Source of the DNA: Thermosynechococcus sichuanensis E542
GTDB taxonomy: Bacteria; Cyanobacteriota; Cyanobacteriia; Thermosynechococcales; Thermosynechococcaceae
Length of the DNA: 64,000 nucleotides
Direction of reading: 5' to 3'
Assembly: GCF_003555505.1 (NCBI RefSeq)
Contig: NZ_CP032152.1
Coordinates: forward strand, 1,364,001 to 1,428,000
Below the pieces are notes generated by a model that did no database searches, was not told where the DNA came from, and saw nothing but the letters and a program-made list of their open reading frames with translations. A program made the position numbers and the translations under genes. The stretch's first letter is position 1. The number at the start of each line of letters is the position of its first letter. This document shows, piece after piece, positions 1 through 64,000 of the stretch.

Positions 1-48
1 AAACACCATCCACCACGAATGTTGCAGCAGATGATGTCTCCGTTTTAG
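1..48 (+). CDS. possible C-terminal tail of an upstream gene (partial)
   Basis: Frame 1 is open from the window edge to a TAG at 46-48 and encodes a short tail ending in MMSPF. It could be the end of a forward gene convergent with psbO, but 15 codons cannot establish this. No family is recognisable. The rest of the 1-104 stretch shows no clear terminator. Confidence 0.25.
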   Translation, partial: KHHPPRMLQQMMSPF

Positions 49-104
49 GGTAGGCGACCCGCAGTTCCCTGAGTTCTAAAAGAGTCGCCATGGGCTTGTC
101 AATC

Positions 105-923
105 CTAAGCAGGTTCGATGCGGGCGTAAAAGACCCCTTGAATTTTCACTTCGTGAGGTTCATGGGCGCCCATATCATCATCGGAGAGTTGCTCACTTTC
201 AAAGGTGCCAGCAATTTCACCCGTACGGCCATCCACTTTCGCCACATTCAGAGAAATTTTACCCTTGGTGAGGGAGAAGCGCTTGACGTTGGCGCGAGCT
301 AGTTCTTCTTCTTTACCTTGGGGAAGGGCGATCGCTGAGTCATAACCAGAGGCCAAGCCCCGTCCTTTGGGATCAAGGAAGTTGGCGGTGCGGTAGGAAG
401 GAACGTTAAATTCCCCCTTGAAATCCGTTGAAGTGGTGATGCTGCTAATGTTGGGCTGAGTGCTCGCCACCAAGTTTTTCACTGTAAAGAGCAGTGGGAT
501 GCGCTCGCCACCGGGCATTTGCACGGTCACGGGTTGGAAGTCAATCCCATCCTCTTCCACAAACGTGAGGCTGCCATCGCTGTTGACCTTGAGTTCCCCT
601 TGAATTTGATCCAAGCTTGTGGTTTCGCGGGTCACTAGTTTTGTGGGAACAAATTCGGCCTCCTGGCGTTTGTTCTTAGGCTCTTCCTTGACCAAAAAAG
701 TCGTGGGCTGCAAGCACAGTTGGGCAATGCGATAGGTTTGGGAGCTATCAATGGGGTAGGCACCACGCGCCGTATCATCAAGGGTGGGGCACTTGTTGGC
801 CAGACCTGTACCGACAATATCGTCATAGGTTAAAGTCTGTTTTGCGGCAAAGGCGGGGGCGCTCAAGGAAAAAATCCCTAGACATACCGCCAGCAGAGTC
901 GCCATTAAAATGCGATATTTCAT
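105..923 (-). CDS. psbO: photosystem II manganese-stabilising protein PsbO
   Basis: Extrinsic 33-kDa subunit that caps the Mn4CaO5 cluster of photosystem II on the lumenal side and stabilises oxygen evolution. The 272-residue product has a typical signal peptide: positive start (MKYR), a hydrophobic stretch and an APAFA/A cleavage site near residue 26. The mature protein starts with the family sequence KQTLTYDDI. The two cysteines of the conserved disulfide are visible (NKCPTLDD and QLCLQP), as are the GGERIPLLFTVKN and FNVPSYRTANFLDPKGRG blocks of the beta barrel. The length is normal. The gene stands alone, divergent from the forward gene at 1171, with about 250 bp between them for both promoters. 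Identification is secure. Confidence 0.98.
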   Translation of the reverse strand: MKYRILMATLLAVCLGIFSLSAPAFAAKQTLTYDDIVGTGLANKCPTLDDTARGAYPIDSSQTYRIAQLCLQPTTFLVKEEPKNKRQEAEFVPTKLVTRETTSLDQIQGELKVNSDGSLTFVEEDGIDFQPVTVQMPGGERIPLLFTVKNLVASTQPNISSITTSTDFKGEFNVPSYRTANFLDPKGRGLASGYDSAIALPQGKEEELARANVKRFSLTKGKISLNVAKVDGRTGEIAGTFESEQLSDDDMGAHEPHEVKIQGVFYARIEPA

Positions 924-1170
924 GGTTAACCTCAGAAGTCAAAGCATCTCAAAGCAGTCAGAGTGTGGGAGATACCCCTGCGTAAGAGTCCAGTGAAGGC
1001 AGCCATAGGACTACCTTATCAATCCATGATTATACGGAGGTTTGCGATCGCCTCAGAAAGGAAATTTTCCCAGATGTTTTAATTTCGCAAGAGCAAAAAA
1101 CAATGACCAAGCTCTGTTCGAGTTGAGCCGCAAAGTAAACTAGTAAAAAAGCAGGATCGGGAGTGGATGC
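924..1170. promoter_or_regulatory. divergent intergenic region psbO / unknown gene
   Basis: A 247-bp region between two divergent genes that must hold the strong psbO promoter (reverse) and a promoter for the forward gene at 1171. It has one HIP1-type GCGATCGC near 1046. I could not pick convincing -35/-10 pairs for either direction and see no small gene. Confidence 0.4.
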
Positions 1171-1689
1171 ATGGATGACAGCGAGTTGTTTGCTGTTTTT
1201 GTTGCCGATGTTATCAATGGTGCTGAGAGCCTTGTCTCAAATTCCAACTATCGCATTGAGTCCGTGTTAGGGACTTTGCAGTTGGTGGACAACAAAGCGG
1301 GTGTTATTGCCACGGGCAAAAGTGAAAATGGGCAACCGCAGATCATGGTGAAGCGTTACTGCGATGCGTGGGAATCTTTGCGACAAGCATTGACCCATGG
1401 CTCATTCTTCCCTGATCTTGCTCAAAATAAGGCACAACTGGTGCCCTTTACCCGTGCTGCCATTCCCGAAGGCTATCAACTCTATGATTGTGCTGCCAGT
1501 GAGATGTGGCGCAGTTGGCGCCGGGGCGCAGTTGATCAAGTGCATATCTATACCGCGAATCACTGGCGATCGGTGGGGGAGATTTCCTGTAGCGGTGGCG
1601 TGGTCTTTATCCCTGTTCCCGATCTCAATAAGGAGATTCAGATTACCAGTTCCTCACTGATGTCTTGGTTAGCGGTTCCCAATACGTAG
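1171..1689 (+). CDS. hypothetical soluble protein, 172 residues
   Basis: I do not recognise this protein. It is soluble-looking, with no signal peptide or membrane segment, and has several Trp residues (for example EMWRSWRRG and NHWRSVGEIS) and scattered single cysteines. It ends 172 bp before the Ser/Thr kinase gene on the same strand, so the two may be cotranscribed, but nothing ties their roles together. Codon use matches the neighbours, which supports a real gene. The start at 1171 (ATG) is preceded by GGATCGGGAG, a possible weak ribosome-binding site. Confidence 0.75.
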   Translation: MDDSELFAVFVADVINGAESLVSNSNYRIESVLGTLQLVDNKAGVIATGKSENGQPQIMVKRYCDAWESLRQALTHGSFFPDLAQNKAQLVPFTRAAIPEGYQLYDCAASEMWRSWRRGAVDQVHIYTANHWRSVGEISCSGGVVFIPVPDLNKEIQITSSSLMSWLAVPNT

Positions 1690-1861
1690 AACCTGAGCCA
1701 TGCTAGGCAGCACTTGGGTAAAGTATCCAGTTACGGATTAGGGGCAACGTCAAACAGAACTAAAGACTCTAGAGATAATAGACATATAACCAGAGCGCTC
1801 CAACAATGTACTGCTAAAGCGTTGGCGATCTGTCGATTCCCTATTTCCTTTTGAGGCATCT

Positions 1862-3409
1862 ATGTCAGACCCGTCCCGCGATACCAACATTGGCCAAGTT
1901 CTCATGAATCGGTACCGGCTGACGGAGCTGATTGGCAAAGGCTCAATGGGACGAGTCTATCGCGCCGAAGACATCCTCCTTGGTGGCGTTCCTGTTGCTG
2001 TTAAGTTCCTTTCGCAAACCCTGCTTAACGATCGCATGAAAACCCGCTTTGCCCAAGAGGCACGGGCAGGTGCTCTCCTCGGTCAGAAAAGTATGCACGT
2101 GGTGCGGGTGCTCGACTATGGCATGAATAATGAGGAAATTCCCTTCTACGTCATGGAATTTTTGGAAGGCGAAAACCTCAGTGATTTGCTCCTAGAAGAA
2201 CCCCTGCCTTTGAGCCGATTTCTGCGAATTGCACGGCATGTGTGCCTTGGGCTTCAGGTGGCTCATGAAGGCATTATTATCGAAGGCCAAAAATGTCCCA
2301 TTATTCACCGTGACATCAAACCCAGCAATGTCCTTGTGATTCAAGACGGTACCATGGGTGAACTTGCCAAAGTGCTGGATTTTGGCATTGCCAAATTTTT
2401 GGGGGATGTCTCTGAAAAAGGACAAACCTCTTCATTTATGGGCACTTTGGCCTACTGTTCGCCCGAGCAAATTGAAGGGCGGGAATTGGATCACCGCTCG
2501 GATATCTACAGTCTTGGCATCACCATGTATGAGCTACTCACAGGCAAGATGCCCATTCAGGCGGAAACCCACTCCATTGGCAGTTGGTTTAAGGCGCACC
2601 ACTTCCAAAAGCCCGTCCCCTTTAGTGTGGCGAGTCCGGGGCTGCATCTTCCCCCTGCCCTTGAAGAACTAATCATGGCCTGTATGGCCAAATCCCCCAG
2701 CGATCGCCCCCAAAACATGGGCGAAATTATTAAGGTGCTCACCGCCCTTGAGGAACAGTTTGGTAGTGGTCGAGTCACCCAGCCGGGGGTAGAGGTCGCT
2801 GCAAAAGTCTCTCAACCTTCAGAACGGCAATCGCAACCGCCCGTTGCCCTTGCAACGGTTGAAGAAGTCTGCTGGCAAAGTGTTTGGCCTGCTGATAAAC
2901 CCGTAGCGGAAATTGTCTTCCCCATGCCCTTATATGCCCAACGGGAATCAGCGGCGTCGCTGTGGGTGATGTTGCCTCGGGCAGAGATCGATCGCCGCAT
3001 GCTCAATATTCGCTACAACCAGTTTCTCTTCACCACCAGTCCCCACCCGATGATCCTCTGGATTACCGCCATCTACGATCCCAAGCAAGGTCCCCGCTGG
3101 TTGCCCTGTTATTTGGATATGAAATTACCCCGTAATCAAGAACTTTGCGTTTTGCTCTCGGAGACCGGCTATTATCCGCTGCTCTTTTTCTCCCTTGAGG
3201 ATCCGCAACACTGTATCAATGTCCGCATGTTTACGATCGCCACCTTCCAGCGGCAACTGCTACGGGATTGGCTGCAAACCAGCAAAAGCTTACCCAGTTC
3301 TGCCCCGCCCATCGTTAGCCGCAACCTGCTCAAGGGAGAGTTTGAAAACTACAAGCCGCAAATTTTGGCCAAGCTAGAAAACGTCAAGACGGCCACAGTC
3401 ATTGACTAG
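1862..3409 (+). CDS. Hanks-type serine/threonine protein kinase
   Basis: Eukaryotic-type protein kinase of 515 residues. The N-terminal 305 residues form the catalytic domain: glycine loop GKGSMGRV (25-32), VAVKF with the ATP-binding Lys at 48, catalytic loop HRDIKPSN (Asp151), DFG at 173-175, and the activation-segment GTLAYCSPEQ followed by DHRSDIYSLG. All key residues are present, so it should be active. The C-terminal ~200 residues have no membrane span or recognisable repeat but contain several Pro/Trp-rich segments; this is probably a cyanobacteria-specific sensory or substrate domain. The protein is therefore a cytosolic kinase, unlike receptor-type PknB. Substrates cannot be inferred from the neighbours. 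Confidence 0.93.
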   Translation: MSDPSRDTNIGQVLMNRYRLTELIGKGSMGRVYRAEDILLGGVPVAVKFLSQTLLNDRMKTRFAQEARAGALLGQKSMHVVRVLDYGMNNEEIPFYVMEFLEGENLSDLLLEEPLPLSRFLRIARHVCLGLQVAHEGIIIEGQKCPIIHRDIKPSNVLVIQDGTMGELAKVLDFGIAKFLGDVSEKGQTSSFMGTLAYCSPEQIEGRELDHRSDIYSLGITMYELLTGKMPIQAETHSIGSWFKAHHFQKPVPFSVASPGLHLPPALEELIMACMAKSPSDRPQNMGEIIKVLTALEEQFGSGRVTQPGVEVAAKVSQPSERQSQPPVALATVEEVCWQSVWPADKPVAEIVFPMPLYAQRESAASLWVMLPRAEIDRRMLNIRYNQFLFTTSPHPMILWITAIYDPKQGPRWLPCYLDMKLPRNQELCVLLSETGYYPLLFFSLEDPQHCINVRMFTIATFQRQLLRDWLQTSKSLPSSAPPIVSRNLLKGEFENYKPQILAKLENVKTATVID

Positions 3410-3524
3410 GGATACTGCGATCGCCCTCTAGGGCAGCAATAGAGAAAAATATATTAAGAGATGTTGCGCAATTGGTAAAGAATTGTTACAGTGAGGGTAC
3501 AGGGTTCGATCAGGAGTCAAAACC

Positions 3525-3695
3525 ATGGAAGATACCAAAACCATCAAAGCAGAAGATCGCAACGCATGGGTGTTTGGATTTACCCCCCAAGCTGAAATTT
3601 GGAACGGTCGCCTGGCCATGATTGGCTTTGTGGCGGCGCTACTCACAGAACTGATCACCAAACAAGGCGTGCTTCACTTCTGGGGTCTCCTCTAG
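3525..3695 (+). CDS. high-light-inducible protein (Hlip/Scp), 56 residues
   Basis: One-helix chlorophyll a/b-binding-like protein (CAB/ELIP/HLIP family) of the thylakoid membrane, which binds chlorophyll and carotenoid and protects photosystem II assembly intermediates. The diagnostic motif is complete, EIWNGRLAMIGF, with the chlorophyll-binding Glu, Asn and Arg, followed by a hydrophobic helix. The N-terminal part has the usual AWVFGFTPQAE lead-in. An AGGAG Shine-Dalgarno at 3512-3516 sits 8 bases before the ATG. The gene is monocistronic, with a strong terminator at 3739-3764. At 57 codons it falls below common gene-finding length cut-offs. Family assignment is certain; the particular Hlip class (A-D) is not. 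Confidence 0.95.
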   Translation: MEDTKTIKAEDRNAWVFGFTPQAEIWNGRLAMIGFVAALLTELITKQGVLHFWGLL

Positions 3696-3738
3696 ACCTT
3701 AACTCTCTCCCAATTTTCAGCGGTCAAAGTGTCATTTT

Positions 3739-3764
3739 GAGGTCAGTTATGACCTCTTTTTTTT
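3739..3764 (+). terminator. rho-independent terminator of the hlip gene
   Basis: Perfect 7-bp stem GAGGTCA / TGACCTC with a GTTA loop, directly followed by eight T. It lies 44 bases after the Hlip stop codon on the same strand. The remaining bases up to 3943 hold no gene that I can see. Confidence 0.92.
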
Positions 3765-3943
3765 GGCCAATGACGGCTAAACACAGCCCTTGTCTCAAAG
3801 AGGGCACGCACGCAAAAACGTGACAACCACCAAGGGAGAGGATGACACTCCCCTTATAGATCGAAGCTGAATAGAGGGACTGTAGCGGGAAATGCTGCTG
3901 TCAAAGTATCTGTTGAATGATTTGCGATTGAGAATGAATGAAT

Positions 3944-4279
3944 CTAGGAGTGATTCACACGGGGAATTCCCAGACTGTAGTTGCGCACACGGCTATTGAG
4001 GTTGTAGCCAATTTCCCCTTTCATCAGTAACGAGCGAATAAAGTGCTCCAAGTCCGAGCCAATCCGCCGCAAATTGTATTCTGTCAAGTCTTCCCCTGCC
4101 GCATTGGCCACCAATTCTTGAAACTTGGCTTCCACCTTCGCAAGGGCGGCGTCGTTCCACTCCAACTCGTTATCGGGATCCACATTCAGCGTCAGCGTTT
4201 CCGTATCAGGATGAACTTCACCATCAACCACATAGCCGGCATAGATGTGAACGTGGCGTGTTGTGGACTTCAGTAGCAT
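3944..4279 (-). CDS. ndhM: NAD(P)H-quinone oxidoreductase subunit M
   Basis: Cyanobacterial/chloroplast-specific subunit of the peripheral arm of NDH-1, the ferredoxin-dependent complex of cyclic electron flow. The 111-residue protein opens with the family signature MLLKSTTRHVHIYAG and contains LTLNVDPDNELEW, EDLTEYNLRRIGSDLEHFIR and GEIGYNLNSRVRNYS, all typical NdhM blocks. It has no membrane span, as expected. It stands alone on the reverse strand, away from other ndh genes, which is usual for the oxygenic-photosynthesis-specific subunits. Confidence 0.96.
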   Translation of the reverse strand: MLLKSTTRHVHIYAGYVVDGEVHPDTETLTLNVDPDNELEWNDAALAKVEAKFQELVANAAGEDLTEYNLRRIGSDLEHFIRSLLMKGEIGYNLNSRVRNYSLGIPRVNHS

Positions 4280-4436
4280 GGCTAACCCAATGACGAGTGG
4301 ACAGGAGTTCGTGAACGCTTCTACTATAGCAAGAATCCTTTCAAGGAAAGTTTAGAAAAACTCATGCCTCAACCCAAGGATCAGTGATAGAACTGGCTTG
4401 ACTGCTAGGCTGCTTTTGGTTAGCGATCGCTAGATA

Positions 4437-4464
4437 ACTAACAATAAAAGGGGGAATCACCCCC
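4437..4464 (-). terminator. terminator downstream of the OB-fold protein gene
   Basis: Read on the reverse strand, GGGGG-TGATT-CCCCC is followed by TTTTATTGTT. It lies about 70 bases after the stop codon of the gene ending at 4533, so it most likely ends that transcript. Confidence 0.7.
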
Positions 4465-4532
4465 TCTATCTACTCAGATGTTTTACTATCTCGCGGAACT
4501 TCCTATCCGCCTATGCAGTGGGGTAGTTCGTT

Positions 4533-4943
4533 CTAGCGTGCCTGTCGTTGCTGCCAGCGCCGCCGTCCACCCGCCCAAGGGGGAGGTCCACCATGGGGCC
4601 GAATGTTAATTACTTCTCCATTGGCACGGGTAATACGAAAGGCGTCAAAGTCATAATCATCATATTTACCTACAACTGTAACGGTTTCGCCGGGTTGGAG
4701 ATTGATTTGGTGAAACCAACGCGGTCCCGCATCCACAATCACTTGGCCAGTACCATCATCGAGAATGAATTCGTTACCAACGACACTACGGACAGTACCG
4801 CGAATTGTCACTCCGTAAAAATTACTCAAGTTACGAATAGGCGTAACGGACTGAGCAAGACTCTCGGTCACTGGTGGCAGAGCAATGCCTGTAATCCCGA
4901 TGATGACGGGAATACCAAGGCTCCATAAGTGTTTCATAACCAT
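4533..4943 (-). CDS. secreted OB-fold (BOF-like) protein of unknown function
   Basis: A 136-residue protein with an N-terminal hydrophobic segment (GIPVIIGITGIALPP) that reads as a signal peptide or membrane anchor. It is followed by about 85 residues with the look of a small periplasmic OB fold: GVTIRGTVRSVVGNEFILDDGTGQVIVDAG, then GETVTVVGKYDDYDFDAFRIT, as in BOF/YgiW-type domains. The C-terminus is a basic, Gly/Pro/Arg-rich tail (GGPPPWAGGRRRWQQRQ). It is probably exported to the periplasm or lumen. It lies just downstream, on the same strand, of a decayed two-component locus, so it may have been part of that operon. Function is not known. Confidence 0.75.
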   Translation of the reverse strand: MVMKHLWSLGIPVIIGITGIALPPVTESLAQSVTPIRNLSNFYGVTIRGTVRSVVGNEFILDDGTGQVIVDAGPRWFHQINLQPGETVTVVGKYDDYDFDAFRITRANGEVINIRPHGGPPPWAGGRRRWQQRQAR

Positions 4944-5003
4944 TTTCCCTCAATGCTTTACCTCTAACTTAGGGGATAAAAATGACAGAAATATGATCAA
5001 AAA

Positions 5004-5416
5004 TTATTCTTGAGGCAAAGAAATTACCACTGTGGTTCCTTGACCCACGTAACTACGAATTTCTAGTTGCCCTCGATGGGCATCCACAATTTGCTTAACA
5101 ATCGCTAGTCCCAAACCAAATCCTGGCGGTTGTTCCAGACCTTGGTGAATGCGATAAAAGCGTTCACACACATGGGGAAGTGCAGCTTCTGGGATACCGA
5201 TCCCTGTATCCACCACAGCAATTTGAACGTTGTGATCCGTTGACCGGATTTTCAAGGTTACCTGAGCGCCCCTAGGGGTATAGGCGCAGGCGTTACTGAG
5301 AAGATTGGCGATCGCCCAATAGAACCTCTTCATTTTTACAAAACTGATAAATACTTTGCCGCGCTCTTTCCATTAAGATGCTGATTGGGATCATCTTCGA
5401 CAAATAGGATACGCAT
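5004..5416 (-). pseudogene. remnant of a two-component operon: response-regulator start joined to a histidine-kinase ATPase end
   Basis: On the reverse strand, an ORF starting at 5416 reads MRILFVEDDPNQ, the classic beginning of an OmpR-type receiver domain, but ends after 26 residues (stop at 5336-5338). Immediately downstream, in another frame, 5333-5004 encodes 109 residues of a histidine-kinase HATPase domain: N box ANLLSNACAYTP, G1 box VVDTGIGIP, F box ERFYR and G2 box GFGLGLAIV. The rest of the regulator and the kinase sensor and HisKA regions are missing. The simplest reading is a deletion within an adjacent regulator-kinase pair. The ATPase piece could still be translated from the ATG at 5333, but it lacks a phospho-accepting histidine domain. 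Confidence 0.8.
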
Positions 5417-5558
5417 TGCTCAATCTGGGGCGATCGCCCCTAAAAAAAGCTATAGATTTAAGACACAAAGATAACGATGTTGGTTCAACACTGAGGTAGG
5501 TTGAGCAAAAGGGGAAGGCGTGCTTAACTTAGTTAAAGAGTTTTTAACATTTGCTCCT

Positions 5559-6953
5559 ATGCCCTTGACAACGTCGTTTCTTCAACCTTTGCTTGCCGCT
5601 ACTGCAGCAGAATCAGTGAACTTGGCGGAAGCAGGTCCATTGATCTTGGCGGCTGTTTTGCTGAGTCTGGTGGTGATCTACTTTGCCAGCAAAGTCGGCG
5701 GTGAAATTTGTGCCCGCATTAACTTTCCGCCGGTACTGGGGGAACTGGTGGGCGGTGTGGTTGTTGGCATTTCTGTTTTGCACCTGTTGGTCTTTTCCGA
5801 AGGGGGGCCAACGGAACCCTCTGTCCTGACGACCTTTATTCAGCAGACGGCAGGCATGGATGGCACTGTCGCTTCAGTGGTTGCCAATACTGCCAGCGAA
5901 GTGATTTCGGTACTCTCGGAAATTGGCGTCATGATCCTGCTCTTTGAGATTGGCCTAGAATCGGATTTAGAGGGCTTGCTCAAGGTGGGACCCCAAGCGG
6001 CTGTCGTCGCCGTGGTGGGGGTGGTGGCTCCCTTTGTTGCGGGAACTTTTGGCCTCGTGACGCTGTTTCATGTGGACTTGGTACCCGCCATCTTTGCCGG
6101 TGCAGCTCTCACGGCAACCAGTATTGGGATCACAGCCAAAGTCCTTGCGGAAATTCAACGCCTCACTTCTCCGGAAGGTCAAATCATTATTGGGGCAGCT
6201 GTTCTCGATGACATTCTCGGCATTATTGTGCTGGCAGTGGTGGCGAGTCTAGCCAAAACCGGCACGGTCGAGATCAGCAATGTGATCTACTTAATCATTA
6301 GCTCTGTGGTCTTTTTGGTGGGTTCTGTTGTTGTGGGGCGGCTGCTGAGTCCCTTCTTTCTGGGGATGGTCGATCGCCTGACAACGCGCGGCAACTTACT
6401 GATTCCCTCTCTTATCTTTGCCTTTGTCCTTGGTTATGTGGCCGTGATCCTGCAACTGGAAGCGATTCTCGGTGCTTTTACTGCTGGCTTAGTCCTCGGG
6501 GAAACAGAGAAGCGGCGTGAGCTAGAGGAGCAGATTTTACCCATTGCCGATATGCTGGTGCCAGTGTTCTTTGTTTGTGTTGGCGCACGCACCGATATTA
6601 GTGTCCTCAATCCCCTAGAACCAGCCAATCGTGCAGGTCTGATTATTGCCTCCTTCCTTGTCTTGGTGGCCATTGTTGGTAAGGTGGTAACAGGGGCAAC
6701 CGTCTTTGGTCAGCCGCGGATTAACCGTTGGGCTATCGGCATTGGTATGGTGCCTCGCGGTGAAGTGGGCTTGATTTTTGCGGCTGTGGGGTCGGCCAGT
6801 GGTGTGCTCTCGAAGGCTCTAGATGCTGGCATTATCGTGATGGTGATTGTGACCACGTTCGTTGCGCCTCCCCTGTTGCGTTTGGTCTTCAAGCCAGAGA
6901 CAGAGGCGTTACCCACCTCGGATGTTGCAGTGGAGTCTCCCCCAGAAGGATAG
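5559..6953 (+). CDS. cation:proton antiporter of the CPA2 family (NhaS3-like)
   Basis: Integral membrane Na+(K+)/H+ exchanger with about a dozen hydrophobic helices. CPA2 features visible are the [14 protein letters not shown] segment, the [15 protein letters not shown] signature, [15 protein letters not shown], the [13 protein letters not shown] helix with its acidic ion-binding Asp pair, and [13 protein letters not shown] near the C-terminus. No C-terminal TrkA-N (KTN) domain is present, which separates it from full-length KefB/KefC. The frame is open from a GTG at 5520, but I prefer the ATG at 5559, which gives 464 residues, close to Synechocystis NhaS3. The gene ends 2 bases before trmFO, so the two are probably cotranscribed. 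The role would be Na+/pH homeostasis, possibly at the thylakoid. Confidence 0.88.
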
Positions 6954-6955
6954 CA

Positions 6956-8329
6956 ATGGAACCGATTACGGTCATTGGCGGTGGTTTAGCCGGTACAGAA
7001 GCGGCTTGGCAAATTGCCCGTGCGGGTTTGCCAGTGGTGTTGTATGAAATGCGCCCCCAAGTGGCCAGTCCAGCCCACCATACGGCAGAGTTGGCAGAGT
7101 TGGTGTGCAGTAACTCCTTTGGTGCCAAGGCCAGCGATCGCGCCACGGGGTTATTGCACCATGAATTGCGTGCCCTCGGTTCCTTAATTATCGCCACTGC
7201 CGATCGCCATCAAGTGCCCGCCGGGGGTGCCCTAGCGGTGGATCGCGCCCAGTTTAGCCGTGAGCTGACCGAAACTCTCGAGCACCATCCCCTTGTGACA
7301 TTGCGGCGCGAAGAACTACCCCGCCTTCCAGAAACTGGGATTGTGGTGTTGGCCACTGGACCATTGACCAGTGAGGCTCTCAGTGCCGATCTCCAACGTT
7401 TTACGGGACTGGACTACCTGAGTTTTTTTGATGCCGCCAGCCCAATTGTGGTTGGGGAGTCCATTAACCGTGAGGTCGCCTTTTTGGCCTCCCGCTACGA
7501 CCGGGGGGAAGCGGCCTATCTCAACTGTCCCTTCACGGCAGAAGAATATCAGCGCTTTTGGCAGGCCCTCTGTGAAGCTGAACAGGCACCCTTGAAGGAC
7601 TTTGAGCGCGAGAATGCTCAATTTTTTGAGGCTTGCTTACCTGTAGAGGAGTTGGCGCGGCGAGGGGTGGATACCCTGCGGTTTGGCCCTTTGAAGCCTG
7701 TGGGTCTGCGGGATCCGCGCACCGGCGAGCGTCCTTATGCGGTGGCACAACTGCGCCAAGAGGATCGCCACGGCCAACTGTGGAACTTGGTGGGCTTTCA
7801 AACGAATCTGCGCTGGGGGGAGCAGCAGCGGGTTTTTCGGATGATCCCCGGTTTGGAGCAGGCAGAGTTTGTGCGCATGGGGGTGATGCACCGCAATACC
7901 TTCTTAAATGCACCCAAGTTGTTGAGTGCTAGTCTCCAGTTTCGCGATCGCCCCACTCTCTTGGCGGCGGGTCAAATTACGGGTACCGAAGGCTACACAG
8001 CCGCTGCGGCGGGGGGCTGGTTAGCTGGAACGAACGCGGCTCGCTTGGCACGGGGACTCGCACCCTTAGTCTTGCCGCCAACAACAATGGCTGGTGCTCT
8101 GTTTCACTACATCAGTACGGCTGAGAGCAAAACCTTCCAGCCCATGCCCCCCAACTTTGGTATTTTGCCGCCCTTGGAGCAAAAAGTTCGCCAAAAGGCT
8201 TTGCGCTATGCCGCCTATCGCGATCGCGCCCTCAAGGATTTAAGCACTTGGGCAACAGCGATGTCGCTGCCCCTCCAGCCTCTAGAGTTAGACGGGTGCG
8301 ATCCTGCTGTCGTTGAAGCTGGAGCCTAA
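6956..8329 (+). CDS. trmFO: methylenetetrahydrofolate-tRNA (uracil-5-)-methyltransferase TrmFO
   Basis: Folate- and FAD-dependent enzyme that makes m5U54 in the T-loop of tRNA. The 457-residue protein starts with the FAD dinucleotide fold [16 protein letters not shown] and the family-typical YEMRPQ. Other GidA-small-form markers are [11 protein letters not shown], the tail region [25 protein letters not shown] and [24 protein letters not shown]. Length is normal. Its last ~33 codons overlap tsaE on the opposite strand by 98 bp, yet both proteins have family-typical lengths. Confidence 0.97.
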
Positions 8330-8690
8330 GGTAGTCCGAGGGCAATGCGGGCAGGCGATCGGGCCACTCAATGGCAACAATTCCCAGATCAATTTCTTCC
8401 CCAAGCCAATAGCGTTCTGGCGCCAACTCCGCCACCTCAGCGGGAGTGAGACGATAGAGATCAAGGTGATAGAGGGGGACGCGCCCTTCGGGATATTCCT
8501 GAATCAGCGTAAATGTGGGGCTTTGAATGACATCCGTAATACCCAATCCTTCTCCCAAGGCTTGCACAAACGTGGTTTTCCCTGCCCCTAGATCCCCCGC
8601 TAATAAGAGCACCGTCCCCGGCGGCAGCCATGTCCCCCACTGGCGCCCCAAGGCTTGCAGTTCTGCCAAGCTCAGGTTGAGGCTCGTCAT
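8232..8690 (-). CDS. tsaE: tRNA t6A-biosynthesis ATPase TsaE
   Basis: P-loop ATPase that works with TsaB and TsaD to add threonylcarbamoyl to A37 of ANN-decoding tRNAs. The 152 residues carry Walker [11 protein letters not shown] (32-41), the QSPTFTL segment, YHLDLYRL and IEWPDRLP, all family hallmarks. The gene starts directly after the chlM stop codon, with no spacer, so chlM-tsaE form one reverse-strand transcript. Its 3' end runs 98 bp into trmFO antisense, and the last ~12 residues may be a lineage-specific extension. The partner tsaC (YrdC/Sua5) is at 43274-43858. Confidence 0.95.
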
Positions 8691-9383
8691 TTAGGCTCGC
8701 ACGGCTTCGAGGAGTCGCGAAAAGTAAAAGCGGGTTTTGGTCATGGCATTGCGCTCAATCCGCCAACCCAAGTCCCGCAAAATGCCGACAATCAATTCCT
8801 CGCTGTGGAGATAGGCACGGGTGGTTTTACTGGCGCCGGGGAAGAATTCGCCAATCTTCTTGAGGAGGGTATATTTTGGGGTTTTGGGGGCAAAACTGAC
8901 AATCAATCGCTCCATTGCCAAGGAACTCAAGTGGGCTAGCATTCGCGCCATTTGGCTGTCGGGATAGTGGATCAAGACATCAAGGCAAATCACGATGTGA
9001 TATTGTCCCCGCAGAGCCTCAAGATCGCTGACACTCAAGATCAGTTCATGGTGGCCATTCAACTGAGCAGCGGCGCGATCGCGAGCTTCGGCCACCATCT
9101 TCTCAGAAATGTCACTGGCATAGACCCGTGCCCCCAATGCTGCTAGGGGAATGCTCAGACTGCCAACACCACAGCCCGCATCACAGATGAGCTTACCCTT
9201 GAGGGAGCCATCCGCTTTGAGCCATGCCAGCACCGTATCAATGGTTTGTTGGTGTCCCATGCGGATATCCGCTTGCACCTTGCTGACCTGATCCGTGCCA
9301 TAGATGCGCCGCCAGCGATCGAACCCCGTGGTGTTGAAGTAGTTTTGCACAATTGCCTTTTCGTCAGCCGTAGATTGTGTCAT
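8691..9383 (-). CDS. chlM: magnesium-protoporphyrin IX O-methyltransferase ChlM
   Basis: S-adenosylmethionine-dependent enzyme of chlorophyll synthesis that methylates the propionate of Mg-protoporphyrin IX after Mg chelatase. The 230-residue protein has the ChlM/BchM start (VQNYFNTTGFDRWRRIYG), the SAM motif ICDAGCGVGSLSIPLA, the acidic loop VYASDIS and the ICLDVLIHYP region. Length is normal. It lies upstream of tsaE, which begins at the next base. The reverse-strand genes further upstream belong to the restriction-modification island and are separated by 122 bp with a hairpin. Confidence 0.97.
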   Translation of the reverse strand: MTQSTADEKAIVQNYFNTTGFDRWRRIYGTDQVSKVQADIRMGHQQTIDTVLAWLKADGSLKGKLICDAGCGVGSLSIPLAALGARVYASDISEKMVAEARDRAAAQLNGHHELILSVSDLEALRGQYHIVICLDVLIHYPDSQMARMLAHLSSLAMERLIVSFAPKTPKYTLLKKIGEFFPGASKTTRAYLHSEELIVGILRDLGWRIERNAMTKTRFYFSRLLEAVRA

Positions 9384-9469
9384 ATCACTCGTCAGTTGGG
9401 TTATACATTGGGTGTTTTTTGAGATTGGATGAGTATTTAGCTTTTGTTACCGGAAGAGGAGACAGCGTG

Positions 9470-9490
9470 CAATCCTTTTCACAAGGATTG
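9470..9490. repeat. hairpin after the restriction-modification genes
   Basis: Perfect 8-bp inverted repeat CAATCCTT / AAGGATTG with a 5-base loop, 15 bp downstream of the methylase stop codon. There is no T tract on either side, so it is a weak terminator candidate, or a boundary or mRNA-stability hairpin. Confidence 0.5.
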
Positions 9491-9505
9491 AATATGCTCA
9501 AAGCG

Positions 9506-10420
9506 TCAAGACTGCTGTAGGCAAGCATCAGTATCTAACCATAGCAAATCTCGTCCAATCACCAACTCCCTAATCGTAGCATGATGGGTATTTTTCATCA
9601 AAATTGAACGTACCTGAAACTGATGCTGATCCGCCATCTCTTGAACTTCTTTCGTATCACTATATGTCATAAGAAAATCTCCCGAAAGTGAGCTGCAAAT
9701 TCTAAAGAGATGTTCGTGATCAATTTGATGATATTTATAGAGCCTCCTACCAGCATTCTTACCACCCGCTGTATAGGGAGGATCAATGAAGTAGATGACA
9801 TTCTTACGATCAGCAAACTCAAGCATCACATTTAAGCCATCGTCGCAGCGGAAATCGATTCGGCTAGCAATATGATTGATGTTCATAAGTCTCTGGGTAA
9901 GTGTTTTTGGATACCAACGCGAGCTAATCCCTTTGCCCCTCTCGCCATATCTGGCAAATCGAGACCCTTCAGCAAGAATTCCACCGTGTAATGTGCGATT
10001 CTTAAGAGTTGTTTGAAATGCTCTCTCTTTCTTAGAGCTTGGCATTTTTTGCAGTTCCTCTTCAATATTTTCCCTAGTCATTGTAAAGGTTAAAATACGA
10101 TGGGCGAGCCAGTCCGTTTCACCATTCAGAATTGTTTCCCAAACCGCTGCCACCTCTTCATCTAACTCGACCATAATGACTCGATCAACTAAATTCTCAA
10201 AGAGGGCAGTAAGACTAATAATGCCACCACCGGCAAATGGCTCAATGAGAATTTGTGGTTTTTCTTTGAGGCTAGCTACCCAAGTGCGAAAGGTTGGTAC
10301 AAACCATGTCTTCCCACCCGCATAGCGGAAAGGACTCCGCTGTGGCACTGATGCCACATTGACTGGCCGTAGCAAAGGGACGATCTCAGGGAATAGCGAA
10401 AGCTGCTTTTGTATCGCCAT
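9506..10420 (-). CDS. D12-class DNA adenine (N6) methyltransferase
   Basis: Modification enzyme expected to methylate adenine in the target of the nuclease encoded just upstream. The 304 residues carry the Dam/D12 motif order: motif X SPFRYAGGKTWFVP (29-42), motif I IEPFAGGGIISL (59-70), VELDEE (84-89) for the SAM adenosine, and catalytic DPPY (213-216) followed by TAGGKNAG. The gene starts 2 bases after the nuclease stop codon, so translation is coupled and the nuclease comes first, opposite to the order that protects a new host best. The region has no HIP1 octamers and more A/T in third positions than the neighbours, which suggests horizontal acquisition. Recognition sequence unknown. Confidence 0.92.
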   Translation of the reverse strand: MAIQKQLSLFPEIVPLLRPVNVASVPQRSPFRYAGGKTWFVPTFRTWVASLKEKPQILIEPFAGGGIISLTALFENLVDRVIMVELDEEVAAVWETILNGETDWLAHRILTFTMTRENIEEELQKMPSSKKERAFQTTLKNRTLHGGILAEGSRFARYGERGKGISSRWYPKTLTQRLMNINHIASRIDFRCDDGLNVMLEFADRKNVIYFIDPPYTAGGKNAGRRLYKYHQIDHEHLFRICSSLSGDFLMTYSDTKEVQEMADQHQFQVRSILMKNTHHATIRELVIGRDLLWLDTDACLQQS

Positions 10421-10422
10421 AC

Positions 10423-11307
10423 TTAAAACAAATTTTCAATAGTTTCATTAAGCGGGGGAGCTTCCAATTGCTCATCAAGTTTTTCTTGGAGAACTTTGAT
10501 GAAATGGTTGATGTTGCCGGGGCATGGAGTTGTAATTGCCAGCAATGCAGGCTGAAATTCCGTTAAAACTTCATCCACTTTTGTCAAATAATATCGCTCT
10601 GACTCAGTTCCCTCTGCTTTTTGTAGTTCTAGGTCATAGATCAGCCAAGCCATTTCGGCTTTATCTTGTACCTGCTTGAGGGGGGGAAGTGTCTTAAAGA
10701 AACTTCTATGTAAAGCAACTGCAATTTTCTTTTTCCATGAATGCAAGATTCCACCCTTATAAACCAATTGCGGTACGAGTCTCTTGCAAGAAGAGGAAAG
10801 ATAATCGGAACGGGGATAATTTGGCTGCTGAGACCAATTCATAGACGCTCTGTGGTCGGGATCAGCCATGTAGTAGTCAAATGGCTCACGCACATTACCA
10901 GAGATATAAACAGCTTGCATCTCAAGAGCGCCAAAATCAGTCACTCTGCCACTTTCATCGTAGGCAACAAGAACAACATCAATGTTTCCGGCAGACTTGC
11001 CATAGGCATCGTTGAGCCGCACTTCTGTAAGAGAAGTCCACCGTGTTCCCTCTTCAAAAAAGAAATCAACAGCAGCATCAGCAATGATGCAATCCTGACG
11101 AAAGCGAATCGGGCAGGTGATGACGGGTGCCCCTTCATGATAAATACTGCACACACCGAGGGGATTTTTGGCCTTGTCTTTTGGGCAATTGGGTACTTTG
11201 TTGTTAAAAGGACAAAGCCGCCGAGAACGGTAGCGTTGAGCTACATCTGTGTGGTCGGTCACCAGATAGCCAAACACTTCTGCCAGTGGCTGCCCACTAT
11301 TGCTCAT
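10423..11307 (-). CDS. NotI-family type II restriction endonuclease
   Basis: Probable restriction nuclease of 294 residues. The N-terminal third resembles NotI: LAEVFGY, RLCPF, GVCSIYH and ITCPIRF, with cysteines at 32, 41, 53 and 65 placed like the four that hold iron in NotI. The catalytic region reads NIDVVLV (Asp110) and FGALEMQAVYISG (Glu129, Gln131), a PD-(D/E)xK variant with Gln in place of Lys, as I recall for NotI. The adenine methylase follows 2 bp downstream, supporting a type II system. Base composition and the absence of HIP1 sites point to recent gain. Assignment is by eye; a profile search against the NotI family would be decisive. Confidence 0.78.
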   Translation of the reverse strand: MSNSGQPLAEVFGYLVTDHTDVAQRYRSRRLCPFNNKVPNCPKDKAKNPLGVCSIYHEGAPVITCPIRFRQDCIIADAAVDFFFEEGTRWTSLTEVRLNDAYGKSAGNIDVVLVAYDESGRVTDFGALEMQAVYISGNVREPFDYYMADPDHRASMNWSQQPNYPRSDYLSSSCKRLVPQLVYKGGILHSWKKKIAVALHRSFFKTLPPLKQVQDKAEMAWLIYDLELQKAEGTESERYYLTKVDEVLTEFQPALLAITTPCPGNINHFIKVLQEKLDEQLEAPPLNETIENLF

Positions 11308-11352
11308 TCAGAGGCTCTTTTCCAGTGCTGCTGAGTCTAGGAAGAATCACAA

Positions 11353-12267
11353 CTATTGTGGCATAGGGGCTGTGGTTTGCAGTGCCAATCGGGTGCTCAC
11401 TAGCCCCAAAATCACCCCAATGATGATCAGGCAGACCCCCAAGCCCACCGACCATTCAAGGGAGACATTGCTGGCAAGGGCGCGAAAACTGGCCTGTTGG
11501 GTTAACCACTGCTGAAGCTGTTGACTACTGCCCCAACCAACCATCCACGCTAGTAAACCACCGCCGCCCCCTAGACTAGCGGCTTGAATAAATAGGGGGG
11601 TGTAGATCCAAGTTTGGGTAGCGCCCACCAATGTCATGATCTCAATTTCAGGTTGGCGTACAAGGATAATCAACCGCAAAATAGCGCTCACTAGAGCAAC
11701 TACCGTTACACTCAGGAGCAGCACCAAAATGAACGTGACTCCCCGCACCACTCGTTGCAAACTTTGCAGGCCTGTTAGGGCGCGCTCAAGATACTGCACA
11801 GACTCAATGCCTTCCTTTTGGGCAATTTGGCTGGCTAAGGAAACCACCTGTTCGAGGCTTTGGGCGCGAATCTTAATTTCATCACTGAGGGGATTGGTGT
11901 CAAAGAGGTCTAAGCCACCCTGTTCACTTTTGAGGCCTAAATCAGCTTGCAATTCTGCCCAAGCGCGATCGCGATCAATCCAAGTGAAGTCGGCTATCCC
12001 CGGTAATGCCGCTAACTGCTCCTTGAGGCTGGCCACTTTGGCTGCGGGAAGATCAGGGGACACATAGGCCGTAATTTCTAGCCGATTCCCCAAGGACTCG
12101 ACACTAGCGCCAAGGAGTTGCGACACTTGCCAGCCCCAACCAAAAATAAAGAGCGTCACGGCCACAGCAATGACGGCTGCGCCATTGAGCCAACCACCGC
12201 GCCAAAGACTGCGGCGCACTTCTGGCAGCAAAAAGTCAAGGGTGGGGAAGGGACTCAAGTTTGCCAT
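11353..12267 (-). CDS. ftsX: cell-division ABC-transporter-like permease FtsX
   Basis: Membrane partner of FtsE. In other bacteria FtsEX regulates peptidoglycan hydrolases at the septum from the inner membrane. The 304 residues show an N-terminal amphipathic LPEVRRSLWRGGWLNG, a first helix (AVIAVAVTLFIFGWGW), a large extracytoplasmic domain (about 45-175) and three C-terminal helices, the normal FtsX layout. The start lies 32 bp inside the end of ftsE, so they are translationally coupled. Length is standard. Confidence 0.93.
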   Translation of the reverse strand: MANLSPFPTLDFLLPEVRRSLWRGGWLNGAAVIAVAVTLFIFGWGWQVSQLLGASVESLGNRLEITAYVSPDLPAAKVASLKEQLAALPGIADFTWIDRDRAWAELQADLGLKSEQGGLDLFDTNPLSDEIKIRAQSLEQVVSLASQIAQKEGIESVQYLERALTGLQSLQRVVRGVTFILVLLLSVTVVALVSAILRLIILVRQPEIEIMTLVGATQTWIYTPLFIQAASLGGGGGLLAWMVGWGSSQQLQQWLTQQASFRALASNVSLEWSVGLGVCLIIIGVILGLVSTRLALQTTAPMPQ

Positions 12268-12958
12268 GGTGCAAATGGAGAATTCGATGGGGAACTAAGC
12301 GAGTCAAAGCTAAGTCGTGGGTGGTAAAGAGGACTGTTAACCCATGTTGATGGAGGCGATGGAGCAGGGCAAGAATTTGTTGGCTGGTTTGGGGATCCAG
12401 ATTACCCGTGGGTTCATCCGCCAGCAATAGCTCAGGCCCACCAACGATCGCCCGTGCAATGCTCACCCGCTGCTGCTCTCCCCCCGACAGCGATTGGGGA
12501 GGGGCATTGGCTTTGTGGCTCAGTCCCACCAGTTTAAGCGCCGTTTGTACCCGCTGCTGAATTTCTGTCTTTGGAATACCGCGCACCATTAGCGCAAAAG
12601 CAACATTTTCTGCCACCGAGCGATCGCTAAGGAGCTTAAAATCCTGAAAAATCACCCCCATCCGCCGTCGCAACTGCGCCATCTGCCGATCCCGTTGGGG
12701 ATTGACTTCCTCACCGAATAGGCGAACAGTACCCTGGTCCGGACGAAGTTGACCACAAAGAAGTTTTAAGAGGGTGGATTTCCCCGATCCCGAAGCCCCC
12801 GTGAGAAAGTAAAACTCTCCCCGTCGCAGTTGCAAATTGACCCGATGCAAACAGGGCAAGGCGCCACCAAAGGCCTTCGTAACTTGGCAGAGTTCGGCAA
12901 TGATTGCCCCCTTAGAGGTTGGTTCACAGGGGGGTACCACTGGGGTCACTGCTGTCAT
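12236..12958 (-). CDS. ftsE: cell-division ATP-binding protein FtsE
   Basis: ABC ATPase that pairs with FtsX. Walker [10 protein letters not shown], signature LSGGEQQR, Walker [13 protein letters not shown] and the H-loop TTHD are all intact. The frame is open further upstream (to 13129), but I choose the ATG at 12956-12958 because it overlaps the TGA of the preceding glycosyltransferase gene (TGATG), a typical coupling junction, and gives a normal 240-residue protein. A short N-terminal extension ([17 protein letters not shown]) precedes the ABC domain. The WecG-type gene, ftsE and ftsX form one operon. Confidence 0.93.
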
Positions 12959-13731
12959 CAGGATGAGAAACGCTGTCGCCCATGCAAACGACTCAGGATC
13001 GCCTTCCATGCAAATTGCGGCAAAGCCAGCATCCGCCGCCAGCGCCACGGTTCTTGATACAAGCGATAGAGCCACTCTAAATGAAGCTTTTGGAACAGCT
13101 TGGGTGCTCGTTTTTTCACCCCAGCCCAAATATCAAAGCTGCCACCGACACCGACCCAAATCGCCTCTGGGCAAATGTGACGATGGCGATCGATCCAGTA
13201 TTCCTGCCGGGGCACCCCCAAAGCAACAAAGATAATGTGGGGTTGTGTCTCTTTCAGCTTTTCAATGAGGGCAACTTCGGTAGCCGCATCATGGTAGCCA
13301 GATTGCACGCCCACAATCTTTAGATTCGGTAATTCTCGATGCCAGCGCTCAGCCACCTTTTCTGCCACCCCAGGAGCTGCCCCATAGAAAAAGACTCGCT
13401 TGGGTTGGGGCGCTTCATTGGCGAGGCGCAGCAGTGCTTCGGCAAATTCAATCCCCGGTAGACGAGGCACAGAGAGGCCATGCAACTTGAGGTAGAGAAT
13501 GACCCCCGATCCATCGGGAATGACCAAATCAGCACGGTGTAAAACGTCGGCAAACTCCGGTGTGCGCTCCGCCAGCATCACCATTTCTGAATTGAGCGTG
13601 ATCACGTGTTGACCACGGCCATCCCGCTGCTGCATGAGTAACCACTCAGGAGCATTGTCCACCAAATGGAGGGGAAATCCGAAAACTGAGACTTTTGCGG
13701 GAATGGTGGGCATCACAAGGGGGTAACCCAT
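12958..13731 (-). CDS. WecG/TagA/CpsF-family glycosyltransferase
   Basis: GT26 glycosyltransferase expected to move a sugar from a UDP donor onto a lipid-linked acceptor in envelope polysaccharide synthesis. Family motifs are visible: ITLNSEMVMLAERTPEF, ADLVIPDGSGVILYLK, RVFFYGAAPGVAEK, IIFVALGVPRQEYW and the terminal GVGGSFDIWAGVKKRAPKLFQKLHLEWLYRL. The ATG at 13731 or 13713 is preferred over the longest start at 13779, which adds residues absent from the family. The gene overlaps ftsE by one base. A WecA-type priming transferase is at 51514-52560, so the two may act in one pathway. Confidence 0.92.
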   Translation of the reverse strand: MGYPLVMPTIPAKVSVFGFPLHLVDNAPEWLLMQQRDGRGQHVITLNSEMVMLAERTPEFADVLHRADLVIPDGSGVILYLKLHGLSVPRLPGIEFAEALLRLANEAPQPKRVFFYGAAPGVAEKVAERWHRELPNLKIVGVQSGYHDAATEVALIEKLKETQPHIIFVALGVPRQEYWIDRHRHICPEAIWVGVGGSFDIWAGVKKRAPKLFQKLHLEWLYRLYQEPWRWRRMLALPQFAWKAILSRLHGRQRFSS

Positions 13732-13900
13732 AGGGAAGTTGAGCACAAGAAACACCGAGTATCTTACAGCCCTTTTCACAGCAAGTGAACACTCTAGACA
13801 AAACAGCCTGGTGGGCAGGAGAACGGTTCAGTCATGTGCCCCCATCCTCTGCAAAAGGTCTATATCGGATATACAAGGTCACGCCACGGGATATGCCTTG

Positions 13901-13930
13901 TTGAAATCCCGAAAACGCCTTTGCTAGATT
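13901..13930 (+). promoter_or_regulatory. probable psbD promoter
   Basis: TTGAAA at 13901-13906 and TAGATT at 13925-13930 with an 18-bp spacer form the best sigma-70-like promoter ahead of psbD. This gives a leader of about 90 bases. A perfect inverted repeat TATAT-CGG-ATATA at 13861-13873, 28 bp upstream of the -35, may be an operator. Confidence 0.6.
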
Positions 13931-13943
13931 AGAGTCGTTATTA

Positions 13944-13993
13944 AGATTCGTAAACTTGGCTCTTATTGTCCCATTGAGCTACCTCACGAATCT
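13944..13993 (+). promoter_or_regulatory. stem-loop in the psbD 5' leader
   Basis: AGATTCGT (13944-13951) is perfectly complementary to ACGAATCT (13986-13993), and inside it GCTC (13958-13961) can pair with GAGC (13976-13979). The structure sits between the predicted promoter and the GGAG ribosome-binding site at 13013+1000 (14013-14016). A role in mRNA stability or light control is inference. Confidence 0.6.
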
Positions 13994-14025
13994 GCTTTTA
14001 TGACTTCCGTTCGGAGTTGAGTTTT

Positions 14026-15084
14026 ATGACGATCGCGATTGGACGAGCGCCAGCAGAACGGGGATGGTTCGACATCCTCGACGACTGGCTCAAACGTGAC
14101 AGATTTGTCTTTGTCGGCTGGTCAGGCATCCTGCTTTTCCCCTGCGCCTACCTTGCCCTCGGTGGCTGGCTGACCGGTACCACCTTTGTGACTTCTTGGT
14201 ACACCCACGGCCTCGCCTCCAGCTACCTCGAAGGTTGCAACTTCCTCACCGTTGCCGTGTCCACCCCCGCCAACAGCATGGGGCACTCCCTGCTCCTCCT
14301 TTGGGGTCCTGAAGCCCAAGGGGACTTCACCCGCTGGTGCCAACTGGGGGGTCTGTGGACCTTTATTGCCCTCCACGGCGCCTTTGGCCTCATTGGCTTC
14401 ATGCTGCGGCAGTTTGAAATTGCGCGCTTGGTGGGTGTCCGTCCCTACAATGCCATTGCCTTCAGCGCCCCCATTGCCGTCTTTGTCAGCGTCTTCCTCA
14501 TCTACCCCTTGGGGCAATCCAGTTGGTTCTTTGCCCCCAGCTTTGGCGTGGCCGCCATCTTCCGCTTCCTGCTGTTCTTCCAAGGGTTCCACAACTGGAC
14601 CTTGAACCCCTTCCACATGATGGGGGTAGCCGGTGTGCTTGGTGGTGCCCTGTTGTGTGCCATCCATGGTGCCACAGTGGAGAACACCCTCTTCCAAGAT
14701 GGAGACTCAGCGAGCACCTTCCGCGCCTTTACGCCGACCCAAGCGGAAGAGACCTACTCAATGGTGACGGCGAACCGTTTTTGGAGCCAAATTTTTGGGA
14801 TTGCCTTCTCGAACAAGCGCTGGTTGCACTTTTTCATGTTGTTTGTGCCGGTAACAGGGTTGTGGATGAGTGCGATTGGCGTGGTGGGTCTGGCGTTGAA
14901 CCTGCGGTCCTATGACTTTATTTCGCAGGAGATTCGGGCAGCGGAAGACCCTGAGTTTGAGACGTTCTACACGAAGAACCTGCTCTTGAACGAGGGCATT
15001 CGCGCTTGGATGGCGCCCCAAGACCAACCCCATGAAAACTTTGTCTTCCCAGAAGAGGTACTCCCCCGTGGTAACGCGCTGTAG
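14026..15084 (+). CDS. psbD: photosystem II reaction-centre protein D2
   Basis: D2 subunit of the photosystem II core, binding P680 chlorophylls, pheophytin and plastoquinone QA. The 352-residue sequence is standard, from [21 protein letters not shown] to the C-terminal LPRGNAL. I use the ATG at 14026, preceded 9 bases upstream by GGAG, rather than the in-frame TTG at 14017. In cyanobacteria one psbD copy normally overlaps psbC. Here no psbC follows: a strong terminator comes 28 bases after the stop codon, so this is the stand-alone second copy that many cyanobacteria induce under strong light. Expression is probably set by the leader hairpin and promoter upstream. Confidence 0.99.
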
Positions 15085-15111
15085 GGCGTAATCGTATCCT
15101 CATCTGAGTGT

Positions 15112-15138
15112 CCCTCTCCCCGTGGAGAGGGATTTTTT
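15112..15138 (+). terminator. rho-independent terminator of psbD
   Basis: Perfect 8-bp stem CCCTCTCC / GGAGAGGG with loop CCGT, followed by A and six T. It separates psbD from the convergent rfbC, whose stop codon is at 15142. Confidence 0.95.
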
Positions 15139-15141
15139 ATC

Positions 15142-15690
15142 TCAAGCAAATAGGGGAAGTTCGTTGAAAGACTTGCCCTGCTGATCCTTGGCAGAAAGGA
15201 GGGGTTCGCTATCAATGGGCCATTGAATGCCGATGGTTGGATCATTCCACAGCAATGTGTATTCATCCCCCGGATTGTAGTAGTCCGTTGTTTTATAAAG
15301 TACTTGGGCAGTGGCTGATTGCACCCAGAAGCCGTGGGCAAAGCCGGGGGGAATCCACAGTTGCTGGAATGTGTCTGCACTGAGCCAGACCCCTACCCAT
15401 TGGCCACAGGTGGGCGAGGAACGCCGCAAATCAACTGCGACATCAAAAATTTTTCCTTCGATGACGCGAATGAGTTTACCTTGGGGCTGTTGGTGCTGGT
15501 AGTGTAATCCCCGTAGCACGCCCTGTTGGGAGGCAGAGTGATTGTCTTGGACAAAGGTCACGTCTAAGCCTGTAGCGGCCATAAAAGCCCGTTGATTAAA
15601 GCTTTCTAGGAAAAAGCCCCGCTGATCGCGAAAGACACGGGGTTCCAAGAGGAGAATATCAGGAATCGCCAGCGGTTGTACCTTGAGCAT
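15142..15690 (-). CDS. rfbC: dTDP-4-dehydrorhamnose 3,5-epimerase
   Basis: Third step of dTDP-L-rhamnose synthesis, double epimerisation of the 4-keto-6-deoxyglucose intermediate. Cupin-fold family features are [31 protein letters not shown] with the catalytic His, [11 protein letters not shown] and the late FNELP-type end. The open frame extends to 15810, but the ATG at 15690 has a perfect AGGAGG ribosome-binding site (15696-15701) and gives a normal 182-residue protein. It overlaps rfbA by 32 bp. Order of transcription is rfbB, rfbA, rfbC; rfbD, the reductase of the last step, is not in the window. Confidence 0.95.
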
Positions 15691-16570
15691 GCATACCTCC
15701 TGTGACTTCTGCCCACACCTGCAAGAGATATTGACCGTAGCTACTTTTGCGCAGGGGTTGGGCGAGTTCATACAGTTGCTCTGGGGTAATGTAGCCCTGA
15801 TGCAGAGCAATTTCCTCTAGACAGGCAATTTTGACCCCCTGCCGTTCCTCTAGGGTGCGAATGAAGCTACTGGCCTGTTGCAGCAGATCATGGGTACCGG
15901 TATCCAGCCACGCATAGCCGCGCCCGAGTAATTCCACCCGTAGTTGCCCCTTGTCGAGGTAGAGGCGATTGAGGTCAGTGATTTCCAGTTCTCCCCGCGC
16001 TGACGGTTGCAGTTGGGCTGCCAGATCACACACCTGATGGTCATAGAAATAGATGCCCGGCACGGCATAGTTGGACTTGGGGACTGCTGGCTTTTCCTCA
16101 ATATCAAGAACACGACCGTTGGCATCAAATTCAATCACGCCGTACTGCTGCGGATTGGCCACCCGATAGCCAAAGATCATTGCCCCTTGGGTGAGTTGCG
16201 CTGCCCGCTGCAACTTCTCCGACAGATCATGGCCGTAGAGGAGATTATCGCCAAGGGTGAGGCACACGGGTTCCCCCTGCAAAAATTCCCGCCCTAAGAT
16301 AAAGGCTTCTGCTAGACCATTGGGCTGAGGCTGCACACAATAGCTGAGGGACAACCCCCACTGATGACCATCCCCCAGAAGCTTTTCAAAAAGATAGAGG
16401 TGCTCTGGGGTAGAAATAATGAGAATCTCCCGAATCCCCGCCAACATCAAAATTGAGAGGGGATAGTAAATCATTGGCTTGTCGTAGATGGGCATCAGTT
16501 GTTTACTGACCACCTGCGTTAGGGGATAGAGGCGGGTTCCAGAGCCACCAGCCAAGATAATTCCTTTCAT
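15659..16570 (-). CDS. rfbA: glucose-1-phosphate thymidylyltransferase
   Basis: Makes dTDP-glucose from glucose-1-phosphate and dTTP, the entry to dTDP-rhamnose. The nucleotide-binding start [18 protein letters not shown] is diagnostic, followed by [32 protein letters not shown] and [15 protein letters not shown]. The start is the ATG at 16570, which overlaps the rfbB stop codon (ATGA), giving 303 residues; the frame stays open 14 codons further but without family similarity. It is translationally coupled to both neighbours. Confidence 0.96.
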
Positions 16571-17646
16571 GGGCAAGGGGTTAAGAGACTGCCATAGTTG
16601 GTTGTTAGCCAAGCCCTATAGTCGGCGGTGCGCGCTGCTTCTACCCAATCTTGATGGGCAAGATACCACTGCACCGTTTTTTCGAGGCCAGTGCTGAAGG
16701 TTTCTTGGGGCTGCCACCCCAGTTCTCGCTGGATTTTACCGGCATCAATGGCGTAGCGGCGATCGTGACCGGGGCGATCGCTCACAAAGGTAATCAAGCT
16801 GCGATAATTCAAATCAGACCGGGGCACAAGGGTTTGCAGCAGGTCACAGAGGGTTTGCACCACCTCAAGGTTAGGCTTTTCGCAGTTGCCGCCAATGTTG
16901 TAGGTTTCACCCACCTGTCCCTTTTGCCAGACGGTATAGACCGCGCGGCAGTGATCCTCAACATAGAGCCAATCCCGCACATTTTGACCATCGCCATAAA
17001 TGGGTAGCGGTTGCCCCGCCAAGGCTTGGCAGATCATCAGGGGAATCAGTTTTTCGGGGAACTGGTAGGGGCCGTAGTTGTTGGAGCAATTGGTTGTCAG
17101 GGTGGGCAGGCCATAGGTGTGGTGGTAGGCGCGCACAAGGTGATCTGAGGCGGCCTTGGAGGCGGCATAGGGACTGTTGGGGGCATAGGGGGTGTCTTCC
17201 CGAAAGGGCGGATCCTCAGGACCAAGACTGCCATAGACTTCATCGGTGGAAATGTGAATAAAGCGGAACTGCTCCTGTGCACCAGTGGGTAACTGTTGCC
17301 AGTAGGTTTTGACCTCCTCTAGGAGATTGGCTGTACCGACAACATTGGTTTGGATAAAGTCTTGGGGACTATTGATGGAGCGATCCACATGGCTTTCGGC
17401 AGCAAAGTGAATCACGGCATCGGGCTGAAAGGTTTGCAATAGCTCTTGAACAAGGGGGCGATCGCCCACATCCCCCTGCACAAATTGATAATTAGGCAAT
17501 TGCTCGAGCATGGCCAAAGTGCCGGGATGACAGGCATAGGTTACTTTATCCAGGTTGAGTATCGCCCCCCAGCCTTCCGTAAGGGCTAAGCGCACAAAGT
17601 TGGCGCCAATAAACCCCCCCCCACCGGTTACCAAAAACTTGCTCAT
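16567..17646 (-). CDS. rfbB: dTDP-glucose 4,6-dehydratase
   Basis: NAD-dependent extended SDR enzyme, second step of dTDP-rhamnose synthesis. The Rossmann start [18 protein letters not shown], the catalytic [15 protein letters not shown] (YxxxK), [12 protein letters not shown], and [15 protein letters not shown] with [14 protein letters not shown] are all characteristic. I start at the ATG at 17646; an upstream in-frame ATG at 17661 adds five residues. It is the first gene of the rfbBAC operon and runs divergently from the cytosine deaminase gene. Confidence 0.96.
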
Positions 17647-17749
17647 GGACACTAAGACCACCAGACTCTGGCTTGCATCATATCAAGACTAGACGCCGAT
17701 TCAAAAAAAGATGTTTACTGGGAATGAACATTTGCTCAGGCGGACAACC

Positions 17750-18199
17750 ATGGATGAATTTATGGCGGCGGCGATCGCCGAAGCAGAGCAAGGACTCAAA
17801 GAAGGCGGTATTCCCATTGGCTCCGTTTTAGTGCGCAATGGCCAAATCATTGGTCGCGGTCACAACCAACGGGTACAGCGGGGCAGTCCGATTCTGCATG
17901 CGGAGATTGACTGTCTAGCCAATGCCGGTCGCATCGGTCGCTATGATGATACGGTGCTGTACTCAACCCTGATGCCCTGCTATCTCTGTGCGGGTGCTGT
18001 GGTGCAGTTTGGCATCAAAAAAGTCATTGCGGGTGAATCCCAAACCTTTGCGGGGGCACGGGAGTTCATGGAAGCCCATGGCGTTGAGGTGATTGATTTG
18101 AACTTGGAGCGATGCCAGCAGTTAATGCGGGACTTTATTGCCCAGTATCCCCAGCTCTGGTTTGAGGACATTGGCGAACTCACCCCTGAAAGAGAGTAG
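17750..18199 (+). CDS. cytosine deaminase, fungal FCY1-like
   Basis: Zinc nucleobase deaminase of 149 residues (start at ATG 17750; the frame is open from 17711). Zinc and catalytic residues are present: LHAEIDCLANAG (His50, Glu52) and MPCYLCAGA (Cys77, Cys80). Sequence resemblance is to yeast cytosine deaminase rather than TadA: the KEGGIPIG stretch, GRGHNQRVQRGSPILH, the LYSTLMPC segment and the C-terminal WFEDIGE, which in yeast closes the active site. It therefore probably converts cytosine to uracil for pyrimidine salvage. It is different from the amidohydrolase-type CodA of enteric bacteria. Confidence 0.85.
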   Translation: MDEFMAAAIAEAEQGLKEGGIPIGSVLVRNGQIIGRGHNQRVQRGSPILHAEIDCLANAGRIGRYDDTVLYSTLMPCYLCAGAVVQFGIKKVIAGESQTFAGAREFMEAHGVEVIDLNLERCQQLMRDFIAQYPQLWFEDIGELTPERE

Positions 18200-18205
18200 C
18201 AAAAT

Positions 18206-19357
18206 TTAGGACACGGGAATACGCGGCAAGCGGTTCTTGAAGCCACAGAGAATTTCCCAAGTAATCGTGCCTAGGGTGTCCGCCCAAGTCTCCACCGTTA
18301 GGCAGTCCTCGCCATCTTCACCCAAGAGCGTGACGACATCCCCCTCCTGCAAGCCGTCAATGTCACTGACATCAATCATCAGTTGATCCATCGTAATTGC
18401 TCCCACTTGGCGCACCCGTTTTCCCTGTACTAGAACTTCGAGCTTGTTGGAAAGAAGCCGCGGCACGCCATCAGCGTAGCCAATGCCAACAACCGCAATT
18501 TTCATCGGCTTGGGAGCAATGAATTGGTGACCATAGCTAATGCCCGTATGGGCAGGAATATCCTTCAACAGCGTAATGCGCGATCGCACCTGCATCACCG
18601 GTTGCAGCGGCACCACATCCCGTAAGTGGGGGGCAGGATACACACCGTAGAGACTCAAACCAATGCGCACCATGTCATAGTGGCTACTGCGATTGGCCAA
18701 GGTGGCTGCTGAATTGGCCATGTGACGCCGCACCGACCCCAACCCAAGGGAAGCGAGTTCTTGGCACACTTGCTCAAAATAGGCCTGCTGCTGCCACATC
18801 AAACTGGGGTCAGGATCATCAGCACTGGCAAAGTGGGAGTAAATGCCTTGGATGCGCAGGTGGGGTAACCGCTGCACAAACTGCACAAAACCGACTGCAT
18901 CCTGCCACGGACAGCCCAAGCGCGACATGCCCGTATCAATCATCAAATGGACATCAAGGGGTTCCCGTAGATGATCGGCGTAGTCGGAGAAAATCAAGGC
19001 TTGCTTGGGTGTAGAGAGGGTGGGCTGAAGCTGCCACTCAGCCATCATCTGCACCTGCACCGGCAAATTGACGGATCCCAAGACCAAAATTGGCGCTGTA
19101 ATCCCCGCCTGCCGTAGAGCAATCCCTTCGGGAATCGTTGCCACCCCTAGCCAAGTGGCGCCATGGGCTAAAACCGTCTGTGCCACCGTGACCGCGCCAT
19201 GACCATAGGCATCTGCTTTCACCACGGCTAAAAGTTCCGTTGCGGGTGCCAGCCATTGGCGAAGATGCTGGGTATTGGCTGCCAAGGCGCCTAAATCAAT
19301 TTCAATCCACGCGCGCTCACACTCATGGGAACTGGTGAGCTGTTCCTGACTGAGCAT
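18206..19357 (-). CDS. alr: alanine racemase
   Basis: PLP enzyme making D-alanine for peptidoglycan. The 383 residues have the N-terminal barrel start WIEIDLGALAANTQHLR, PLP-lysine motif AVVKADAYGHGAV, the phosphate-binding ANSAATLANRS region and YDMVRIGLSLYG, and the catalytic Tyr region GISYGHQF. Length is normal. It lies divergent to murI with 307 bp between, so the D-Ala and D-Glu suppliers share a regulatory region. Its 3' end is convergent with the cytosine deaminase, with 6 bp between stop codons. Confidence 0.96.
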   Translation of the reverse strand: MLSQEQLTSSHECERAWIEIDLGALAANTQHLRQWLAPATELLAVVKADAYGHGAVTVAQTVLAHGATWLGVATIPEGIALRQAGITAPILVLGSVNLPVQVQMMAEWQLQPTLSTPKQALIFSDYADHLREPLDVHLMIDTGMSRLGCPWQDAVGFVQFVQRLPHLRIQGIYSHFASADDPDPSLMWQQQAYFEQVCQELASLGLGSVRRHMANSAATLANRSSHYDMVRIGLSLYGVYPAPHLRDVVPLQPVMQVRSRITLLKDIPAHTGISYGHQFIAPKPMKIAVVGIGYADGVPRLLSNKLEVLVQGKRVRQVGAITMDQLMIDVSDIDGLQEGDVVTLLGEDGEDCLTVETWADTLGTITWEILCGFKNRLPRIPVS

Positions 19358-19502
19358 TGTTTTCCGATCCTCACACCATCATTCCCCAGTAGGGGGTGAC
19401 GAAACTTACAGCCACGGGTGCTCTGTGATTCAATGTATAGCACTCTATGTTCAGTCTTAGCGTCAACCATTCGGTTCTTAGCAAAACCTGCTAGAGTGGC
19501 AC

Positions 19503-19609
19503 TACAGCCCTTTTCTAAGACCTAGAGCCTATCAAGGGAATGCCTTGGGGCTCTCACGGTTTTGAGCGTGTTCCATCTCCGCAAAAAGGGCGGTAGATTG
19601 GCTGTGGTT
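19503..19609 (+). ncRNA. structured intergenic element A, upstream of murI (putative RNA or leader)
   Basis: Shares three ordered blocks with the element at 39185-39290: TACAGCCC-TTTTCTAAGAC (19503-19521, 17/19 identical), GTTTTGAGCGTGTTCCATC (19559-19577, 17/19) and GGCTGTGGTT (19600-19609, 10/10). The ends can pair (ACAGCC / GGCTGT), GCCCTTTT can pair with AAAAGGGC, and inside AGAGCC / GGCTCT encloses AAGG-GAATG-CCTT. A -10-like TAGAGT lies at 19492-19497, giving a transcript start near 19502. It ends 55 bases before the murI start, so it may be the murI leader or a separate small RNA. Confidence 0.5.
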
Positions 19610-19664
19610 GCCCTCTGTCTGAACGGGGCAATGTCATCTTTGTTGGTGTGAGGTCGAGGTTCGA

Positions 19665-20558
19665 GTGAACAATTGGCACAAGACATCCCTAGGACTCAAT
19701 CCGCTGGGAGCCATTGGCGTGTTTGACAGTGGGGTGGGGGGCCTAACGGTTTTACAGGCACTCCAAAGCCTTTTACCCCAAGAATCGTTTCTCTACTTTG
19801 GTGATACGGCACGGCTGCCCTACGGAACTCGCCGCCGCAGTGAAATTCTTCAATATGTGCGGGAGATTCTAACGTGGATGCATTCCCAAGGCATCAAGAT
19901 GGCGGTGATGGCCTGCAACACCAGTTCAGCCCTTGCCTTGGCACAGGTTCGCAGTGAGTTTCCCTTTCCGATCCTTGGTTTGATTGTCCCTGCTGCCAAG
20001 ATGGCAGTCACGCTGGGAAAGCGCATTGGTGTCATTGCTACCCCCGCAACAGTTAAAAGCGGTGCCTATGCCCGGGCACTTCAGGAACTTTCCCCCACGG
20101 TGGCGATCGCCCAAGTGGCTTGCCCTGAGTTTGTGCCTCTTGTGGAAAGTAATTGCCTAGAGGGCGATCGCGTCCATCGCATTGTTCGTCAGACCCTCAG
20201 CCCCCTCGTTGACTTTGACCCCGATACCCTCATTTATGGTTGCACCCACTACCCCCACCTGCGCTCTGTGATTGAGCAGTATTTGCCCGCAAGCGTTCAT
20301 CACCTTGATCCTGCCCATGCCGTTGCCCGTGCCACCGTGCGCAAATTAGAGGCCATGAATTTAGTGACTCCCTGCCCCCAGGGACAAGTGCAATTTTATG
20401 TCAGTGGGATACCCGAACAATTTGCCCAATTAGCCAGCCAATGGCTGGGATACTACCCAACGGTGGAACATCTCTCCTTGAGTGTCTTGACCCAATTCTA
20501 TCCGCCATTAGAGATAACCGCCCCGCCACCAGAGGTCTCGGTGGTTGTGGCCAGCTAG
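19665..20558 (+). CDS. murI: glutamate racemase
   Basis: Cofactor-independent racemase supplying D-glutamate for peptidoglycan. Both catalytic cysteines are in typical context: MACNTSSALAL and YGCTHYPHL. The start region GAIGVFDSGVGGLTVLQAL and FGDTARLPYG are also diagnostic. The 297-residue frame begins at GTG 19665; the conserved part begins about 16 residues later and no ATG is better placed, so the start is uncertain. It is preceded by the structured element at 19503-19609. Confidence 0.95.
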   Translation: MNNWHKTSLGLNPLGAIGVFDSGVGGLTVLQALQSLLPQESFLYFGDTARLPYGTRRRSEILQYVREILTWMHSQGIKMAVMACNTSSALALAQVRSEFPFPILGLIVPAAKMAVTLGKRIGVIATPATVKSGAYARALQELSPTVAIAQVACPEFVPLVESNCLEGDRVHRIVRQTLSPLVDFDPDTLIYGCTHYPHLRSVIEQYLPASVHHLDPAHAVARATVRKLEAMNLVTPCPQGQVQFYVSGIPEQFAQLASQWLGYYPTVEHLSLSVLTQFYPPLEITAPPPEVSVVVAS

Positions 20559-20636
20559 GTGCCCTTGGGAATTTTGGCACAATTAGAGATAGGCCATTTG
20601 GCCGTGTTGTCTATTCACCCCCCTTGGAGGATTCCC

Positions 20637-21359
20637 GTGAGTAGTACCAGTAATTTTCAAGAGGCGATTCGTGAGGCGCGTAGTAGCGCAATCGTCGGTC
20701 CCAATGTTATTCGCAATGCCCTGCCCTTTGTGGGTGGTGGCCTCCTCCTAACGGCCGTGGGTAGCTGGGGTGGTCTGGGTGTGATTGCAACTGCGCCCCA
20801 ACTCTTCATGCCCACGTTTATTGTGGCCATTATTGCTGAACTTGTCCTCTTTTTTGTGGCGCAGGGAGCCGCTCGCAAAGGGAATAATGGGCTAGCACTG
20901 CCACTGTTGGCCACCTACAGCCTGCTGTCGGGCTATACCCTTTCGGGTTTGATTTATGTTGCCCTCAATACTGTCGGCATCATAGGCATTATCATTGCCG
21001 CTGGGGGCTGTGGCATTACGTTTATGGCCGCGAGTCCCATTGGTTCCAATCTGTCGGAACGCGATGGCTTTGCCCTTGCCAAAACGGTACAACTGGGAAT
21101 TATTGCCCTGCTGGTGGTGCTGGTTCTGCAGTTAGTCTTCAGCCTCTTTGGTGTCTTTACGCCCACGTTTCTAGAAATCGCGATTTCTGGCATCGGCGTG
21201 GTGCTCTTTGTCGGGGCTGCGGTGGTGGACTTCTTTGTGCTGCCCCGTACCTACCGTGATGATCAGTATCTCTCTGCTGCCCTTTCGATGTACCTGACCT
21301 ACATCAACCTGTTTATCTTTATCCTGCGGTTACTGATTGCCCTCAACCGCAGTCGCTAA
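20637..21359 (+). CDS. Bax inhibitor-1 (BI-1/YccA) family membrane protein
   Basis: Integral membrane protein with about seven helices and an unknown or ion-leak type function. BI-1 family members act as pH-dependent calcium channels or as partners of the FtsH protease in the best-studied cases. The 240-residue product starts at GTG 20637, preceded by GGAGG at 20626-20630; the frame is open from 20559 but this ribosome-binding site decides the start. The C-terminal helix ends [37 protein letters not shown], close to the UPF0005 signature. The stop overlaps the convergent aroC by 4 bp. Confidence 0.88.
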
Positions 21360-22447
21360 AACAGCAGGTGACACTGGGCATGATCCCGTAGCAGATGGTC
21401 ACAGAGCACCAAAGCCACCATTGCCTCGACCATCGGCACCGCTCGGGGTAATACACAGGGATCATGCCGCCCTTTTGCCGCTAAAATGGTCTCCTCGCCT
21501 GCTTGGTTCACAGTCTTCTGAGCTTGGCCAATGGTGGCGGTGGGCTTAAAAGCTACCCGCAAAATAATGTTTTCGCCATTGGAGATGCCCCCCTGAACCC
21601 CCCCAGAGCGATTGGTGCGGGTACGAATTCGCCCCTGTTCATCGGTGTAAAACTCGTCATTGTGCTCTTGACCTGTGAGCAGGGTACCGGCAAAGCCAGA
21701 GCCAATTTCAAAGCCTTTACTAGCGGGCAACGACATCACCCCCTTGGCCAGATCCGCTTCCAGTTTGTCAAACACAGGGGAGCCTAGACCGACAGGGACA
21801 TTGCGAACCACGCACTCAATGACGCCACCAATGGAGTTGGCCTGCCGCCGCACCTCATCCACAAGGGCAATCATCTTTTCTGCGGTGCTGGCATCGGGAC
21901 AGCGCATGATATTGGCTTCAACGGCAGCCGCTGCAACGGTATCGGGATCAACAACGGCTTCAATGTCCTTGACTCGCTTGACGTAGGCAATAATTTCGGT
22001 ACCCGCGACTTGAGCTAGAATTTTGCGGGCGATCGCCCCCGCTGCAACCCGCCCAATGGTTTCCCGTGCCGAGGAACGCCCACCCCCTTGCCAGTTGCGA
22101 ATTCCATATTTGCCGTCATAGGTGGCATCCGCATGGGAGGGACGATAGACCTGCGCCATTTCGGCATAATCTTCGGGGCGAGTGTCCTTGTTGCGCACCA
22201 GAATGGCAATGGGTGTACCAAGGGTTTTGCCCTCAAAGACCCCCGAGAGAATTTCACAGCGATCGCTCTCTTGGCGAGGCGTGGTGAGACGACTTTGGCC
22301 GGGGCGGCGGCGATCCAGTTCCTTTTGAATATCGGCTTCCGATAGCTCCAGGCGGGGAGGACAGCCATCCACCACTACCCCCACACCCCCCCCGTGGGAT
22401 TCACCAAAGGTGGTGACGCGAAATAGATGCCCAAACGTATTGCCCAT
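21356..22447 (-). CDS. aroC: chorismate synthase
   Basis: Last shikimate-pathway enzyme, FMN-dependent elimination of phosphate from EPSP. The three signatures are visible: [27 protein letters not shown], and [15 protein letters not shown] with the later [10 protein letters not shown]. Length, 363 residues, is normal. It is the last gene of a reverse-strand run that includes the A-type Fe-S protein gene 15 bp upstream. Confidence 0.97.
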
Positions 22448-22462
22448 AGTGATTCCTGAAAC

Positions 22463-22801
22463 CTACGATGTGCTTACCCGAAAAGCCATGCCACAGCCAC
22501 AGGTTTGACTGGCATTGGGATTATGGAAGCGAAACGCGCCCCCCATTAGGTCTTCGATGTAATCCACCCGTAAACCGCGCAACAACTCAGCCGCGTCAGC
22601 CGCGATCGCGATCGTCCAACCTTGGGACTGAGTGAGCACATCCGTCGGTTCAGGTTCAGCCACAAGGGCAAGATCATAGCGCCAGTCACTGCACTCACTG
22701 GGTTGCACCTGAATTCGCAAAATTGCTGCCCGGCCTCGACTCACACCGTGGGCTTGGAGACGTTCCAACTCTTGGATCGCTGCGGGCGTTAATTCCACCA
22801 T
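22463..22801 (-). CDS. A-type iron-sulfur cluster carrier (IscA/SufA family)
   Basis: Fe-S scaffold or carrier protein. The three cysteines that hold the cluster are present: VQPSECSDW near the middle and TCGCGMAF at the C-terminus (C-x-C). The start is taken at the second Met (22801), which gives 112 residues beginning MVELTPAAIQEL. Cyanobacteria usually have two members, SufA and IscA, and I cannot tell which this is. It sits 15 bp upstream of aroC and 11 bp downstream of the epimerase gene. Confidence 0.93.
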   Translation of the reverse strand: MVELTPAAIQELERLQAHGVSRGRAAILRIQVQPSECSDWRYDLALVAEPEPTDVLTQSQGWTIAIAADAAELLRGLRVDYIEDLMGGAFRFHNPNASQTCGCGMAFRVSTS

Positions 22802-22812
22802 CTTGCACAAAA

Positions 22813-23751
22813 CTAGCGGGAACCATCAGTATATCGTGGTTTGAGGAGGTTGGTGAGAGCTGCTTTGGCATTGGGGTAGTCAAATTGAAAACCCGTCGCT
22901 AGCGTCCGCTCCGGTAAGACCCGCTGCCCCTTGAGCACCACATCGGCGCCTTCCCCCAGCAGGAGTTGCAGGACGGGAGCAGGTACCGCCAACCACGAGG
23001 GACGTTGCATCACCTCTCCTAAAACGCGGCAAAAGTCAGCCATCGTCAGTGGCTCCGGGGCGGTGGCGTTATAAACCCCCTGCATTGCCGCTTGATCTAC
23101 TGCCGCCAGAATCAGACGCACCAAATCCTGCTGATGGATCCACGAAAACCACTGCTGACCGGAGCCAAGGGGACCCCCTAGATACAACTGAAAGGGCAAT
23201 AGTAGCTTAGCCAGTGCCCCTTGCTCGCCGAGGACAATGCCAAAACGGAGAATCACCAAGCGCACCCCTAAATCCCTCACTCCCTGGGCAGCCGCTTCCC
23301 AGTCCACACAGACCTTAGCTAGAAAATCATTGCCCGCTGCATGGGTTTCGACAAAGGTTTCTGTCTCGCTAGTGCCGTAGTAGCCAATGGCAGAGGTGGA
23401 GACCAACACCTGCGGTCGCTGTTGACATTGGGCGATCGCCTGCACCAACTGCTGCGTCCCCACCACGCGACTCTCGTAAATCTCTTGCTTGCGCTGAGCC
23501 GTCCAACGGCCATTGGCTAGGGGTTCACCCGCCAAGTTAATTACCGCATCCGCCCCCTCAAGGGCAGCAAACCAATCCCCGGCGGCTTTGGGGGTGTAGC
23601 CCACTGCTTCAACATGGGCAAGGCCAGCGAATTGTTTGGTAGCTTTTGCCGGGGAGCGTACCAAGGCAACCACCTGATCACCGCGATCGCTCAAAGCTTT
23701 GACGACCTGTTGCCCCACAAATCCAGTAGCACCGGTAACAACGACTCTCAT
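22813..23751 (-). CDS. NAD(P)-dependent epimerase, TIGR01777/SulA (GC1) family
   Basis: Atypical short-chain dehydrogenase of 312 residues. The Rossmann start MRVVVTGATGFVGQQVVKAL, VINLAGEPLANGRWT and the STSAIGYYGTSETETFVE region mark the TIGR01777 group. The Tyr of the SDR active site is in YYG, but the usual YxxxK is not obvious. Cyanobacterial and plant members (Synechocystis SulA, Arabidopsis GC1) have been linked to cell or plastid division, while enzymatic activity is unproven. It starts 6 bp after the stop of the upstream reverse-strand gene. Confidence 0.88.
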   Translation of the reverse strand: MRVVVTGATGFVGQQVVKALSDRGDQVVALVRSPAKATKQFAGLAHVEAVGYTPKAAGDWFAALEGADAVINLAGEPLANGRWTAQRKQEIYESRVVGTQQLVQAIAQCQQRPQVLVSTSAIGYYGTSETETFVETHAAGNDFLAKVCVDWEAAAQGVRDLGVRLVILRFGIVLGEQGALAKLLLPFQLYLGGPLGSGQQWFSWIHQQDLVRLILAAVDQAAMQGVYNATAPEPLTMADFCRVLGEVMQRPSWLAVPAPVLQLLLGEGADVVLKGQRVLPERTLATGFQFDYPNAKAALTNLLKPRYTDGSR

Positions 23752-23757
23752 AAATGC

Positions 23758-24201
23758 CTATCCATGGGTTGCGCTGGACGTTTTCGCCTCAAGAGCTGCT
23801 ACCACGGGTTGCCACTCTCTGCCGTAGCGCTGCCGCAGGGCATACCAAGCTGCCACTTGACCTTCGGCGTATTCACCGGGTTTGCCCCATTGCAAAAAGG
23901 CACTGAGGACAGATTTCTCATTGGCATCGAGAAAGCGAATGGCGTAGGTGGGAAAGTTGCCCCGCTTGGCTTGTCCCTCTTCAAAGCGGATTTTAGCCAC
24001 CTGATCCATATTCAGGTGAAACTCAAAGTCCTCCGTGTGCATATTGGCATAGCGCCCTTTGGGCAGTTCGGCATAGAAGACCTTGGTGAGGGGCGATCGC
24101 ACCTCCAAAACCGCAACATCGTTGGTGACGACAAGGCGCAGTAGCCCCAGTTGCTCACAGTCACTGAGGAATTGCTGAAAGGAGGCAGAGGTATCGGACA
24201 T
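23758..24201 (-). CDS. conserved cyanobacterial protein, possibly HutX/ChuX-like
   Basis: Soluble protein of about 147 residues (start at ATG 24201; the frame is open from 24261). The core reads VTNDVAVLEVRSPLTKVFYAEL, HTEDFEFHLNMDQVAKIRFEEG and TYAIRFLDANEKSVLSAFLQWG. The pattern of an EFHLNMD strand followed by KIRFEEG recalls the haem-utilisation HutX/ChuX/HemS fold, but I do not see a convincing haem ligand and call this with reserve. It is probably cotranscribed with the epimerase gene 6 bp downstream and the transaldolase upstream. Confidence 0.7.
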   Translation of the reverse strand: MSDTSASFQQFLSDCEQLGLLRLVVTNDVAVLEVRSPLTKVFYAELPKGRYANMHTEDFEFHLNMDQVAKIRFEEGQAKRGNFPTYAIRFLDANEKSVLSAFLQWGKPGEYAEGQVAAWYALRQRYGREWQPVVAALEAKTSSATHG

Positions 24202-24279
24202 CGTTGGTGCATCAGCTATGAAGGCTTCTTCCACTGTGACGCACAGGGGATGCCGATGCAAGCCTGCCGATTTAGCGCT

Positions 24280-25455
24280 TTAATTTGCCTTAGCCAAGTG
24301 CAGCACCACTCCCAAACCCGCGCCCATATCCTCCGGCGTGACCTTACCATCGTGGTTGGCATCGAGGGCATCAAACACGGCATCGGTTCCTAGCCACTCT
24401 TCGCGGGTAATAATACCATCGCCATCGAGGTCATAGACATGGAAGAGTTCTTCTGCTGCGTGGGTGAGGGTTTCAGCGCCTTCTAGGCGTGCCAGTCGTT
24501 GCGTCAAAAGTCCTTCAAGGGTCTCCAGCGCCTTGGTGAAGCCCTTAATGCCCTCATCAAGTTTTTCACTGGCCATCTCATCAGCGGCGTGCATCTTGCG
24601 GAAGGTGGCTTCATCCATGGCAACTTTTTCAATGTCAAGGGTGGCGGCGATCGCCGGATCCAACTTGCGCTGAAGTTCCCCCTCGGTGTTTTGTAGCTCT
24701 TGTAGGAGCGCTGGTGAAATCGTCAGCAGATCACAGCCCGCCAGTTCAATAATTTCGCCAATGTTGCGGAAGCTGGCGCCCATCACTTCGGTGGGATAGC
24801 CAAATTTCTTGTAGTAGTTGTAGATTTTGGTAACGGAAATCACTCCTGGATCCTCAGGCCCCGGATACGCCGCACGGCCGGTTTTTTTCTTGTACCAGTC
24901 AAGAATGCGACCAACAAAGGGGGAAATCAGTGTCACACCCGCCTCAGCGCAGGCGATCGCCTGATGGAAGCCAAACAGCAGGGTTAAATTGCAGTGAATG
25001 CCCTCTTTTTCGAGAATTTCGGCAGCGCGGATGCCTTCCCACGTCGAGGCAATTTTAATCAGCACGCGATCGCGCCCCACACCGCCAGCTTCGTACTGGG
25101 CAATCAAGTCCCGCGCCTTTTGCACGGTAGCTGCTGTATCGTAGGAGAGCCGCGCATCTACTTCCGTTGAGACCCGACCGGGGATAATCTGCAAAATTTT
25201 CAAGCCAAAGGCTACCGCCAAGCGATCCACAGCAAGGGAGACAATCTCACGGGAAGTAGCACCAGACCCCAAATCCGCTTTGACTTTGCGCAGGGTTTCA
25301 TCCACAATCGGCTGATACTCCTTCATTTGAGCCGCAGCCGTAATCAACGAGGGATTCGTGGTGGCATCGCGGGGGGTGAATTTTTCGATGGCGAGGATGT
25401 CTCCCGTATCGGCGACCACGACTGTCATTTGTCGCAACTGTTCCAGCAAGTTCAT
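24280..25455 (-). CDS. tal: transaldolase with C-terminal EF-hand pair
   Basis: Pentose-phosphate enzyme that moves a dihydroxyacetone unit between sugar phosphates. Residues 1-330 are a class I transaldolase: [22 protein letters not shown], the Schiff-base lysine in [15 protein letters not shown], and [11 protein letters not shown]. After a helical linker, residues ~338-375 hold two canonical EF-hand loops, [12 protein letters not shown] and [12 protein letters not shown], with acidic residues at positions 1, 3 (or N), 5 and 12. The 391-residue length exceeds the ~316 of plain TalB because of this domain. Calcium binding suggests a regulatory input into sugar-phosphate flow; this is inference. 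Confidence 0.95.
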
Positions 25456-25554
25456 GAGACAGGTCTCCCAAACGTGTCCCTTTCATTATCGTTCGCCAGC
25501 CCAAGGGTGGGGGAAAGCACCGTAACAAAGCGCAATATGTCATCTCTGGGTTCT

Positions 25555-26097
25555 CTAGGTGCGATCAATGAGCAACCAACCTTGCGCCTCGACCCGCGAT
25601 CGCCACTGCTGCCACTGCTGCTGAAGTTCTTGACCCGTTTGTGGCGTATTGAGGTGATTGCGCCAAAAAATCAGGGCATCCTCTGCGGGGTTCTCGTAGT
25701 AGTGGGGACGACGTCCCACCAGTTCAAAGCCAAACCGTTGATAGAGCCGTTGGGCGGCTTCATTACTAGCCCGCACTTCGAGGGTTGCCCACTGGCGATC
25801 GCCCCCCTGATGCCCCAGTTGCAAGAGCCGACACAGCAGTAGCCCTGCTAAACCCTGCCGGCGGTACTGCGGATGCACCATCAACAGCACAAGGTGCAAT
25901 TCATCGCCAATTCCCCAGCTCACGCTGCACCCCCACACCTGATCAAGGGTGGCCACCACCAGCAGCGTATGTTGCGGATTCTCCAGCTCACGGGCATAGC
26001 CTTGGTGCGACCAAAAGCCCCCTAGGCACACTTGATCCAGTTGAACGATGTCATCTAAATCCTTAATCGTTGGCCGTCGTAATTCTAATTGCGCCAT
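25555..26097 (-). CDS. rimI: ribosomal-protein-alanine N-acetyltransferase-like protein
   Basis: GNAT-fold acetyltransferase, 180 residues from the ATG at 26097. The acetyl-CoA motif is HPQYRRQGLAGLLLCRLLQ, followed by TLEVRASNEAAQRLYQRFGFELVGRRPHYY, the usual RimI end. A C-terminal extension of ~35 residues beyond ALIFWRNHL is more than in short bacterial RimI. Likely substrate is the N-terminus of ribosomal protein S18, though GNAT substrate calls from sequence are soft. Divergent from the DUF2996 gene with 61 bp between starts. Confidence 0.85.
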   Translation of the reverse strand: MAQLELRRPTIKDLDDIVQLDQVCLGGFWSHQGYARELENPQHTLLVVATLDQVWGCSVSWGIGDELHLVLLMVHPQYRRQGLAGLLLCRLLQLGHQGGDRQWATLEVRASNEAAQRLYQRFGFELVGRRPHYYENPAEDALIFWRNHLNTPQTGQELQQQWQQWRSRVEAQGWLLIDRT

Positions 26098-26158
26098 CGC
26101 CGTTGCCTGCAAGGGAGAGTGCTATCATGCAGAGGAAATGGTACCGTGTAGCAGCGCT

Positions 26159-26536
26159 ATGGCAGAAGAGACGCCCACCAAGCCCGCCAAAAAGGAAAAG
26201 CCCGCCGCCATTGAAGATAAGCCCTTTGCCGAGTTTATTAATGACGCTTTTTTACCTGCTCTCCAACAAGCCCTCAGCGCCAAAGGGGGGGATGTGACCC
26301 TACGCTTCGAAGACAATACCGTGATTGGTGAGTGGGGCAGGGGGATGTATCAGTTTCGCCTCTACTTCCTAGAGGGGGATATCCAAGGGCCAAAGGCCTT
26401 TGTCTGTAGTAGCGGTGGCATTGCCCCCAGTACCATTGAGCCATTTTTGGGGGATGAGCGCAAAGTGACGCTTGATCTACTGGTCTTTGGGGTGATGCAG
26501 CGTCTGAATGGTCAAAAGTGGTTGGGAGGCAATTAG
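26159..26536 (+). CDS. DUF2996-family protein
   Basis: A 125-residue protein of a family found in cyanobacteria and plastids, function unknown. It has a Lys/Pro/Ala-rich N-terminus (EETPTKPAKKEKPAA) then IEDKPFAEFINDAFLPALQQAL, which I associate with DUF2996. No signal peptide or membrane helix. I use the ATG at 26159 rather than the longer frame to 26048, whose extra part overlaps rimI antisense. It ends 6 bp before the peroxiredoxin gene, suggesting cotranscription. Confidence 0.75.
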   Translation: MAEETPTKPAKKEKPAAIEDKPFAEFINDAFLPALQQALSAKGGDVTLRFEDNTVIGEWGRGMYQFRLYFLEGDIQGPKAFVCSSGGIAPSTIEPFLGDERKVTLDLLVFGVMQRLNGQKWLGGN

Positions 26537-26542
26537 GGCAAG

Positions 26543-27016
26543 ATGGGCACAGCAATTCAAGTGGGCGATCGCGCCCCCGACTTTGAACTTACGGCTGCCG
26601 ATGGCCGCAAGGTAAAGCTCTCCGACTTTCGGGGCAAAAAGAACGTTGTCCTCTACTTTTATCCCGCCTCAGAAACCCCCGGCTGCACAATGCAAGCCTG
26701 TGCCTTTCGCGATGCCTACAGTGTTTTTCAAGAACTGGGTGCCGAAGTGATTGGCATTAGCGGCGACTCCGTGGAGCGCCAGCAGGGCTTCCAAAAAAAT
26801 CACCAACTGCCCTTTCTTGTCCTCAGTGATCCCGGCAACAAGGTTCGCCAGCGGTATGGCGCCTCTTCTCTCTTTGGCCTCTTGCCCGGACGGGTCACCT
26901 ACGTGATTGATCAGGAGGGGGTAGTGCGCTATGTCTTTGACGACATGCTCAATTTCAAAGCCCACGTGGATGAGGCGCTTAAGGTTTTGCGCCAGTTGAC
27001 TAATGCCACTGCCTAA
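26543..27016 (+). CDS. peroxiredoxin Q/BCP (thioredoxin-dependent peroxidase)
   Basis: Reduces hydrogen and organic peroxides with thioredoxin. The 157-residue protein has the PrxQ active site [14 protein letters not shown], in which peroxidatic and resolving cysteines are five residues apart, and the BCP-type start [29 protein letters not shown]... pattern. Later [23 protein letters not shown] is also typical. Length is normal. Its place after the DUF2996 gene suggests a shared stress-related transcript. Confidence 0.95.
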
Positions 27017-27118
27017 ACCAAGGGGAGCGATCGCAATCACAACCCAACGGTAAGCGAGTTCACTGCCAGAGCCTACGTCCTAGAGCTAGGGTAGAGCCAT
27101 TATCCTAGGAGTTTGGCC

Positions 27119-27841
27119 ATGCGTTCCTACCTTGCCCTTGTGCCTGTGGTAACCTTCTTTCTGTTGCCCCTTAGTTCTCTCAGTCTTGCTCAGGGAACAA
27201 CGCCTGTGGTGAGCCAACATTCAAGTCTTGTGGCGCGGCTGCGGGTAAATCTGCCGAACCGTGGTGTTCCGGGTAGTCGCTTTGGTGGGGCAAGCCGTGG
27301 CGCCTGTGTTAGCGGCAGTGAACGTTTAACGGCATTGCTCCCTGATACCCACCTTGGCCAAACGGCTGTCGCTACGCCAACCCTCTTTGTTTTTGTGCCC
27401 AAGAGCAAAGCCAGTCGCGGGGAAGTGGTGATTGCTGATGCCGAGCATCGTCCCCTAGCAACAATGGTGGTGGATCTGCCTACTGAACCGGGGATTCTGG
27501 CGCTGAAGCCCAATGTGCAACTCCAACCCGGCCAAGATTACCGCTGGACCTTCACCCTGCTGTGTGGCGCTGATGACGATGATCCCTCCGCCTTTATCAC
27601 TGTCGGTGGTGTGATTTCGCGGGTGCGGCCGGCCACGGATTTGGCAAAGCAACTTCAGGGCAAAAGTGCCAGCGATCGCCTTGGAGCAGCGGTTGATGCG
27701 GGCCTCTGGTACGAAACCTTGGCGATTTTGGCCGAGCTTCAAAGAAATGAATCTACACGGAACCTAGCCCGCAGCGAATGGGTTGCTGTATTATCTGCCG
27801 TTGGTTTAGGGAGCATTGCCCAAGCGCCCCTAGTACAATAA
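27119..27841 (+). CDS. DUF928-family exported protein
   Basis: Exported protein of 240 residues. A signal peptide is clear: MRSYLALVPVVTFFLLPLSSLSLAQ. The mature part contains RGVPGSRFGGASRGAC, GQTAVATPTLFVFVPKS and the ALKPNVQLQPGQDYRWTFTLLC segment typical of the cyanobacterial DUF928 family. The start is ATG 27119 with AGGAG at 27106-27110; an in-frame TTG at 27113 is less likely. DUF928 proteins occur near CHAT or adenylate-cyclase genes elsewhere, but no partner is here. The stop codon overlaps the rnpB promoter. Confidence 0.85.
   Translation: MRSYLALVPVVTFFLLPLSSLSLAQGTTPVVSQHSSLVARLRVNLPNRGVPGSRFGGASRGACVSGSERLTALLPDTHLGQTAVATPTLFVFVPKSKASRGEVVIADAEHRPLATMVVDLPTEPGILALKPNVQLQPGQDYRWTFTLLCGADDDDPSAFITVGGVISRVRPATDLAKQLQGKSASDRLGAAVDAGLWYETLAILAELQRNESTRNLARSEWVAVLSAVGLGSIAQAPLVQ
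27834..27839 (+). promoter_or_regulatory. -10 element of rnpB inside the upstream stop codon
   Basis: TACAAT at 27834-27839 is 6 bases before the first base of the RNase P RNA. It spans the last codons of the DUF928 gene (Val-Gln-stop). No good -35 is visible 17-18 bases upstream. Confidence 0.6.
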
Positions 27842-27844
27842 AAC

Positions 27845-28214
27845 TGAATGAGTTAGCGCGGTGGTTGCGGGAGTCTCCCACTCCTGAGGAAAGTCCGGGC
27901 TTCCGAAAGACCAAGCTTGCTGGGTAACGCCCAGTGCGGGTGACCGCGAGGAGAGTGCCACAGAAATAGACCGCCGATGGAGGGAAACCTCACAGGCAAG
28001 GGTGCAACGGTGCGGTAAGAGCGCACCAGCAACACCGTGAGGTGTTGGCTCGGTAAACCCCGGCTGGAAGCAAGGTGTGCTAGCGTCAAAGAACCAGGGT
28101 TGGTCTTTTCCCCAGTTCTTTGCTAGCCAGAGCCGCTAGAGGCACTTGGTAACAAGTGTCCCAGATAGATAACCACCCTTTGAACAGAACCCGGCTTACG
28201 TCTAACTCATTCAT
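27845..28214 (+). ncRNA. rnpB: RNase P RNA, bacterial type A
   Basis: Catalytic RNA that removes 5' leaders from pre-tRNAs. Helix P1 is formed by TGAATGAGTTAG (27845-27856) and CTAACTCATTCA (28202-28213). The conserved core GAGGAAAGTCCGGGC occurs at 27886-27900 and its partner region ACAGAACCCGGCTTACG near the 3' end (28184-28200), which together form P4. The ~370-base length and the cyanobacterial-type hairpin inserts agree with a type A molecule. Its start is 4 bases after the DUF928 stop codon. Confidence 0.97.
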
Positions 28215-28275
28215 CCATCAAATCCCCTGGTGAGGATGTGCCCTTGAGTCTTTGCTCCCCCTATCTGGATCCTCT

Positions 28276-29124
28276 ATGGTGAAGCTGGGTTATCTTGGCC
28301 CAGTGGGCACCTACAGTGAAGAAGCTGCTCAAAGCTATGCCCAATGGCGACAGGTCAAGCCCCTGACATTAATTCCCCTGACGACGATCGCTGGCTGTTT
28401 GGAGGCATTGGCTGCTGGCGAGTTGGATTTGGCACTCGTGCCCAGTGAAAACTCCGTTGAGGGCAGTGTCAACATTACCCTTGATTCGCTGTGGCGACTG
28501 GATACCCTCCATATTCAGCACGCCTTTATCCGCCCGATTGTCCATGCCTTCATTGCCCAGACAGCAGATCTAGCCCAGATTGAAGCAGTCTATTCCCATC
28601 CCCAAGCCCTTGGCCAGTGCCAGCGCTGGTTACAAGTTCATCTTCCCCATGCGCGCCAGTGTCCGGTGACCTCTACCGCCGAAGGCCTACAATACGTGGC
28701 TCAATCCAAGCGGGTGGGGGCGATCGCCTCCGTGCGGGCTGCTCAACTTCATCAATTGCCCATTGTGGCCACAGAGATTCAGGACATCTCCGACAACTGC
28801 ACGCGGTTTTGGGTAGTGAGTCGCCAACAGGGGGAAGGCTGGCCGCAGCCGGGGGACACCCACACTTCTATTGCCTTTAGCCTGAAGGCCAATGCTCCAG
28901 GGGCCCTGCTCAAGGTGCTGCAACTCTTTAGCGATCGCCAGATTAACCTCAGCCGCATTGAATCGCGCCCCAGCAAACGTGCCTTGGGGGATTATCTGTT
29001 TTTTGTTGACTTAGAGGTGAACGGTCGCCCCGATGTGGTGGCCGATTGTCTGCTGGCGCTAAAGGACGCTACAGATGTCTTGAAAGTCTTTGGTAGTTAT
29101 CAATTTCTAGACCTCGGAGAATAG
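28276..29124 (+). CDS. pheA: prephenate dehydratase
   Basis: Makes phenylpyruvate for phenylalanine synthesis. The catalytic domain (1-180) begins VKLGYLGPVGTYSEEAA and has the PSENSVEGSVN and SDNCTRFWV motifs. The C-terminal ACT domain (SIAFSLKANAPGALLKVLQLF, ESRPSKRALGDYLFFVD) holds the ESRP feedback site for phenylalanine. It lacks a chorismate mutase domain, as usual in cyanobacteria. The start is the ATG at 28276 (282 residues); the frame stays open to 28252. The alanine dehydrogenase gene follows after 7 bp. Confidence 0.96.
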   Translation: MVKLGYLGPVGTYSEEAAQSYAQWRQVKPLTLIPLTTIAGCLEALAAGELDLALVPSENSVEGSVNITLDSLWRLDTLHIQHAFIRPIVHAFIAQTADLAQIEAVYSHPQALGQCQRWLQVHLPHARQCPVTSTAEGLQYVAQSKRVGAIASVRAAQLHQLPIVATEIQDISDNCTRFWVVSRQQGEGWPQPGDTHTSIAFSLKANAPGALLKVLQLFSDRQINLSRIESRPSKRALGDYLFFVDLEVNGRPDVVADCLLALKDATDVLKVFGSYQFLDLGE

Positions 29125-29131
29125 GTTAGCC

Positions 29132-30223
29132 ATGCGTATCGGTGTCCCCAAGGAAATCAAAGATCAAGAACGGCGGGTGGGCTTGACCCCCGATGCAGTG
29201 CGCAGGTTACGAGAGCGTGGCCATGAAATTCTCATTCAGGCAGGAGCGGGAGAAGGTGCCGGTTTTAAGGATATAGACTACAAAGCGGCGGGAGCGAAAC
29301 TAGTGGTAACGGCGGAAGCTGCATGGGATGCTGATTTAATCATCAAGGTCAAGGAACCCCTGCCCACTGAATATGGCTATCTGCGCCGCGGTCAACTGTT
29401 GTTTACCTACCTCCACCTTGCCGCCAATCGCGAGTTGACGGTGACCCTCATGCAGTCGGGCGTGACTGCCATTGCCTACGAAGCCGTAGAGGAAACGCAA
29501 AACGGCCAACGCCATTTTCCCCTGTTGACGCCAATGAGCAAAATCGCTGGACGGCTGGCAGTACAGTTTGGCGCTCGCTTTCTAGAGAGTCCCCAGGGCG
29601 GTCGGGGTGTGCTGTTGGCAGGAATTCCGGGCGTGGCGCCAGGACGGGTTTTGGTGTTAGGGGCAGGGGTAGTGGGCACTGAAGCGGTGCGCATGGCGGT
29701 GGGACTGGGTGCCCGTGTCACTGTCCTAGATATCAATGTGGAGCGGCTTTACTATTTGGAAACCCTCTTTGGTGACCGTGTCGAGTACCTGTATAGCACG
29801 CCGGAACTCATTACTTATTTAGTGCCCCTCAGTGATTTGGTGATCGGCGCTGTCTTAGTGCCGGGGCAGCGCCCCCCCTGCTTGGTTCCAGAGGCCGCCG
29901 TATCAGACATGCCCCTAGGGGCGGTGATTGTGGATGTGACGGTGGATCAGGGGGGCTGCGTAGAGACGATCCGACCCACCACCCATTCACGACCAGTTTA
30001 CAGCGCTTGTGGAGTGCTTCACTGCGGCGTACCCAATCTGCCAGCGGCGGTGCCGCGCACGGCTACCCAAGCTCTCACGAATAGCACTTGGCCCTATATT
30101 CTTTGCCTCGCTGACCATGGCGATCGCGCCTTTGAATTCTCCCCTGCCCTTGCCAAGGGTCTCGTGGTCAAACAACACCATTTAGTGCATCCCGATGTGC
30201 GGGTTGTTTTTCCCGATCTTTAG
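29132..30223 (+). CDS. ald: alanine dehydrogenase
   Basis: NAD-dependent interconversion of L-alanine and pyruvate plus ammonia. The 363-residue sequence has RIGVPKEIKDQERRVGLTPDAV at the start, the substrate-binding KVKEPLPTEYGYLR region, catalytic His in YLHLAAN, and the NAD fold VLVLGAGVVGTEAVRMAVGLGA. It is the likely second gene after pheA. It ends about 260 bp before the first CRISPR repeat. Confidence 0.97.
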   Translation: MRIGVPKEIKDQERRVGLTPDAVRRLRERGHEILIQAGAGEGAGFKDIDYKAAGAKLVVTAEAAWDADLIIKVKEPLPTEYGYLRRGQLLFTYLHLAANRELTVTLMQSGVTAIAYEAVEETQNGQRHFPLLTPMSKIAGRLAVQFGARFLESPQGGRGVLLAGIPGVAPGRVLVLGAGVVGTEAVRMAVGLGARVTVLDINVERLYYLETLFGDRVEYLYSTPELITYLVPLSDLVIGAVLVPGQRPPCLVPEAAVSDMPLGAVIVDVTVDQGGCVETIRPTTHSRPVYSACGVLHCGVPNLPAAVPRTATQALTNSTWPYILCLADHGDRAFEFSPALAKGLVVKQHHLVHPDVRVVFPDL

Positions 30224-30481
30224 GGAGCGATCAAGCACCTCTGGACTAAAATATCCTCTCAGCTTGGCAATTTTCTCAAACCCAGTCTCTGCAAGGCTTT
30301 GATGAGTTTCTAACAGATTTAGAGGTGCTTGAATTTTCCCGAAACAGGCTTCTAGAGAGACTTTTGCTAGCTTCATCACTGCGGATCTAAAAATTTTACA
30401 GAAACAAAAAAATCATCTCCCCTAGGTGCTTGAAAATGACCTGTGCTATAGTAGTCCTAGAGCACCTTCCAAGGGTGCACT
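30224..30481 (+). promoter_or_regulatory. CRISPR leader region
   Basis: A 258-bp stretch between ald and the first repeat, becoming A/T-rich from about 30390. An extended -10 (TGCTATAGT, 30444-30452) lies 30 bp before repeat 1, and a hairpin GCACC-TTCCAAG-GGTGC (30462-30478) ends 3 bp before it. Orientation as leader is supported by the degenerate repeat at the other end. The segment AGGTGCTTGAA occurs twice (near 30322 and 30424). Confidence 0.7.
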
Positions 30482-31818
30482 GTGCTGAGGCTTGTCCTCA
30501 GCCGATTAAATGGAAACCGGGCAACAAATCGTGTTTGCCACGACCGCGATTGTGCTGAGGCTTGTCCTCAGCCGATTAAATGGAAACGCCATCGTCGGCG
30601 CCTAAGTTACCAGCGGCGATAACGTGCTGAGGCTTGTCCTCAGCCGATTAAATGGAAACGTTTTTGCCGTTCATCCTTGAATGAAATTTTGAGTGCTGAG
30701 GCTTGTCCTCAGCCGATTAAATGGAAACACCTGTGAGCGCCTGAATATGTCTCGCATTTAACGTGCTGAGGCTTGTCCTCAGCCGATTAAATGGAAACTT
30801 AATCAAGGCGTCGGCAACAATGTTCAAAAGCCGCATGTGCTGAGGCTTGTCCTCAGCCGATTAAATGGAAACTCTTTGGGCAGTTCAAAGAATTTTTGGC
30901 CGTACTTAATTGTACGGTGCTGAGGCTTGTCCTCAGCCGATTAAATGGAAACTCTTTGGGCAGTTCAAAGAATTTTTGGCCGTACTTAATTGTACGGTGC
31001 TGAGGCTTGTCCTCAGCCGATTAAATGGAAACGTTTTGGGGTCGTCGATGACGAACGCCCCCTTAGTAAGTGCTGAGGCTTGTCCTCAGCCGATTAAATG
31101 GAAACGTTTTGGGGTCGTCGATGACGAACGCCCCCTTAGTAAGTGCTGAGGCTTGTCCTCAGCCGATTAAATGGAAACACTTCAACAAGCATTTACCGCT
31201 TTCCCTAGGGTGTGCTGAGGCTTGTCCTCAGCCGATTAAATGGAAACAGCCAAGTCTGGAGAGCTAACGCCAATAGCAGCGGGTGCTGAGGCTTGTCCTC
31301 AGCCGATTAAATGGAAACCGACTGGATGCATTGACAATAACTAAATGACCCATACGTGCTGAGGCTTGTCCTCAGCCGATTAAATGGAAACACGCAGGCG
31401 GAAATCATTGAAAACAAACCTGCGTGTGCTGAGGCTTGTCCTCAGCCGATTAAATGGAAACTACATACGCTGAAACAAGTCCAGAGAAGGTTATAAGTGC
31501 TGAGGCTTGTCCTCAGCCGATTAAATGGAAACCCGCGCGGCCCCTTATTCATAGGTTCGTAAACAACGTGCTGAGGCTTGTCCTCAGCCGATTAAATGGA
31601 AACTCACTAATGTGAGGGTTTATGTCCAAGAACAGTCGAGCGTGCTGAGGCTTGTCCTCAGCCGATTAAATGGAAACTATTTCCGCATCATATTGATGCA
31701 GATAAAGTATGTGCTGAGGCTTGTCCTCAGCCGATTAAATGGAAACTCAAAATAGCCTTTTTCTCCAATAATTTCCTCTACTGTGCTGAGGCTTGTCCTC
31801 AGCCGATTAAATGGAAAT
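30482..31818 (+). CRISPR. CRISPR array, 19 repeats of 36 bp and 18 spacers
   Basis: The repeat is 36 bp: GTGCTGAGGCTTGTCCTCAG then CCGATTAAATGGAAAC, with a perfect internal stem GCTGAGG-CTTGT-CCTCAGC. Repeats start at 30482, 30552, 30624, 30693, 30763, 30837, 30917, 30997, 31070, 31143, 31212, 31283, 31356, 31426, 31497, 31568, 31642, 31711 and 31783. Eighteen are identical; the last ends GGAAAT, so the leader is on the left and the array is read on the forward strand. Spacers are 33-38 bp, except two of 44 bp. Spacers 6 and 7 are identical, and so are 8 and 9. No cas gene is in the window. Short frames through the array are repeat translations, not genes. Confidence 0.99.
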
Positions 31819-32676
31819 TTATTGACACAGGGGTAATAGCAACGTCACAAAGTAAAACACAAGGGGTGCGGTAAAAACATAGCTATCAGCGCGATCCAAG
31901 ATGCCGCCATGCCCCGGAATCAATTGGCCAGAATCTTTGACGCCGGCATCCCGTTTCATCATTGACTCGGTTAAATCTCCTAGGAGACTGGCAATGCCAA
32001 TCATGAGGCCAAACATTGCGCCCAAAAGCCAAGGGAGGGGCCAGCCAAGGGACTGTGCTCCCCAAAGGGCGACGCCTAGACTCCCCAAAACGCCAAACAC
32101 TGCCCCTTCCACAGTTTTCTTGGGACTGATGTGGGAAAGTCGTGTGCGGCCAAAGAGCTTACCAACCGCATAGGCACCAATATCTGCTGCCCAAATACAG
32201 CCAAAGGCCAAAAGGGTCGCCTGTAACCCCAAGGGCAAAGCGGTGAGTTGCAACTGCTCTGGCCAAAATCCCCCCAACGGTAATGTTGCCTGTTGCTCTA
32301 GCCCCCGCAGGCGCACCCAATAACTTGGCAGATAGCCACCGTAAAACAGCCCCATAATTGAGGTGGAAATATCGGCGATCGAGGCCAGCTTGGGTTGAAA
32401 TAGCAAGTAGAAGCAAATAAAGGTACCTGCGACGGGAAAGACAGCATCCGCAAGGTCGGGCCGCAGCAGAGAAGTGATGAGGAGCACTTGACTGACCACA
32501 AGGGTGGTTTTGGCGGCTGGCGCACTCCCTTTGGCACGAGCGAGTTCAAAGTATTCCAGTTGACCTAGGTAAATCAGCGCCCCAATGCTCAGACAAAAAT
32601 ACCAACCGCCTAGAAAGGTCATCAGTAGCGCGAGAGCGATCGCGACAAGTCCACTGGCAATGCGGATCCAGAGCAT
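31819..32676 (-). CDS. cdsA: phosphatidate cytidylyltransferase
   Basis: Membrane enzyme that makes CDP-diacylglycerol, precursor of phosphatidylglycerol. The 285 residues have about eight helices and the family signature near the C-terminus: SLLGDLTESMMKRDAGVKDSGQLIPGHGGILDRADS. Its TAA stop (31819-31821) is immediately next to the last CRISPR repeat, so array and gene converge with no spacer and no visible terminator. Confidence 0.96.
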   Translation of the reverse strand: MLWIRIASGLVAIALALLMTFLGGWYFCLSIGALIYLGQLEYFELARAKGSAPAAKTTLVVSQVLLITSLLRPDLADAVFPVAGTFICFYLLFQPKLASIADISTSIMGLFYGGYLPSYWVRLRGLEQQATLPLGGFWPEQLQLTALPLGLQATLLAFGCIWAADIGAYAVGKLFGRTRLSHISPKKTVEGAVFGVLGSLGVALWGAQSLGWPLPWLLGAMFGLMIGIASLLGDLTESMMKRDAGVKDSGQLIPGHGGILDRADSYVFTAPLVFYFVTLLLPLCQ

Positions 32677-32792
32677 GGTGGTGAGGGGCGGTGGCAGGAG
32701 AAAGGGTTACATGAATTTGCGTAGCGCGCTGGAGTCAATCGCGTCGTGCAGGACGATCGCCGCTACAATAAAAAGCTTAATCTAAATTCACC

Positions 32793-32813
32793 AATGTTAA
32801 GGGAACATTAACA
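32793..32813. promoter_or_regulatory. nested inverted repeats upstream of sigG
   Basis: AATGTT-AAGGG-AACATT (32793-32809) and, shifted, TGTTAA-GGGAACA-TTAACA (32795-32813). Two overlapping perfect palindromes in the 253-bp divergent region between cdsA and sigG look like an operator. The regulator is unknown. Confidence 0.45.
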
Positions 32814-32929
32814 GACTCCCAGCCAAAACAGAATGTAGGGTTACGTCCTTGGCAAGCTATAACGGATCAGGGAACATCATGGGCACAAAGCCGTCATGAA
32901 AGACGATTGGTCTGAGGTCGATTGTATCC

Positions 32930-33595
32930 ATGACATCCAGTCTTCCCCTTGCTTGGACGCGTGTTGAGGAGACCAGTGCTCGGGTGACACTGCCGCTGAC
33001 AAAACTTACACCCCAAGAGTTGGTTGTCCGCTGTCAAGCCGGCAGAACCCCAGATCGCGCTGCCTTTACTGAATTGTTGCGGCGATACCAATCCCATGTG
33101 GAGCGAATTATCTATCACCTCGCGCCCGACTGGGACGATCGCGCCGACCTTGTGCAAGAAGTCTGGATTCGGGTCTATCGGAACATTCACAAACTGCAAG
33201 ATGCCAGCAAATTTCGGGGTTGGCTCAGCCGCATTGCCACCAACTTGTTTTACGATGAATTGCGCAAACGCAAACGCCATCAACCGCCCCTTTCGCTGGA
33301 TGCCCCCCTGAAGACCCAAGAGGGTGAAATGAATTGGGAACTTGCCGCCAGTGATGCCAGTCCCGATGACCGATTGCGTACGGATGAATTTTATGATCAA
33401 TTACGGCAGGCGATCGCCAACCTGCCAGAAACCTTTCGGACAACGATTGTCCTGCGGGAAATTGAAGGCCTCTCCTACGAAGAAATAGCCCAAATCACCG
33501 GCGTTTCCCTCGGAACCGTGAAATCGCGAATTGCCCGTGCCCGGCAGCGACTGCAACTCGAACTCCAACCCCACCTCGATCTCCCTTCGACCTAA
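32930..33595 (+). CDS. sigG: ECF sigma factor, SigG-type
   Basis: Extracytoplasmic-function (group 4) RNA polymerase sigma factor of 221 residues. Region 2 reads AAFTELLRRYQSHVERIIYHL, DDRADLVQEVWIRVYRNI and FRGWLSRIATNLFYDELRKRKR. After an acidic linker, region 4 reads LPETFRTTIVLREIEGLSYEEIAQITGVSLGTVKSRIARARQRL. The next gene, which starts on the last base of its stop codon (TAATG), looks like its anti-sigma factor. This pair matches Synechocystis slr1545/slr1546 in arrangement. It is likely to answer envelope or photo-oxidative stress. Confidence 0.94.
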   Translation: MTSSLPLAWTRVEETSARVTLPLTKLTPQELVVRCQAGRTPDRAAFTELLRRYQSHVERIIYHLAPDWDDRADLVQEVWIRVYRNIHKLQDASKFRGWLSRIATNLFYDELRKRKRHQPPLSLDAPLKTQEGEMNWELAASDASPDDRLRTDEFYDQLRQAIANLPETFRTTIVLREIEGLSYEEIAQITGVSLGTVKSRIARARQRLQLELQPHLDLPST

Positions 33596-34167
33596 TGCGA
33601 ATCACCCCTAACCTTTCTCTGCAAGGACAGACCCCTATGATGGACGAACTGGATCACTGCAAACGCGATACCTTTGAACTCCTGAGCGCTTACCTCGATG
33701 GTGAAGTGACGGCTGCGGAACGACAACAGGTGGAAGCATGGCTGGCCACTGACCCCGAAGGCCAACGCCTCTACCAGCGACTCTTGATCCTCAAGCAGCA
33801 GATGCAGGAATTGCCCGTGCCCGTGACCCCCTGTCCAGCGGATCATTTGGCCGCTCAAGTGATTGCCAAGGCCAATCGCCCCCGCCGCATTTGGGTCTTG
33901 GGGAGTGCGGGGGCAACCCTAGCTGCCTCCCTCGTGGCGATGCTGACAGGTCTGATTCCCAATCCCTTCCCCAGTCTGCCTGTGGCTATCACAAGTCCGG
34001 CTGACATTGAGCCAGAGGTATCTCCTCTACCTGTTGAGCCAACGGCAGTCGGTTTGATGCTCAGTCTTGACCGTCCCCCTGTGGCTATTCCTGTGAGTGA
34101 AACGGCTTCTACGGCACTGCCGGCACCCCGTGCAAGTTCACAGCCAAGGCCCGAAGCTACTGACTAG
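33595..34167 (+). CDS. membrane-anchored anti-sigma factor
   Basis: About 190 residues: an N-terminal cytosolic segment (CKRDTFELLSAYLDGEVTAAERQQVEAWLATDPEGQRLYQRL) with the anti-sigma-domain look, one membrane helix (WVLGSAGATLAASLVAMLTGL), and a Pro-rich extracytoplasmic tail. The zinc HxxxCxxC motif of ZAS anti-sigma factors is not complete; only the CKRDTFELLSAYLDGE part fits. The ATG at 33595 overlaps the sigG stop; ATGs at 33637/33640 are alternatives. It is predicted to hold SigG at the membrane. The 3' end overlaps convergent gpsA by 11 bp. Confidence 0.82.
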   Translation: MRITPNLSLQGQTPMMDELDHCKRDTFELLSAYLDGEVTAAERQQVEAWLATDPEGQRLYQRLLILKQQMQELPVPVTPCPADHLAAQVIAKANRPRRIWVLGSAGATLAASLVAMLTGLIPNPFPSLPVAITSPADIEPEVSPLPVEPTAVGLMLSLDRPPVAIPVSETASTALPAPRASSQPRPEATD

Positions 34168-35083
34168 GAATAATCTCTGGCTTGAAGGGACGTTCCAAAA
34201 GACAGTTGAGGGCAGCTTGGGGAGTGAGATGGCCACTGAGAACAGCATTCACCATTGCGGTAATCGGAATATCTAACTGGTGCTGCTGGGCATAGGTGCA
34301 GAGCACCCGAGCAGTATTCACCCCTTCAGCAGTCCCCTTTGTCAGGGCGAGGGCTTGGGAGAGGGATTTGCCGTGGGCAAGATGCCACCCCACTTGATAG
34401 TTGCGACTGAGGGCGCTGGTACAGGTGGCGAGGAGATCCCCTAACCCCGAAAGGCCGTAGAAAGTTTCCACTTGGCCGCCCCAGTGGGTACCCACCCGCA
34501 CCATTTCCACCAACCCGCGAGTAATTAGGGCAGAGCGGGCATTGACGCCCAAACCTAGACCATCATTGACGCCACAGGCGATCGCAATCACATTTTTGAA
34601 GATGCCCCCCATTTCGACGCCCCGCCGATCCGCATTGCTATAGAGGCGAAATGTGGTACTGCCCAAACAGTCCTGCACTTGCTTGGTAGCTACTGAATTA
34701 CCCCCCACTACTGCTGCTGCCGGTAGTCCCTGCTGAATTTCACTAGCCAAATTGGGGCCTGAAAGCACTACGAGATCGTGGTGAGGGCAGTAAGTTTGCC
34801 AAATATCCGCCGCTGTGGCAAAGGTTTCTGATTCTAGACCTTTCGTGGCACTGACAAGGATGATGCCTAAGGGGGGTTGAAGGGCGGCAACTTGGGCAGC
34901 CACTTCCCGTACCGCTTTGATGGGGAGCGCTGAAACCAGTAACTGAATGTCTTGGAAAAGATCAGCCGAGAGAATCCCCTGCGATCGCCCCCAGCAGGAG
35001 ACTGTGCAACCCTGTTGCTCAAATAGATATGCCAGTGTTTGTCCCCAATGACCTAGGCCTAAAATCAATACCCTTGGGGACAT
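34157..35083 (-). CDS. gpsA: glycerol-3-phosphate dehydrogenase [NAD(P)+]
   Basis: Makes sn-glycerol-3-phosphate for membrane lipids. The 308 residues start with the dinucleotide fold RVLILGLGHWGQTLAYLFE; VSATKGLE, VLSGPNLASEI and GGIFKNVIAIACGVNDGLGLG with catalytic Lys are typical, and GLGDLLATCTS marks the C-terminal domain. Length is slightly below the usual ~330. It follows the small exported-protein gene on the same strand by 12 bp. Confidence 0.95.
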   Translation of the reverse strand: MSPRVLILGLGHWGQTLAYLFEQQGCTVSCWGRSQGILSADLFQDIQLLVSALPIKAVREVAAQVAALQPPLGIILVSATKGLESETFATAADIWQTYCPHHDLVVLSGPNLASEIQQGLPAAAVVGGNSVATKQVQDCLGSTTFRLYSNADRRGVEMGGIFKNVIAIACGVNDGLGLGVNARSALITRGLVEMVRVGTHWGGQVETFYGLSGLGDLLATCTSALSRNYQVGWHLAHGKSLSQALALTKGTAEGVNTARVLCTYAQQHQLDIPITAMVNAVLSGHLTPQAALNCLLERPFKPEIIPSQ

Positions 35084-35095
35084 ACCATCCCCGTC

Positions 35096-35416
35096 CTAGG
35101 GCGTAACCGTTAGATTTTGGAATTGCTCCTGCTGCCGTTTGCGAAAGGCCTCTGCTTGGGCATTGAGATTTTCCATTTGATCCGCCACCACTTCATTGGG
35201 ATCGCGACCATCCATCAAACGCAGCCGATTCATCAATCCGGGCACAGAAAAGTTACCATTCTGGGGATTGAGAATACTTCCCAAATCATTGGCGTTGCCG
35301 TTTTGTTGCCAGCCTTCCATTGGGTTATTCGGGTTTGCCGTCTGGGCAAGGGCCATACTCCCCAGATTGAGAGTGAGTGCAGCAAGGGCAAGAGTAGTCA
35401 GATGGCGAGCTGTCAT
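35096..35416 (-). CDS. small exported protein of unknown function
   Basis: A 106-residue protein with a signal peptide (MTARHLTTLALAALTLNLGSMALAQ). The mature part is Asn/Gln-rich (NPNNPMEGWQQNGNANDLGSILNPQNGNFSVPGLMNRL) and ends with a short helix (VADQMENLNAQAEAFRKRQQEQF). No family recognised. It lies 12 bp upstream of gpsA on the same strand, with a GAGGAG-like ribosome-binding site before the start (CTCCTC at 35421-35426 on the forward strand). Confidence 0.78.
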   Translation of the reverse strand: MTARHLTTLALAALTLNLGSMALAQTANPNNPMEGWQQNGNANDLGSILNPQNGNFSVPGLMNRLRLMDGRDPNEVVADQMENLNAQAEAFRKRQQEQFQNLTVTP

Positions 35417-35515
35417 GGGTCACTCCTCAAAAAATGCGCTAGGAATGCAGACGATAGGATGGCTCAATCGGTGCCGAGGGCTGTACAAGGGATTATACCA
35501 AGTCTTTGTCGTTGC

Positions 35516-36370
35516 CTAGGGATTGCAGAAGGAGCATTGACTGGGATCGGCAACGGTTTCAGGAACAGGCACCGTCACTTGGTGCAGACAGCGTTGACAG
35601 CGGTAGCGACTGGCTTTGATGGCGCCTGTGGGGGCACCACACAGTTCACAGGGTAGCCCCGGCAGTTGCTCACGAACCACAAACCCCGGCCAACCACACT
35701 GGGGACAGCCCTGAGCCATGGCTTGAACGAGGTCAGCAGCCGCTTGAGCAATCACCTGCATGCGTGTCGGGTTCATGTGAGCACGCATATCGGTTTCAAG
35801 GTGAATGGTGGGGCAATTGGTTTGCAGGGTGGCGATCGCCCTTTGCAACTGCTCCGCGCTTTGAATTCCTTTGAAAATTGGCGTATTGGGCAGAGGATCG
35901 GCCTGCGCCATCGCAATCAAACCGTGCTCTGGAAAACCCACCCGCTCGGCAAAATCCAAGGCCTCTTCAAGATTGCTCACGGTGGCATGGTTAAAGTTAG
36001 TTTCTAGGGAGAGCACCTCCCCCCGCAGGACAAGGTCATGGCGGCGATCCACCAGCAGGACAAGTTCGCGATCGCTCGGGAGCAACGGAAATTGCGGATG
36101 GGGGCCAAAGCTCCCCTCACTGGCAATCACTAAGTCTGCATCTGTTTGCGCCAGCACCGCTTCTGCCTTGGCGAGAGCCGCCTCCTCTTGGGTGCCACGG
36201 CGGGGAATTTCACGGCTAAACGTGCCAAAGCGATCGCTATCAAAATCCGAGGCCACAACCACCCTTACTCCTAAGCGAGCCAGTAGCGGGGCGATCGCCT
36301 GCTCCTTACCATGCTTGGTGGCAAGAATTGCCGTGCGTCCTTGGAAGTAGCGATCTGTGGGTCTAAACAT
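35516..36370 (-). CDS. DUF6671-like protein with C-terminal zinc ribbon
   Basis: A 284-residue soluble protein. Residues 1-200 form an alpha/beta domain (FQGRTAILATKHGKEQAIAPLL, VIASEGSFGPHPQ, ETNFNHATVSNLEEALDF, ETDMRAHMNPTRM) that I place in the DUF6671 group. The end has three Cys pairs, CPQCGWPG, CELCGAPTG and CQRCLHQ, plus a final CSFC, likely one or two zinc ribbons. Function is unknown. The ATG at 36370 overlaps the livG stop by 8 bp, so the two genes are coupled; the frame continues to 36391. Confidence 0.72.
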   Translation of the reverse strand: MFRPTDRYFQGRTAILATKHGKEQAIAPLLARLGVRVVVASDFDSDRFGTFSREIPRRGTQEEAALAKAEAVLAQTDADLVIASEGSFGPHPQFPLLPSDRELVLLVDRRHDLVLRGEVLSLETNFNHATVSNLEEALDFAERVGFPEHGLIAMAQADPLPNTPIFKGIQSAEQLQRAIATLQTNCPTIHLETDMRAHMNPTRMQVIAQAAADLVQAMAQGCPQCGWPGFVVREQLPGLPCELCGAPTGAIKASRYRCQRCLHQVTVPVPETVADPSQCSFCNP

Positions 36371-37133
36371 CACCGCCAAGATAGGCCTCAATCACCTTGG
36401 GATCATTTTTAACCGTCAGGGGATCACCTAGGGCAATAAGCTGACCAAAGTCCAATACCGCTAGGCGATCGCACAAACTCATCACCAAGGGCACATGGTG
36501 CTCAATCAGAATCACCGTCAGTTCAAAGGTTTCCTTAAGGCGGCGAATTAACTCACAAAGGTCTTGCTTTTCCTTAGGATTCATGCCCGCCGCTGGTTCA
36601 TCCAACAAAAGCAGTCGGGGTTGCAGTGCCAAGGCACGCGCCAGTTCAAGGCGGCGTTGTTCACCATAGGGTAAGTTGCCTGCCCGCTCGTGGCGCCGCT
36701 CGTAGAGATTCACCCAGTAGAGGAGTTCCTTGGCGCGGTGCTCTAAGCGCTCCTGAGCATAACGTACAGACGCTGCCCCCCATAGATTGGCCCAGAAACC
36801 GGCAGGGGCATGGAGATGCTGTCCTAGGCGCACATTCTCCCAAACGCTCATCTCTGGAAAGAGGCGAACATTTTGAAACGTGCGGGCAATGCCCAACCCA
36901 GCAATCTGGTGGGGTTTAAGTTGGTGCAGGGGCTGCTGCTGAAACTGAATTTGCCCTGAAGTGAGAGGAATTAACCCCGTCAGCAGGTTAAAAAGGGTAG
37001 TTTTACCAGCGCCATTGGGGCCAATAATGCCAAAAATCTCCCCCGTTGCAACGCTAAAGGACACCCGATCAACGGCCTTGAGGCCGCCAAAGTAGCGGCA
37101 CACATTCTCTAAGGTCAGGAGTGGCTGCGACAT
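36363..37133 (-). CDS. livG: branched-chain amino-acid-type ABC transporter ATP-binding protein
   Basis: ABC ATPase of the LivG/UrtD class. Walker [10 protein letters not shown], the LivG-typical [24 protein letters not shown], signature [13 protein letters not shown], Walker [15 protein letters not shown] and H-loop IEHHVP are complete. Length of 256 is normal. Permease and binding-protein genes are not adjacent, so it must work with components encoded elsewhere (NAT-II-type amino-acid uptake in cyanobacteria). It lies between the beta-lactamase-like gene and the zinc-ribbon gene without spacers. Confidence 0.9.
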
Positions 37134-38180
37134 CTAGGGTTGCGTTGGCGGAAGTTTCTCAAAAGCTTGGTAGGCCATGCGTGAGACTTGGCGAATGAGT
37201 TCACTCCCTTGGGGATCATTGTAGGGGCGTTTCACCATCATTGCTGCCACATAGCGTTGGCCATTGGGCATATCCACCATGCCAACATCACCTACCACAA
37301 TTCCAATATCCCCCGTTTTATGAGCAATTGTTGCCCCTTGGCCAAGACCCGCGGGCAAGAGCGTATTAGTGACCGTGCGCCGCATCATGTCCAGCAGGCG
37401 ATCGCGACTACGGGGCGAAACAATTTCTCCCTGACCAATTTTCAGCATCAGGGTTGCCAAATCGCGGGGGCTAGTGGTGTTGGTTCCCTTCATATCCGGT
37501 AGCAGATTGTTGATCACCGTGTTTTCTAACCCCCATTCCTGAAACTGTTGGTTCAGCACGGCGGCGCCCCCAAGGCGATCAATGATCATATTCGTTGCTG
37601 TGTTATCACTAATCGTAATCATTAAATCGGCCACCTCAAGGGCGGGATGCTGGGAGTTGGGCTTTTGGTATTGCAATGTACCGGCCTCAGAGGCAATGAG
37701 ATCGGGGCGCATCGTCAGGCGTTCATGGAGGGTGACTCGTCCCTCATCCACCGCCTTGAAAAAGGCAACAAGAATGGGAAATTTAATTGTAGAGGCGGCG
37801 GGAAAAACCTCATCCCCCCTCACATTGAGGGATGCCCCAGAGTCCAAGTTAAAAAAGTACAGCCCCGCCGTTAGATTGGGTTGACGGGTAACCAATTGTT
37901 GAATTTGCTGTTGCAGAGTTGGCAGGGGACGTTCTGGGGGCAAGTTGGGGACTGGTGTTTCAGGAGCGATCGCCTGACTGGCAGTGGTCTCTAGGGACAG
38001 TTCTTCAGGCTGCAACACCGATAGCAGCGTTCCCACCATGGCAGCAAGCGCCACCACACTCACCCCAAAGCGAAAAGTTATTAAGAACAAATTGGGACGA
38101 GTAGGCGTGGAGGGTGTCGCTGGACGAGGCAGTGAGGAAAGACCAGAGGACTGAACCATTGAACGAGACTGAGCAACCAT
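37134..38180 (-). CDS. class-A beta-lactamase-like serine hydrolase
   Basis: Membrane-anchored serine hydrolase of 348 residues from ATG 38180. An N-terminal Ser/Pro-rich segment precedes one membrane helix (FRFGVSVVALAAMVGTLLSVL), then an extracytoplasmic PenP-type domain with SxxK (ASTIKFP), SDN (ISDNTATN) and KTG (AHKTGDIG). The omega loop, NNLLPDMKGTNTTSP, is short and lacks the Glu166-x-x-x-Asn motif that class A enzymes use for deacylation, so it may be a penicillin-binding or peptidase-like protein rather than an efficient beta-lactamase. It follows trmJ by 5 bp and precedes livG directly. Confidence 0.85.
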   Translation of the reverse strand: MVAQSRSMVQSSGLSSLPRPATPSTPTRPNLFLITFRFGVSVVALAAMVGTLLSVLQPEELSLETTASQAIAPETPVPNLPPERPLPTLQQQIQQLVTRQPNLTAGLYFFNLDSGASLNVRGDEVFPAASTIKFPILVAFFKAVDEGRVTLHERLTMRPDLIASEAGTLQYQKPNSQHPALEVADLMITISDNTATNMIIDRLGGAAVLNQQFQEWGLENTVINNLLPDMKGTNTTSPRDLATLMLKIGQGEIVSPRSRDRLLDMMRRTVTNTLLPAGLGQGATIAHKTGDIGIVVGDVGMVDMPNGQRYVAAMMVKRPYNDPQGSELIRQVSRMAYQAFEKLPPTQP

Positions 38181-38185
38181 GCCAT

Positions 38186-38956
38186 TTACTGTGGAGGAAA
38201 GGTGTCGGCAGAAATCGTGGCTGCGTGCTGAATCGCCCACTCCACCTGACGAACCATGCCCCGCAACAGCGCCACTTCAGCATCCGTGGGGTAGGCGCGC
38301 CCGAGGAGCGATCGCACCTTGGCCATACGACTAGCAGCGGTATGGGGATACAAAAAACCAATCTGGAGCAGCACCTGCTCTAAATGGTCATAAAACCCCT
38401 GCAACCGCTCAAAGGAGACAGCAGACCCTTGGGGAAAAGTTGCCGCACTGTCGCAGGCCGTCAACCACAACTCATAGCAGCATACGGCAACAGCTTGCGC
38501 CAGATTCAAAGATGGATAAGCATTGGCCGTAGGAATCTGCACCAAACCATGGGCACACTCCAATTCCGCATTTGTGAGTCCCCGATCCTCGCGACCAAAG
38601 ACCAGTGCCGACTGCGGCACAGCCAACAGTTGCGGTGCTGCCTGACGCGGTGTCCACAGGGGTAATGCTAAGTCCGCCACCTCTCGCCCCACTGTGGCAA
38701 AGACCCGCTGACAATCCGCCAGTGCCGTTGCAAGGGAGTCTGTGATTCTTGCTTGCTGGAGCACATCCTCTGCATGAACCGCCCAGCGACGGGCTAGCTC
38801 TCCCTTGGGATCACAGCGGGGACTGACAATCCACAACTGCTGTAACCCCATATTTTTCATCACACGGGCAATGCTGCCGACATTGATCTCCCCTTGGGGT
38901 TCAACGAGGACAATGCGCACCGCAGGCAGGGTATCCACGCTTGCTGGGTTAGCCAA
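38186..38956 (-). CDS. trmJ: TrmJ-family tRNA/rRNA 2'-O-methyltransferase
   Basis: SPOUT methyltransferase expected to modify the ribose of nucleotide 32 in tRNAs. The 256 residues begin RIVLVEPQGEINVGSIARVMKNMGL, with LVFGREDRGLTNAELECAHGLVQIPTANAYPSLNLAQAVAVCCYEL, the SPOUT motifs 2 and 3. A C-terminal helical extension is usual. It appears to be the first gene of an operon with the beta-lactamase-like gene, livG and the zinc-ribbon gene. Confidence 0.92.
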   Translation of the reverse strand: MANPASVDTLPAVRIVLVEPQGEINVGSIARVMKNMGLQQLWIVSPRCDPKGELARRWAVHAEDVLQQARITDSLATALADCQRVFATVGREVADLALPLWTPRQAAPQLLAVPQSALVFGREDRGLTNAELECAHGLVQIPTANAYPSLNLAQAVAVCCYELWLTACDSAATFPQGSAVSFERLQGFYDHLEQVLLQIGFLYPHTAASRMAKVRSLLGRAYPTDAEVALLRGMVRQVEWAIQHAATISADTFPPQ

Positions 38957-39184
38957 AATAAAAAAATAATTAACATTTTTTAGATGATTTTAGAAGACTT
39001 CTTTGGTCTTTCTCAAGTCCTTGCAAATTCAGGACTTTGCCGCATATTTCATAAATTTAATAACTGTAACACTCTGAATACGGTTCTTAGCTCAATCAGT
39101 AAAATTGGAAATAACTTTTGAGGTGTGACCCCTACTCGCAAACCACTTTCCCTCCTTTAGGAAGTTCTCCAGAGATTTCCTAGG

Positions 39185-39290
39185 TACAGCCCTGTTCTAA
39201 AACATGGGGTACACAAAAGGGGATGCTTCTCTTCTGTAGAGACTTTGACTGTTTTGAATGTGTTCCATCCCTGTGAAGTGGGCTGTGGTT
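39185..39290 (+). ncRNA. structured intergenic element B, related to the one at 19503 (putative RNA or leader)
   Basis: Blocks shared with element A: TACAGCCCTGTTCTAAAAC (39185-39203), GTTTTGAATGTGTTCCATC (39251-39269), GGCTGTGGTT (39281-39290). Ends pair perfectly as ACAGCCC (39186-39192) / GGGCTGT (39280-39286). Going inward, CATGGGG can pair with CCCTGTG (with G-U), ACAC with GTGT, AAAA with TTTT, and TCTCT-TCTGT-AGAGA forms the tip: one long hairpin. It ends 60 bases before the small gene at 39351, like element A before murI. The rest of 38957-39350 has no gene that I can support; its left part is A/T-rich. Confidence 0.5.
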
Positions 39291-39350
39291 TGGGTGTAGC
39301 AGCAGGGGTCTTGATTGAGTGGTGTGGTTCTGTCAATGAGGAGTCAACTG

Positions 39351-39530
39351 ATGTGGCGTTTTATGAGCTTGCATTGGCCAAAACTCAGTGTTGTTGGCAT
39401 TCTGTACTGTGGTCTAGCCGCGGGTCTAGGTTATCTTACGAACCTACAACTGGACGCCATGCACAATCAAGCAAAAAATCAGGCAATCAGCGTGCAGTTA
39501 TCCCATAGCTTGAACGACATCAATCCCTGA
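39351..39530 (+). CDS. small single-span membrane protein
   Basis: A 59-residue protein: MWRFMSLHWPKLSV, a hydrophobic helix (VVGILYCGLAAGLGYL) and a polar Gln/Asn-rich tail. The start at 39351 is supported by GAGGAG at 39337-39342; the frame stays open to 39315. No family recognised. It is the only forward gene here and follows element B. Confidence 0.55.
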   Translation: MWRFMSLHWPKLSVVGILYCGLAAGLGYLTNLQLDAMHNQAKNQAISVQLSHSLNDINP

Positions 39531-39531
39531 G

Positions 39532-40539
39532 TCAGGAGGCTTTGGCTTCTAGGGGGAGATCCTCAGTCAGGCCAATTTCCCGTTTCAGCAGTTCAACTGA
39601 GCGCGGATCAATGTAGCTTTCGCAGCAAATGAGACGGGGGATGCGAATTAATTCATGGCGCGCCGCCGCAATAGCCGCTTTGACCCGTTCACCACTGGCG
39701 CGATCGCTAATGATCGTGTGGGCACGGTGAACCAAGGCATTGAGCTTATAGCTATCGTTGGCTTGAGCGGTGACCAAGAGTAGCTCATCCCCCCGCAAAC
39801 TGTGGATCATCACCTCTGCCACACCGAGGGTACCGGAACTGAGGCTGACTAGCCCCAAGCAGGAGCCTTTTGGCAATTGCCGTACCACTTCCAGTTCCCG
39901 CTGGTAGTTGTAGATGTCGATGAAAAATACACGCACGTCCTTATCACGGGTGATTGCTTCCGTCATGCTGGCAAAATAGCGCACCGTTACCACGGTTGCA
40001 GAGGTATCCCCATCGAGAACGGTTTCCAAATCTTCAAGAAAAATCAGTTCTACGGGAATCGGCAGTAGTTGTTGCAGTTCCTGAACAATGAGTTCGCCAG
40101 CCCCTTGATCGTGACGGGGCACCGTCACCAAGACCCTCACCCCGGCTTTCTGGCGGGCGTCAATCTCCGCAAGGAATAACTCCCGAATCTGACTCAGGGA
40201 ATAGCCCATTTCGAGGAGGGTGTCCACACTTTCTTGGACGATGCGGTGTACAGGTACAACTGCGGGTCGGCGTTGGCGAGGACGGGTTTCCTCTTGGCCG
40301 AGGGCACGCACATAGATGCCTGACCCCACTTGGGGCACGACTAAACCAGCGGCTTCAAGGCGTTCATAAACTTTGCTGATCGTGTTGCGGTGCAGTCCGG
40401 TTTGCATGGCAAGCTGCCGCGTACTGGGTAAGCGATAACCCGGTGGAAATTGCCGTGCAGCGATCGCAAAACTAATTTGATTAAAGAGCTGAGTTGAAGC
40501 AGGAATTTCGCTATCTGGTTGGATGTGGAACTGAACCAT
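39532..40539 (-). CDS. GntR-family transcriptional regulator
   Basis: DNA-binding regulator of 335 residues from ATG 40539. The N-terminal winged helix is clear: STQLFNQISFAIAARQFPPGYRLPSTRQLAMQTGLHRNTISKVYERLEAAGLVVPQVGSGIYVR, the YtrA-like lead-in. The C-terminal ~220 residues are neither an aminotransferase (MocR) nor a clear FCD/UTRA domain; they are conserved-looking and alpha/beta (VTVPRHDQGAGELIVQEL, VELIFLEDLE), reminiscent of a periplasmic-binding or receiver-like fold. Effector unknown. The stop codon is 2 bp from the end of the convergent small gene. Confidence 0.85.
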   Translation of the reverse strand: MVQFHIQPDSEIPASTQLFNQISFAIAARQFPPGYRLPSTRQLAMQTGLHRNTISKVYERLEAAGLVVPQVGSGIYVRALGQEETRPRQRRPAVVPVHRIVQESVDTLLEMGYSLSQIRELFLAEIDARQKAGVRVLVTVPRHDQGAGELIVQELQQLLPIPVELIFLEDLETVLDGDTSATVVTVRYFASMTEAITRDKDVRVFFIDIYNYQRELEVVRQLPKGSCLGLVSLSSGTLGVAEVMIHSLRGDELLLVTAQANDSYKLNALVHRAHTIISDRASGERVKAAIAAARHELIRIPRLICCESYIDPRSVELLKREIGLTEDLPLEAKAS

Positions 40540-40697
40540 ACTTTTTCCGCCAATCAGGTACTGTCCTAATACGCCTTCCTTGGTGTGGCTATGCCAGATG
40601 CAAAACCTACCCCCAATCGCTGCATAAACCGTCACAGTTAGTGAGTAATTTTACCGCACTGGTTGGCTATCGTCCTATGCTTGAGGATAGAAGACCG

Positions 40698-41807
40698 TCA
40701 CAGTGTCACGACTAGGTTATCGCGGTGGACAATCGTATCGGCACCGGCATAGCCGAGGATGTTGGCTAATTCCGTAGATTGTTGCCCCTGCACGCGGCGG
40801 ATTTCTTCACTGTTGTAGTTGACAAGGCCACGGGCAATTTCAGTGCCTGCGGGGTCACAAAGCTTCACGGCATCTTGGGCTTGAAACTCTCCTGCAACAC
40901 GGGTGATGCCTGCTGCTAAGAGGGACTTACCCCCCACGGTAATGGCCTTAACGGCACCCTCATCGAGCCACAACTCGCCTTTGGGAATGAGGGCACGGGC
41001 AATCCAGCGTTTGCGGGCATTGATGGTTTTGGGACGAGGTTCAAAGTGGGTACCTAGGGGTTCACCCGCAAGGATTTTCAGGAGGTTGGTGGGCGATCGC
41101 CCATCGGTAATCACCGTGCGCACTCCAGCTTCGGTGGCAATCTCGGCAGCTCGAATTTTGGTGGTCATGCCCCCGGTGCCCCAAGGGGAGCCAGCAGCAC
41201 CAATTTGAATGGTTTGGGTTAACTCGGCTAAGGAGACCACCCGCTCAATGGGAACGGCTGTTTTATCAATGCGCGGATCCGCTGAGTAGAGGCGATCGAC
41301 ATCCGTGAGCAAAAACAACCAATCGGCCTCCACAAGGCTCGCCACAAGGGCTGAGAGGGTATCATTATCGCCAAACTTAAGCTCATCCACCGCCACTGTA
41401 TCGTTTTCATTGACAATGGGGATGACGCCCAGTTCAAACAGCGCTTGGAACGTGTTGTAGATATTCAGGTAGCTCTGGCGATCCACAAAGTTTTGCCGCG
41501 TCAGTAGAATTTGGGCAATGGGCTGGCGCAGGACAGAAAAGAGATCATCGTACATGCGCATTAAGTGTCCTTGTCCTACCGCCGCTACGGCCTGCTTTTG
41601 GGCTAATTGTTGGGGACGCTCTGTCAAGCCCAAGCGCACGGCACCCACACCCACCGCCCCAGAGGAGACGAGTACCACGCGATCGCCCCGCTGCCGACAG
41701 TGACACAGAACCTCCACCAATTGGGCAATGGTGGCCAAGGCCAAATTCCCTTCTTTGCCCCCTGTTAAGCTTGATGTGCCAATTTTGACGACCAGTGTTT
41801 GTGCCAT
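40698..41807 (-). CDS. proB: glutamate 5-kinase
   Basis: First proline-synthesis enzyme. The 369 residues start [12 protein letters not shown], with [45 protein letters not shown] and the [15 protein letters not shown] motif. The C-terminal third (about 280-369) is a PUA domain as in E. coli ProB. Length is normal. It is divergent from the inositol-phosphatase-like gene with 79 bp between starts. Confidence 0.96.
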
Positions 41808-41886
41808 GGGGAGTCAGGACGAAGATCAACCAGTGGGTATAGGATCAGGGGCGACGTGCCCATTGTATCGCGGTGGGAGACAGCCA

Positions 41887-42690
41887 ATGAACGCCGGGTT
41901 TTGGTCTGAGGTGCTGGCAACCTGTCAACAGATTCAACAGGTGGTTGCCCCCCGTTTGCTGGAGTGGGCAGGACAGTCCCCCAGCGATCGCAAAGCCGAT
42001 GGCAGCCTTGTTACCCGCGCTGACCTTTGGGCCGATCAGAAAATTACTGAAATCCTTCACAAGCGCTTTCCCCACCACGGCTGTCTGAGTGAAGAGGGAA
42101 ATCATACCTATGGCGGTGAACAGTGGTGTTGGATCATTGATCCCATTGATGGCACGACTAACTATAGTCATGGTCTGCCCATTTGGTGTATTGCTCTAAG
42201 TCTGCTCTACCAAGGCACACCCATATTTGGCTATGTGCACGTTCCCGGCTTGCAGCAAACATTTCATGGCTTCTACCAAGCCCCAGACCATGCCAACGGT
42301 GCCTATTTGAATGAGAAACCCATTCGCGTCAAAGTCAGTGAGCCAAATTCGCAGACGTTTTTTAGTCTTTGTGCCCGCAGTACCGATGTGCTCAAGCGTT
42401 CCTTCCCCTGCAAAATCCGCATGTTGGGATCCGCCAGTTACAACTTGCTGACCGTTGCTGCGGGTTATACCCTCGGTGCTGTGGAGCGCACGCCCCGCAT
42501 TTGGGATGTTGCCCCCGCTTGGCCGATTGTCCATGCTGCTGGTGCCCACTGGCAATGGTTAAACCCGCCAGAACCGTGGCAGAGAATGTTTCCGATTCAG
42601 CCGGGACATGAAGCCGGGAGTCGTATCTTTCATACACTGGTGAGTGCTAGTCCCAGCTTAGGGCAATTCTTTGCAGCCTACATTCTCTAA
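41887..42690 (+). CDS. inositol-monophosphatase-family phosphatase
   Basis: Lithium-sensitive phosphatase-family protein of 267 residues from ATG 41887. Metal-binding motifs are present: LSEEGNHTYGGEQWCWIIDPIDGTTNYSHGLP (DPIDGT) and the late WDVAPAWPIVHAAGAHW. Substrate (inositol phosphate, histidinol phosphate or other) cannot be fixed from sequence. The open frame continues upstream into the proB promoter, but those residues have no family likeness. Confidence 0.92.
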   Translation: MNAGFWSEVLATCQQIQQVVAPRLLEWAGQSPSDRKADGSLVTRADLWADQKITEILHKRFPHHGCLSEEGNHTYGGEQWCWIIDPIDGTTNYSHGLPIWCIALSLLYQGTPIFGYVHVPGLQQTFHGFYQAPDHANGAYLNEKPIRVKVSEPNSQTFFSLCARSTDVLKRSFPCKIRMLGSASYNLLTVAAGYTLGAVERTPRIWDVAPAWPIVHAAGAHWQWLNPPEPWQRMFPIQPGHEAGSRIFHTLVSASPSLGQFFAAYIL

Positions 42691-42724
42691 AATGCAGCTT
42701 GAGGGGATCAGCTCATCAAACATC

Positions 42725-43030
42725 ATGCAAAGCAATCTTTATGAAAGCGACTTTTATGCTTGGACTCTAGAGCAGGCAAAGTGGGACTATCAGCGGCAAA
42801 AACGTAGTAAAAGCTGGCGAGCAACCATTCGCGAACAACGGCGAGCTGTGGGGAAGCTGATCCATCAAAACCCCAGCCTGCAACCCTACCTACCACAGGC
42901 GATCGCTGAGGCCTATGAATCTGGCAAAGATTTAGTGGTGCGTGAAACCCCCTTGGACTACTCAGATCTCCCTGACACCTGCCCCTACCCCTTGGAGAAA
43001 GTCTTGGATAGCCAATTTCCTTACCAATAG
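42725..43030 (+). CDS. DUF29-family protein with an internal deletion
   Basis: A 101-residue member of the cyanobacterial DUF29 family, function unknown. The N-terminal block (LYESDFYAWTLEQA) and the C-terminal block (KWDYQRQKRSKSWRATIREQ through CPYPLEKVLDSQF) are well kept. The middle segment that usually lies between EQA and the KWDYQ region, about 40-45 residues with the DLENLIEEIE-type helix, is missing, and the reading frame is kept. It may be a functional short version or a decaying copy. It starts 34 bp after the phosphatase gene. Confidence 0.75.
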   Translation: MQSNLYESDFYAWTLEQAKWDYQRQKRSKSWRATIREQRRAVGKLIHQNPSLQPYLPQAIAEAYESGKDLVVRETPLDYSDLPDTCPYPLEKVLDSQFPYQ

Positions 43031-43091
43031 AGAAAACTTCAGCCTGCTCCAAGGTGAGGCTATACTGGCAGTGACGACGTGGAGTCGCAGT

Positions 43092-43277
43092 ATGGATACA
43101 GCCCAAATTAAAGCTTTGGTGGAAAAAGCCCTAGAAGATAAAATTCTCACCCTCGAAGAGCATGGCCAAATTATTGACGCAGTGCTTTCCGATGGCCAAA
43201 TTTCCGAAGAAGAGGAAAAAATTCTCCAGGAACTCCTCGAACGGGTCGCCTCTGGGGAAATTGATTCGCAGTATTAG
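43092..43277 (+). CDS. small acidic helical protein
   Basis: A 61-residue protein, acidic and predicted all-helical: MDTAQIKALVEKALEDKIL then TLEEHGQIIDAVLSDGQ and ISEEEEKILQELLERVASGE. The two DG-containing turns and helix pairs look vaguely like an EF-hand-shaped unit but lack a complete loop. Homologues exist in other cyanobacteria as I recall, without function. Its stop overlaps convergent tsaC by 4 bp. Confidence 0.7.
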   Translation: MDTAQIKALVEKALEDKILTLEEHGQIIDAVLSDGQISEEEEKILQELLERVASGEIDSQY

Positions 43278-43858
43278 GGTGTTTTAATCTCCACTCGCCC
43301 TTGGCGCAGGACGTGCCATTCCCCCCCTTGCCATTGCACCACGGTTGAGGGTTGTGGCGGACTAGGGGGTAACTGCCAAGGGTGGAGCGTCAACACTTGG
43401 GGAAACGCTTGGGCGATCGCCCCCAATTCAACGAGCGGCGGCTGTCCCGAACGATTAATACTGGTAGTGGCCAACGGTCCTGTTTGCTCAAGGAGGGCTT
43501 GGGCAGGCGGCCAGTCGGGAACCCGTAAGCCAATAGTGCCGGTGCCGAGGGGGTTCAAGCCGGGGGGAAGTTCAGCAGCGGGTAACACCAAGGTCACTGC
43601 CCCCGGCCAATAACGCGCTGCCATGACAGACCACTGCTCCCATTCAGCGGCACTGCCGCGCACAAACGGCCAAAGTTGCTCAGGATTGCCGCCCATGAGG
43701 ATCAAGGGTTTATCGCGTTGGCGCTCCTTGGCGGTGTAGATCAATTCCCCGCGATCGCACCGACTGGCCAAGGCCGGTACAGTATCCGTGGGAAAACTAA
43801 TCAACCAATTGCCTGTGCGCACTGCGGCCACCAAGGCGGCCATACTCACCTGTGCCAT
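43274..43858 (-). CDS. tsaC: threonylcarbamoyl-AMP synthase (YrdC/Sua5 family)
   Basis: Makes threonylcarbamoyl-AMP, the activated precursor for t6A37 in tRNA. The 194 residues have SFPTDTVPALASRC, the KxR-type KERQRDKPLILM, VTLVLPAAELPPGLNP, GTIGLRVPDWPP and TTSINRSGQPP signatures. It lacks the C-terminal Sua5 domain. The pathway partner TsaE is encoded at 8232-8690. It is the second gene of a reverse pair with ggt, 9 bp after it. Confidence 0.93.
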   Translation of the reverse strand: MAQVSMAALVAAVRTGNWLISFPTDTVPALASRCDRGELIYTAKERQRDKPLILMGGNPEQLWPFVRGSAAEWEQWSVMAARYWPGAVTLVLPAAELPPGLNPLGTGTIGLRVPDWPPAQALLEQTGPLATTSINRSGQPPLVELGAIAQAFPQVLTLHPWQLPPSPPQPSTVVQWQGGEWHVLRQGRVEIKTP

Positions 43859-43867
43859 ATTTTTCCT

Positions 43868-45589
43868 CTACCAACCAATGGCAGCCCCTTCGCCTCGAGG
43901 ATCCGCTGCCCCTTCCAATTGTCCCTGATCCAAAACGCGAATTAAGCTGGCATTGCCCCAAGGACGGGTTTGCTCAACCCGATAGCCCCACTGCTGCCAC
44001 GCTTGAATCCAAGCCCTAGGAATGGTTGGCTCGACAAAGAGGGTATCCGGTACCCACTGCTGATGAATCCGAGGACGAGCAACGGCGGTGGCGGCATCCT
44101 GCCCTAAATCAACGACATTCAAAAACAGTTGCAGCACAGTGGTAATAATGCGACTGCCGCCGGGGGAGCCTAAGACCATATTGAGGCGGTTATCCTTTAG
44201 AACAATTGTCGGACTCATGCTCGAGAGAGGACGCTTGCCGGGTTCAATACCATTAGCAAGGGGGGCGTTGTCCGATTGAATACCGACGACCCCAAAAAGG
44301 TTGGGTTGATTGGGGGCAATGGCAAAATCATCCATCTCATTGTTCAGGAGAATCCCCGTTTGTGGTACAACCACCCCGGCCCCAAAGGGGCCATTGATTG
44401 TAAACGTGAGACTGACGGCATTCCCTTGAGCATCCACCACATTCAGGTGACTGGTGTTGTCCGACTCTGCCAGTTGGAGCGGGGTGGCAGCACTCACAGC
44501 CGCTTGGGGACGGACACGCCGAGGAAGAATTTCAACCACCCGCTGTTGGGCATAGCGAGGATGGGTGAGGGCAGCTACAGGCACAGGTACAAAGTCACTA
44601 TCACCGAGGTAACGGGCGCGATCGGCATAGGCAATTTGCATCACGCTGGCTAGGTAGTGACCACGCTCCTTGAGGGTACGAGCAGGGGGCAGCAGTTGCC
44701 AGAGGTTGAGCATTTGGACAAGGGCAACGCCACCAGAAGAGGGGGGTGGCATCGAACAGACCTGAAACCCACGGTAGGTGCCACAAATTGGCTCTCGCCA
44801 GACGGGGGTATAGGTTCGTAAATCCTCTGGGGTGATTTTGCCCCCTTGCTGCGCCATAAAGTCTGCGATCGCTGTGGCAATCCAACCCTGATAAAAGCTT
44901 CGCGGATCACGGGCGATCGCCCCCAAGGTTTTTGCCAACTCTGACTGTTGAATTATCGTGCCCAAGGGGGGAACTTGGCTATCTCTGAGGAAAATGCGCG
45001 CGGCGGTGGTATCCTGCTGCAGAACAGCTTGGCGCATCGTCGCCCACTGCTGATAACGCGGGGTAACTGCAAATCCCTGCTGCGCCGCCTGAATGGCAGG
45101 TGCCACCACCTGAGACCAAGGCAGTTGACCATAGCGCTGGTGCAAAGCGGCTAAGCCAGCAACGGTGCCGGGGGTACCTGCGGCCAAAACCCCATCCAAA
45201 CTGGCGCGGGGCATCACCTCCCCCTTTTCGTTCAAATACATTGTTGGTGTCGCTTGCAGGGGTGCCCGCTCCCGAAAATCAAGGGCATGTATGGTTTGGG
45301 ATGAAGCGTGATAGACAAGGGCAAAGCCACCACCGCCAATTCCAGCGGCATAGGGTTCGACCACTGAGATCATAAATGCCGTTGCCACGGCGGCATCCAC
45401 GGCATTGCCCCCTGCTTTGAGGATGTCTCTTCCTACTTTTGCTGCTGCGGGTTGAGCCGCTGTGACCATTCCCCGCTGGCTAATGGTTTGAGCTGGGGCG
45501 GGTGGGGTGGGCAAGAATATAACCGCTAGGACGATAGCGAGGAAGGGCGATCGCCCCCGTAGCTTCCCTAGACTAAACCCTTGCCCCAT
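43868..45589 (-). CDS. ggt: gamma-glutamyltransferase
   Basis: Secreted N-terminal-nucleophile hydrolase that cleaves or transfers gamma-glutamyl groups from glutathione. A signal peptide (LRGRSPFLAIVLAVIFLPTPPAPAQ) leads the 573-residue precursor. Autocleavage takes place before the Thr in SDNTSHLNVVDAQGNAVSLT. The substrate-binding NNEMDDFAI and GKRPLSSMSPTIV segments are present. Its 5' side is divergent from ndhF4, with 99 bp between starts. Confidence 0.95.
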   Translation of the reverse strand: MGQGFSLGKLRGRSPFLAIVLAVIFLPTPPAPAQTISQRGMVTAAQPAAAKVGRDILKAGGNAVDAAVATAFMISVVEPYAAGIGGGGFALVYHASSQTIHALDFRERAPLQATPTMYLNEKGEVMPRASLDGVLAAGTPGTVAGLAALHQRYGQLPWSQVVAPAIQAAQQGFAVTPRYQQWATMRQAVLQQDTTAARIFLRDSQVPPLGTIIQQSELAKTLGAIARDPRSFYQGWIATAIADFMAQQGGKITPEDLRTYTPVWREPICGTYRGFQVCSMPPPSSGGVALVQMLNLWQLLPPARTLKERGHYLASVMQIAYADRARYLGDSDFVPVPVAALTHPRYAQQRVVEILPRRVRPQAAVSAATPLQLAESDNTSHLNVVDAQGNAVSLTFTINGPFGAGVVVPQTGILLNNEMDDFAIAPNQPNLFGVVGIQSDNAPLANGIEPGKRPLSSMSPTIVLKDNRLNMVLGSPGGSRIITTVLQLFLNVVDLGQDAATAVARPRIHQQWVPDTLFVEPTIPRAWIQAWQQWGYRVEQTRPWGNASLIRVLDQGQLEGAADPRGEGAAIGW

Positions 45590-45688
45590 GATTGATTTGG
45601 CTCAAAACTGCTGCGGAACCTCAGCCTGTAAAATACACGAGAAGAGCATTATCGCAAAGTCTATCAACCGCCAAGGTTCATTTTTGCC

Positions 45689-47518
45689 ATGCCAAATTCA
45701 CTGTTAGAAACCAGTTGGTGGGTGCCCTGTTATGGCTTAGTGGGTGCAGCCCTGACATTGCCGTGGGCCACCGGTCTTGTGCGGCGCACCGGGCCTCGAC
45801 CCGCAGCCTATTTCAACCTCTTGATGACGATTGCGGCTTTTATTCACGGCTTTTTCCTATTGCAACAAACTCGCAGTGGCGCCACCGCAACGATTGTTTG
45901 GCATTGGCTACAAGCTCCTGGGCTAGATTTATCTTTTTCAATTCTTGTGAATAGTGTCACCACAGCAGCAATGGAATTGGTGACGGGTCTGAGTATCCTC
46001 GCCCAGATTTTTGCCCTTGGTTACCTCGAAAAGGACTGGGGCATGGCGCGGTTCTTTGCTCTCATGGGCTTTTTTGAAGCAGCCCTCAGTGGCATTGCCA
46101 TTAGTAACTCGCTTCTGCTCAGCTATGGACTACTGGAGATGCTGACGCTCTCCACCTATTTGCTCGTTGGCTTTTGGTATGCTCAGCCCCTCGTGGTCAA
46201 AGCCGCACGGGATGCCTTTCTCACGAAACGGGTAGGGGATATTCTCCTGCTGATGGGGGTCGTTGCTGTGGGAAGCCTTGCGGGCAGCTACGATTTTCCT
46301 GATCTCTATGAATGGGCAGAGCAGGTCAACTTAGCGGATGGTTGGGGCTTTTTACTGGGCTTAGCTTTAATTGCTGGCCCCACCGGTAAATGTGCCCAAG
46401 TACCTTTACACCTCTGGCTCGATGAAGCGATGGAAGGCCCCAACCCTGCCTCAATCATGCGCAACTCAGTCGTGGTAGCTGCGGGAGCCTATATTCTCAT
46501 TAAGCTACAGCCAATTCTTGTGGCCTGTCCGGGGGCAAACATTGCGCTGATCCTGATTGGGGCAGTGACCGCCATCAGTGAATCTCTTGTCTCCATTGCC
46601 CAAATTGACATTAAGCGAGCACTGTCCCACTCGACGAGCGCGTATCTGGGATTGGTCTTCATTGGTGTCGGCACGAACTGGACGGATTTTGCCCTGTTTG
46701 TGTTGCTCACCCACGCGATCGCCAAGGCATTGCTCTTTATGAGTATTGGCAGTGTGATTATGACCACCAACTGTCAGGATTTGACGGAATTGGGGGGCTT
46801 AGGCGGACGAATGCCAGCCACCAGTTCAGCCTTTGTCATCGGCGGTCTATCCCTGATTGGCTGTCTGCCCTTGGGTGCCTTTTGGTCGTTTTATCGCGGC
46901 ATTGACTACTACTGGCCAGCGCTGCCGGGGTTGGTAGGTCTGATTTTGGTTGTGAATTTGCTGACGGCTGTGAATCTCACCCGTGTCTTTCGCTTGGTCT
47001 TCCTAGGGTCTGCTCAGCCGAAAACCCGCCGTGCCCCTGAAGTGCCTTGGCCTCTAGCGGTGCCGATGGTGACCTTGAGTATCTTGAATTTGCTGGTGCC
47101 CTTTATCTTGCAGCGAGTGCAGTTGTTACCAGAGACTATCGATTGGACGATTGTGGCGCTCCTTGTGGTGTCGGGCTTTGGCGGGATTCTTCTGGGTGGG
47201 TTTGTGACGCTCAAGCGTAGTTGGACGCGCTCCATTAAGGTGCCCCTGCGCTTTGTGCAGGATCTGCTAGCCTATGATTTCTATATTGAAGAACTCTACC
47301 GTTATACGGTGGTTTGGGCGGTGCGATCGCTCTCGCAGTTGAGCGCTTGGGTGGATCGCCACATTGTGGATCGAATTGTGAATACAACAGGTGTGGCGTC
47401 CCTTGTGGGGGGTGAGTTGCTGAAGTACAGTGCCAGCGGTCAATCCCAAGCCTACTTACTGCTGGTATTTGTTGGTGTGGCGATTCTCGGAGGGGCGATC
47501 GCATGGCTACTACTGTAA
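45689..47518 (+). CDS. ndhF4: NDH-1 subunit F, NdhF4 type (CO2-uptake complex)
   Basis: Distal proton-pumping subunit of the specialised NDH-1MS complex for CO2 hydration in the thylakoid. The 609 residues carry about 16 membrane helices, with the antiporter-like core in GLALIAGPTGKCAQVPLHLWLDEAMEGPNPASIMRNSVVVAAGAYIL and SIAQIDIKRALSHSTSAYLG, the lysine-bearing NdhF/NuoL motifs. It is shorter than respiratory NdhF1 (~660). ndhD4 overlaps its last 16 bp and cupB follows, so the three form one transcript. The 'F4' rather than 'F3' label rests on the CupB-like third gene. Confidence 0.9.
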   Translation: MPNSLLETSWWVPCYGLVGAALTLPWATGLVRRTGPRPAAYFNLLMTIAAFIHGFFLLQQTRSGATATIVWHWLQAPGLDLSFSILVNSVTTAAMELVTGLSILAQIFALGYLEKDWGMARFFALMGFFEAALSGIAISNSLLLSYGLLEMLTLSTYLLVGFWYAQPLVVKAARDAFLTKRVGDILLLMGVVAVGSLAGSYDFPDLYEWAEQVNLADGWGFLLGLALIAGPTGKCAQVPLHLWLDEAMEGPNPASIMRNSVVVAAGAYILIKLQPILVACPGANIALILIGAVTAISESLVSIAQIDIKRALSHSTSAYLGLVFIGVGTNWTDFALFVLLTHAIAKALLFMSIGSVIMTTNCQDLTELGGLGGRMPATSSAFVIGGLSLIGCLPLGAFWSFYRGIDYYWPALPGLVGLILVVNLLTAVNLTRVFRLVFLGSAQPKTRRAPEVPWPLAVPMVTLSILNLLVPFILQRVQLLPETIDWTIVALLVVSGFGGILLGGFVTLKRSWTRSIKVPLRFVQDLLAYDFYIEELYRYTVVWAVRSLSQLSAWVDRHIVDRIVNTTGVASLVGGELLKYSASGQSQAYLLLVFVGVAILGGAIAWLLL

Positions 47519-48999
47519 TGCCGCTGTTGAGTTTTCTCCTCTGGGTGCCTTTGCTGGGTGCCCTTGCCCTAACCCTGTTACCCACTGAAACCGCAGGGCG
47601 CACCTACCGTAGCTTAGCGGTTATCATGGCAGCGATCGCCCTTGTCGTTAGTCTCGCGATTGCCCGTTTGTTTGACCCCGCCAATGCAGCCCCACAACTC
47701 ACAGAGGTGATTCCTTGGCTAGAGCCATTAGGCTTGAGCTATCGCCTGAGTGTGGATGGCCTGTCGCTGCCGCTATTGGTCTTAAATAACTTCCTGACGC
47801 TGATTGCCCTATTGGCCACTTCTGTCAATCTGCCCCGTCCTCGGTTGTATTACCCGCTGGTACTGCTGTTGAATGCGGGCGTCAGTGGCGCCTTTTTGGC
47901 TGACAATTTGCTGCTCTTTTTCCTCTTCTATGAATTGGAGTTGATTCCCCTTTACCTTTTGATTGCCATTTGGGGTGGAGCACGGCGCAGTTATGCGGCC
48001 ACCAAGTTTTTAATTTACACGGCGATTTCCGGGGTGCTGCTCCTCGCTGGCTTCCTAGGACTAGTGTGGCTTGCCCATGCCCCCTCCTTTGACTTTGACC
48101 CTCAGTTATCCACCCTCTTGCCCCTGAGTTCACAGCTTGTTCTGTTGGGTCTGATTTTGGTGGGGTTTGGCATCAAGATTCCCCTCGTGCCCTTCCATAC
48201 CTGGCTACCCGATGCCCACGTCGAAGCCTCCACGCCCATTTCAGTTCTGCTAGCGGGGGTACTCCTGAAACTGGGTACCTATGGGCTAGTGCGCTTTGGG
48301 GTGCAATTATTCCCGCAGGCATGGCAGGTCTTGGCACCAGGGTTGGCCACTTGGGCAGTGGTGAGTGTTCTCTACGGTGCCCTGATGGCGATCGCCCAAA
48401 CGGATATGAAAAAAATGGTGGCCTACAGTTCCATTGGGCACATGGGGTTTGTGCTCTTAGCCACTGCCACTGCCACCCCCTTAAGCATTCTGGCAGCCAT
48501 TGCCCAAATGATGAGCCACGGGTTAATTTCCGCCCTCCTCTTTTTGTTGGTGGGGGTTGTCTATGAAAAAACCGGTAGCCGCAACATTGAGGTACTGCGG
48601 GGATTGCTCAACCCTGAGCGGGGGTTGCCCCTGATTGGCAGCCTGATGATTGTCGGTGTCATGGCCAGTGGCGGTATCCCCGGCATGGTGGGCTTTGTGG
48701 CGGAGTTTCTGATTTTCCGCAGTAGTTTTCTCACCTTCCCAGTGCAGACGCTCCTGTGTATGGTGGGTACAGGGTTAACGGCAGTGTATTTTCTCTTGTT
48801 GGTGAACCGCGTCTTTTTTGGCCGTCTGCCCAATGAATTGAGTGATTTACCACCGGTTGCTTGGGGCGATCGCCTGCCGAGCCTCCTATTAGCCACGCTA
48901 ATCTTGATCTTAGGGATTGTTCCCAACTGGTTAATCCATTGGAGTAAAACCACTGTTAGCCTTCTCACCACTGCTGTTGCTACGCTGCCTGCACCATGA
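47503..48999 (+). CDS. ndhD4: NDH-1 subunit D, NdhD4 type (CO2-uptake complex)
   Basis: Second antiporter-like membrane subunit of the CO2-uptake NDH-1 complex. The 498 residues have 14 or so helices and the family segments LFFLFYELELIPLYLLIAIWGG, GIKIPLVPFHTWLPDAHVEASTPISVLLAGVLLKLGTYG, and QTDMKKMVAYSSIGHMGFVLL. It overlaps ndhF4 by 16 bp and cupB by 4 bp (ATGA), indicating tight translational coupling. Length is normal for NdhD. Confidence 0.93.
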   Translation: MATTVMPLLSFLLWVPLLGALALTLLPTETAGRTYRSLAVIMAAIALVVSLAIARLFDPANAAPQLTEVIPWLEPLGLSYRLSVDGLSLPLLVLNNFLTLIALLATSVNLPRPRLYYPLVLLLNAGVSGAFLADNLLLFFLFYELELIPLYLLIAIWGGARRSYAATKFLIYTAISGVLLLAGFLGLVWLAHAPSFDFDPQLSTLLPLSSQLVLLGLILVGFGIKIPLVPFHTWLPDAHVEASTPISVLLAGVLLKLGTYGLVRFGVQLFPQAWQVLAPGLATWAVVSVLYGALMAIAQTDMKKMVAYSSIGHMGFVLLATATATPLSILAAIAQMMSHGLISALLFLLVGVVYEKTGSRNIEVLRGLLNPERGLPLIGSLMIVGVMASGGIPGMVGFVAEFLIFRSSFLTFPVQTLLCMVGTGLTAVYFLLLVNRVFFGRLPNELSDLPPVAWGDRLPSLLLATLILILGIVPNWLIHWSKTTVSLLTTAVATLPAP

Positions 49000-50141
49000 C
49001 CCTGACTACCACTGCTCCCACCTCTTTGCATCAAGAACTGCGTACCGCCATCCTAGAGCGCTTGCTCCACGGTCAAGCCCTGTTACCGGATACGCCCACC
49101 CACGTGATGGAAGTGGTGGGCATCCTCAAAAGCTATGGGGTCGTGCTCAAGGCCTATGCCGAAAATCTCTGCGACATTAGTGAGCGGCAATTTCTGGTTC
49201 TCTTCCCCTTTTTCAAATACTTCAATGGCGAGATTACCATTCCCAAGCTGCTGCGCCACTGGTGGCACGACCGCATTAACTACGAATACGCTGAATACTG
49301 TATGCGCGCCATGATGTGGCACGGGGGCGGTGGTCTGGATGCCTTCTTGGATTCGGCAGAATTTCGGCAATTGGCGGGCAAGGCGATCACTGCTAAGCTG
49401 CGGGGCAACCCCCTGATGCAACTAGTGAACCAGCTTTTTCCAGAGTTTTTGCTGGAAACGGTACGGATGCTCTGCTACTACAGTGGCTTGGGGCAGTTTT
49501 GGACAGTGATGTATCCCATTTTTTTGACGCTGAGCGATCGCTACGATGCGGGTGAAATTCGCAGCATTCCCGATGTCGTGGATCACATTCGCGCCGGTCT
49601 AATTGCTGCCAGCGATCGCCCCATTACCTACAGCGTTAAAATTCGCGGCCAAACCTACGAGATTCTCCCCGCTAGTGCTGGGCTGACCTTTCTACCAGAT
49701 ACTGCTATTCCCTATGTCGAGGCGGTCTTTCTACGGGGCACCCCCTTCTTTGGCCTCGTTTCCTTCAATGCCCAAGCCCAGCAAATTTCCCGCGATCAAT
49801 CCGAGTTTGGCTATGGTGCCCTCTTTGCGGATCCCATTCCCACGGGTGCCGCTGGCATTCCCCCCACCCTGCTTATGCAGGATATGCGCCACTATCTTCC
49901 TCCCTATCTTTTAGAGTTCTATCGTCGTCAAGGCCGAGGGGAAGACGATCTGCGGGTCAAAATCTGCCAAACCTTCCAAAAATCAATGTTTTGCGTCACC
50001 ACGGCGGCAATCACTGCCCTTGCCCCCTATCCTTGGACGACCACTGATCCCCAAGAGCAAGCCGCCAATCGGGCATTCTACGAAACGTGGCTGGATCGCC
50101 TCGCAACCTCCCGCCTCTGGAACGTCCAACTGAGCAACTAA
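48996..50141 (+). CDS. cupB: CO2-hydration protein CupB (ChpX)
   Basis: Peripheral subunit that, on NdhF4/NdhD4, turns CO2 into bicarbonate using energy from electron flow. The 381 residues match CupB in length (CupA is about 440). The segment LLRHWWHDRINYEYAEYC has a His-x4-Arg arrangement (His88, Arg93) like the zinc-ligand pair described for Cup proteins (from memory), and the MMWHGGGGLDAFLDSAEF, CYYSGLGQFWTVMYPIF and YEILPASAGLTFLPDTAIPYVEAVFLRGTPFFGLVSF blocks are family-typical. No cupS gene follows, also consistent with the constitutive CupB system rather than CupA. Confidence 0.85.
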   Translation: MTLTTTAPTSLHQELRTAILERLLHGQALLPDTPTHVMEVVGILKSYGVVLKAYAENLCDISERQFLVLFPFFKYFNGEITIPKLLRHWWHDRINYEYAEYCMRAMMWHGGGGLDAFLDSAEFRQLAGKAITAKLRGNPLMQLVNQLFPEFLLETVRMLCYYSGLGQFWTVMYPIFLTLSDRYDAGEIRSIPDVVDHIRAGLIAASDRPITYSVKIRGQTYEILPASAGLTFLPDTAIPYVEAVFLRGTPFFGLVSFNAQAQQISRDQSEFGYGALFADPIPTGAAGIPPTLLMQDMRHYLPPYLLEFYRRQGRGEDDLRVKICQTFQKSMFCVTTAAITALAPYPWTTTDPQEQAANRAFYETWLDRLATSRLWNVQLSN

Positions 50142-50207
50142 CCAAGGTTCAGGCAGCGATCCGCGATAAGATAGTAAGGCAGTTCATCTCCCTCCATTGA
50201 CAATAAA

Positions 50208-51485
50208 ATGACCCATATTGATTGGCTTGCGCAAACGGATCCGTTGGTTGCTGCAATGGTGCAGCGAGAAGTCCAACGGCAGCAGCAACACCTTGAACTG
50301 ATTGCCAGCGAAAACTTTACTTCTCCTGCGGTGATGGCCGCTCAAGGCACAGTTCTCACCAATAAATATGCTGAAGGATTGCCCGGCAAACGCTACTACG
50401 GTGGCTGTGAGTTTGTGGATGAAGTGGAGCAACTGGCCATCGATCGCGCCAAGGAACTCTTTGCCGCTGCCCACGCCAATGTGCAGCCCCACTCCGGTGC
50501 CCAAGCCAATTTTGCCGTTTTTTTGGCGCTGCTGAATCCCGGCGACACGATTATGGGGATGGATTTGTCCCACGGCGGCCATCTGACCCATGGTTCCCCC
50601 GTCAATGTTTCGGGTAAATGGTTTAACGTGGTGCATTACGGGGTTCATCCTGAAACCGAGCGCCTCGATATGGATCAGGTGCGGGATTTGGCACGGCAGC
50701 ACCGTCCCAAGCTGATCATCTGCGGCTATTCCGCTTATCCTCGCGTCATTCCCTTTGCCGAATTTCGCCAAATTGCCGATGAAGTGGGTGCCTACCTCAT
50801 GGCTGATATTGCCCACATTGCCGGTTTGGTTGCCACAGGTCACCATCCCAATCCTGTGCCCCTTTGCGATGTGGTCACCACCACAACCCACAAAACCTTG
50901 CGCGGTCCTCGCGGTGGCCTGATTCTTACCCGGGATGAAGAGTTGGGCAAAAAATTCGATAAAGCGGTCTTTCCCGGTACCCAAGGGGGACCCTTGGAGC
51001 ACGTCATTGCCGCTAAGGCTGTGGCCTTTGGTGAAGCCCTCAAGCCCGAGTTCAAAGCCTATTCTGGCCAAGTGATCCGCAATGCCCAAGCCCTCGCTGC
51101 GGGGCTACAAGCGCGACAACTACGCCTTGTCTCTGGGGGTACCGATAACCACTTGATGCTGATTGATCTGCGATCGGTGAATCTGACGGGCAAAGAGGCC
51201 GATCGCCTGATGGGGGAAATCAACATCACCACCAATAAAAATACGATTCCCTTTGACCCCGCTTCTCCCTTTGTCACCAGTGGTCTGCGCTTGGGGACGC
51301 CGGCGTTGACAACCCGTGGCTTCACTGAAACCGAGTTTACAGAAATCGCCGAAATTATTAGCGATCGCCTGCATGCTCCCGCGGATGAAACCATCAAGAA
51401 CCGCTGCCGCGAGCGGGTGGCAGCCCTCTGCACCAAATTTCCTCTCTATCCCCACTTGCAATTGCCACAACCAGTGCTAGCCTGA
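50208..51485 (+). CDS. glyA: serine hydroxymethyltransferase
   Basis: PLP enzyme interconverting serine and glycine with one-carbon folate; also part of photorespiratory glycine metabolism. The 425 residues have [41 protein letters not shown], the PLP-lysine [16 protein letters not shown] and [14 protein letters not shown]. Length is normal. The ATG at 50208 is the family start. A 66-bp spacer follows cupB, so cotranscription is possible. Confidence 0.97.
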
Positions 51486-51513
51486 GGGAGAATCCTGCCA
51501 ATACCCTGCGCAG

Positions 51514-52560
51514 ATGCTGTACCACCTGATTGCCTTTCTTGCTGCCATTGCCGTTGTCCTCTTGGTCACCCCCATTGTCAATGACCTTGGACATAAAGCT
51601 GGGTTTGTGGATCGCCCCAATGAACGCAAGATTCACACCCGTCCGATGGTGCGCCTCGGTGGCATCTCTATCTTTCTCGGTAATCTGGTGGCACTGCTGA
51701 TTGTCTGGAATGCTGGCGGTTTCGGTGTCCTGCCCCAGCCGGCAGAGTATGAAATTTGGGGGGTCACCCTTGGGGGGGTGGCCTTTTTTCTCATTGGCCT
51801 AGCGGATGATCTGCTGACTTTACCAGCACTCCTACGCCTTGTCCTGCAATTTCTTGTGGCGGGTATTGTCTGGGCGGTGGGGGTGAAAATTCGCATTATT
51901 ACCGTGCCCTTTATGGGCATTGTTGACCTCGGCTGGCTCAGTTTGCCCTTGACCACCGTGTGGCTGGTGGGGATTGCCAATGCCATTAACTTTATTGATG
52001 GTGTGGATGGTCTGGCAGCGGGAGTGTCCGGTATCGCCGCCTCCGCGATGTTTTTCGTCTGTATGCTGATGGGAGAGCCAGAAGCAGGACTCTTAGCCGC
52101 CGCCTTGGCGGGAGGGGCACTGGGGTTCCTGCGCTACAACTTCAATCCCGCCCAAATTTTCATGGGAGATGGGGGTGCCTACTTCATGGGGTTTACCCTC
52201 GCCGGTTTGGGGGTGATTGGACTCGTCAAGGCCTATACGGCGGTGGCCATTCTGCTACCTCTCTTAATTTTGGCGGTACCCATTTTGGATACGTCAACGG
52301 TCGTTTTTCACCGCCTTCTGAAAGGGCAGTCTCCCTTTGCGCCCGATAAGCGACACTTGCACCATCGCCTTCTCAAAGCGGGGCTTTCGCAGCGGGTAAC
52401 GGTGCTGTTTATCTATTGCTTGACACTGTGGGTGGGCAGTCTTGCTTTGGCTTTGGCGGGTTTGCCAGGAGGATGGGGCTATGCCGTGGCAGCATCTCTT
52501 CTGATGGGCTTTGCCTCGTGGTATGTCTGGCAACGGCTACGTAGCAGCGAAAATGACTGA
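51514..52560 (+). CDS. undecaprenyl-phosphate GlcNAc-1-phosphate transferase (WecA family)
   Basis: Polytopic membrane enzyme that starts lipid-linked glycan synthesis by moving a sugar phosphate from UDP-sugar to undecaprenyl phosphate. The 348 residues (about 10 helices) carry GFVDRPNERKIHTRPMVRLGG, the metal-binding LIGLADDLLTLPALLR, NAINFIDGVDGLAAGVSGI, FMGDGGAYFMGF and the HxxH loop PDKRHLHHRLLKAGLS, all MraY/WecA signatures. The ending overlaps the start region of cinA. It may act with the WecG-type enzyme at 12958-13731. Confidence 0.93.
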   Translation: MLYHLIAFLAAIAVVLLVTPIVNDLGHKAGFVDRPNERKIHTRPMVRLGGISIFLGNLVALLIVWNAGGFGVLPQPAEYEIWGVTLGGVAFFLIGLADDLLTLPALLRLVLQFLVAGIVWAVGVKIRIITVPFMGIVDLGWLSLPLTTVWLVGIANAINFIDGVDGLAAGVSGIAASAMFFVCMLMGEPEAGLLAAALAGGALGFLRYNFNPAQIFMGDGGAYFMGFTLAGLGVIGLVKAYTAVAILLPLLILAVPILDTSTVVFHRLLKGQSPFAPDKRHLHHRLLKAGLSQRVTVLFIYCLTLWVGSLALALAGLPGGWGYAVAASLLMGFASWYVWQRLRSSEND

Positions 52561-52564
52561 AGTA

Positions 52565-53815
52565 ATGAGTGCAGAAATTATTTGCGTCGGCACGGAGTTG
52601 CTGCTGGGGGAGATTCTCAACAGTAATGCCCAGTTTTTGGCGCAACAACTGGCAAGCTTGGGTATTCCCCACTATTACCAAACTGTCGTTGGCGACAATC
52701 CCACGCGGATTAAGAAAGTCGTGGCCATTGCCTGCGATCGCGCCCGCCTATTAATTTTCACGGGAGGTCTTGGCCCTACGCCCGATGATCTCACCACCGA
52801 AACCCTCGCGGATTTCTTTCAAGCCCCCCTTGAAGAACGCCCAGAAATTATTGCTGACCTAGAACGCAAGTATGCCCATCGCGGCGGCTTTAGCCCCAGT
52901 AACCGCAAGCAAGCCCTCCTGCCCGTGGGTGCTCAAATCTTACCCAACCCCATTGGCAGTGCCCCTGGCATGATCTGGCAGCCGCGTACGGGTCTCCTTA
53001 TCCTCACATTTCCCGGTGTGCCTGCGGAAATGAAGCAAATGTGGCAAGAAACGGCGGTGCCCTTTTTGCGCTCCCAAGGCTGGGGAAAAGAGGTGATCTA
53101 CAGCCGTGTGCTGCGTTTTTGGGGTATTCCAGAATCGGTGCTGGCGGAAAAAGTGGCCGTCCAAATTGCCCGTGAACATCCCACTGTAGCCCCCTATGCT
53201 GGCAATGGCGAAACCCGCCTCCGCATTACCGTACGCGCTAAGGATGAAGCGGAAGCTCAGCAGTTAATTCAGCCCGTCGAAGCAGAGATTCGCCAAATTG
53301 TTGGCCTAGATTGCTATGGTGCCGATGAGGATACCCTCGCCAGTGCGGTGGCTCACCTCCTCCAAGAACGACACCAAACGGTGGCCGTGGCAGAGTCCTG
53401 TACAGGCGGTGGCCTTGGCGAAATGCTGACGCGACTGCCGGGGAGTTCCCTCTACTTCAAAGGAGGGGTGATTGCCTATGCCAACGAAGTTAAGGTGAAT
53501 TTACTGGGGGTGAATCCTCAGGATCTTGAGCAAGAGGGGGCTGTGAGTGCCGTGGTGGCGGCTGAAATGGCATTGGGGGTCAAGACTCGTTTGGCCAGTG
53601 ATTGGGGTGTGAGTATTACAGGCATTGCTGGTCCGGGGGGAGCGACGCTCACTAAACCGGTGGGACTGGTCTATATTGGTGTGGCACTGCCCAACGGCGA
53701 GGTGATCACCCGTGAATTTCGCCTCAGCGGTCAACGGGGACGGGATTGGGTGCGGCATCTGAGTGTGATGAATGCCCTCGATGTATTACGGCGGCAGTTA
53801 TTGGTGAATCCATGA
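52565..53815 (+). CDS. cinA: CinA-family protein (nicotinamide-nucleotide amidase/ADP-ribose pyrophosphatase)
   Basis: Two-domain protein of 416 residues for pyridine-nucleotide repair. The N-terminal COG1058 domain starts SAEIICVGTELLLGEILNSN with FTGGLGPTPDDLTTE; the C-terminal amidase domain has TVAVAESCTGGGLGEMLTRLPGSSLYFKGGVIAYANEVK with the nucleophile Ser in ESCTGG and the SITGIAGPGG end. I use ATG 52565, 4 bp after the preceding stop; ATG 52553 overlapping it is an alternative. The stop overlaps the next start (ATGA). Confidence 0.95.
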   Translation: MSAEIICVGTELLLGEILNSNAQFLAQQLASLGIPHYYQTVVGDNPTRIKKVVAIACDRARLLIFTGGLGPTPDDLTTETLADFFQAPLEERPEIIADLERKYAHRGGFSPSNRKQALLPVGAQILPNPIGSAPGMIWQPRTGLLILTFPGVPAEMKQMWQETAVPFLRSQGWGKEVIYSRVLRFWGIPESVLAEKVAVQIAREHPTVAPYAGNGETRLRITVRAKDEAEAQQLIQPVEAEIRQIVGLDCYGADEDTLASAVAHLLQERHQTVAVAESCTGGGLGEMLTRLPGSSLYFKGGVIAYANEVKVNLLGVNPQDLEQEGAVSAVVAAEMALGVKTRLASDWGVSITGIAGPGGATLTKPVGLVYIGVALPNGEVITREFRLSGQRGRDWVRHLSVMNALDVLRRQLLVNP

Positions 53816-54228
53816 GTCACGGTTTGCTTTGGTTACCCCTATTGGCGGTTTTTATTGTCCTAGCATGGTTGGGCTGGGTCGAGTACCGCAAGCTGGAACA
53901 CTATCGCCAGTGGGCACAGCAGTTTGAGGCCAGTAAGTATGATATTACTGCTGTCCTCGGTCAGCAGGGCGATCGCCTGACATGGGGACAACCGACGCGA
54001 CAGGGCATTGTTAATTTACAAACCTGTAACTTAGCGGATATTCGCAGCGTTTGGGTCGAGGGTGGTGGCCAGCGGCTTGAGACAGAAGCCACTCCTGCCA
54101 AAGAACCCCTTCATCTCGTGCTGCAAACCTGCCAAGGAGAGTGCTATCGCATTTCCTTTACGGAGCTTCCCCTCGCCTTAGCGTGGCGCGATCGCCTTGC
54201 GGGTAAAATTAAGGGCGAGTTTGCATAA
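53812..54228 (+). CDS. membrane-anchored protein of unknown function
   Basis: A 138-residue protein with an N-terminal membrane helix (LLWLPLLAVFIVLAWLGWV) and a soluble domain likely facing the cytoplasm (YITAVLGQQGDRLTWGQPTRQ-like, with CNLADIRSVWVEGG and CQGECYRISFTELPLALAWRDRL). No family recognised. The start ATG at 53812 overlaps the cinA stop (ATGA), so it is translated in the same operon, followed 13 bp later by the GT9 gene. Confidence 0.75.
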   Translation: MSHGLLWLPLLAVFIVLAWLGWVEYRKLEHYRQWAQQFEASKYDITAVLGQQGDRLTWGQPTRQGIVNLQTCNLADIRSVWVEGGGQRLETEATPAKEPLHLVLQTCQGECYRISFTELPLALAWRDRLAGKIKGEFA

Positions 54229-54241
54229 GTTCTCAACCCCT

Positions 54242-55204
54242 ATGAAACGTATCGTGGCGCTGGTACCCGGCGGTATCGGTGATCAAATTCTCTTTTTTCC
54301 CACCCTTGACGATCTCAAAGCCCATTTTCCAGAGGCGCAGCTAGATGTGGTGGCTGAACCCCGTGCCGTTGCTGCCTACCAACTGAGTGGCAGTGTTCAC
54401 CAAGTCATTCCCTTTGACTTCAAAGACCGCAACGCCCTAGCGGATTGGGCCAACCTCATTGGCACCCTGCGGGAGGGAGAGTACGATGCCATTCTCTCCT
54501 TGGGACGGAGTAAAGCAGTGCGCTTTTTGCTGTGGCTGACGGGGATTCCCAAGCGAGTCGGCTTTGCCAAACTCAATCCCTTGGGATTTCTCACCGATGC
54601 TGTACCCGTCAACCTTGATCAGTACAGTGCCGCCACTTACCACGACTTACTTAAAGCCTTTGGTATCACCACCCCCTGTCCCCTGCCCAAAGCTGTCATT
54701 ACTGCGGAAGATCAAGAGTGGGCAACGGCAGAGCAGCAACGCCTAGGAATGACTGGCAGGTATCGCCTCTTGCACGGTGGCTCGAGCCAGATGGCACTCA
54801 CCAAGGGAATTAACAAAATTTACCCCCCCGCTGCTTGGGTTGAGGTGATCCAGACCTTGCAACAGCAGGAGCCACATCTGCCCTTTATCGTCGTCTGTGG
54901 TCCTGAAGATCAAGCATGGGTGAGTGCGCTAACGCAGGCGCTACCAGAGATAAAGATTAGCCGTCCCCCGGACTTACGCAAACTGGCGGCTCTAATGCAA
55001 CAGGCACAACAAATTCTCTGTACCGATAGTGGTCCAATGCACATTGGCGTGGCCGTGGGGACTCCCCTTGTGGCGCTTTTTGGCCCTACGGATCCCGCTA
55101 AACTCCTGCCCGCCGATCCCCGTTTTCGCGCTGTCAAGTCCACCACAGGCAACATGGCCGATATTCCCATCTCGGCAGTGATTGAGGCGGCTCGCCATGG
55201 CTAG
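54242..55204 (+). CDS. glycosyltransferase family 9 (heptosyltransferase-like)
   Basis: GT-B enzyme of 320 residues resembling LPS heptosyltransferases. The N-terminal domain starts RIVALVPGGIGDQILFFPTLDDLK; the C-terminal domain has YRLLHGGSSQMALTKGINKIYPP, the CTDSGPMHIGVAVGTPLVALFGPTDPAKLLP donor-binding region, with Asp-Ser-Gly and the late Pro. The frame from 54197 adds residues outside the family. It overlaps the next gene, a heptose-bisphosphatase-type HAD enzyme, by 8 bp, which supports a heptose-transfer role in lipopolysaccharide synthesis. Confidence 0.88.
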   Translation: MKRIVALVPGGIGDQILFFPTLDDLKAHFPEAQLDVVAEPRAVAAYQLSGSVHQVIPFDFKDRNALADWANLIGTLREGEYDAILSLGRSKAVRFLLWLTGIPKRVGFAKLNPLGFLTDAVPVNLDQYSAATYHDLLKAFGITTPCPLPKAVITAEDQEWATAEQQRLGMTGRYRLLHGGSSQMALTKGINKIYPPAAWVEVIQTLQQQEPHLPFIVVCGPEDQAWVSALTQALPEIKISRPPDLRKLAALMQQAQQILCTDSGPMHIGVAVGTPLVALFGPTDPAKLLPADPRFRAVKSTTGNMADIPISAVIEAARHG

Positions 55205-55787
55205 GCCGGCTGTCTTTCTTGATCGCGATGGCGTGCTGAACCAAGAGGTAGGCTATATTCACCGCCTTGAGGATTTGCAGCTCATCCCCGGTGCGGCTCA
55301 AGCGGTGCGGCGACTCAATGATGCGGGGTGGTTTTGCTGCTTAGCCTCCAATCAATCGGGGCCTGCGCGGGATTATTACAGCATCGAGCATGTTCATGCT
55401 CTGCACCACAGACTCCAAGAGTTACTTGCCGCAGGTGCCGGTGCCGTGTTGGATGCAGTGTATTTCTGTCCTGATCTCAGCCGTCCTGAAGGGGGAGTGA
55501 TTGCCGACTATGCGGGCTGGACAACATGGCGCAAACCGAATACAGGAATGCTCGTAGCAGCCGCTTGGGATCATGATTTAGATCTCAGCCGCAGTGTCAT
55601 GGTGGGGGACAAGGCCACTGATATTGATCTGGCACGGAATGCCGGCTGCTATGGCATTTTGGTACAAACAGGCTTTGGCGATCGCGTTCTTGAGGGAAGC
55701 TACCAGCATGCCAGTCAGCCCGACTACATTGCAGCGGATTTAGCCGCTGCCGTAGAGTGGATTTGTACTCACCTTGCACCCCGCTAG
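55197..55787 (+). CDS. gmhB: D-glycero-manno-heptose-1,7-bisphosphate phosphatase-like HAD protein
   Basis: HAD-IIIA phosphatase, 196 residues from ATG 55197. Motif I FLDRDGVLNQEVGYIHR, motif II in CCLASNQSG, motif III KPNTGML and motif IV MVGDKATDIDLARNAGC are intact. Unlike canonical GmhB, the zinc-binding Cys-x-His-x-Cys set is incomplete; only YFCPDLSRPEGG is there. Overlap with the GT9 gene links it to nucleotide-heptose synthesis; other gmh genes are not in the window. Histidinol-phosphatase is the main alternative. Confidence 0.83.
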   Translation: MARPAVFLDRDGVLNQEVGYIHRLEDLQLIPGAAQAVRRLNDAGWFCCLASNQSGPARDYYSIEHVHALHHRLQELLAAGAGAVLDAVYFCPDLSRPEGGVIADYAGWTTWRKPNTGMLVAAAWDHDLDLSRSVMVGDKATDIDLARNAGCYGILVQTGFGDRVLEGSYQHASQPDYIAADLAAAVEWICTHLAPR

Positions 55788-55789
55788 CG

Positions 55790-56281
55790 ATGACTTCATC
55801 GCCAGACCATACCAAGTTTCCCTTAGCCTTACTCTCACTTGTGGTACTGGGCTACGTCCTCGTGGGCTGGTATTTGTCCGCCTATCCTTGGATGTGGTCA
55901 GCCTATGCCTCTCTTTTGGCGGCCATTCTGACGGTGTTTGTTGTTGGCGGTACCTCCAGCCTGTTGCGATCGCGCCAGAGCAACCCTAAAAGTATCTTTA
56001 GTAGCTTAATTGTGCGCGTGGGCACCCCCAGTCTCTTTACAGTGCTGGTGCTCAGTACTGCTGTCACCCTTGCCATTATTGCCTTTCGTATCTTTAGTGT
56101 GATTGCCATTCTCATTGGCACTGAAATTCTCGTGCGGATTGAAATGAAAGCCGCTGGCTACCAGAACTGGCAAATTATGCTAGTGCTGATTCAAATGGCG
56201 ATTTTAGGGGTGTTCATTGGCTGGAGTATTGGGCATTACCTACTGCCCTCTTCAGAGCAATCGTTATTGTTCTTATCCTAA
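55790..56281 (+). CDS. four-helix membrane protein of unknown function
   Basis: A 163-residue polytopic protein with about four helices (LALLSLVVLGYVLVGWYLSAYPW, AYASLLAAILTVFVVGG, LFTVLVLSTAVTLAIIAFRIF with SVIAILIGTEILVRIEM, and IMLVLIQMAILGVFIGW). No family recognised. It starts 2 bp after the gmhB stop (ATG 55790) and so belongs to the cinA-to-gmhB operon. Its end overlaps the convergent crp gene by 4 bp. Confidence 0.78.
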   Translation: MTSSPDHTKFPLALLSLVVLGYVLVGWYLSAYPWMWSAYASLLAAILTVFVVGGTSSLLRSRQSNPKSIFSSLIVRVGTPSLFTVLVLSTAVTLAIIAFRIFSVIAILIGTEILVRIEMKAAGYQNWQIMLVLIQMAILGVFIGWSIGHYLLPSSEQSLLFLS

Positions 56282-56982
56282 AGGAGTAAACTTTCTAAGG
56301 CGCGTAGATTCGTAATACACAGACTCTCTTGGGTACGGCGAATAATGCCCTTGCGCTCCAGTTTGCCCAATACTCGTGTCACCGTTTCCCGCGCCATACC
56401 ACTGAGACTGCTCAATTCCCGGTGGGGTAGATTGGGAATTTCTAGGCCATCGGCTCCCTGTCGCCCTTGACCATCGGCTAAAAACAGAAGAACATCCGCC
56501 ACCCGTGAGGTACTATCGGATTCCCGTAGCCGCAGCCGCCGGTTCAGTTGCCGTAGCCGTCGTGCCATTAACTTGGCAAGGCGTATTCCCGCTTGGGGTT
56601 CAGTATTGACGAGATTGACAAAATCCGTTGCGGGCATATTGGCCACGACCGTCGGCGTTAGGGTAATCACATCCGTTGAGCGGGGCACCTCCTCGAGAGG
56701 AGCCATTTCGCCAAAAAGTTCCCCAGGTCCGAGGATATTCAGGGTGACTTCTTTGCCATCAATGTTGTAGGTACGAATTTTGACCCAACCACTGAGGATA
56801 AAGTAAACCGATGTGCCCCAATCATTCTCCAGCAAAATCACGCGGTTGGCAGGGTGCTGTCGGGTAACCACATGGGCGAGTGCCTTTTCCACCACTGCCT
56901 GCGGTAAGTCGCGAAAAAAGGGCGTATTTTGTAAGGATAATTCAGGTGCAGGAGAACTACGCCGTTCTTGCATACTCGTCAA
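56278..56982 (-). CDS. Crp/Fnr-family regulator, cAMP-receptor type (SYCRP1-like)
   Basis: Transcription factor of 234 residues. The cyclic-nucleotide pocket is intact: GPGELFGEMAPLEEVPRSTDV has the Glu and Arg-Ser/Thr pair needed for cAMP, unlike NtcA. After the dimer helix (AKLMARRLRQLNRRLRLRE), the helix-turn-helix reads PHRELSSLSGMARETVTRVLGKLERKGII. The sequence recalls Synechocystis SYCRP1, which controls motility and carbon-related genes with cAMP. Its ATG overlaps the stop of the upstream secreted-protein gene by 4 bp. Confidence 0.88.
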   Translation of the reverse strand: MTSMQERRSSPAPELSLQNTPFFRDLPQAVVEKALAHVVTRQHPANRVILLENDWGTSVYFILSGWVKIRTYNIDGKEVTLNILGPGELFGEMAPLEEVPRSTDVITLTPTVVANMPATDFVNLVNTEPQAGIRLAKLMARRLRQLNRRLRLRESDSTSRVADVLLFLADGQGRQGADGLEIPNLPHRELSSLSGMARETVTRVLGKLERKGIIRRTQESLCITNLRALESLLL

Positions 56983-57440
56983 GGCCGAGAGGGCGAGGGC
57001 AGAGGTTGAGCAGACAGGTCGTCAGGCGTTGCGGGAAAATCAATACCTGTGATCTTACCATTGCTATCCATGATCACAATCAATGTATCAGTCACCTTAG
57101 CAAACGCTACCTTGACACTAACAATATTGCCGTTGCTCTTGCTGCCAAGACGCTCTTTGTAGGCGCCTACTCGCTTTAGAAACCTTTCTTTGCTTTGCTT
57201 TAATCGTTTGGGCGGAAACTCTTTTTGCAGTTGCGGGTGCAAATAACTCCACGCCAAGTCAAAGTTATTGCCAAACAGGGCATCAATAAATTGTTCGGCA
57301 GTTTGGACTTGAGTTTGCTCACTGATATTGATGACGGCTGGAGACTCCCCACGGGCGATCGCTGGCCACAGGGAGGAAGATACCCCCCCTAGGAATGCCC
57401 AGACCAAGAGTGCTAATGGTGAAAAAAACTGCTGCATCAC
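56979..57440 (-). CDS. secreted DUF3887-like protein
   Basis: A 153-residue protein with a signal peptide (MMQQFFSPLALLVWAFLGGVSSSLWPAIARG). The mature ~115 residues, with AEQFIDALFGNNFDLAWSYLHPQLQKEFPP and VGAYKERLGSKSNGNIVSVKVAFAKVTDTLIVIMDSNGKITGIDF, look like a DUF3887/SnoaL-like alpha+beta fold. Its stop overlaps the crp start by 4 bp, so the pair is cotranscribed. Function is unknown; a periplasmic input to Crp is only a guess. Confidence 0.75.
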   Translation of the reverse strand: MMQQFFSPLALLVWAFLGGVSSSLWPAIARGESPAVINISEQTQVQTAEQFIDALFGNNFDLAWSYLHPQLQKEFPPKRLKQSKERFLKRVGAYKERLGSKSNGNIVSVKVAFAKVTDTLIVIMDSNGKITGIDFPATPDDLSAQPLPSPSRP

Positions 57441-57769
57441 TAGCTTTTTATTGTTTTTTTTTTAGGTTTACGGTGAAATGAATTTGTGAATATCATACAG
57501 CTTTTTCCAGAGGGATTGCGTGAGGCCGCCGTCCCGTCCAAGAAAAGCAATTGACATATCTCTTATCAATTCTCGGCGCAGACTTGGCTCTATAGATGAC
57601 TAATTCTTCAGCTTTTCAGGCAGGCGGGGAAAATTACTGCGGAGTGTAAAGTTTATTAAAGACCTTGACTCTTTTGGTTAGCCTTCGTCACAATGAGTTC
57701 CATAGGTTAGGATTTGAATTTTATCCTCGTGGGTCATTTGTAGCAATTGCGAGTGAGACGGTTGTGCCA
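57441..57769. other. 329-bp intergenic region
   Basis: Divergent region between the secreted-protein gene and the DUF2997 gene. It has a poly-T tract at 57451-57472, an A/T-rich stretch near 57560 and a TAAAGTTTATTAAAG segment near 57646-57660 that could be promoter sequence. No RNA gene or small ORF stands out. Confidence 0.4.
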
Positions 57770-57979
57770 ATGCTGGAAACCCTTGAATTTGTGATTTATC
57801 CCGATGGCCGTGTTGTTGAAACGGTGACGGGAATTTCTGGGGCATCCTGTGCTGAGGTGACTGCTGCCATTGAAGCGCAACTGGGGTGTGTCATTAGCCA
57901 ACAGCCCACCGCAGAATACTACGCTCCCCAAGAGGAAGAAAATCAATTGGTTGTTCAATCTGTCCCTTCCCAGTGGTAA
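57770..57979 (+). CDS. DUF2997-family protein
   Basis: A 69-residue protein, LEFVIYPDGRVVETVTGISGASCAEVTAAIEAQLG, typical of DUF2997, which is almost always next to DUF1257/Ycf35. The start is the ATG at 57770; upstream codons to 57665 are not conserved in the family as I know it. Function unknown. The Ycf35 gene follows after 20 bp. Confidence 0.88.
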   Translation: MLETLEFVIYPDGRVVETVTGISGASCAEVTAAIEAQLGCVISQQPTAEYYAPQEEENQLVVQSVPSQW

Positions 57980-57999
57980 TCGTTGAGGATTGGTGATCC

Positions 58000-58386
58000 A
58001 TGTCGCACTTCAGCCAAATTAAAACCCAAATTCGGAGTTTACCCGCCCTACAGGCTGCCCTAACAGACTTGGGCTTACCGTGGCAATCTGGCTCCCAAGA
58101 AGTGCGCGGGTTTCGCGGTCAAACCCAAACGGCTCAAGTCGTTGTTCCCCAAGACAATGGCTATGACATTGGTTTTCGCTGGAATGGCACTGAGTATGAG
58201 CTAGTGGCGGATTTGGAGTTTTGGCAGCAGGCATGGTCAGTGGATCGCTTTTTGAATAAAGTCACTCAGCGCTATGCCTACCATGCGGTGTTGCAATCGG
58301 CTACGGAGCAGGGCTTTCAAGTCCAGACCACAGAACAGCAGGCCGATGGTAGTGTCAAGGTTGTGCTGCAACGCTGGCGTTCCTAG
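58000..58386 (+). CDS. ycf35: Ycf35/DUF1257-family protein
   Basis: A 128-residue protein conserved in cyanobacteria and red-algal plastids (Ycf35). Characteristic start MSHFSQIKTQIRSLPALQAAL; then GYDIGFRWNGTEYELVADLEFW and FLNKVTQRYAYHAVLQSATEQGF. Biochemical function is not established. It lies 20 bp after DUF2997 and 12 bp before a 4Fe-4S ferredoxin gene, a conserved trio. Confidence 0.93.
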   Translation: MSHFSQIKTQIRSLPALQAALTDLGLPWQSGSQEVRGFRGQTQTAQVVVPQDNGYDIGFRWNGTEYELVADLEFWQQAWSVDRFLNKVTQRYAYHAVLQSATEQGFQVQTTEQQADGSVKVVLQRWRS

Positions 58387-58398
58387 CCGGTCAGAACC

Positions 58399-58821
58399 AT
58401 GGATAGGCAGATGGGTCAGCCCCTTGGTTTAGAACCAGAGCTTGGCGGTCAACTGCGCCAAAGTACACCTCGCAGTGGCTACGAACCTGAACTCGGGGGA
58501 ACCCATCGCCAACGCGGTGTCTATGTGGATGAGATTACCTGCATTGGCTGCAAACACTGTGCCCATGTGGCGCGAAATACGTTTTACATCGAGCCGAATT
58601 ACGGGCGATCGCGGGTGGTGCGCCAAGATGGTGATCCCCTTGAACTGATTCAAGAAGCCATTGATACCTGCCCCGTGGATTGTATTCACTGGGTAGATTA
58701 CACGGAATTAAAACGGCTTGAGAAAGAACGCCTCGAGCAGGTGGTTCCCCTTGCGGGCTTTCCCATTGATCCAGCCACCACACACCGCAAGAAGCGGCGA
58801 TCGCCCCCTAGGACTGAATAG
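58399..58821 (+). CDS. 4Fe-4S ferredoxin with terminal extensions
   Basis: Single-cluster ferredoxin of 140 residues. The cluster ligands are CIGCKHC followed by a distant CPVDC (ITCIGCKHCAHVARNTFYIEP and AIDTCPVDCIHWVDYTEL). An N-terminal extension carries two related repeats (GLEPELGGQLRQS and GYEPELGGTHRQR), and a basic C-terminal tail ends KKRRSPPRTE. This is the ferredoxin that accompanies DUF2997 and Ycf35. The tail overlaps nfeD antisense by 14 bp. Confidence 0.92.
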   Translation: MDRQMGQPLGLEPELGGQLRQSTPRSGYEPELGGTHRQRGVYVDEITCIGCKHCAHVARNTFYIEPNYGRSRVVRQDGDPLELIQEAIDTCPVDCIHWVDYTELKRLEKERLEQVVPLAGFPIDPATTHRKKRRSPPRTE

Positions 58822-59239
58822 CATCTTCGGGCATGACAATCAGCGTCGTTCCCTGACGGCCAATGATAATCACCCGCTGATGTTCGGGAATGGTCAAGCG
58901 GGGATCATCACAGCGAGCTTGCCAAGAAATCCCTTCGTAGAGCACTCGCCCCGTCTCGCCAGCGGGGATTTTCGTAATCGTTTCCGCCTCGGCGGCTTCC
59001 TTAAGTACCGGGGGAACTCGCTTCGGTTGATATCGCCGCAGGAGAAAAACCACGACAACGGAAAGCACCATCCAGAGGAGAATCTGTATTGAAAAGCTGG
59101 GAATGAGAAACGAGAGAAAGGCAACAATGAGAGCACTGAGGCCAAGGGTGGCTTCCACAAAAGCCGTCGGCAACACAAGCTCCATCACAAAAAGAATGAT
59201 GGCAACAATTAACCAAATCCAAAAGGGAGACAGGGGCAT
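58808..59239 (-). CDS. NfeD-family membrane protein
   Basis: A 143-residue protein from ATG 59239 with two or three helices (FWIWLIVAIILFVMELVLPTAFVEATLGLSALIVAFLSFLIP and IQILLWMVLSVVVVFLL) and a C-terminal OB fold (GETGRVLYEGISWQARCDDPRLTIPEHQRVIIIGRQGTTLIVMPE), the usual short NfeD plan. Such proteins pair with SPFH/stomatin proteins, but none is adjacent. The frame extends to 59389 without family likeness. Confidence 0.9.
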   Translation of the reverse strand: MPLSPFWIWLIVAIILFVMELVLPTAFVEATLGLSALIVAFLSFLIPSFSIQILLWMVLSVVVVFLLRRYQPKRVPPVLKEAAEAETITKIPAGETGRVLYEGISWQARCDDPRLTIPEHQRVIIIGRQGTTLIVMPEDAIQS

Positions 59240-59452
59240 TGCTCTTATCACCCAAGGTGGCCACTTCAACGATAGCTCAAACTCTGCGGCTACAGCGAGC
59301 CAGTTTAACTGTTTTGAATGCCTGCAATTCTTACGCAAGGATTTGTACTGGAACTTACAGGAGTGACCCTGCGTCAAGAGAGCCAACACTAAAGAGAGAT
59401 TCCTCCGATTCTGTACAACAATGAACTCAATAACTCAATGAGGCAAACAACC

Positions 59453-59629
59453 ATGACGGATCTATTCATTCCCCTGCTGGTGGGACTGCTCACCCTTGGA
59501 CTCTTGACCAGTTGGCTGTGGCGACCGACAGCAACGCCGATTTCCCGTGCTGAACAGGTCAATACCCCTGATTTTGTCGCCGATGCGCCCCCTCCCGATG
59601 ATGAAGGCACACCACCCCGCCGTGGATAG
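59453..59629 (+). CDS. small membrane protein
   Basis: A 58-residue protein: a single hydrophobic helix (LFIPLLVGLLTLGLLTSWLW) then a Pro/Asp-rich tail (NTPDFVADAPPPDDEGTPPRRG). An upstream in-frame ATG at 59438 is possible. No family recognised. It stands 40 bp before the EI24 gene on the same strand. Confidence 0.6.
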   Translation: MTDLFIPLLVGLLTLGLLTSWLWRPTATPISRAEQVNTPDFVADAPPPDDEGTPPRRG

Positions 59630-59669
59630 GCTAGGATTTTCCTAGGGGCTTCTAGAACTGACTAATTGA

Positions 59670-60434
59670 GTGATCAAGCAGCTTTGGTTAGCAGGACAGC
59701 GGTTTCAGGCCGGTTTCTTTGCTTTTGGTCGTGGTCTTTTTTTTATCGCCCGTTATCGTCTTTGGGGCTATCTGCTGTTACCTGCCTTCTTGAGCCTTGT
59801 TCTGGGGGTAACGCTTATCATTGCTGCTTTCTGGGCTGTTCAAGTCGTTGGCGATTATTGGTTTGTGGGTGGGGAATGGCAGTGGCTCTACCAAGGGTTC
59901 ATTGATATTTTGGCCACCCTCATTGCTGTCTTTTTAGCCCTAATTGGCTATCAAACGCTAATTCCCCTTGTGGTGATTCCCTTTCTTGGTCCACTGCTGA
60001 ATCGTGTCGAAAAAATTACCACAGGACAAACGATTGAGGTGGGGTGGCGGCGCGATCTATTGAACGCCATTGTCGGTGGTTGGTTTGCGCTGCGGGATGC
60101 GGTGTTGCAAGTGATTTTTCTGCTGCTTTCATTTCTAACAGGGCCGCTGCAACCTATCGTGATGGCGATCGTCAACAGTTTCTTTCTAGGGCGAGGCAGT
60201 TTTGATTACCTCCTTGAAAAACACAGCACTTCCTTGAGAGAGCGCAAACTTTTGACCCGTGCCTATACGCCACAAATCTATGGCCTTGGTTTGGCGCAGT
60301 TTTTGGGGCTGTTGATCCCCTTAGTTGGCTTAGTGCTTGTACCACCTGTGGGGGTGGTGGCTGCTGCTTTGTTGATTCAAGATCACCCACCGCAACAACA
60401 GTTGATGGCAGCAAATGCGGTTTCTCGGCGTTGA
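59670..60434 (+). CDS. EI24/CysZ-like membrane protein
   Basis: Polytopic protein of 254 residues in the EI24 family (which includes the sulfate-permease-like CysZ). Start GTG 59670; the sequence has FAFGRGLFFIARYRLWGYLLLPAFLSLVLG, GYQTLIPLVVIPFLGPLLNRVEKIT, and LLTRAYTPQIYGLGLAQFLGLLIPLVGLVLVPPVGVVAAALL. Transport of sulfate is unproven here. Its last 20 bp overlap the DUF429 gene, so translation is probably coupled. Confidence 0.85.
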   Translation: MIKQLWLAGQRFQAGFFAFGRGLFFIARYRLWGYLLLPAFLSLVLGVTLIIAAFWAVQVVGDYWFVGGEWQWLYQGFIDILATLIAVFLALIGYQTLIPLVVIPFLGPLLNRVEKITTGQTIEVGWRRDLLNAIVGGWFALRDAVLQVIFLLLSFLTGPLQPIVMAIVNSFFLGRGSFDYLLEKHSTSLRERKLLTRAYTPQIYGLGLAQFLGLLIPLVGLVLVPPVGVVAAALLIQDHPPQQQLMAANAVSRR

Positions 60435-61170
60435 TTTGGCGTGGCAGGGAGGGGCGTCAGGGTACTGCTGTTTGCAGTGGCAGGGACAAGATTTGGCGTT
60501 GGTCGCTCGCGATCGCTCCCGTGATACGGATGAACTCTTGGCATGGATTGATCGCGATGCCCCCTCTACGCAAGTAGCAATGGTGGCAGTGGATGCCCCC
60601 CTCATTATTCCCAATTCACGGGGAATGCGTACCTGCGATCGCCAGTCCCATCAAGTCCTTGGGCGGTACCATGCCGGCTGTTATCCTGCGAATCAGCAAT
60701 CTCCCTTTGCGAGTCACACCACGGGTTTTAGTGCAGCCCTCAGCCAACGGGGGTTTCACCATGCACCAACAATCGTCCCCCAAGAACAAGGACGATTTCA
60801 AATTGAAGTCTTCCCCCATGCCACGGCGATCGCCCTCTTTCAGCTTGACCAAATCATTAAATACAAAAAAGGCCGCCTTGCCGAGCGAGCCAAAGGGCTG
60901 GCCAAGCTTAGGGATTTAATGGCTACCCATCTTCCCCACTGTGAGCCACCCTTAGCATTGGAACTAACTACCGAAATCCCCACCAACGGGCGAGACCTCA
61001 AGGCTCTTGAGGATCAACTAGATGCAGTTCTCTGTGCCTATACGGCAGCCTATTGGTGGTATTGGGGGCGCGATCGCCACTGGGTTTTAGGTGGTGAGTC
61101 TTTTTCGCCAAAGCCAGCAGCAACCGATGCCTACTTAAAAACTGGCTATATTGTTGTTCCGCGTGCCTAG
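60415..61170 (+). CDS. DUF429-family protein (RNase H-like fold)
   Basis: A 251-residue protein starting RFLGVDLAWQGGASGYCCLQ, with VAVDAPLIIPNSRGMRTCDRQ and EVFPHATAIALF, the DUF429 pattern of an RNase H-like or actin-like nuclease/phosphotransferase fold with conserved Asp in GVDLA and VDAP. Function unknown. The ATG at 60415 lies inside the EI24 end. Its stop overlaps the convergent gene by 4 bp. Confidence 0.85.
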   Translation: MRFLGVDLAWQGGASGYCCLQWQGQDLALVARDRSRDTDELLAWIDRDAPSTQVAMVAVDAPLIIPNSRGMRTCDRQSHQVLGRYHAGCYPANQQSPFASHTTGFSAALSQRGFHHAPTIVPQEQGRFQIEVFPHATAIALFQLDQIIKYKKGRLAERAKGLAKLRDLMATHLPHCEPPLALELTTEIPTNGRDLKALEDQLDAVLCAYTAAYWWYWGRDRHWVLGGESFSPKPAATDAYLKTGYIVVPRA

Positions 61171-61460
61171 CTTTCGCGATTGCGGTAGCGTTGCAGTTCC
61201 GTGCGCAGAGCAGCAATTTCCGCCCGCAAATCATCAATCAACGCCTGCCAATCCACCCCACTCCGAGGCACCACCATTTCTGCCTCCTGACGGGCGCGAG
61301 CTTGCACCTCTTCCATGAATTGATGGAGCCGCTGCTGCTGTTCGGCATCAAATCGCCCCAGTTGACTCAGGAATTCCACAAATAGATGCTGCGCCTGATC
61401 ACGCAGGAGCGTTGCGGTTGCTCGACCAAGGAAAAAGGCATCCAGCGGCGATTGACTCAT
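61167..61460 (-). CDS. DUF6825-like thylakoid-associated small protein
   Basis: A 97-residue mainly helical protein: SPLDAFFLGRATATLLRDQAQHLFVEFLSQLGRFDAEQQQRLHQFMEEVQARA then a coiled C-terminus (WQALIDDLRAEIAALRTELQRYR). The SPLDAFFLGRA start recalls the cyanobacterial/plant group named DUF6825. I start at ATG 61460; the frame continues to 61478. Function unknown. Confidence 0.8.
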   Translation of the reverse strand: MSQSPLDAFFLGRATATLLRDQAQHLFVEFLSQLGRFDAEQQQRLHQFMEEVQARARQEAEMVVPRSGVDWQALIDDLRAEIAALRTELQRYRNRES

Positions 61461-61654
61461 AGAAGCAGTCTTCCTCATCAGTTGGGTCTCTCAATCCCTG
61501 AGTGTAACAAAGTTTTACAGGAAACAGGTCTTGCTCTTCTCCGATTCTCCACCTTTTTCCTATGGGACAAATAAGAAAATTTTTGACCTGCTACTAGACA
61601 GATCGCTCCCACAAGAACATAGAATTATTTCAATTAAATGTTTTCTTATCATAG

Positions 61655-61667
61655 CCATAAGTTATGG
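61655..61667. promoter_or_regulatory. 13-bp palindrome upstream of bicA
   Basis: CCATAA-G-TTATGG, a perfect palindrome 77 bp before the preferred bicA start, in the 229-bp divergent region. It may be a regulator site. I did not find a clear CcmR/NdhR motif. Confidence 0.35.
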
Positions 61668-61743
61668 GGATGCTCTGCCGAGGTAGTTTCCTAACACTGA
61701 TTTAGCTATGAAAACCGTTCTAGATTTGCCAAAAGGGGCAGGG

Positions 61744-63435
61744 ATGCTAACAAATTTCGTTAACCGAGTTCATTTTAAGTATTGGCGTGGCGATCTCTTT
61801 GGTGGGTTGACTGCTGCCATTGTTGCCTTACCAATGGCTTTGGCCTTTGGGGTCACCTCTGGTGCGGGTGCCACTGCTGGGCTGTACTGCGTGGTCTTGC
61901 TGGGATTTTTTGCGGCGCTCTTTGGGGGCACGCCAACCCTGATTTCTAATCCCACAGGGCCGATGACTGTGGTGATCGCAGCGGTGATCACTCGCCTCAC
62001 TAGTGAATATCCCGACCAAGGGTTATACATGGCCTTTACGGTGGTGATGCTGGCGGGCTGTTTTCAAATCCTCTTTGGCCTGTTGCGGTTGGGTAAGTAC
62101 ATCACCCTCATGCCCTACACCGTGATTTCTGGCTTCATGTCGGGGATTGGCTTGATCATGATCCTGCTGCAAATTGGTCCGCTGTTGGGGCACAACAGTA
62201 AAGGGGGGGTCTTGGGGGCAGTGCAAAACTTGCCAGAGTGGATTCAAACCCTGAACCCGGCTGCCCTCACTTTGGGCTTGTTCACCCTCGGACTCATTTA
62301 TTTCACACCCCAGAAAATTCGGCGGATTGTGCCGCCACAGCTCTTGGCCTTGGTTTTGGGCACGATTCTGTCAATGGTCTTTTTTGCGGATGCCGGTTTA
62401 ACCCGCATTGGCACGATTCCCACGGGGCTGCCAGAGTTTGTACCGCCGACGTTTACCCTACCTGCGCTGAAAACAATGATTGTGGATGGGGCGATGCTGG
62501 GGATGCTCGGCTGTATTGATTCGCTCCTGACCTCGGTGATTGCCGATAGCATTACCCGCACCCAGCACGATTCCGATAAAGAACTGATTGGCCAAGGCAT
62601 TGGTAACCTGCTGTCCGGTCTTTTTGGCGGTTTGCCCGGTGCCGGTGCCACGATGGGCACAGTGGTGAATATTCAAGCCGGGGGACGCACCTGCTTATCG
62701 GGGATGATTCACGCTGTCATTCTGCTGATGGTCGTGCTGTGGGCTGCGCCTCTGACAGAACCCATTCCCGCGGCGGTGCTGGCGGGGATTCTGATCAAGG
62801 TGGGGATTGACATCATTGACTGGAATTTTCTCAAACGCGCCCATGTGCTCTCTTTGCGAGCCGCCTTCATTATGTATGGTGTGATGCTGCTGACGGTCTT
62901 TGTGGATTTGATTGTAGCAGTGGGTGTGGGTGTCTTTATTGCCAATATGCTGACGATCAAGCGCTTGGCGGATCTGCAATCGGAGGATGTCAAGGCGATT
63001 ACCCATGCCGATGATCAAACCCCCCTCACTCCAGAGGAAAAAGAACTCTTTCGGCAGGCTAAGGGGCAACTGTTGCTCCTCCACCTCGGCGGCCCGATGA
63101 GTTTTGGCTCCGCTTGGGCGATTTCCCAACGACAGGCCATCATGTCGGACTATAAGGTGCTGATTCTCGATGTCAGCAGTGTGCCCTTGTTGGGGGTGAC
63201 AGCAACGTTAGCCATTGAGTCGTTGATCCAAGAGGCGCAAAAGCATCGTTTAGCGATTTTTCTCGTGAATGGTTCAGCGGATAAGGTGCAACAGCGGCTC
63301 CAACGCTTCCGTATTTTGGATCGGTTGCCCGCTGATCATGTGGTGAGCGATCGCCGGCAGGCTCTCGAAAAAGCCATCCAGTTTCTCCACCAACCGCAGG
63401 AAGTGCTGGAGGTAACAACGGGTAGCTACGAATAA
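61744..63435 (+). CDS. bicA: SulP-family bicarbonate transporter, BicA-like
   Basis: Plasma-membrane Na+-dependent bicarbonate carrier of the SulP/SLC26 family, part of carbon concentration. The start region [32 protein letters not shown] and [58 protein letters not shown] and [13 protein letters not shown] match BicA closely as I recall it, with a C-terminal STAS domain ([33 protein letters not shown]). ATG 61744 with AAGGGG upstream matches the start of known BicA; ATG 61708 adds 12 residues. SulP sulfate carriers are the alternative. Confidence 0.85.
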
Positions 63436-64000
63436 CGGGAAACTGCGGGGTTGCCCTGCACATACCACCGCCACGGAATCTCTTGTCCTTGGGAAATGCC
63501 AATGCGGGTGGTTTGCACAATGGGATCCGTCAGGGGTTGGGGCGGCTTTTCCAACCAGAGGCCGCTCTCTTGTCCCAACATTAAGCCAGAAAGCTGGCGA
63601 TCGATGCCCAAGACTTGGCAGAGTTTTCCCGGACCAGCGGCACTGCGGGGGGGCAAGGGGGGGGTGAGCATCTCAAGGGCACGAATGAGAACCGCACTGG
63701 CAAAATTGGGGCGATCGCTGGCGATATTCAAACAGTGGTGAATGCCATAGATTTGATAGACATAAATCGTGCCCGGTGCCGCAAACATGGGGGCATTGCG
63801 GGCTGTTTGCCGACGGTAACCATGACACGCGGGGTCACCGGCCATGTAGGCTTCTGTTTCGACGATGCGACCGCGGTAGAGTTGACCATTGGCCTGCTGC
63901 CGTACAAGGATGCACCCCAGTAATTCTTGGGCTACCACTGGGGCGGGACGAGCCAACCACTCAAGGGGCAGACACTGCTCTGGCTCAATGGGAACCCTTT
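63426..64000 (-). CDS. 3-methyladenine DNA glycosylase (Mpg/AAG family), 5' end cut by window
   Basis: Removes alkylated purines from DNA. Family signs are [60 protein letters not shown] with the nucleotide-flipping Tyr region and catalytic Glu, and [17 protein letters not shown]. The frame stays open past the TTG at 63956 to the window edge, and those codons (LPLEW before LARPAP) also fit the family, so the true start lies beyond 64000. The 3' end overlaps bicA by 10 bp. Confidence 0.93.

Follow-up and report, generated by a model that had tools for sequence, protein, structure and literature searches.

How does a restriction nuclease of the NotI family come to be encoded beside a methylase that is annotated as acting on adenine? 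NotI, which comes from Nocardia, has the site GCGGCCGC, and an earlier note on a 64,000-nucleotide stretch of the Thermosynechococcus sichuanensis E542 genome (the window) observed that a NotI-like nuclease gene is followed there by a D12-class methylase that would find no adenine to protect in such a site. It offered two ways out, namely that the nuclease recognizes a site containing A and T or that the methylase is not its cognate partner. The paradox arose because DPPY, the usual signature of adenine methylases, was assumed to mean adenine. Here we argue that the adenine label of the methylase is probably wrong and that the enzyme probably marks cytosine, which would remove the mismatch between cutter and protector. 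The two genes lie where the note had placed them, on the minus strand, with the nuclease (R, 294 aa) at 10423-11307 and the methylase (M, 304 aa) at 9506-10420, and the 2-bp gap between the stop of R and the start of M (10421-10422) indicates tight coupling. The genome itself is a single contig of 2.65 Mb, and public annotation already places a 'NotI family restriction endonuclease' beside a 'DNA adenine methylase'.

The family of the nuclease, for which the earlier note had called for a profile search, is settled. R scored 204.3 bits against the Pfam NotI model PF12183 (cut-off 22), and its AlphaFold model (pLDDT 86.0) superimposed on the NotI–DNA complex 3c25 with a Z of 19.9 over 271 aligned residues (rmsd 4.4). 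Foldseek also returned NotI (E 7e-11), the next other chain reaching a Z of 7.3. Identity to NotI over the structure is 14-17%, and a single-sequence search of the PDB with R missed NotI, which a profile search recovered. R is about 90 residues shorter than NotI (383 aa); it has in common with it (PDB 3bvq and 3c25) the fold, four cysteines, the aspartate and the E-x-Q element, together with K175, R176, Q180 and K184, residues that are shared with two NotI-clade proteins. The marks read from the sequence by the note were all present: C32, C41, C53 and C65 (encoded within 11113-11214, minus strand) and D110, E129 and Q131 (within 10915-10980, minus strand) were invariant both across 36 aligned sequences, the window's R among them, and across the 11 rows of a second alignment, which holds the two proteins, each with 47% identity to a NotI fragment of 186 residues. 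K175, R176, Q180 and K184 were also invariant in the latter. We take the four cysteines to be the metal site seen in the NotI structure, metal binding being putative here, and D110 with E129-x-Q131 to be the putative catalytic residues of a PD-(D/E)xQ nuclease. R is thus a nuclease of the NotI family with the NotI fold.

Whether M is the partner of R was addressed by a genome scan with R, which recovered 454 relatives in one genome collection, the best 80 of which, chosen by R alone, were analysed. In 78 of these 80 loci R is directly followed, on its own strand, by a D12 methylase; one of the other two (L086) stops at a contig end, and in the second (L101) R is truncated and M missing. The 80 records bear about 21 phylum labels and include archaea (Methanothrix); most are metagenome bins, in which binning errors are possible, although named strains, of Thermus brockianus and Pyrinomonas, are also among them. 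The M motif FRYxGGKTW stands 85-139 bases from the R stop in 77 relatives (median 100), and at 92 in the window. In viral contigs, a search with M alone found 31 loci, and among the best 14 of these a NotI-family R adjoins M in 10 (8 of 12 once near-copies are removed); a phage search with R gave one record. The family is rare among cyanobacteria: of 292 genomes, 5 have R and 4 have M (at E values up to 1e-20), all four of them among the five with R (the window's genome, G000, and G021, G237 and G263). The R proteins of G021 and G263 are nearly identical. The fifth, G259, has an R match that is nearest the Cronobacter type and no D12 M match. Because M sits just downstream of R in 78 of the best 80 of 454 relatives, we conclude that the two are a cognate type II restriction-modification pair, which disposes of the second of the note's two options. 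The note was right that the nuclease comes first, but this is no anomaly: R precedes M in all 78 loci that show both genes, so that gene order is no sign of a mismatch. In other restriction-modification systems too, EcoRI among them, the nuclease gene leads and additional promoters serve M.

As to M, the D12 family and the DPPY motif named by the earlier note both stand. M scored 51.1 bits against PF02086 (MethyltransfD12; cut-off 22) and carries F62-A-G-G and D213-P-P-Y in the alpha order. The FxGGG SAM-binding motif (residues 62-66; 10223-10237, minus strand) has F62, G64 and G65 invariant in 26 of 26 aligned rows, as is the whole of DPPY (residues 213-216; 9773-9784, minus strand). The adenine specificity added to this assignment is drawn from DPPY and the family name, is not visible in the sequence, and was put forward with the N4-cytosine alternative left out of consideration. 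Against the NCBIfam dam model M reached 46.5 bits, far below the cut-off of 114.85, and its top PADLOC match, above the type II methylase models, was PD-Lambda-5_B (130 bits), the methyltransferase part of a prophage system in which compacted restriction-modification is joined to abortive infection (PMC9519451, available part, where no NotI-family nuclease is named for it). A profile of the M family matched 7m6b ('Mcbe1') over nearly its full length at an E of 7.1e-10, followed by 2dpm at 0.01, Dam-type enzymes being matched weakly (0.01-0.09). The M model (pLDDT 79.9) gave the same order, with a Z of 24.7 for 7m6b and then 22.6 and lower for Dam and 21.8 for DpnM. Dam, DpnM and T4Dam, which make m6A in GATC, share the D12 fold with M (Z 18-23) but have an NxPFG-type recognition loop; the host also has a Dam-like enzyme of its own (locus L267). 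In an alignment with Dam-like controls this loop was absent from the M clade members, and thus from the stretch of M that we provisionally delimit as its target-recognition region (residues 141-207; 9800-10000, minus strand), whereas it was present as NxPFG, NxPMG, NxPYG or NxPLG in eight of nine controls, the ninth (L279) having NxPFC.

The Mcbe1 fragment of 7m6b shares 55-59% identity with two cyanobacterial proteins consistent with DmtB, and from its sequence we take it to be M.CbeI. According to the part of PMC3425538 available, M.CbeI has DPPY and, like M, is annotated as a D12 adenine-specific enzyme, yet it makes N4-methylcytosine in GGCC, as does DmtB of Anabaena, which is 57% identical to it; Synechocystis M.Ssp6803II yields GGm4CC (PMC11662147, in the text available). 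DPPY therefore does not mean adenine. M resembles M.CbeI and DmtB in its fold, in DPPY and RYPGGK and in NR..F.G-like and ..LY....DHE.. features, and differs from them in sequence (about 21% identity) and in its longer recognition loop. This distance is large, so that the argument from the closest solved relative is not decisive alone, and since there are also few D12 enzymes in the PDB, and the loop is longer, that relative is weak evidence for chemistry; identity of M to Dam-like cyanobacterial controls is 13-22%, and the tree of the three D12 groups (the M clade, M.CbeI/DmtB and Dam-like enzymes) is unrooted and so singles out no sister pair. M.DraR1, an alpha-class m4C methylase with the site CCGCGG (PMC6712171, available part), was considered as a closer model for M and set aside because it has SPPY.

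A further line of evidence comes from the methylases found around related nucleases. Plasmids of Achromobacter (the IncP plasmid pEST4011), Burkholderia, Variovorax and Aeromonas pair a NotI-family R with a D12 M that is 44-48% identical to that of the window; the pEST4011 and small Aeromonas plasmid cassettes have the same R-then-M plan, and differ in an R of 28-29% identity and annotated gaps of 52 and 133 bp. The pEST4011 nuclease is 82% identical to that of pBN5, which is accompanied by a C5-cytosine methylase and Vsr, and a quick tree of R proteins, whose long branches limit its use here to the nesting within the pEST group, puts the D12-paired plasmid nucleases within a C5-paired group. 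Cassettes with a nuclease homologous to R and a C5 partner in place of the D12 enzyme (three confirmed with Pfam) occur on pBN5, where Vsr lies near R, in Sedimenticola, on Cronobacter pESA2, in Pseudomonas and Roseivivax and in viral contigs, in which seven of nine R loci have a C5-type methylase, four of the seven with Vsr. The two closest NotI relatives found (L320 and L321, the two proteins that match the NotI fragment) differ again from the window's R and its D12/DPPY partner, the former having an SPPY N6/N4 methylase and the latter a C5-cytosine methylase, and no D12 M lies beside either; a plasmid search with the NotI fragment gave no match. Methylase class has thus been exchanged around near-identical nucleases, and since nucleases 82% identical go with a D12 or a C5 partner, the D12 and C5 methylases of pEST4011 and pBN5 probably protect one and the same site.

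The C5 partners also bear on which site that might be. C5 methylases that differ in specificity usually diverge most in the target-recognition domain (TRD). Between the methylase of L321, the one sequence that represents the NotI clade in this comparison, and the pEST- and Cronobacter-type methylases, the TRD was 41% identical against 44-46% for the rest of the protein, and in single pairs it lay between 10 points lower and 1 point higher than the rest; between the pEST and Cronobacter groups it was 56% against 46%. Nine control C5 methylases, which lack assigned specificities and remained after a length filter had removed 3 of 12, gave 23% (TRD) and 40% (rest) against the L321 methylase, and 30.6% and 42.6% among themselves, all being cyanobacterial. 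This conservation suggests that the pEST- and Cronobacter-type nucleases and NotI probably have a target core in common. As the recognition region of M is as conserved relative to the pEST4011 M as the remainder of the protein (46.2% in each case), the window's system probably shares that core too. In a GC-only site, cytosine is the sole base that M could mark.

Depletion of the site in carrier genomes gave a less consistent picture. Among the 64 palindromic hexamers, CGGCCG was the lowest in 415 kb of sequence flanking carrier loci (154 against 293.5 expected), with GGATCC and GGGCCC close behind, in a scan that had no non-carrier control. Observed and expected counts in samples from cyanobacterial carriers were 0 and 45 (G021), 4 and 53 (G263), 23 and 106 (G010) and 40 and 82 (G000), and in two from non-carriers 27 and 37, and 15 and 33. 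With the reversed hexamer GCCGGC as the control over whole genomes, the ratio CGGCCG/GCCGGC was 39/237 in carrier G237 against 510/570 in its family mate G028, 35/97 in G263 against 118/72 in its genus mate G112, and 17/741 in G021. The carriers within the genus, G000 (260/682) and G010 (160/353), were like the nine other genus genomes, and 50 of the 80 carrier genomes, from other phyla, showed nothing consistent (median 0.59, range 0.07-1.83). In three contrasts of carrier with non-carrier CGGCCG ranked 10th of 64 (G263), 4th (G010) and 33rd (G000), and 8th by mean contrast, the first four places being taken by GGGCCC, CAGCTG, TTCGAA and GACGTC. Seventeen of the 64 palindromes were lower in the carriers in all three contrasts, GACGTC being the sole one that was at least two-fold lower in each. 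Counted in 16 whole genomes, GACGTC was lowest within the genus in G000 (31), G010 (34) and G008, which bears a remnant of the cassette (43), compared with 52-152 in the remaining eight, and occurred once in G263 against 25 times in G112; it was undepleted in carriers G021 (202 sites in 4.4 Mb) and G237 (610 sites in 4.9 Mb). It was chosen after the fact from 64 palindromes, with small counts and shared controls, and its avoidance, though the strongest pointer so far to an adenine-containing site, is a weak lead. This lead nevertheless moved our assessment of the N4-cytosine reading from somewhat better than even to slightly better than even, and that of an adenine-containing site from a smaller to a slightly larger minority possibility. 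An idea that the system acts on HIP1, with CGATCG or GCGATCGC, two bases off the NotI site, as its target (context in the available parts of PMC4390886 and PMC8112702), was dropped for lack of support; CGATCG is abundant in the window's genome, and no lower there than in the genus, and the one C5 methylase compared with cyanobacterial proteins, that of Sedimenticola, was at most 41% identical to its long matches.

The cassette was acquired horizontally and is mobile. It occupies an insertion (9384-11352) between chlM (8691-9383) and ftsX (11353-12267); further along the window, the reading frame at 14017-15084 is presumably psbD-like. Of 11 genus genomes inspected from the ftsX end, eight (G001-G007 and G009) have chlM and ftsX adjacent with the cassette missing, and gave no R match. 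In G008 a broken copy remains at the same place, with M lacking its first half and R lacking an internal stretch and its end, and in G010 an intact copy lies elsewhere. The G+C content of R and M is 0.443 against 0.533 for the window, and at third positions 0.40-0.41 against 0.56-0.62 for two neighbouring genes; in the quick tree, with its long branches, the window's R lies closest to proteins from Chloroflexota, Omnitrophota and Acidobacteriota. Both genes are under purifying selection: among 48 close pairs dN/dS, which was defined in 45 for either gene, ran from 0.03 to 0.13 for R and from 0.04 to 0.18 for M. Many dS values lay near or above 1, and these ranges exclude one pair that had hardly any changes (0.86 and 0). 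Pairwise comparison of 72 loci showed R to be the better conserved of the two in 2499 of 2556 pairs, with medians of 71.3% for R and 64.7% for M, and R had the lower dN/dS in 33 of the 44 pairs with both values defined, in a sample of loci and pairs that was picked by likeness of R and so favours this result; between the window and G010 there was no difference (R 72.4%, M 71.7% identity).

We consider it slightly better than an even bet that M is an N4-cytosine methylase that is cognate to R and guards a GC-only, NotI/EagI-like site, and favour this over the alternatives. The principal rival, which we rate as clearly the less probable of the two though still a serious contender, is that M is a true m6A methylase and that this branch of the NotI fold recognizes a site with A and T. 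The DPPY motif and D12 membership of M speak for it, as do its distance from M.CbeI, the low identity of R to NotI, which allows for a different site, and the low GACGTC counts in G000, G010, G008 and G263; the lack of general CGGCCG avoidance among carriers counts against the N4-cytosine reading. Given the exchange between pBN5 and pEST4011, such a site would have to hold both adenine and cytosine, and GACGTC is one candidate. This reading has to contend with the conservation of the C5 TRD between the pEST type and a close NotI relative, whose own site should be GC-only, and with the existence of alpha-class DPPY enzymes that make m4C (PMC3425538, available part), while GACGTC is a post hoc pick that two carriers do not bear out, one of them G021, whose R is nearly that of G263. 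A variant, which we think distinctly unlikely, would have the C5 methylases read a shared GGCC core while the nucleases need A/T flanks, as in YGGCCR, so that an adenine could be marked. C5 recognition domains may indeed read a core alone, and M.EaeI (YGGCCR) and M.EagI (CGGCCG) have GGCC in common according to a review (PMC4722110, available part), but the variant requires over-methylation by the C5 partner, to which nothing in our data points, and TGGCCA is over-represented in G000 (1.43), G010 (1.67) and G021 (1.23) much as in non-carriers G001 (1.26) and G005 (1.52), and is higher in G263 (0.41) than in its non-carrier mate G112 (0.15).

Two further explanations would remove the puzzle by denying that a working pair exists, and to both we assign a very small likelihood. 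That M is solitary or a chance neighbour, with R protected by another methylase, is suggested by M relatives that have no visible NotI-family R (4 of the best 14 of 31 viral loci, and two plasmids) and by the R of G259 with no D12 partner, but is largely refuted by the linkage in 78 of 80 loci, in a single order and across so many phyla, and by the co-occurrence in four of five cyanobacterial genomes. That the locus is a decaying remnant devoid of activity could be argued from the broken copy in G008 and from R being split in 5 of the best 80 of 454 loci; in the window, by contrast, both reading frames are intact and keep every conserved residue, and dN/dS is low across the clade.

We read the locus as a complete type II restriction-modification cassette, gained horizontally, in which M is encoded right after R and probably carried on the same transcript. 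Under the N4-cytosine reading M, if expressed and active, would as an alpha-class D12 enzyme of the M.CbeI/DmtB sort mark cytosine in a GC-only NotI/EagI-like site with a GGCC core, and R would cleave incoming DNA wherever that site is unmarked. The kinds of component are already known; the pairing with a D12 methylase and the N4-cytosine proposal are the new part as far as the literature found goes, since among the papers listed from the open-licence literature of PubMed Central we found neither a description of a NotI-family nuclease paired with a D12 methylase nor a suggestion that such a methylase is N4-cytosine-specific, and the available part of PMC9403480, on Thermosynechococcus, names no NotI-type system.

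More broadly, and with confidence just short of even, we propose that a nuclease fold with a GC-only target has been combined with three unrelated and interchanging chemistries that protect cytosine (C5, SPPY N4 and DPPY alpha-class), the DPPY clade, spread across bacteria and archaea, being a large and overlooked group of N4-cytosine methylases. If the N4-cytosine reading is wrong, a branch of the NotI fold would have gained a site containing A and T, which would amount to a new lineage of rare cutters. If it is right, the locus would offer a clean natural case of a nuclease lineage that swaps the chemistry of its methylase while keeping its site, and a clade labelled as adenine methylases would in fact mark cytosine, so that m6A predictions for its carriers, in a family with 454 relatives of R in one collection, would be wrong.

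GACGTC, a candidate adenine-containing site, was counted in 16 whole genomes: the 11 of the window's genus (G000–G010), the carriers G021, G263 and G237, and G112 and G028, a genus mate of G263 and a family mate of G237, respectively. Within the window's genus, it was rarest in the three genomes with an intact or broken cassette (31, 34 and 43 copies versus 52–152 in the others), and the carrier G263 had a single copy versus 25 in G112. GACGTC was not low in the whole genomes of carriers G021 and G237. CGGCCG, a candidate GC-only site, is strongly avoided in G021 (17 copies in the whole 4.4 Mb genome versus 741 for the backwards control).

Other palindromes were also depleted. Both TTTAAA (45 expected) and GAGCTC (50 expected) were absent from L124–L143, a 400 kb sample of the genome that holds the window, and so below the pooled counts of two genus mates (7 versus 47 and 7 versus 60 expected, respectively), which suggests further restriction systems with those sites. 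CGCG and GATC are both strongly avoided in G263 (127 versus 675 and 429 versus 816 expected, respectively; sample L194–L203).

Two nucleases (L320:3956–5134 and L321:3965–4981) are each 47% identical to a NotI fragment. Neither matched the Pfam NotI model at an E-value of 0.001, although the window's nuclease, more distant from NotI, does match it. Antisense to the window's nuclease gene lies an open frame of 197 codons (10741–11334, forward strand), probably by chance; some restriction–modification genes are regulated by antisense transcripts.

Among the 80 loci kept as the best of 454 relatives, the nuclease lies in two frames in five (L043, L059, L073, L092 and L097) and the methyltransferase in three (L038, L096 and L102), reflecting decay, phase variation or sequencing error. 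In restriction–modification systems the methylase is usually the slower-evolving partner and the nuclease the faster; across L023–L104 the reverse seems to hold, with the nuclease changing less rapidly than the methyltransferase, but these loci and pairs were picked by nuclease likeness. Methyltransferase relatives with no visible NotI-family nuclease occur on four viral contigs (L228, L229, L230 and L232) and on Bdellovibrio and Deinococcus plasmids (L015 and L016), and may protect mobile elements against the restriction–modification cassette.
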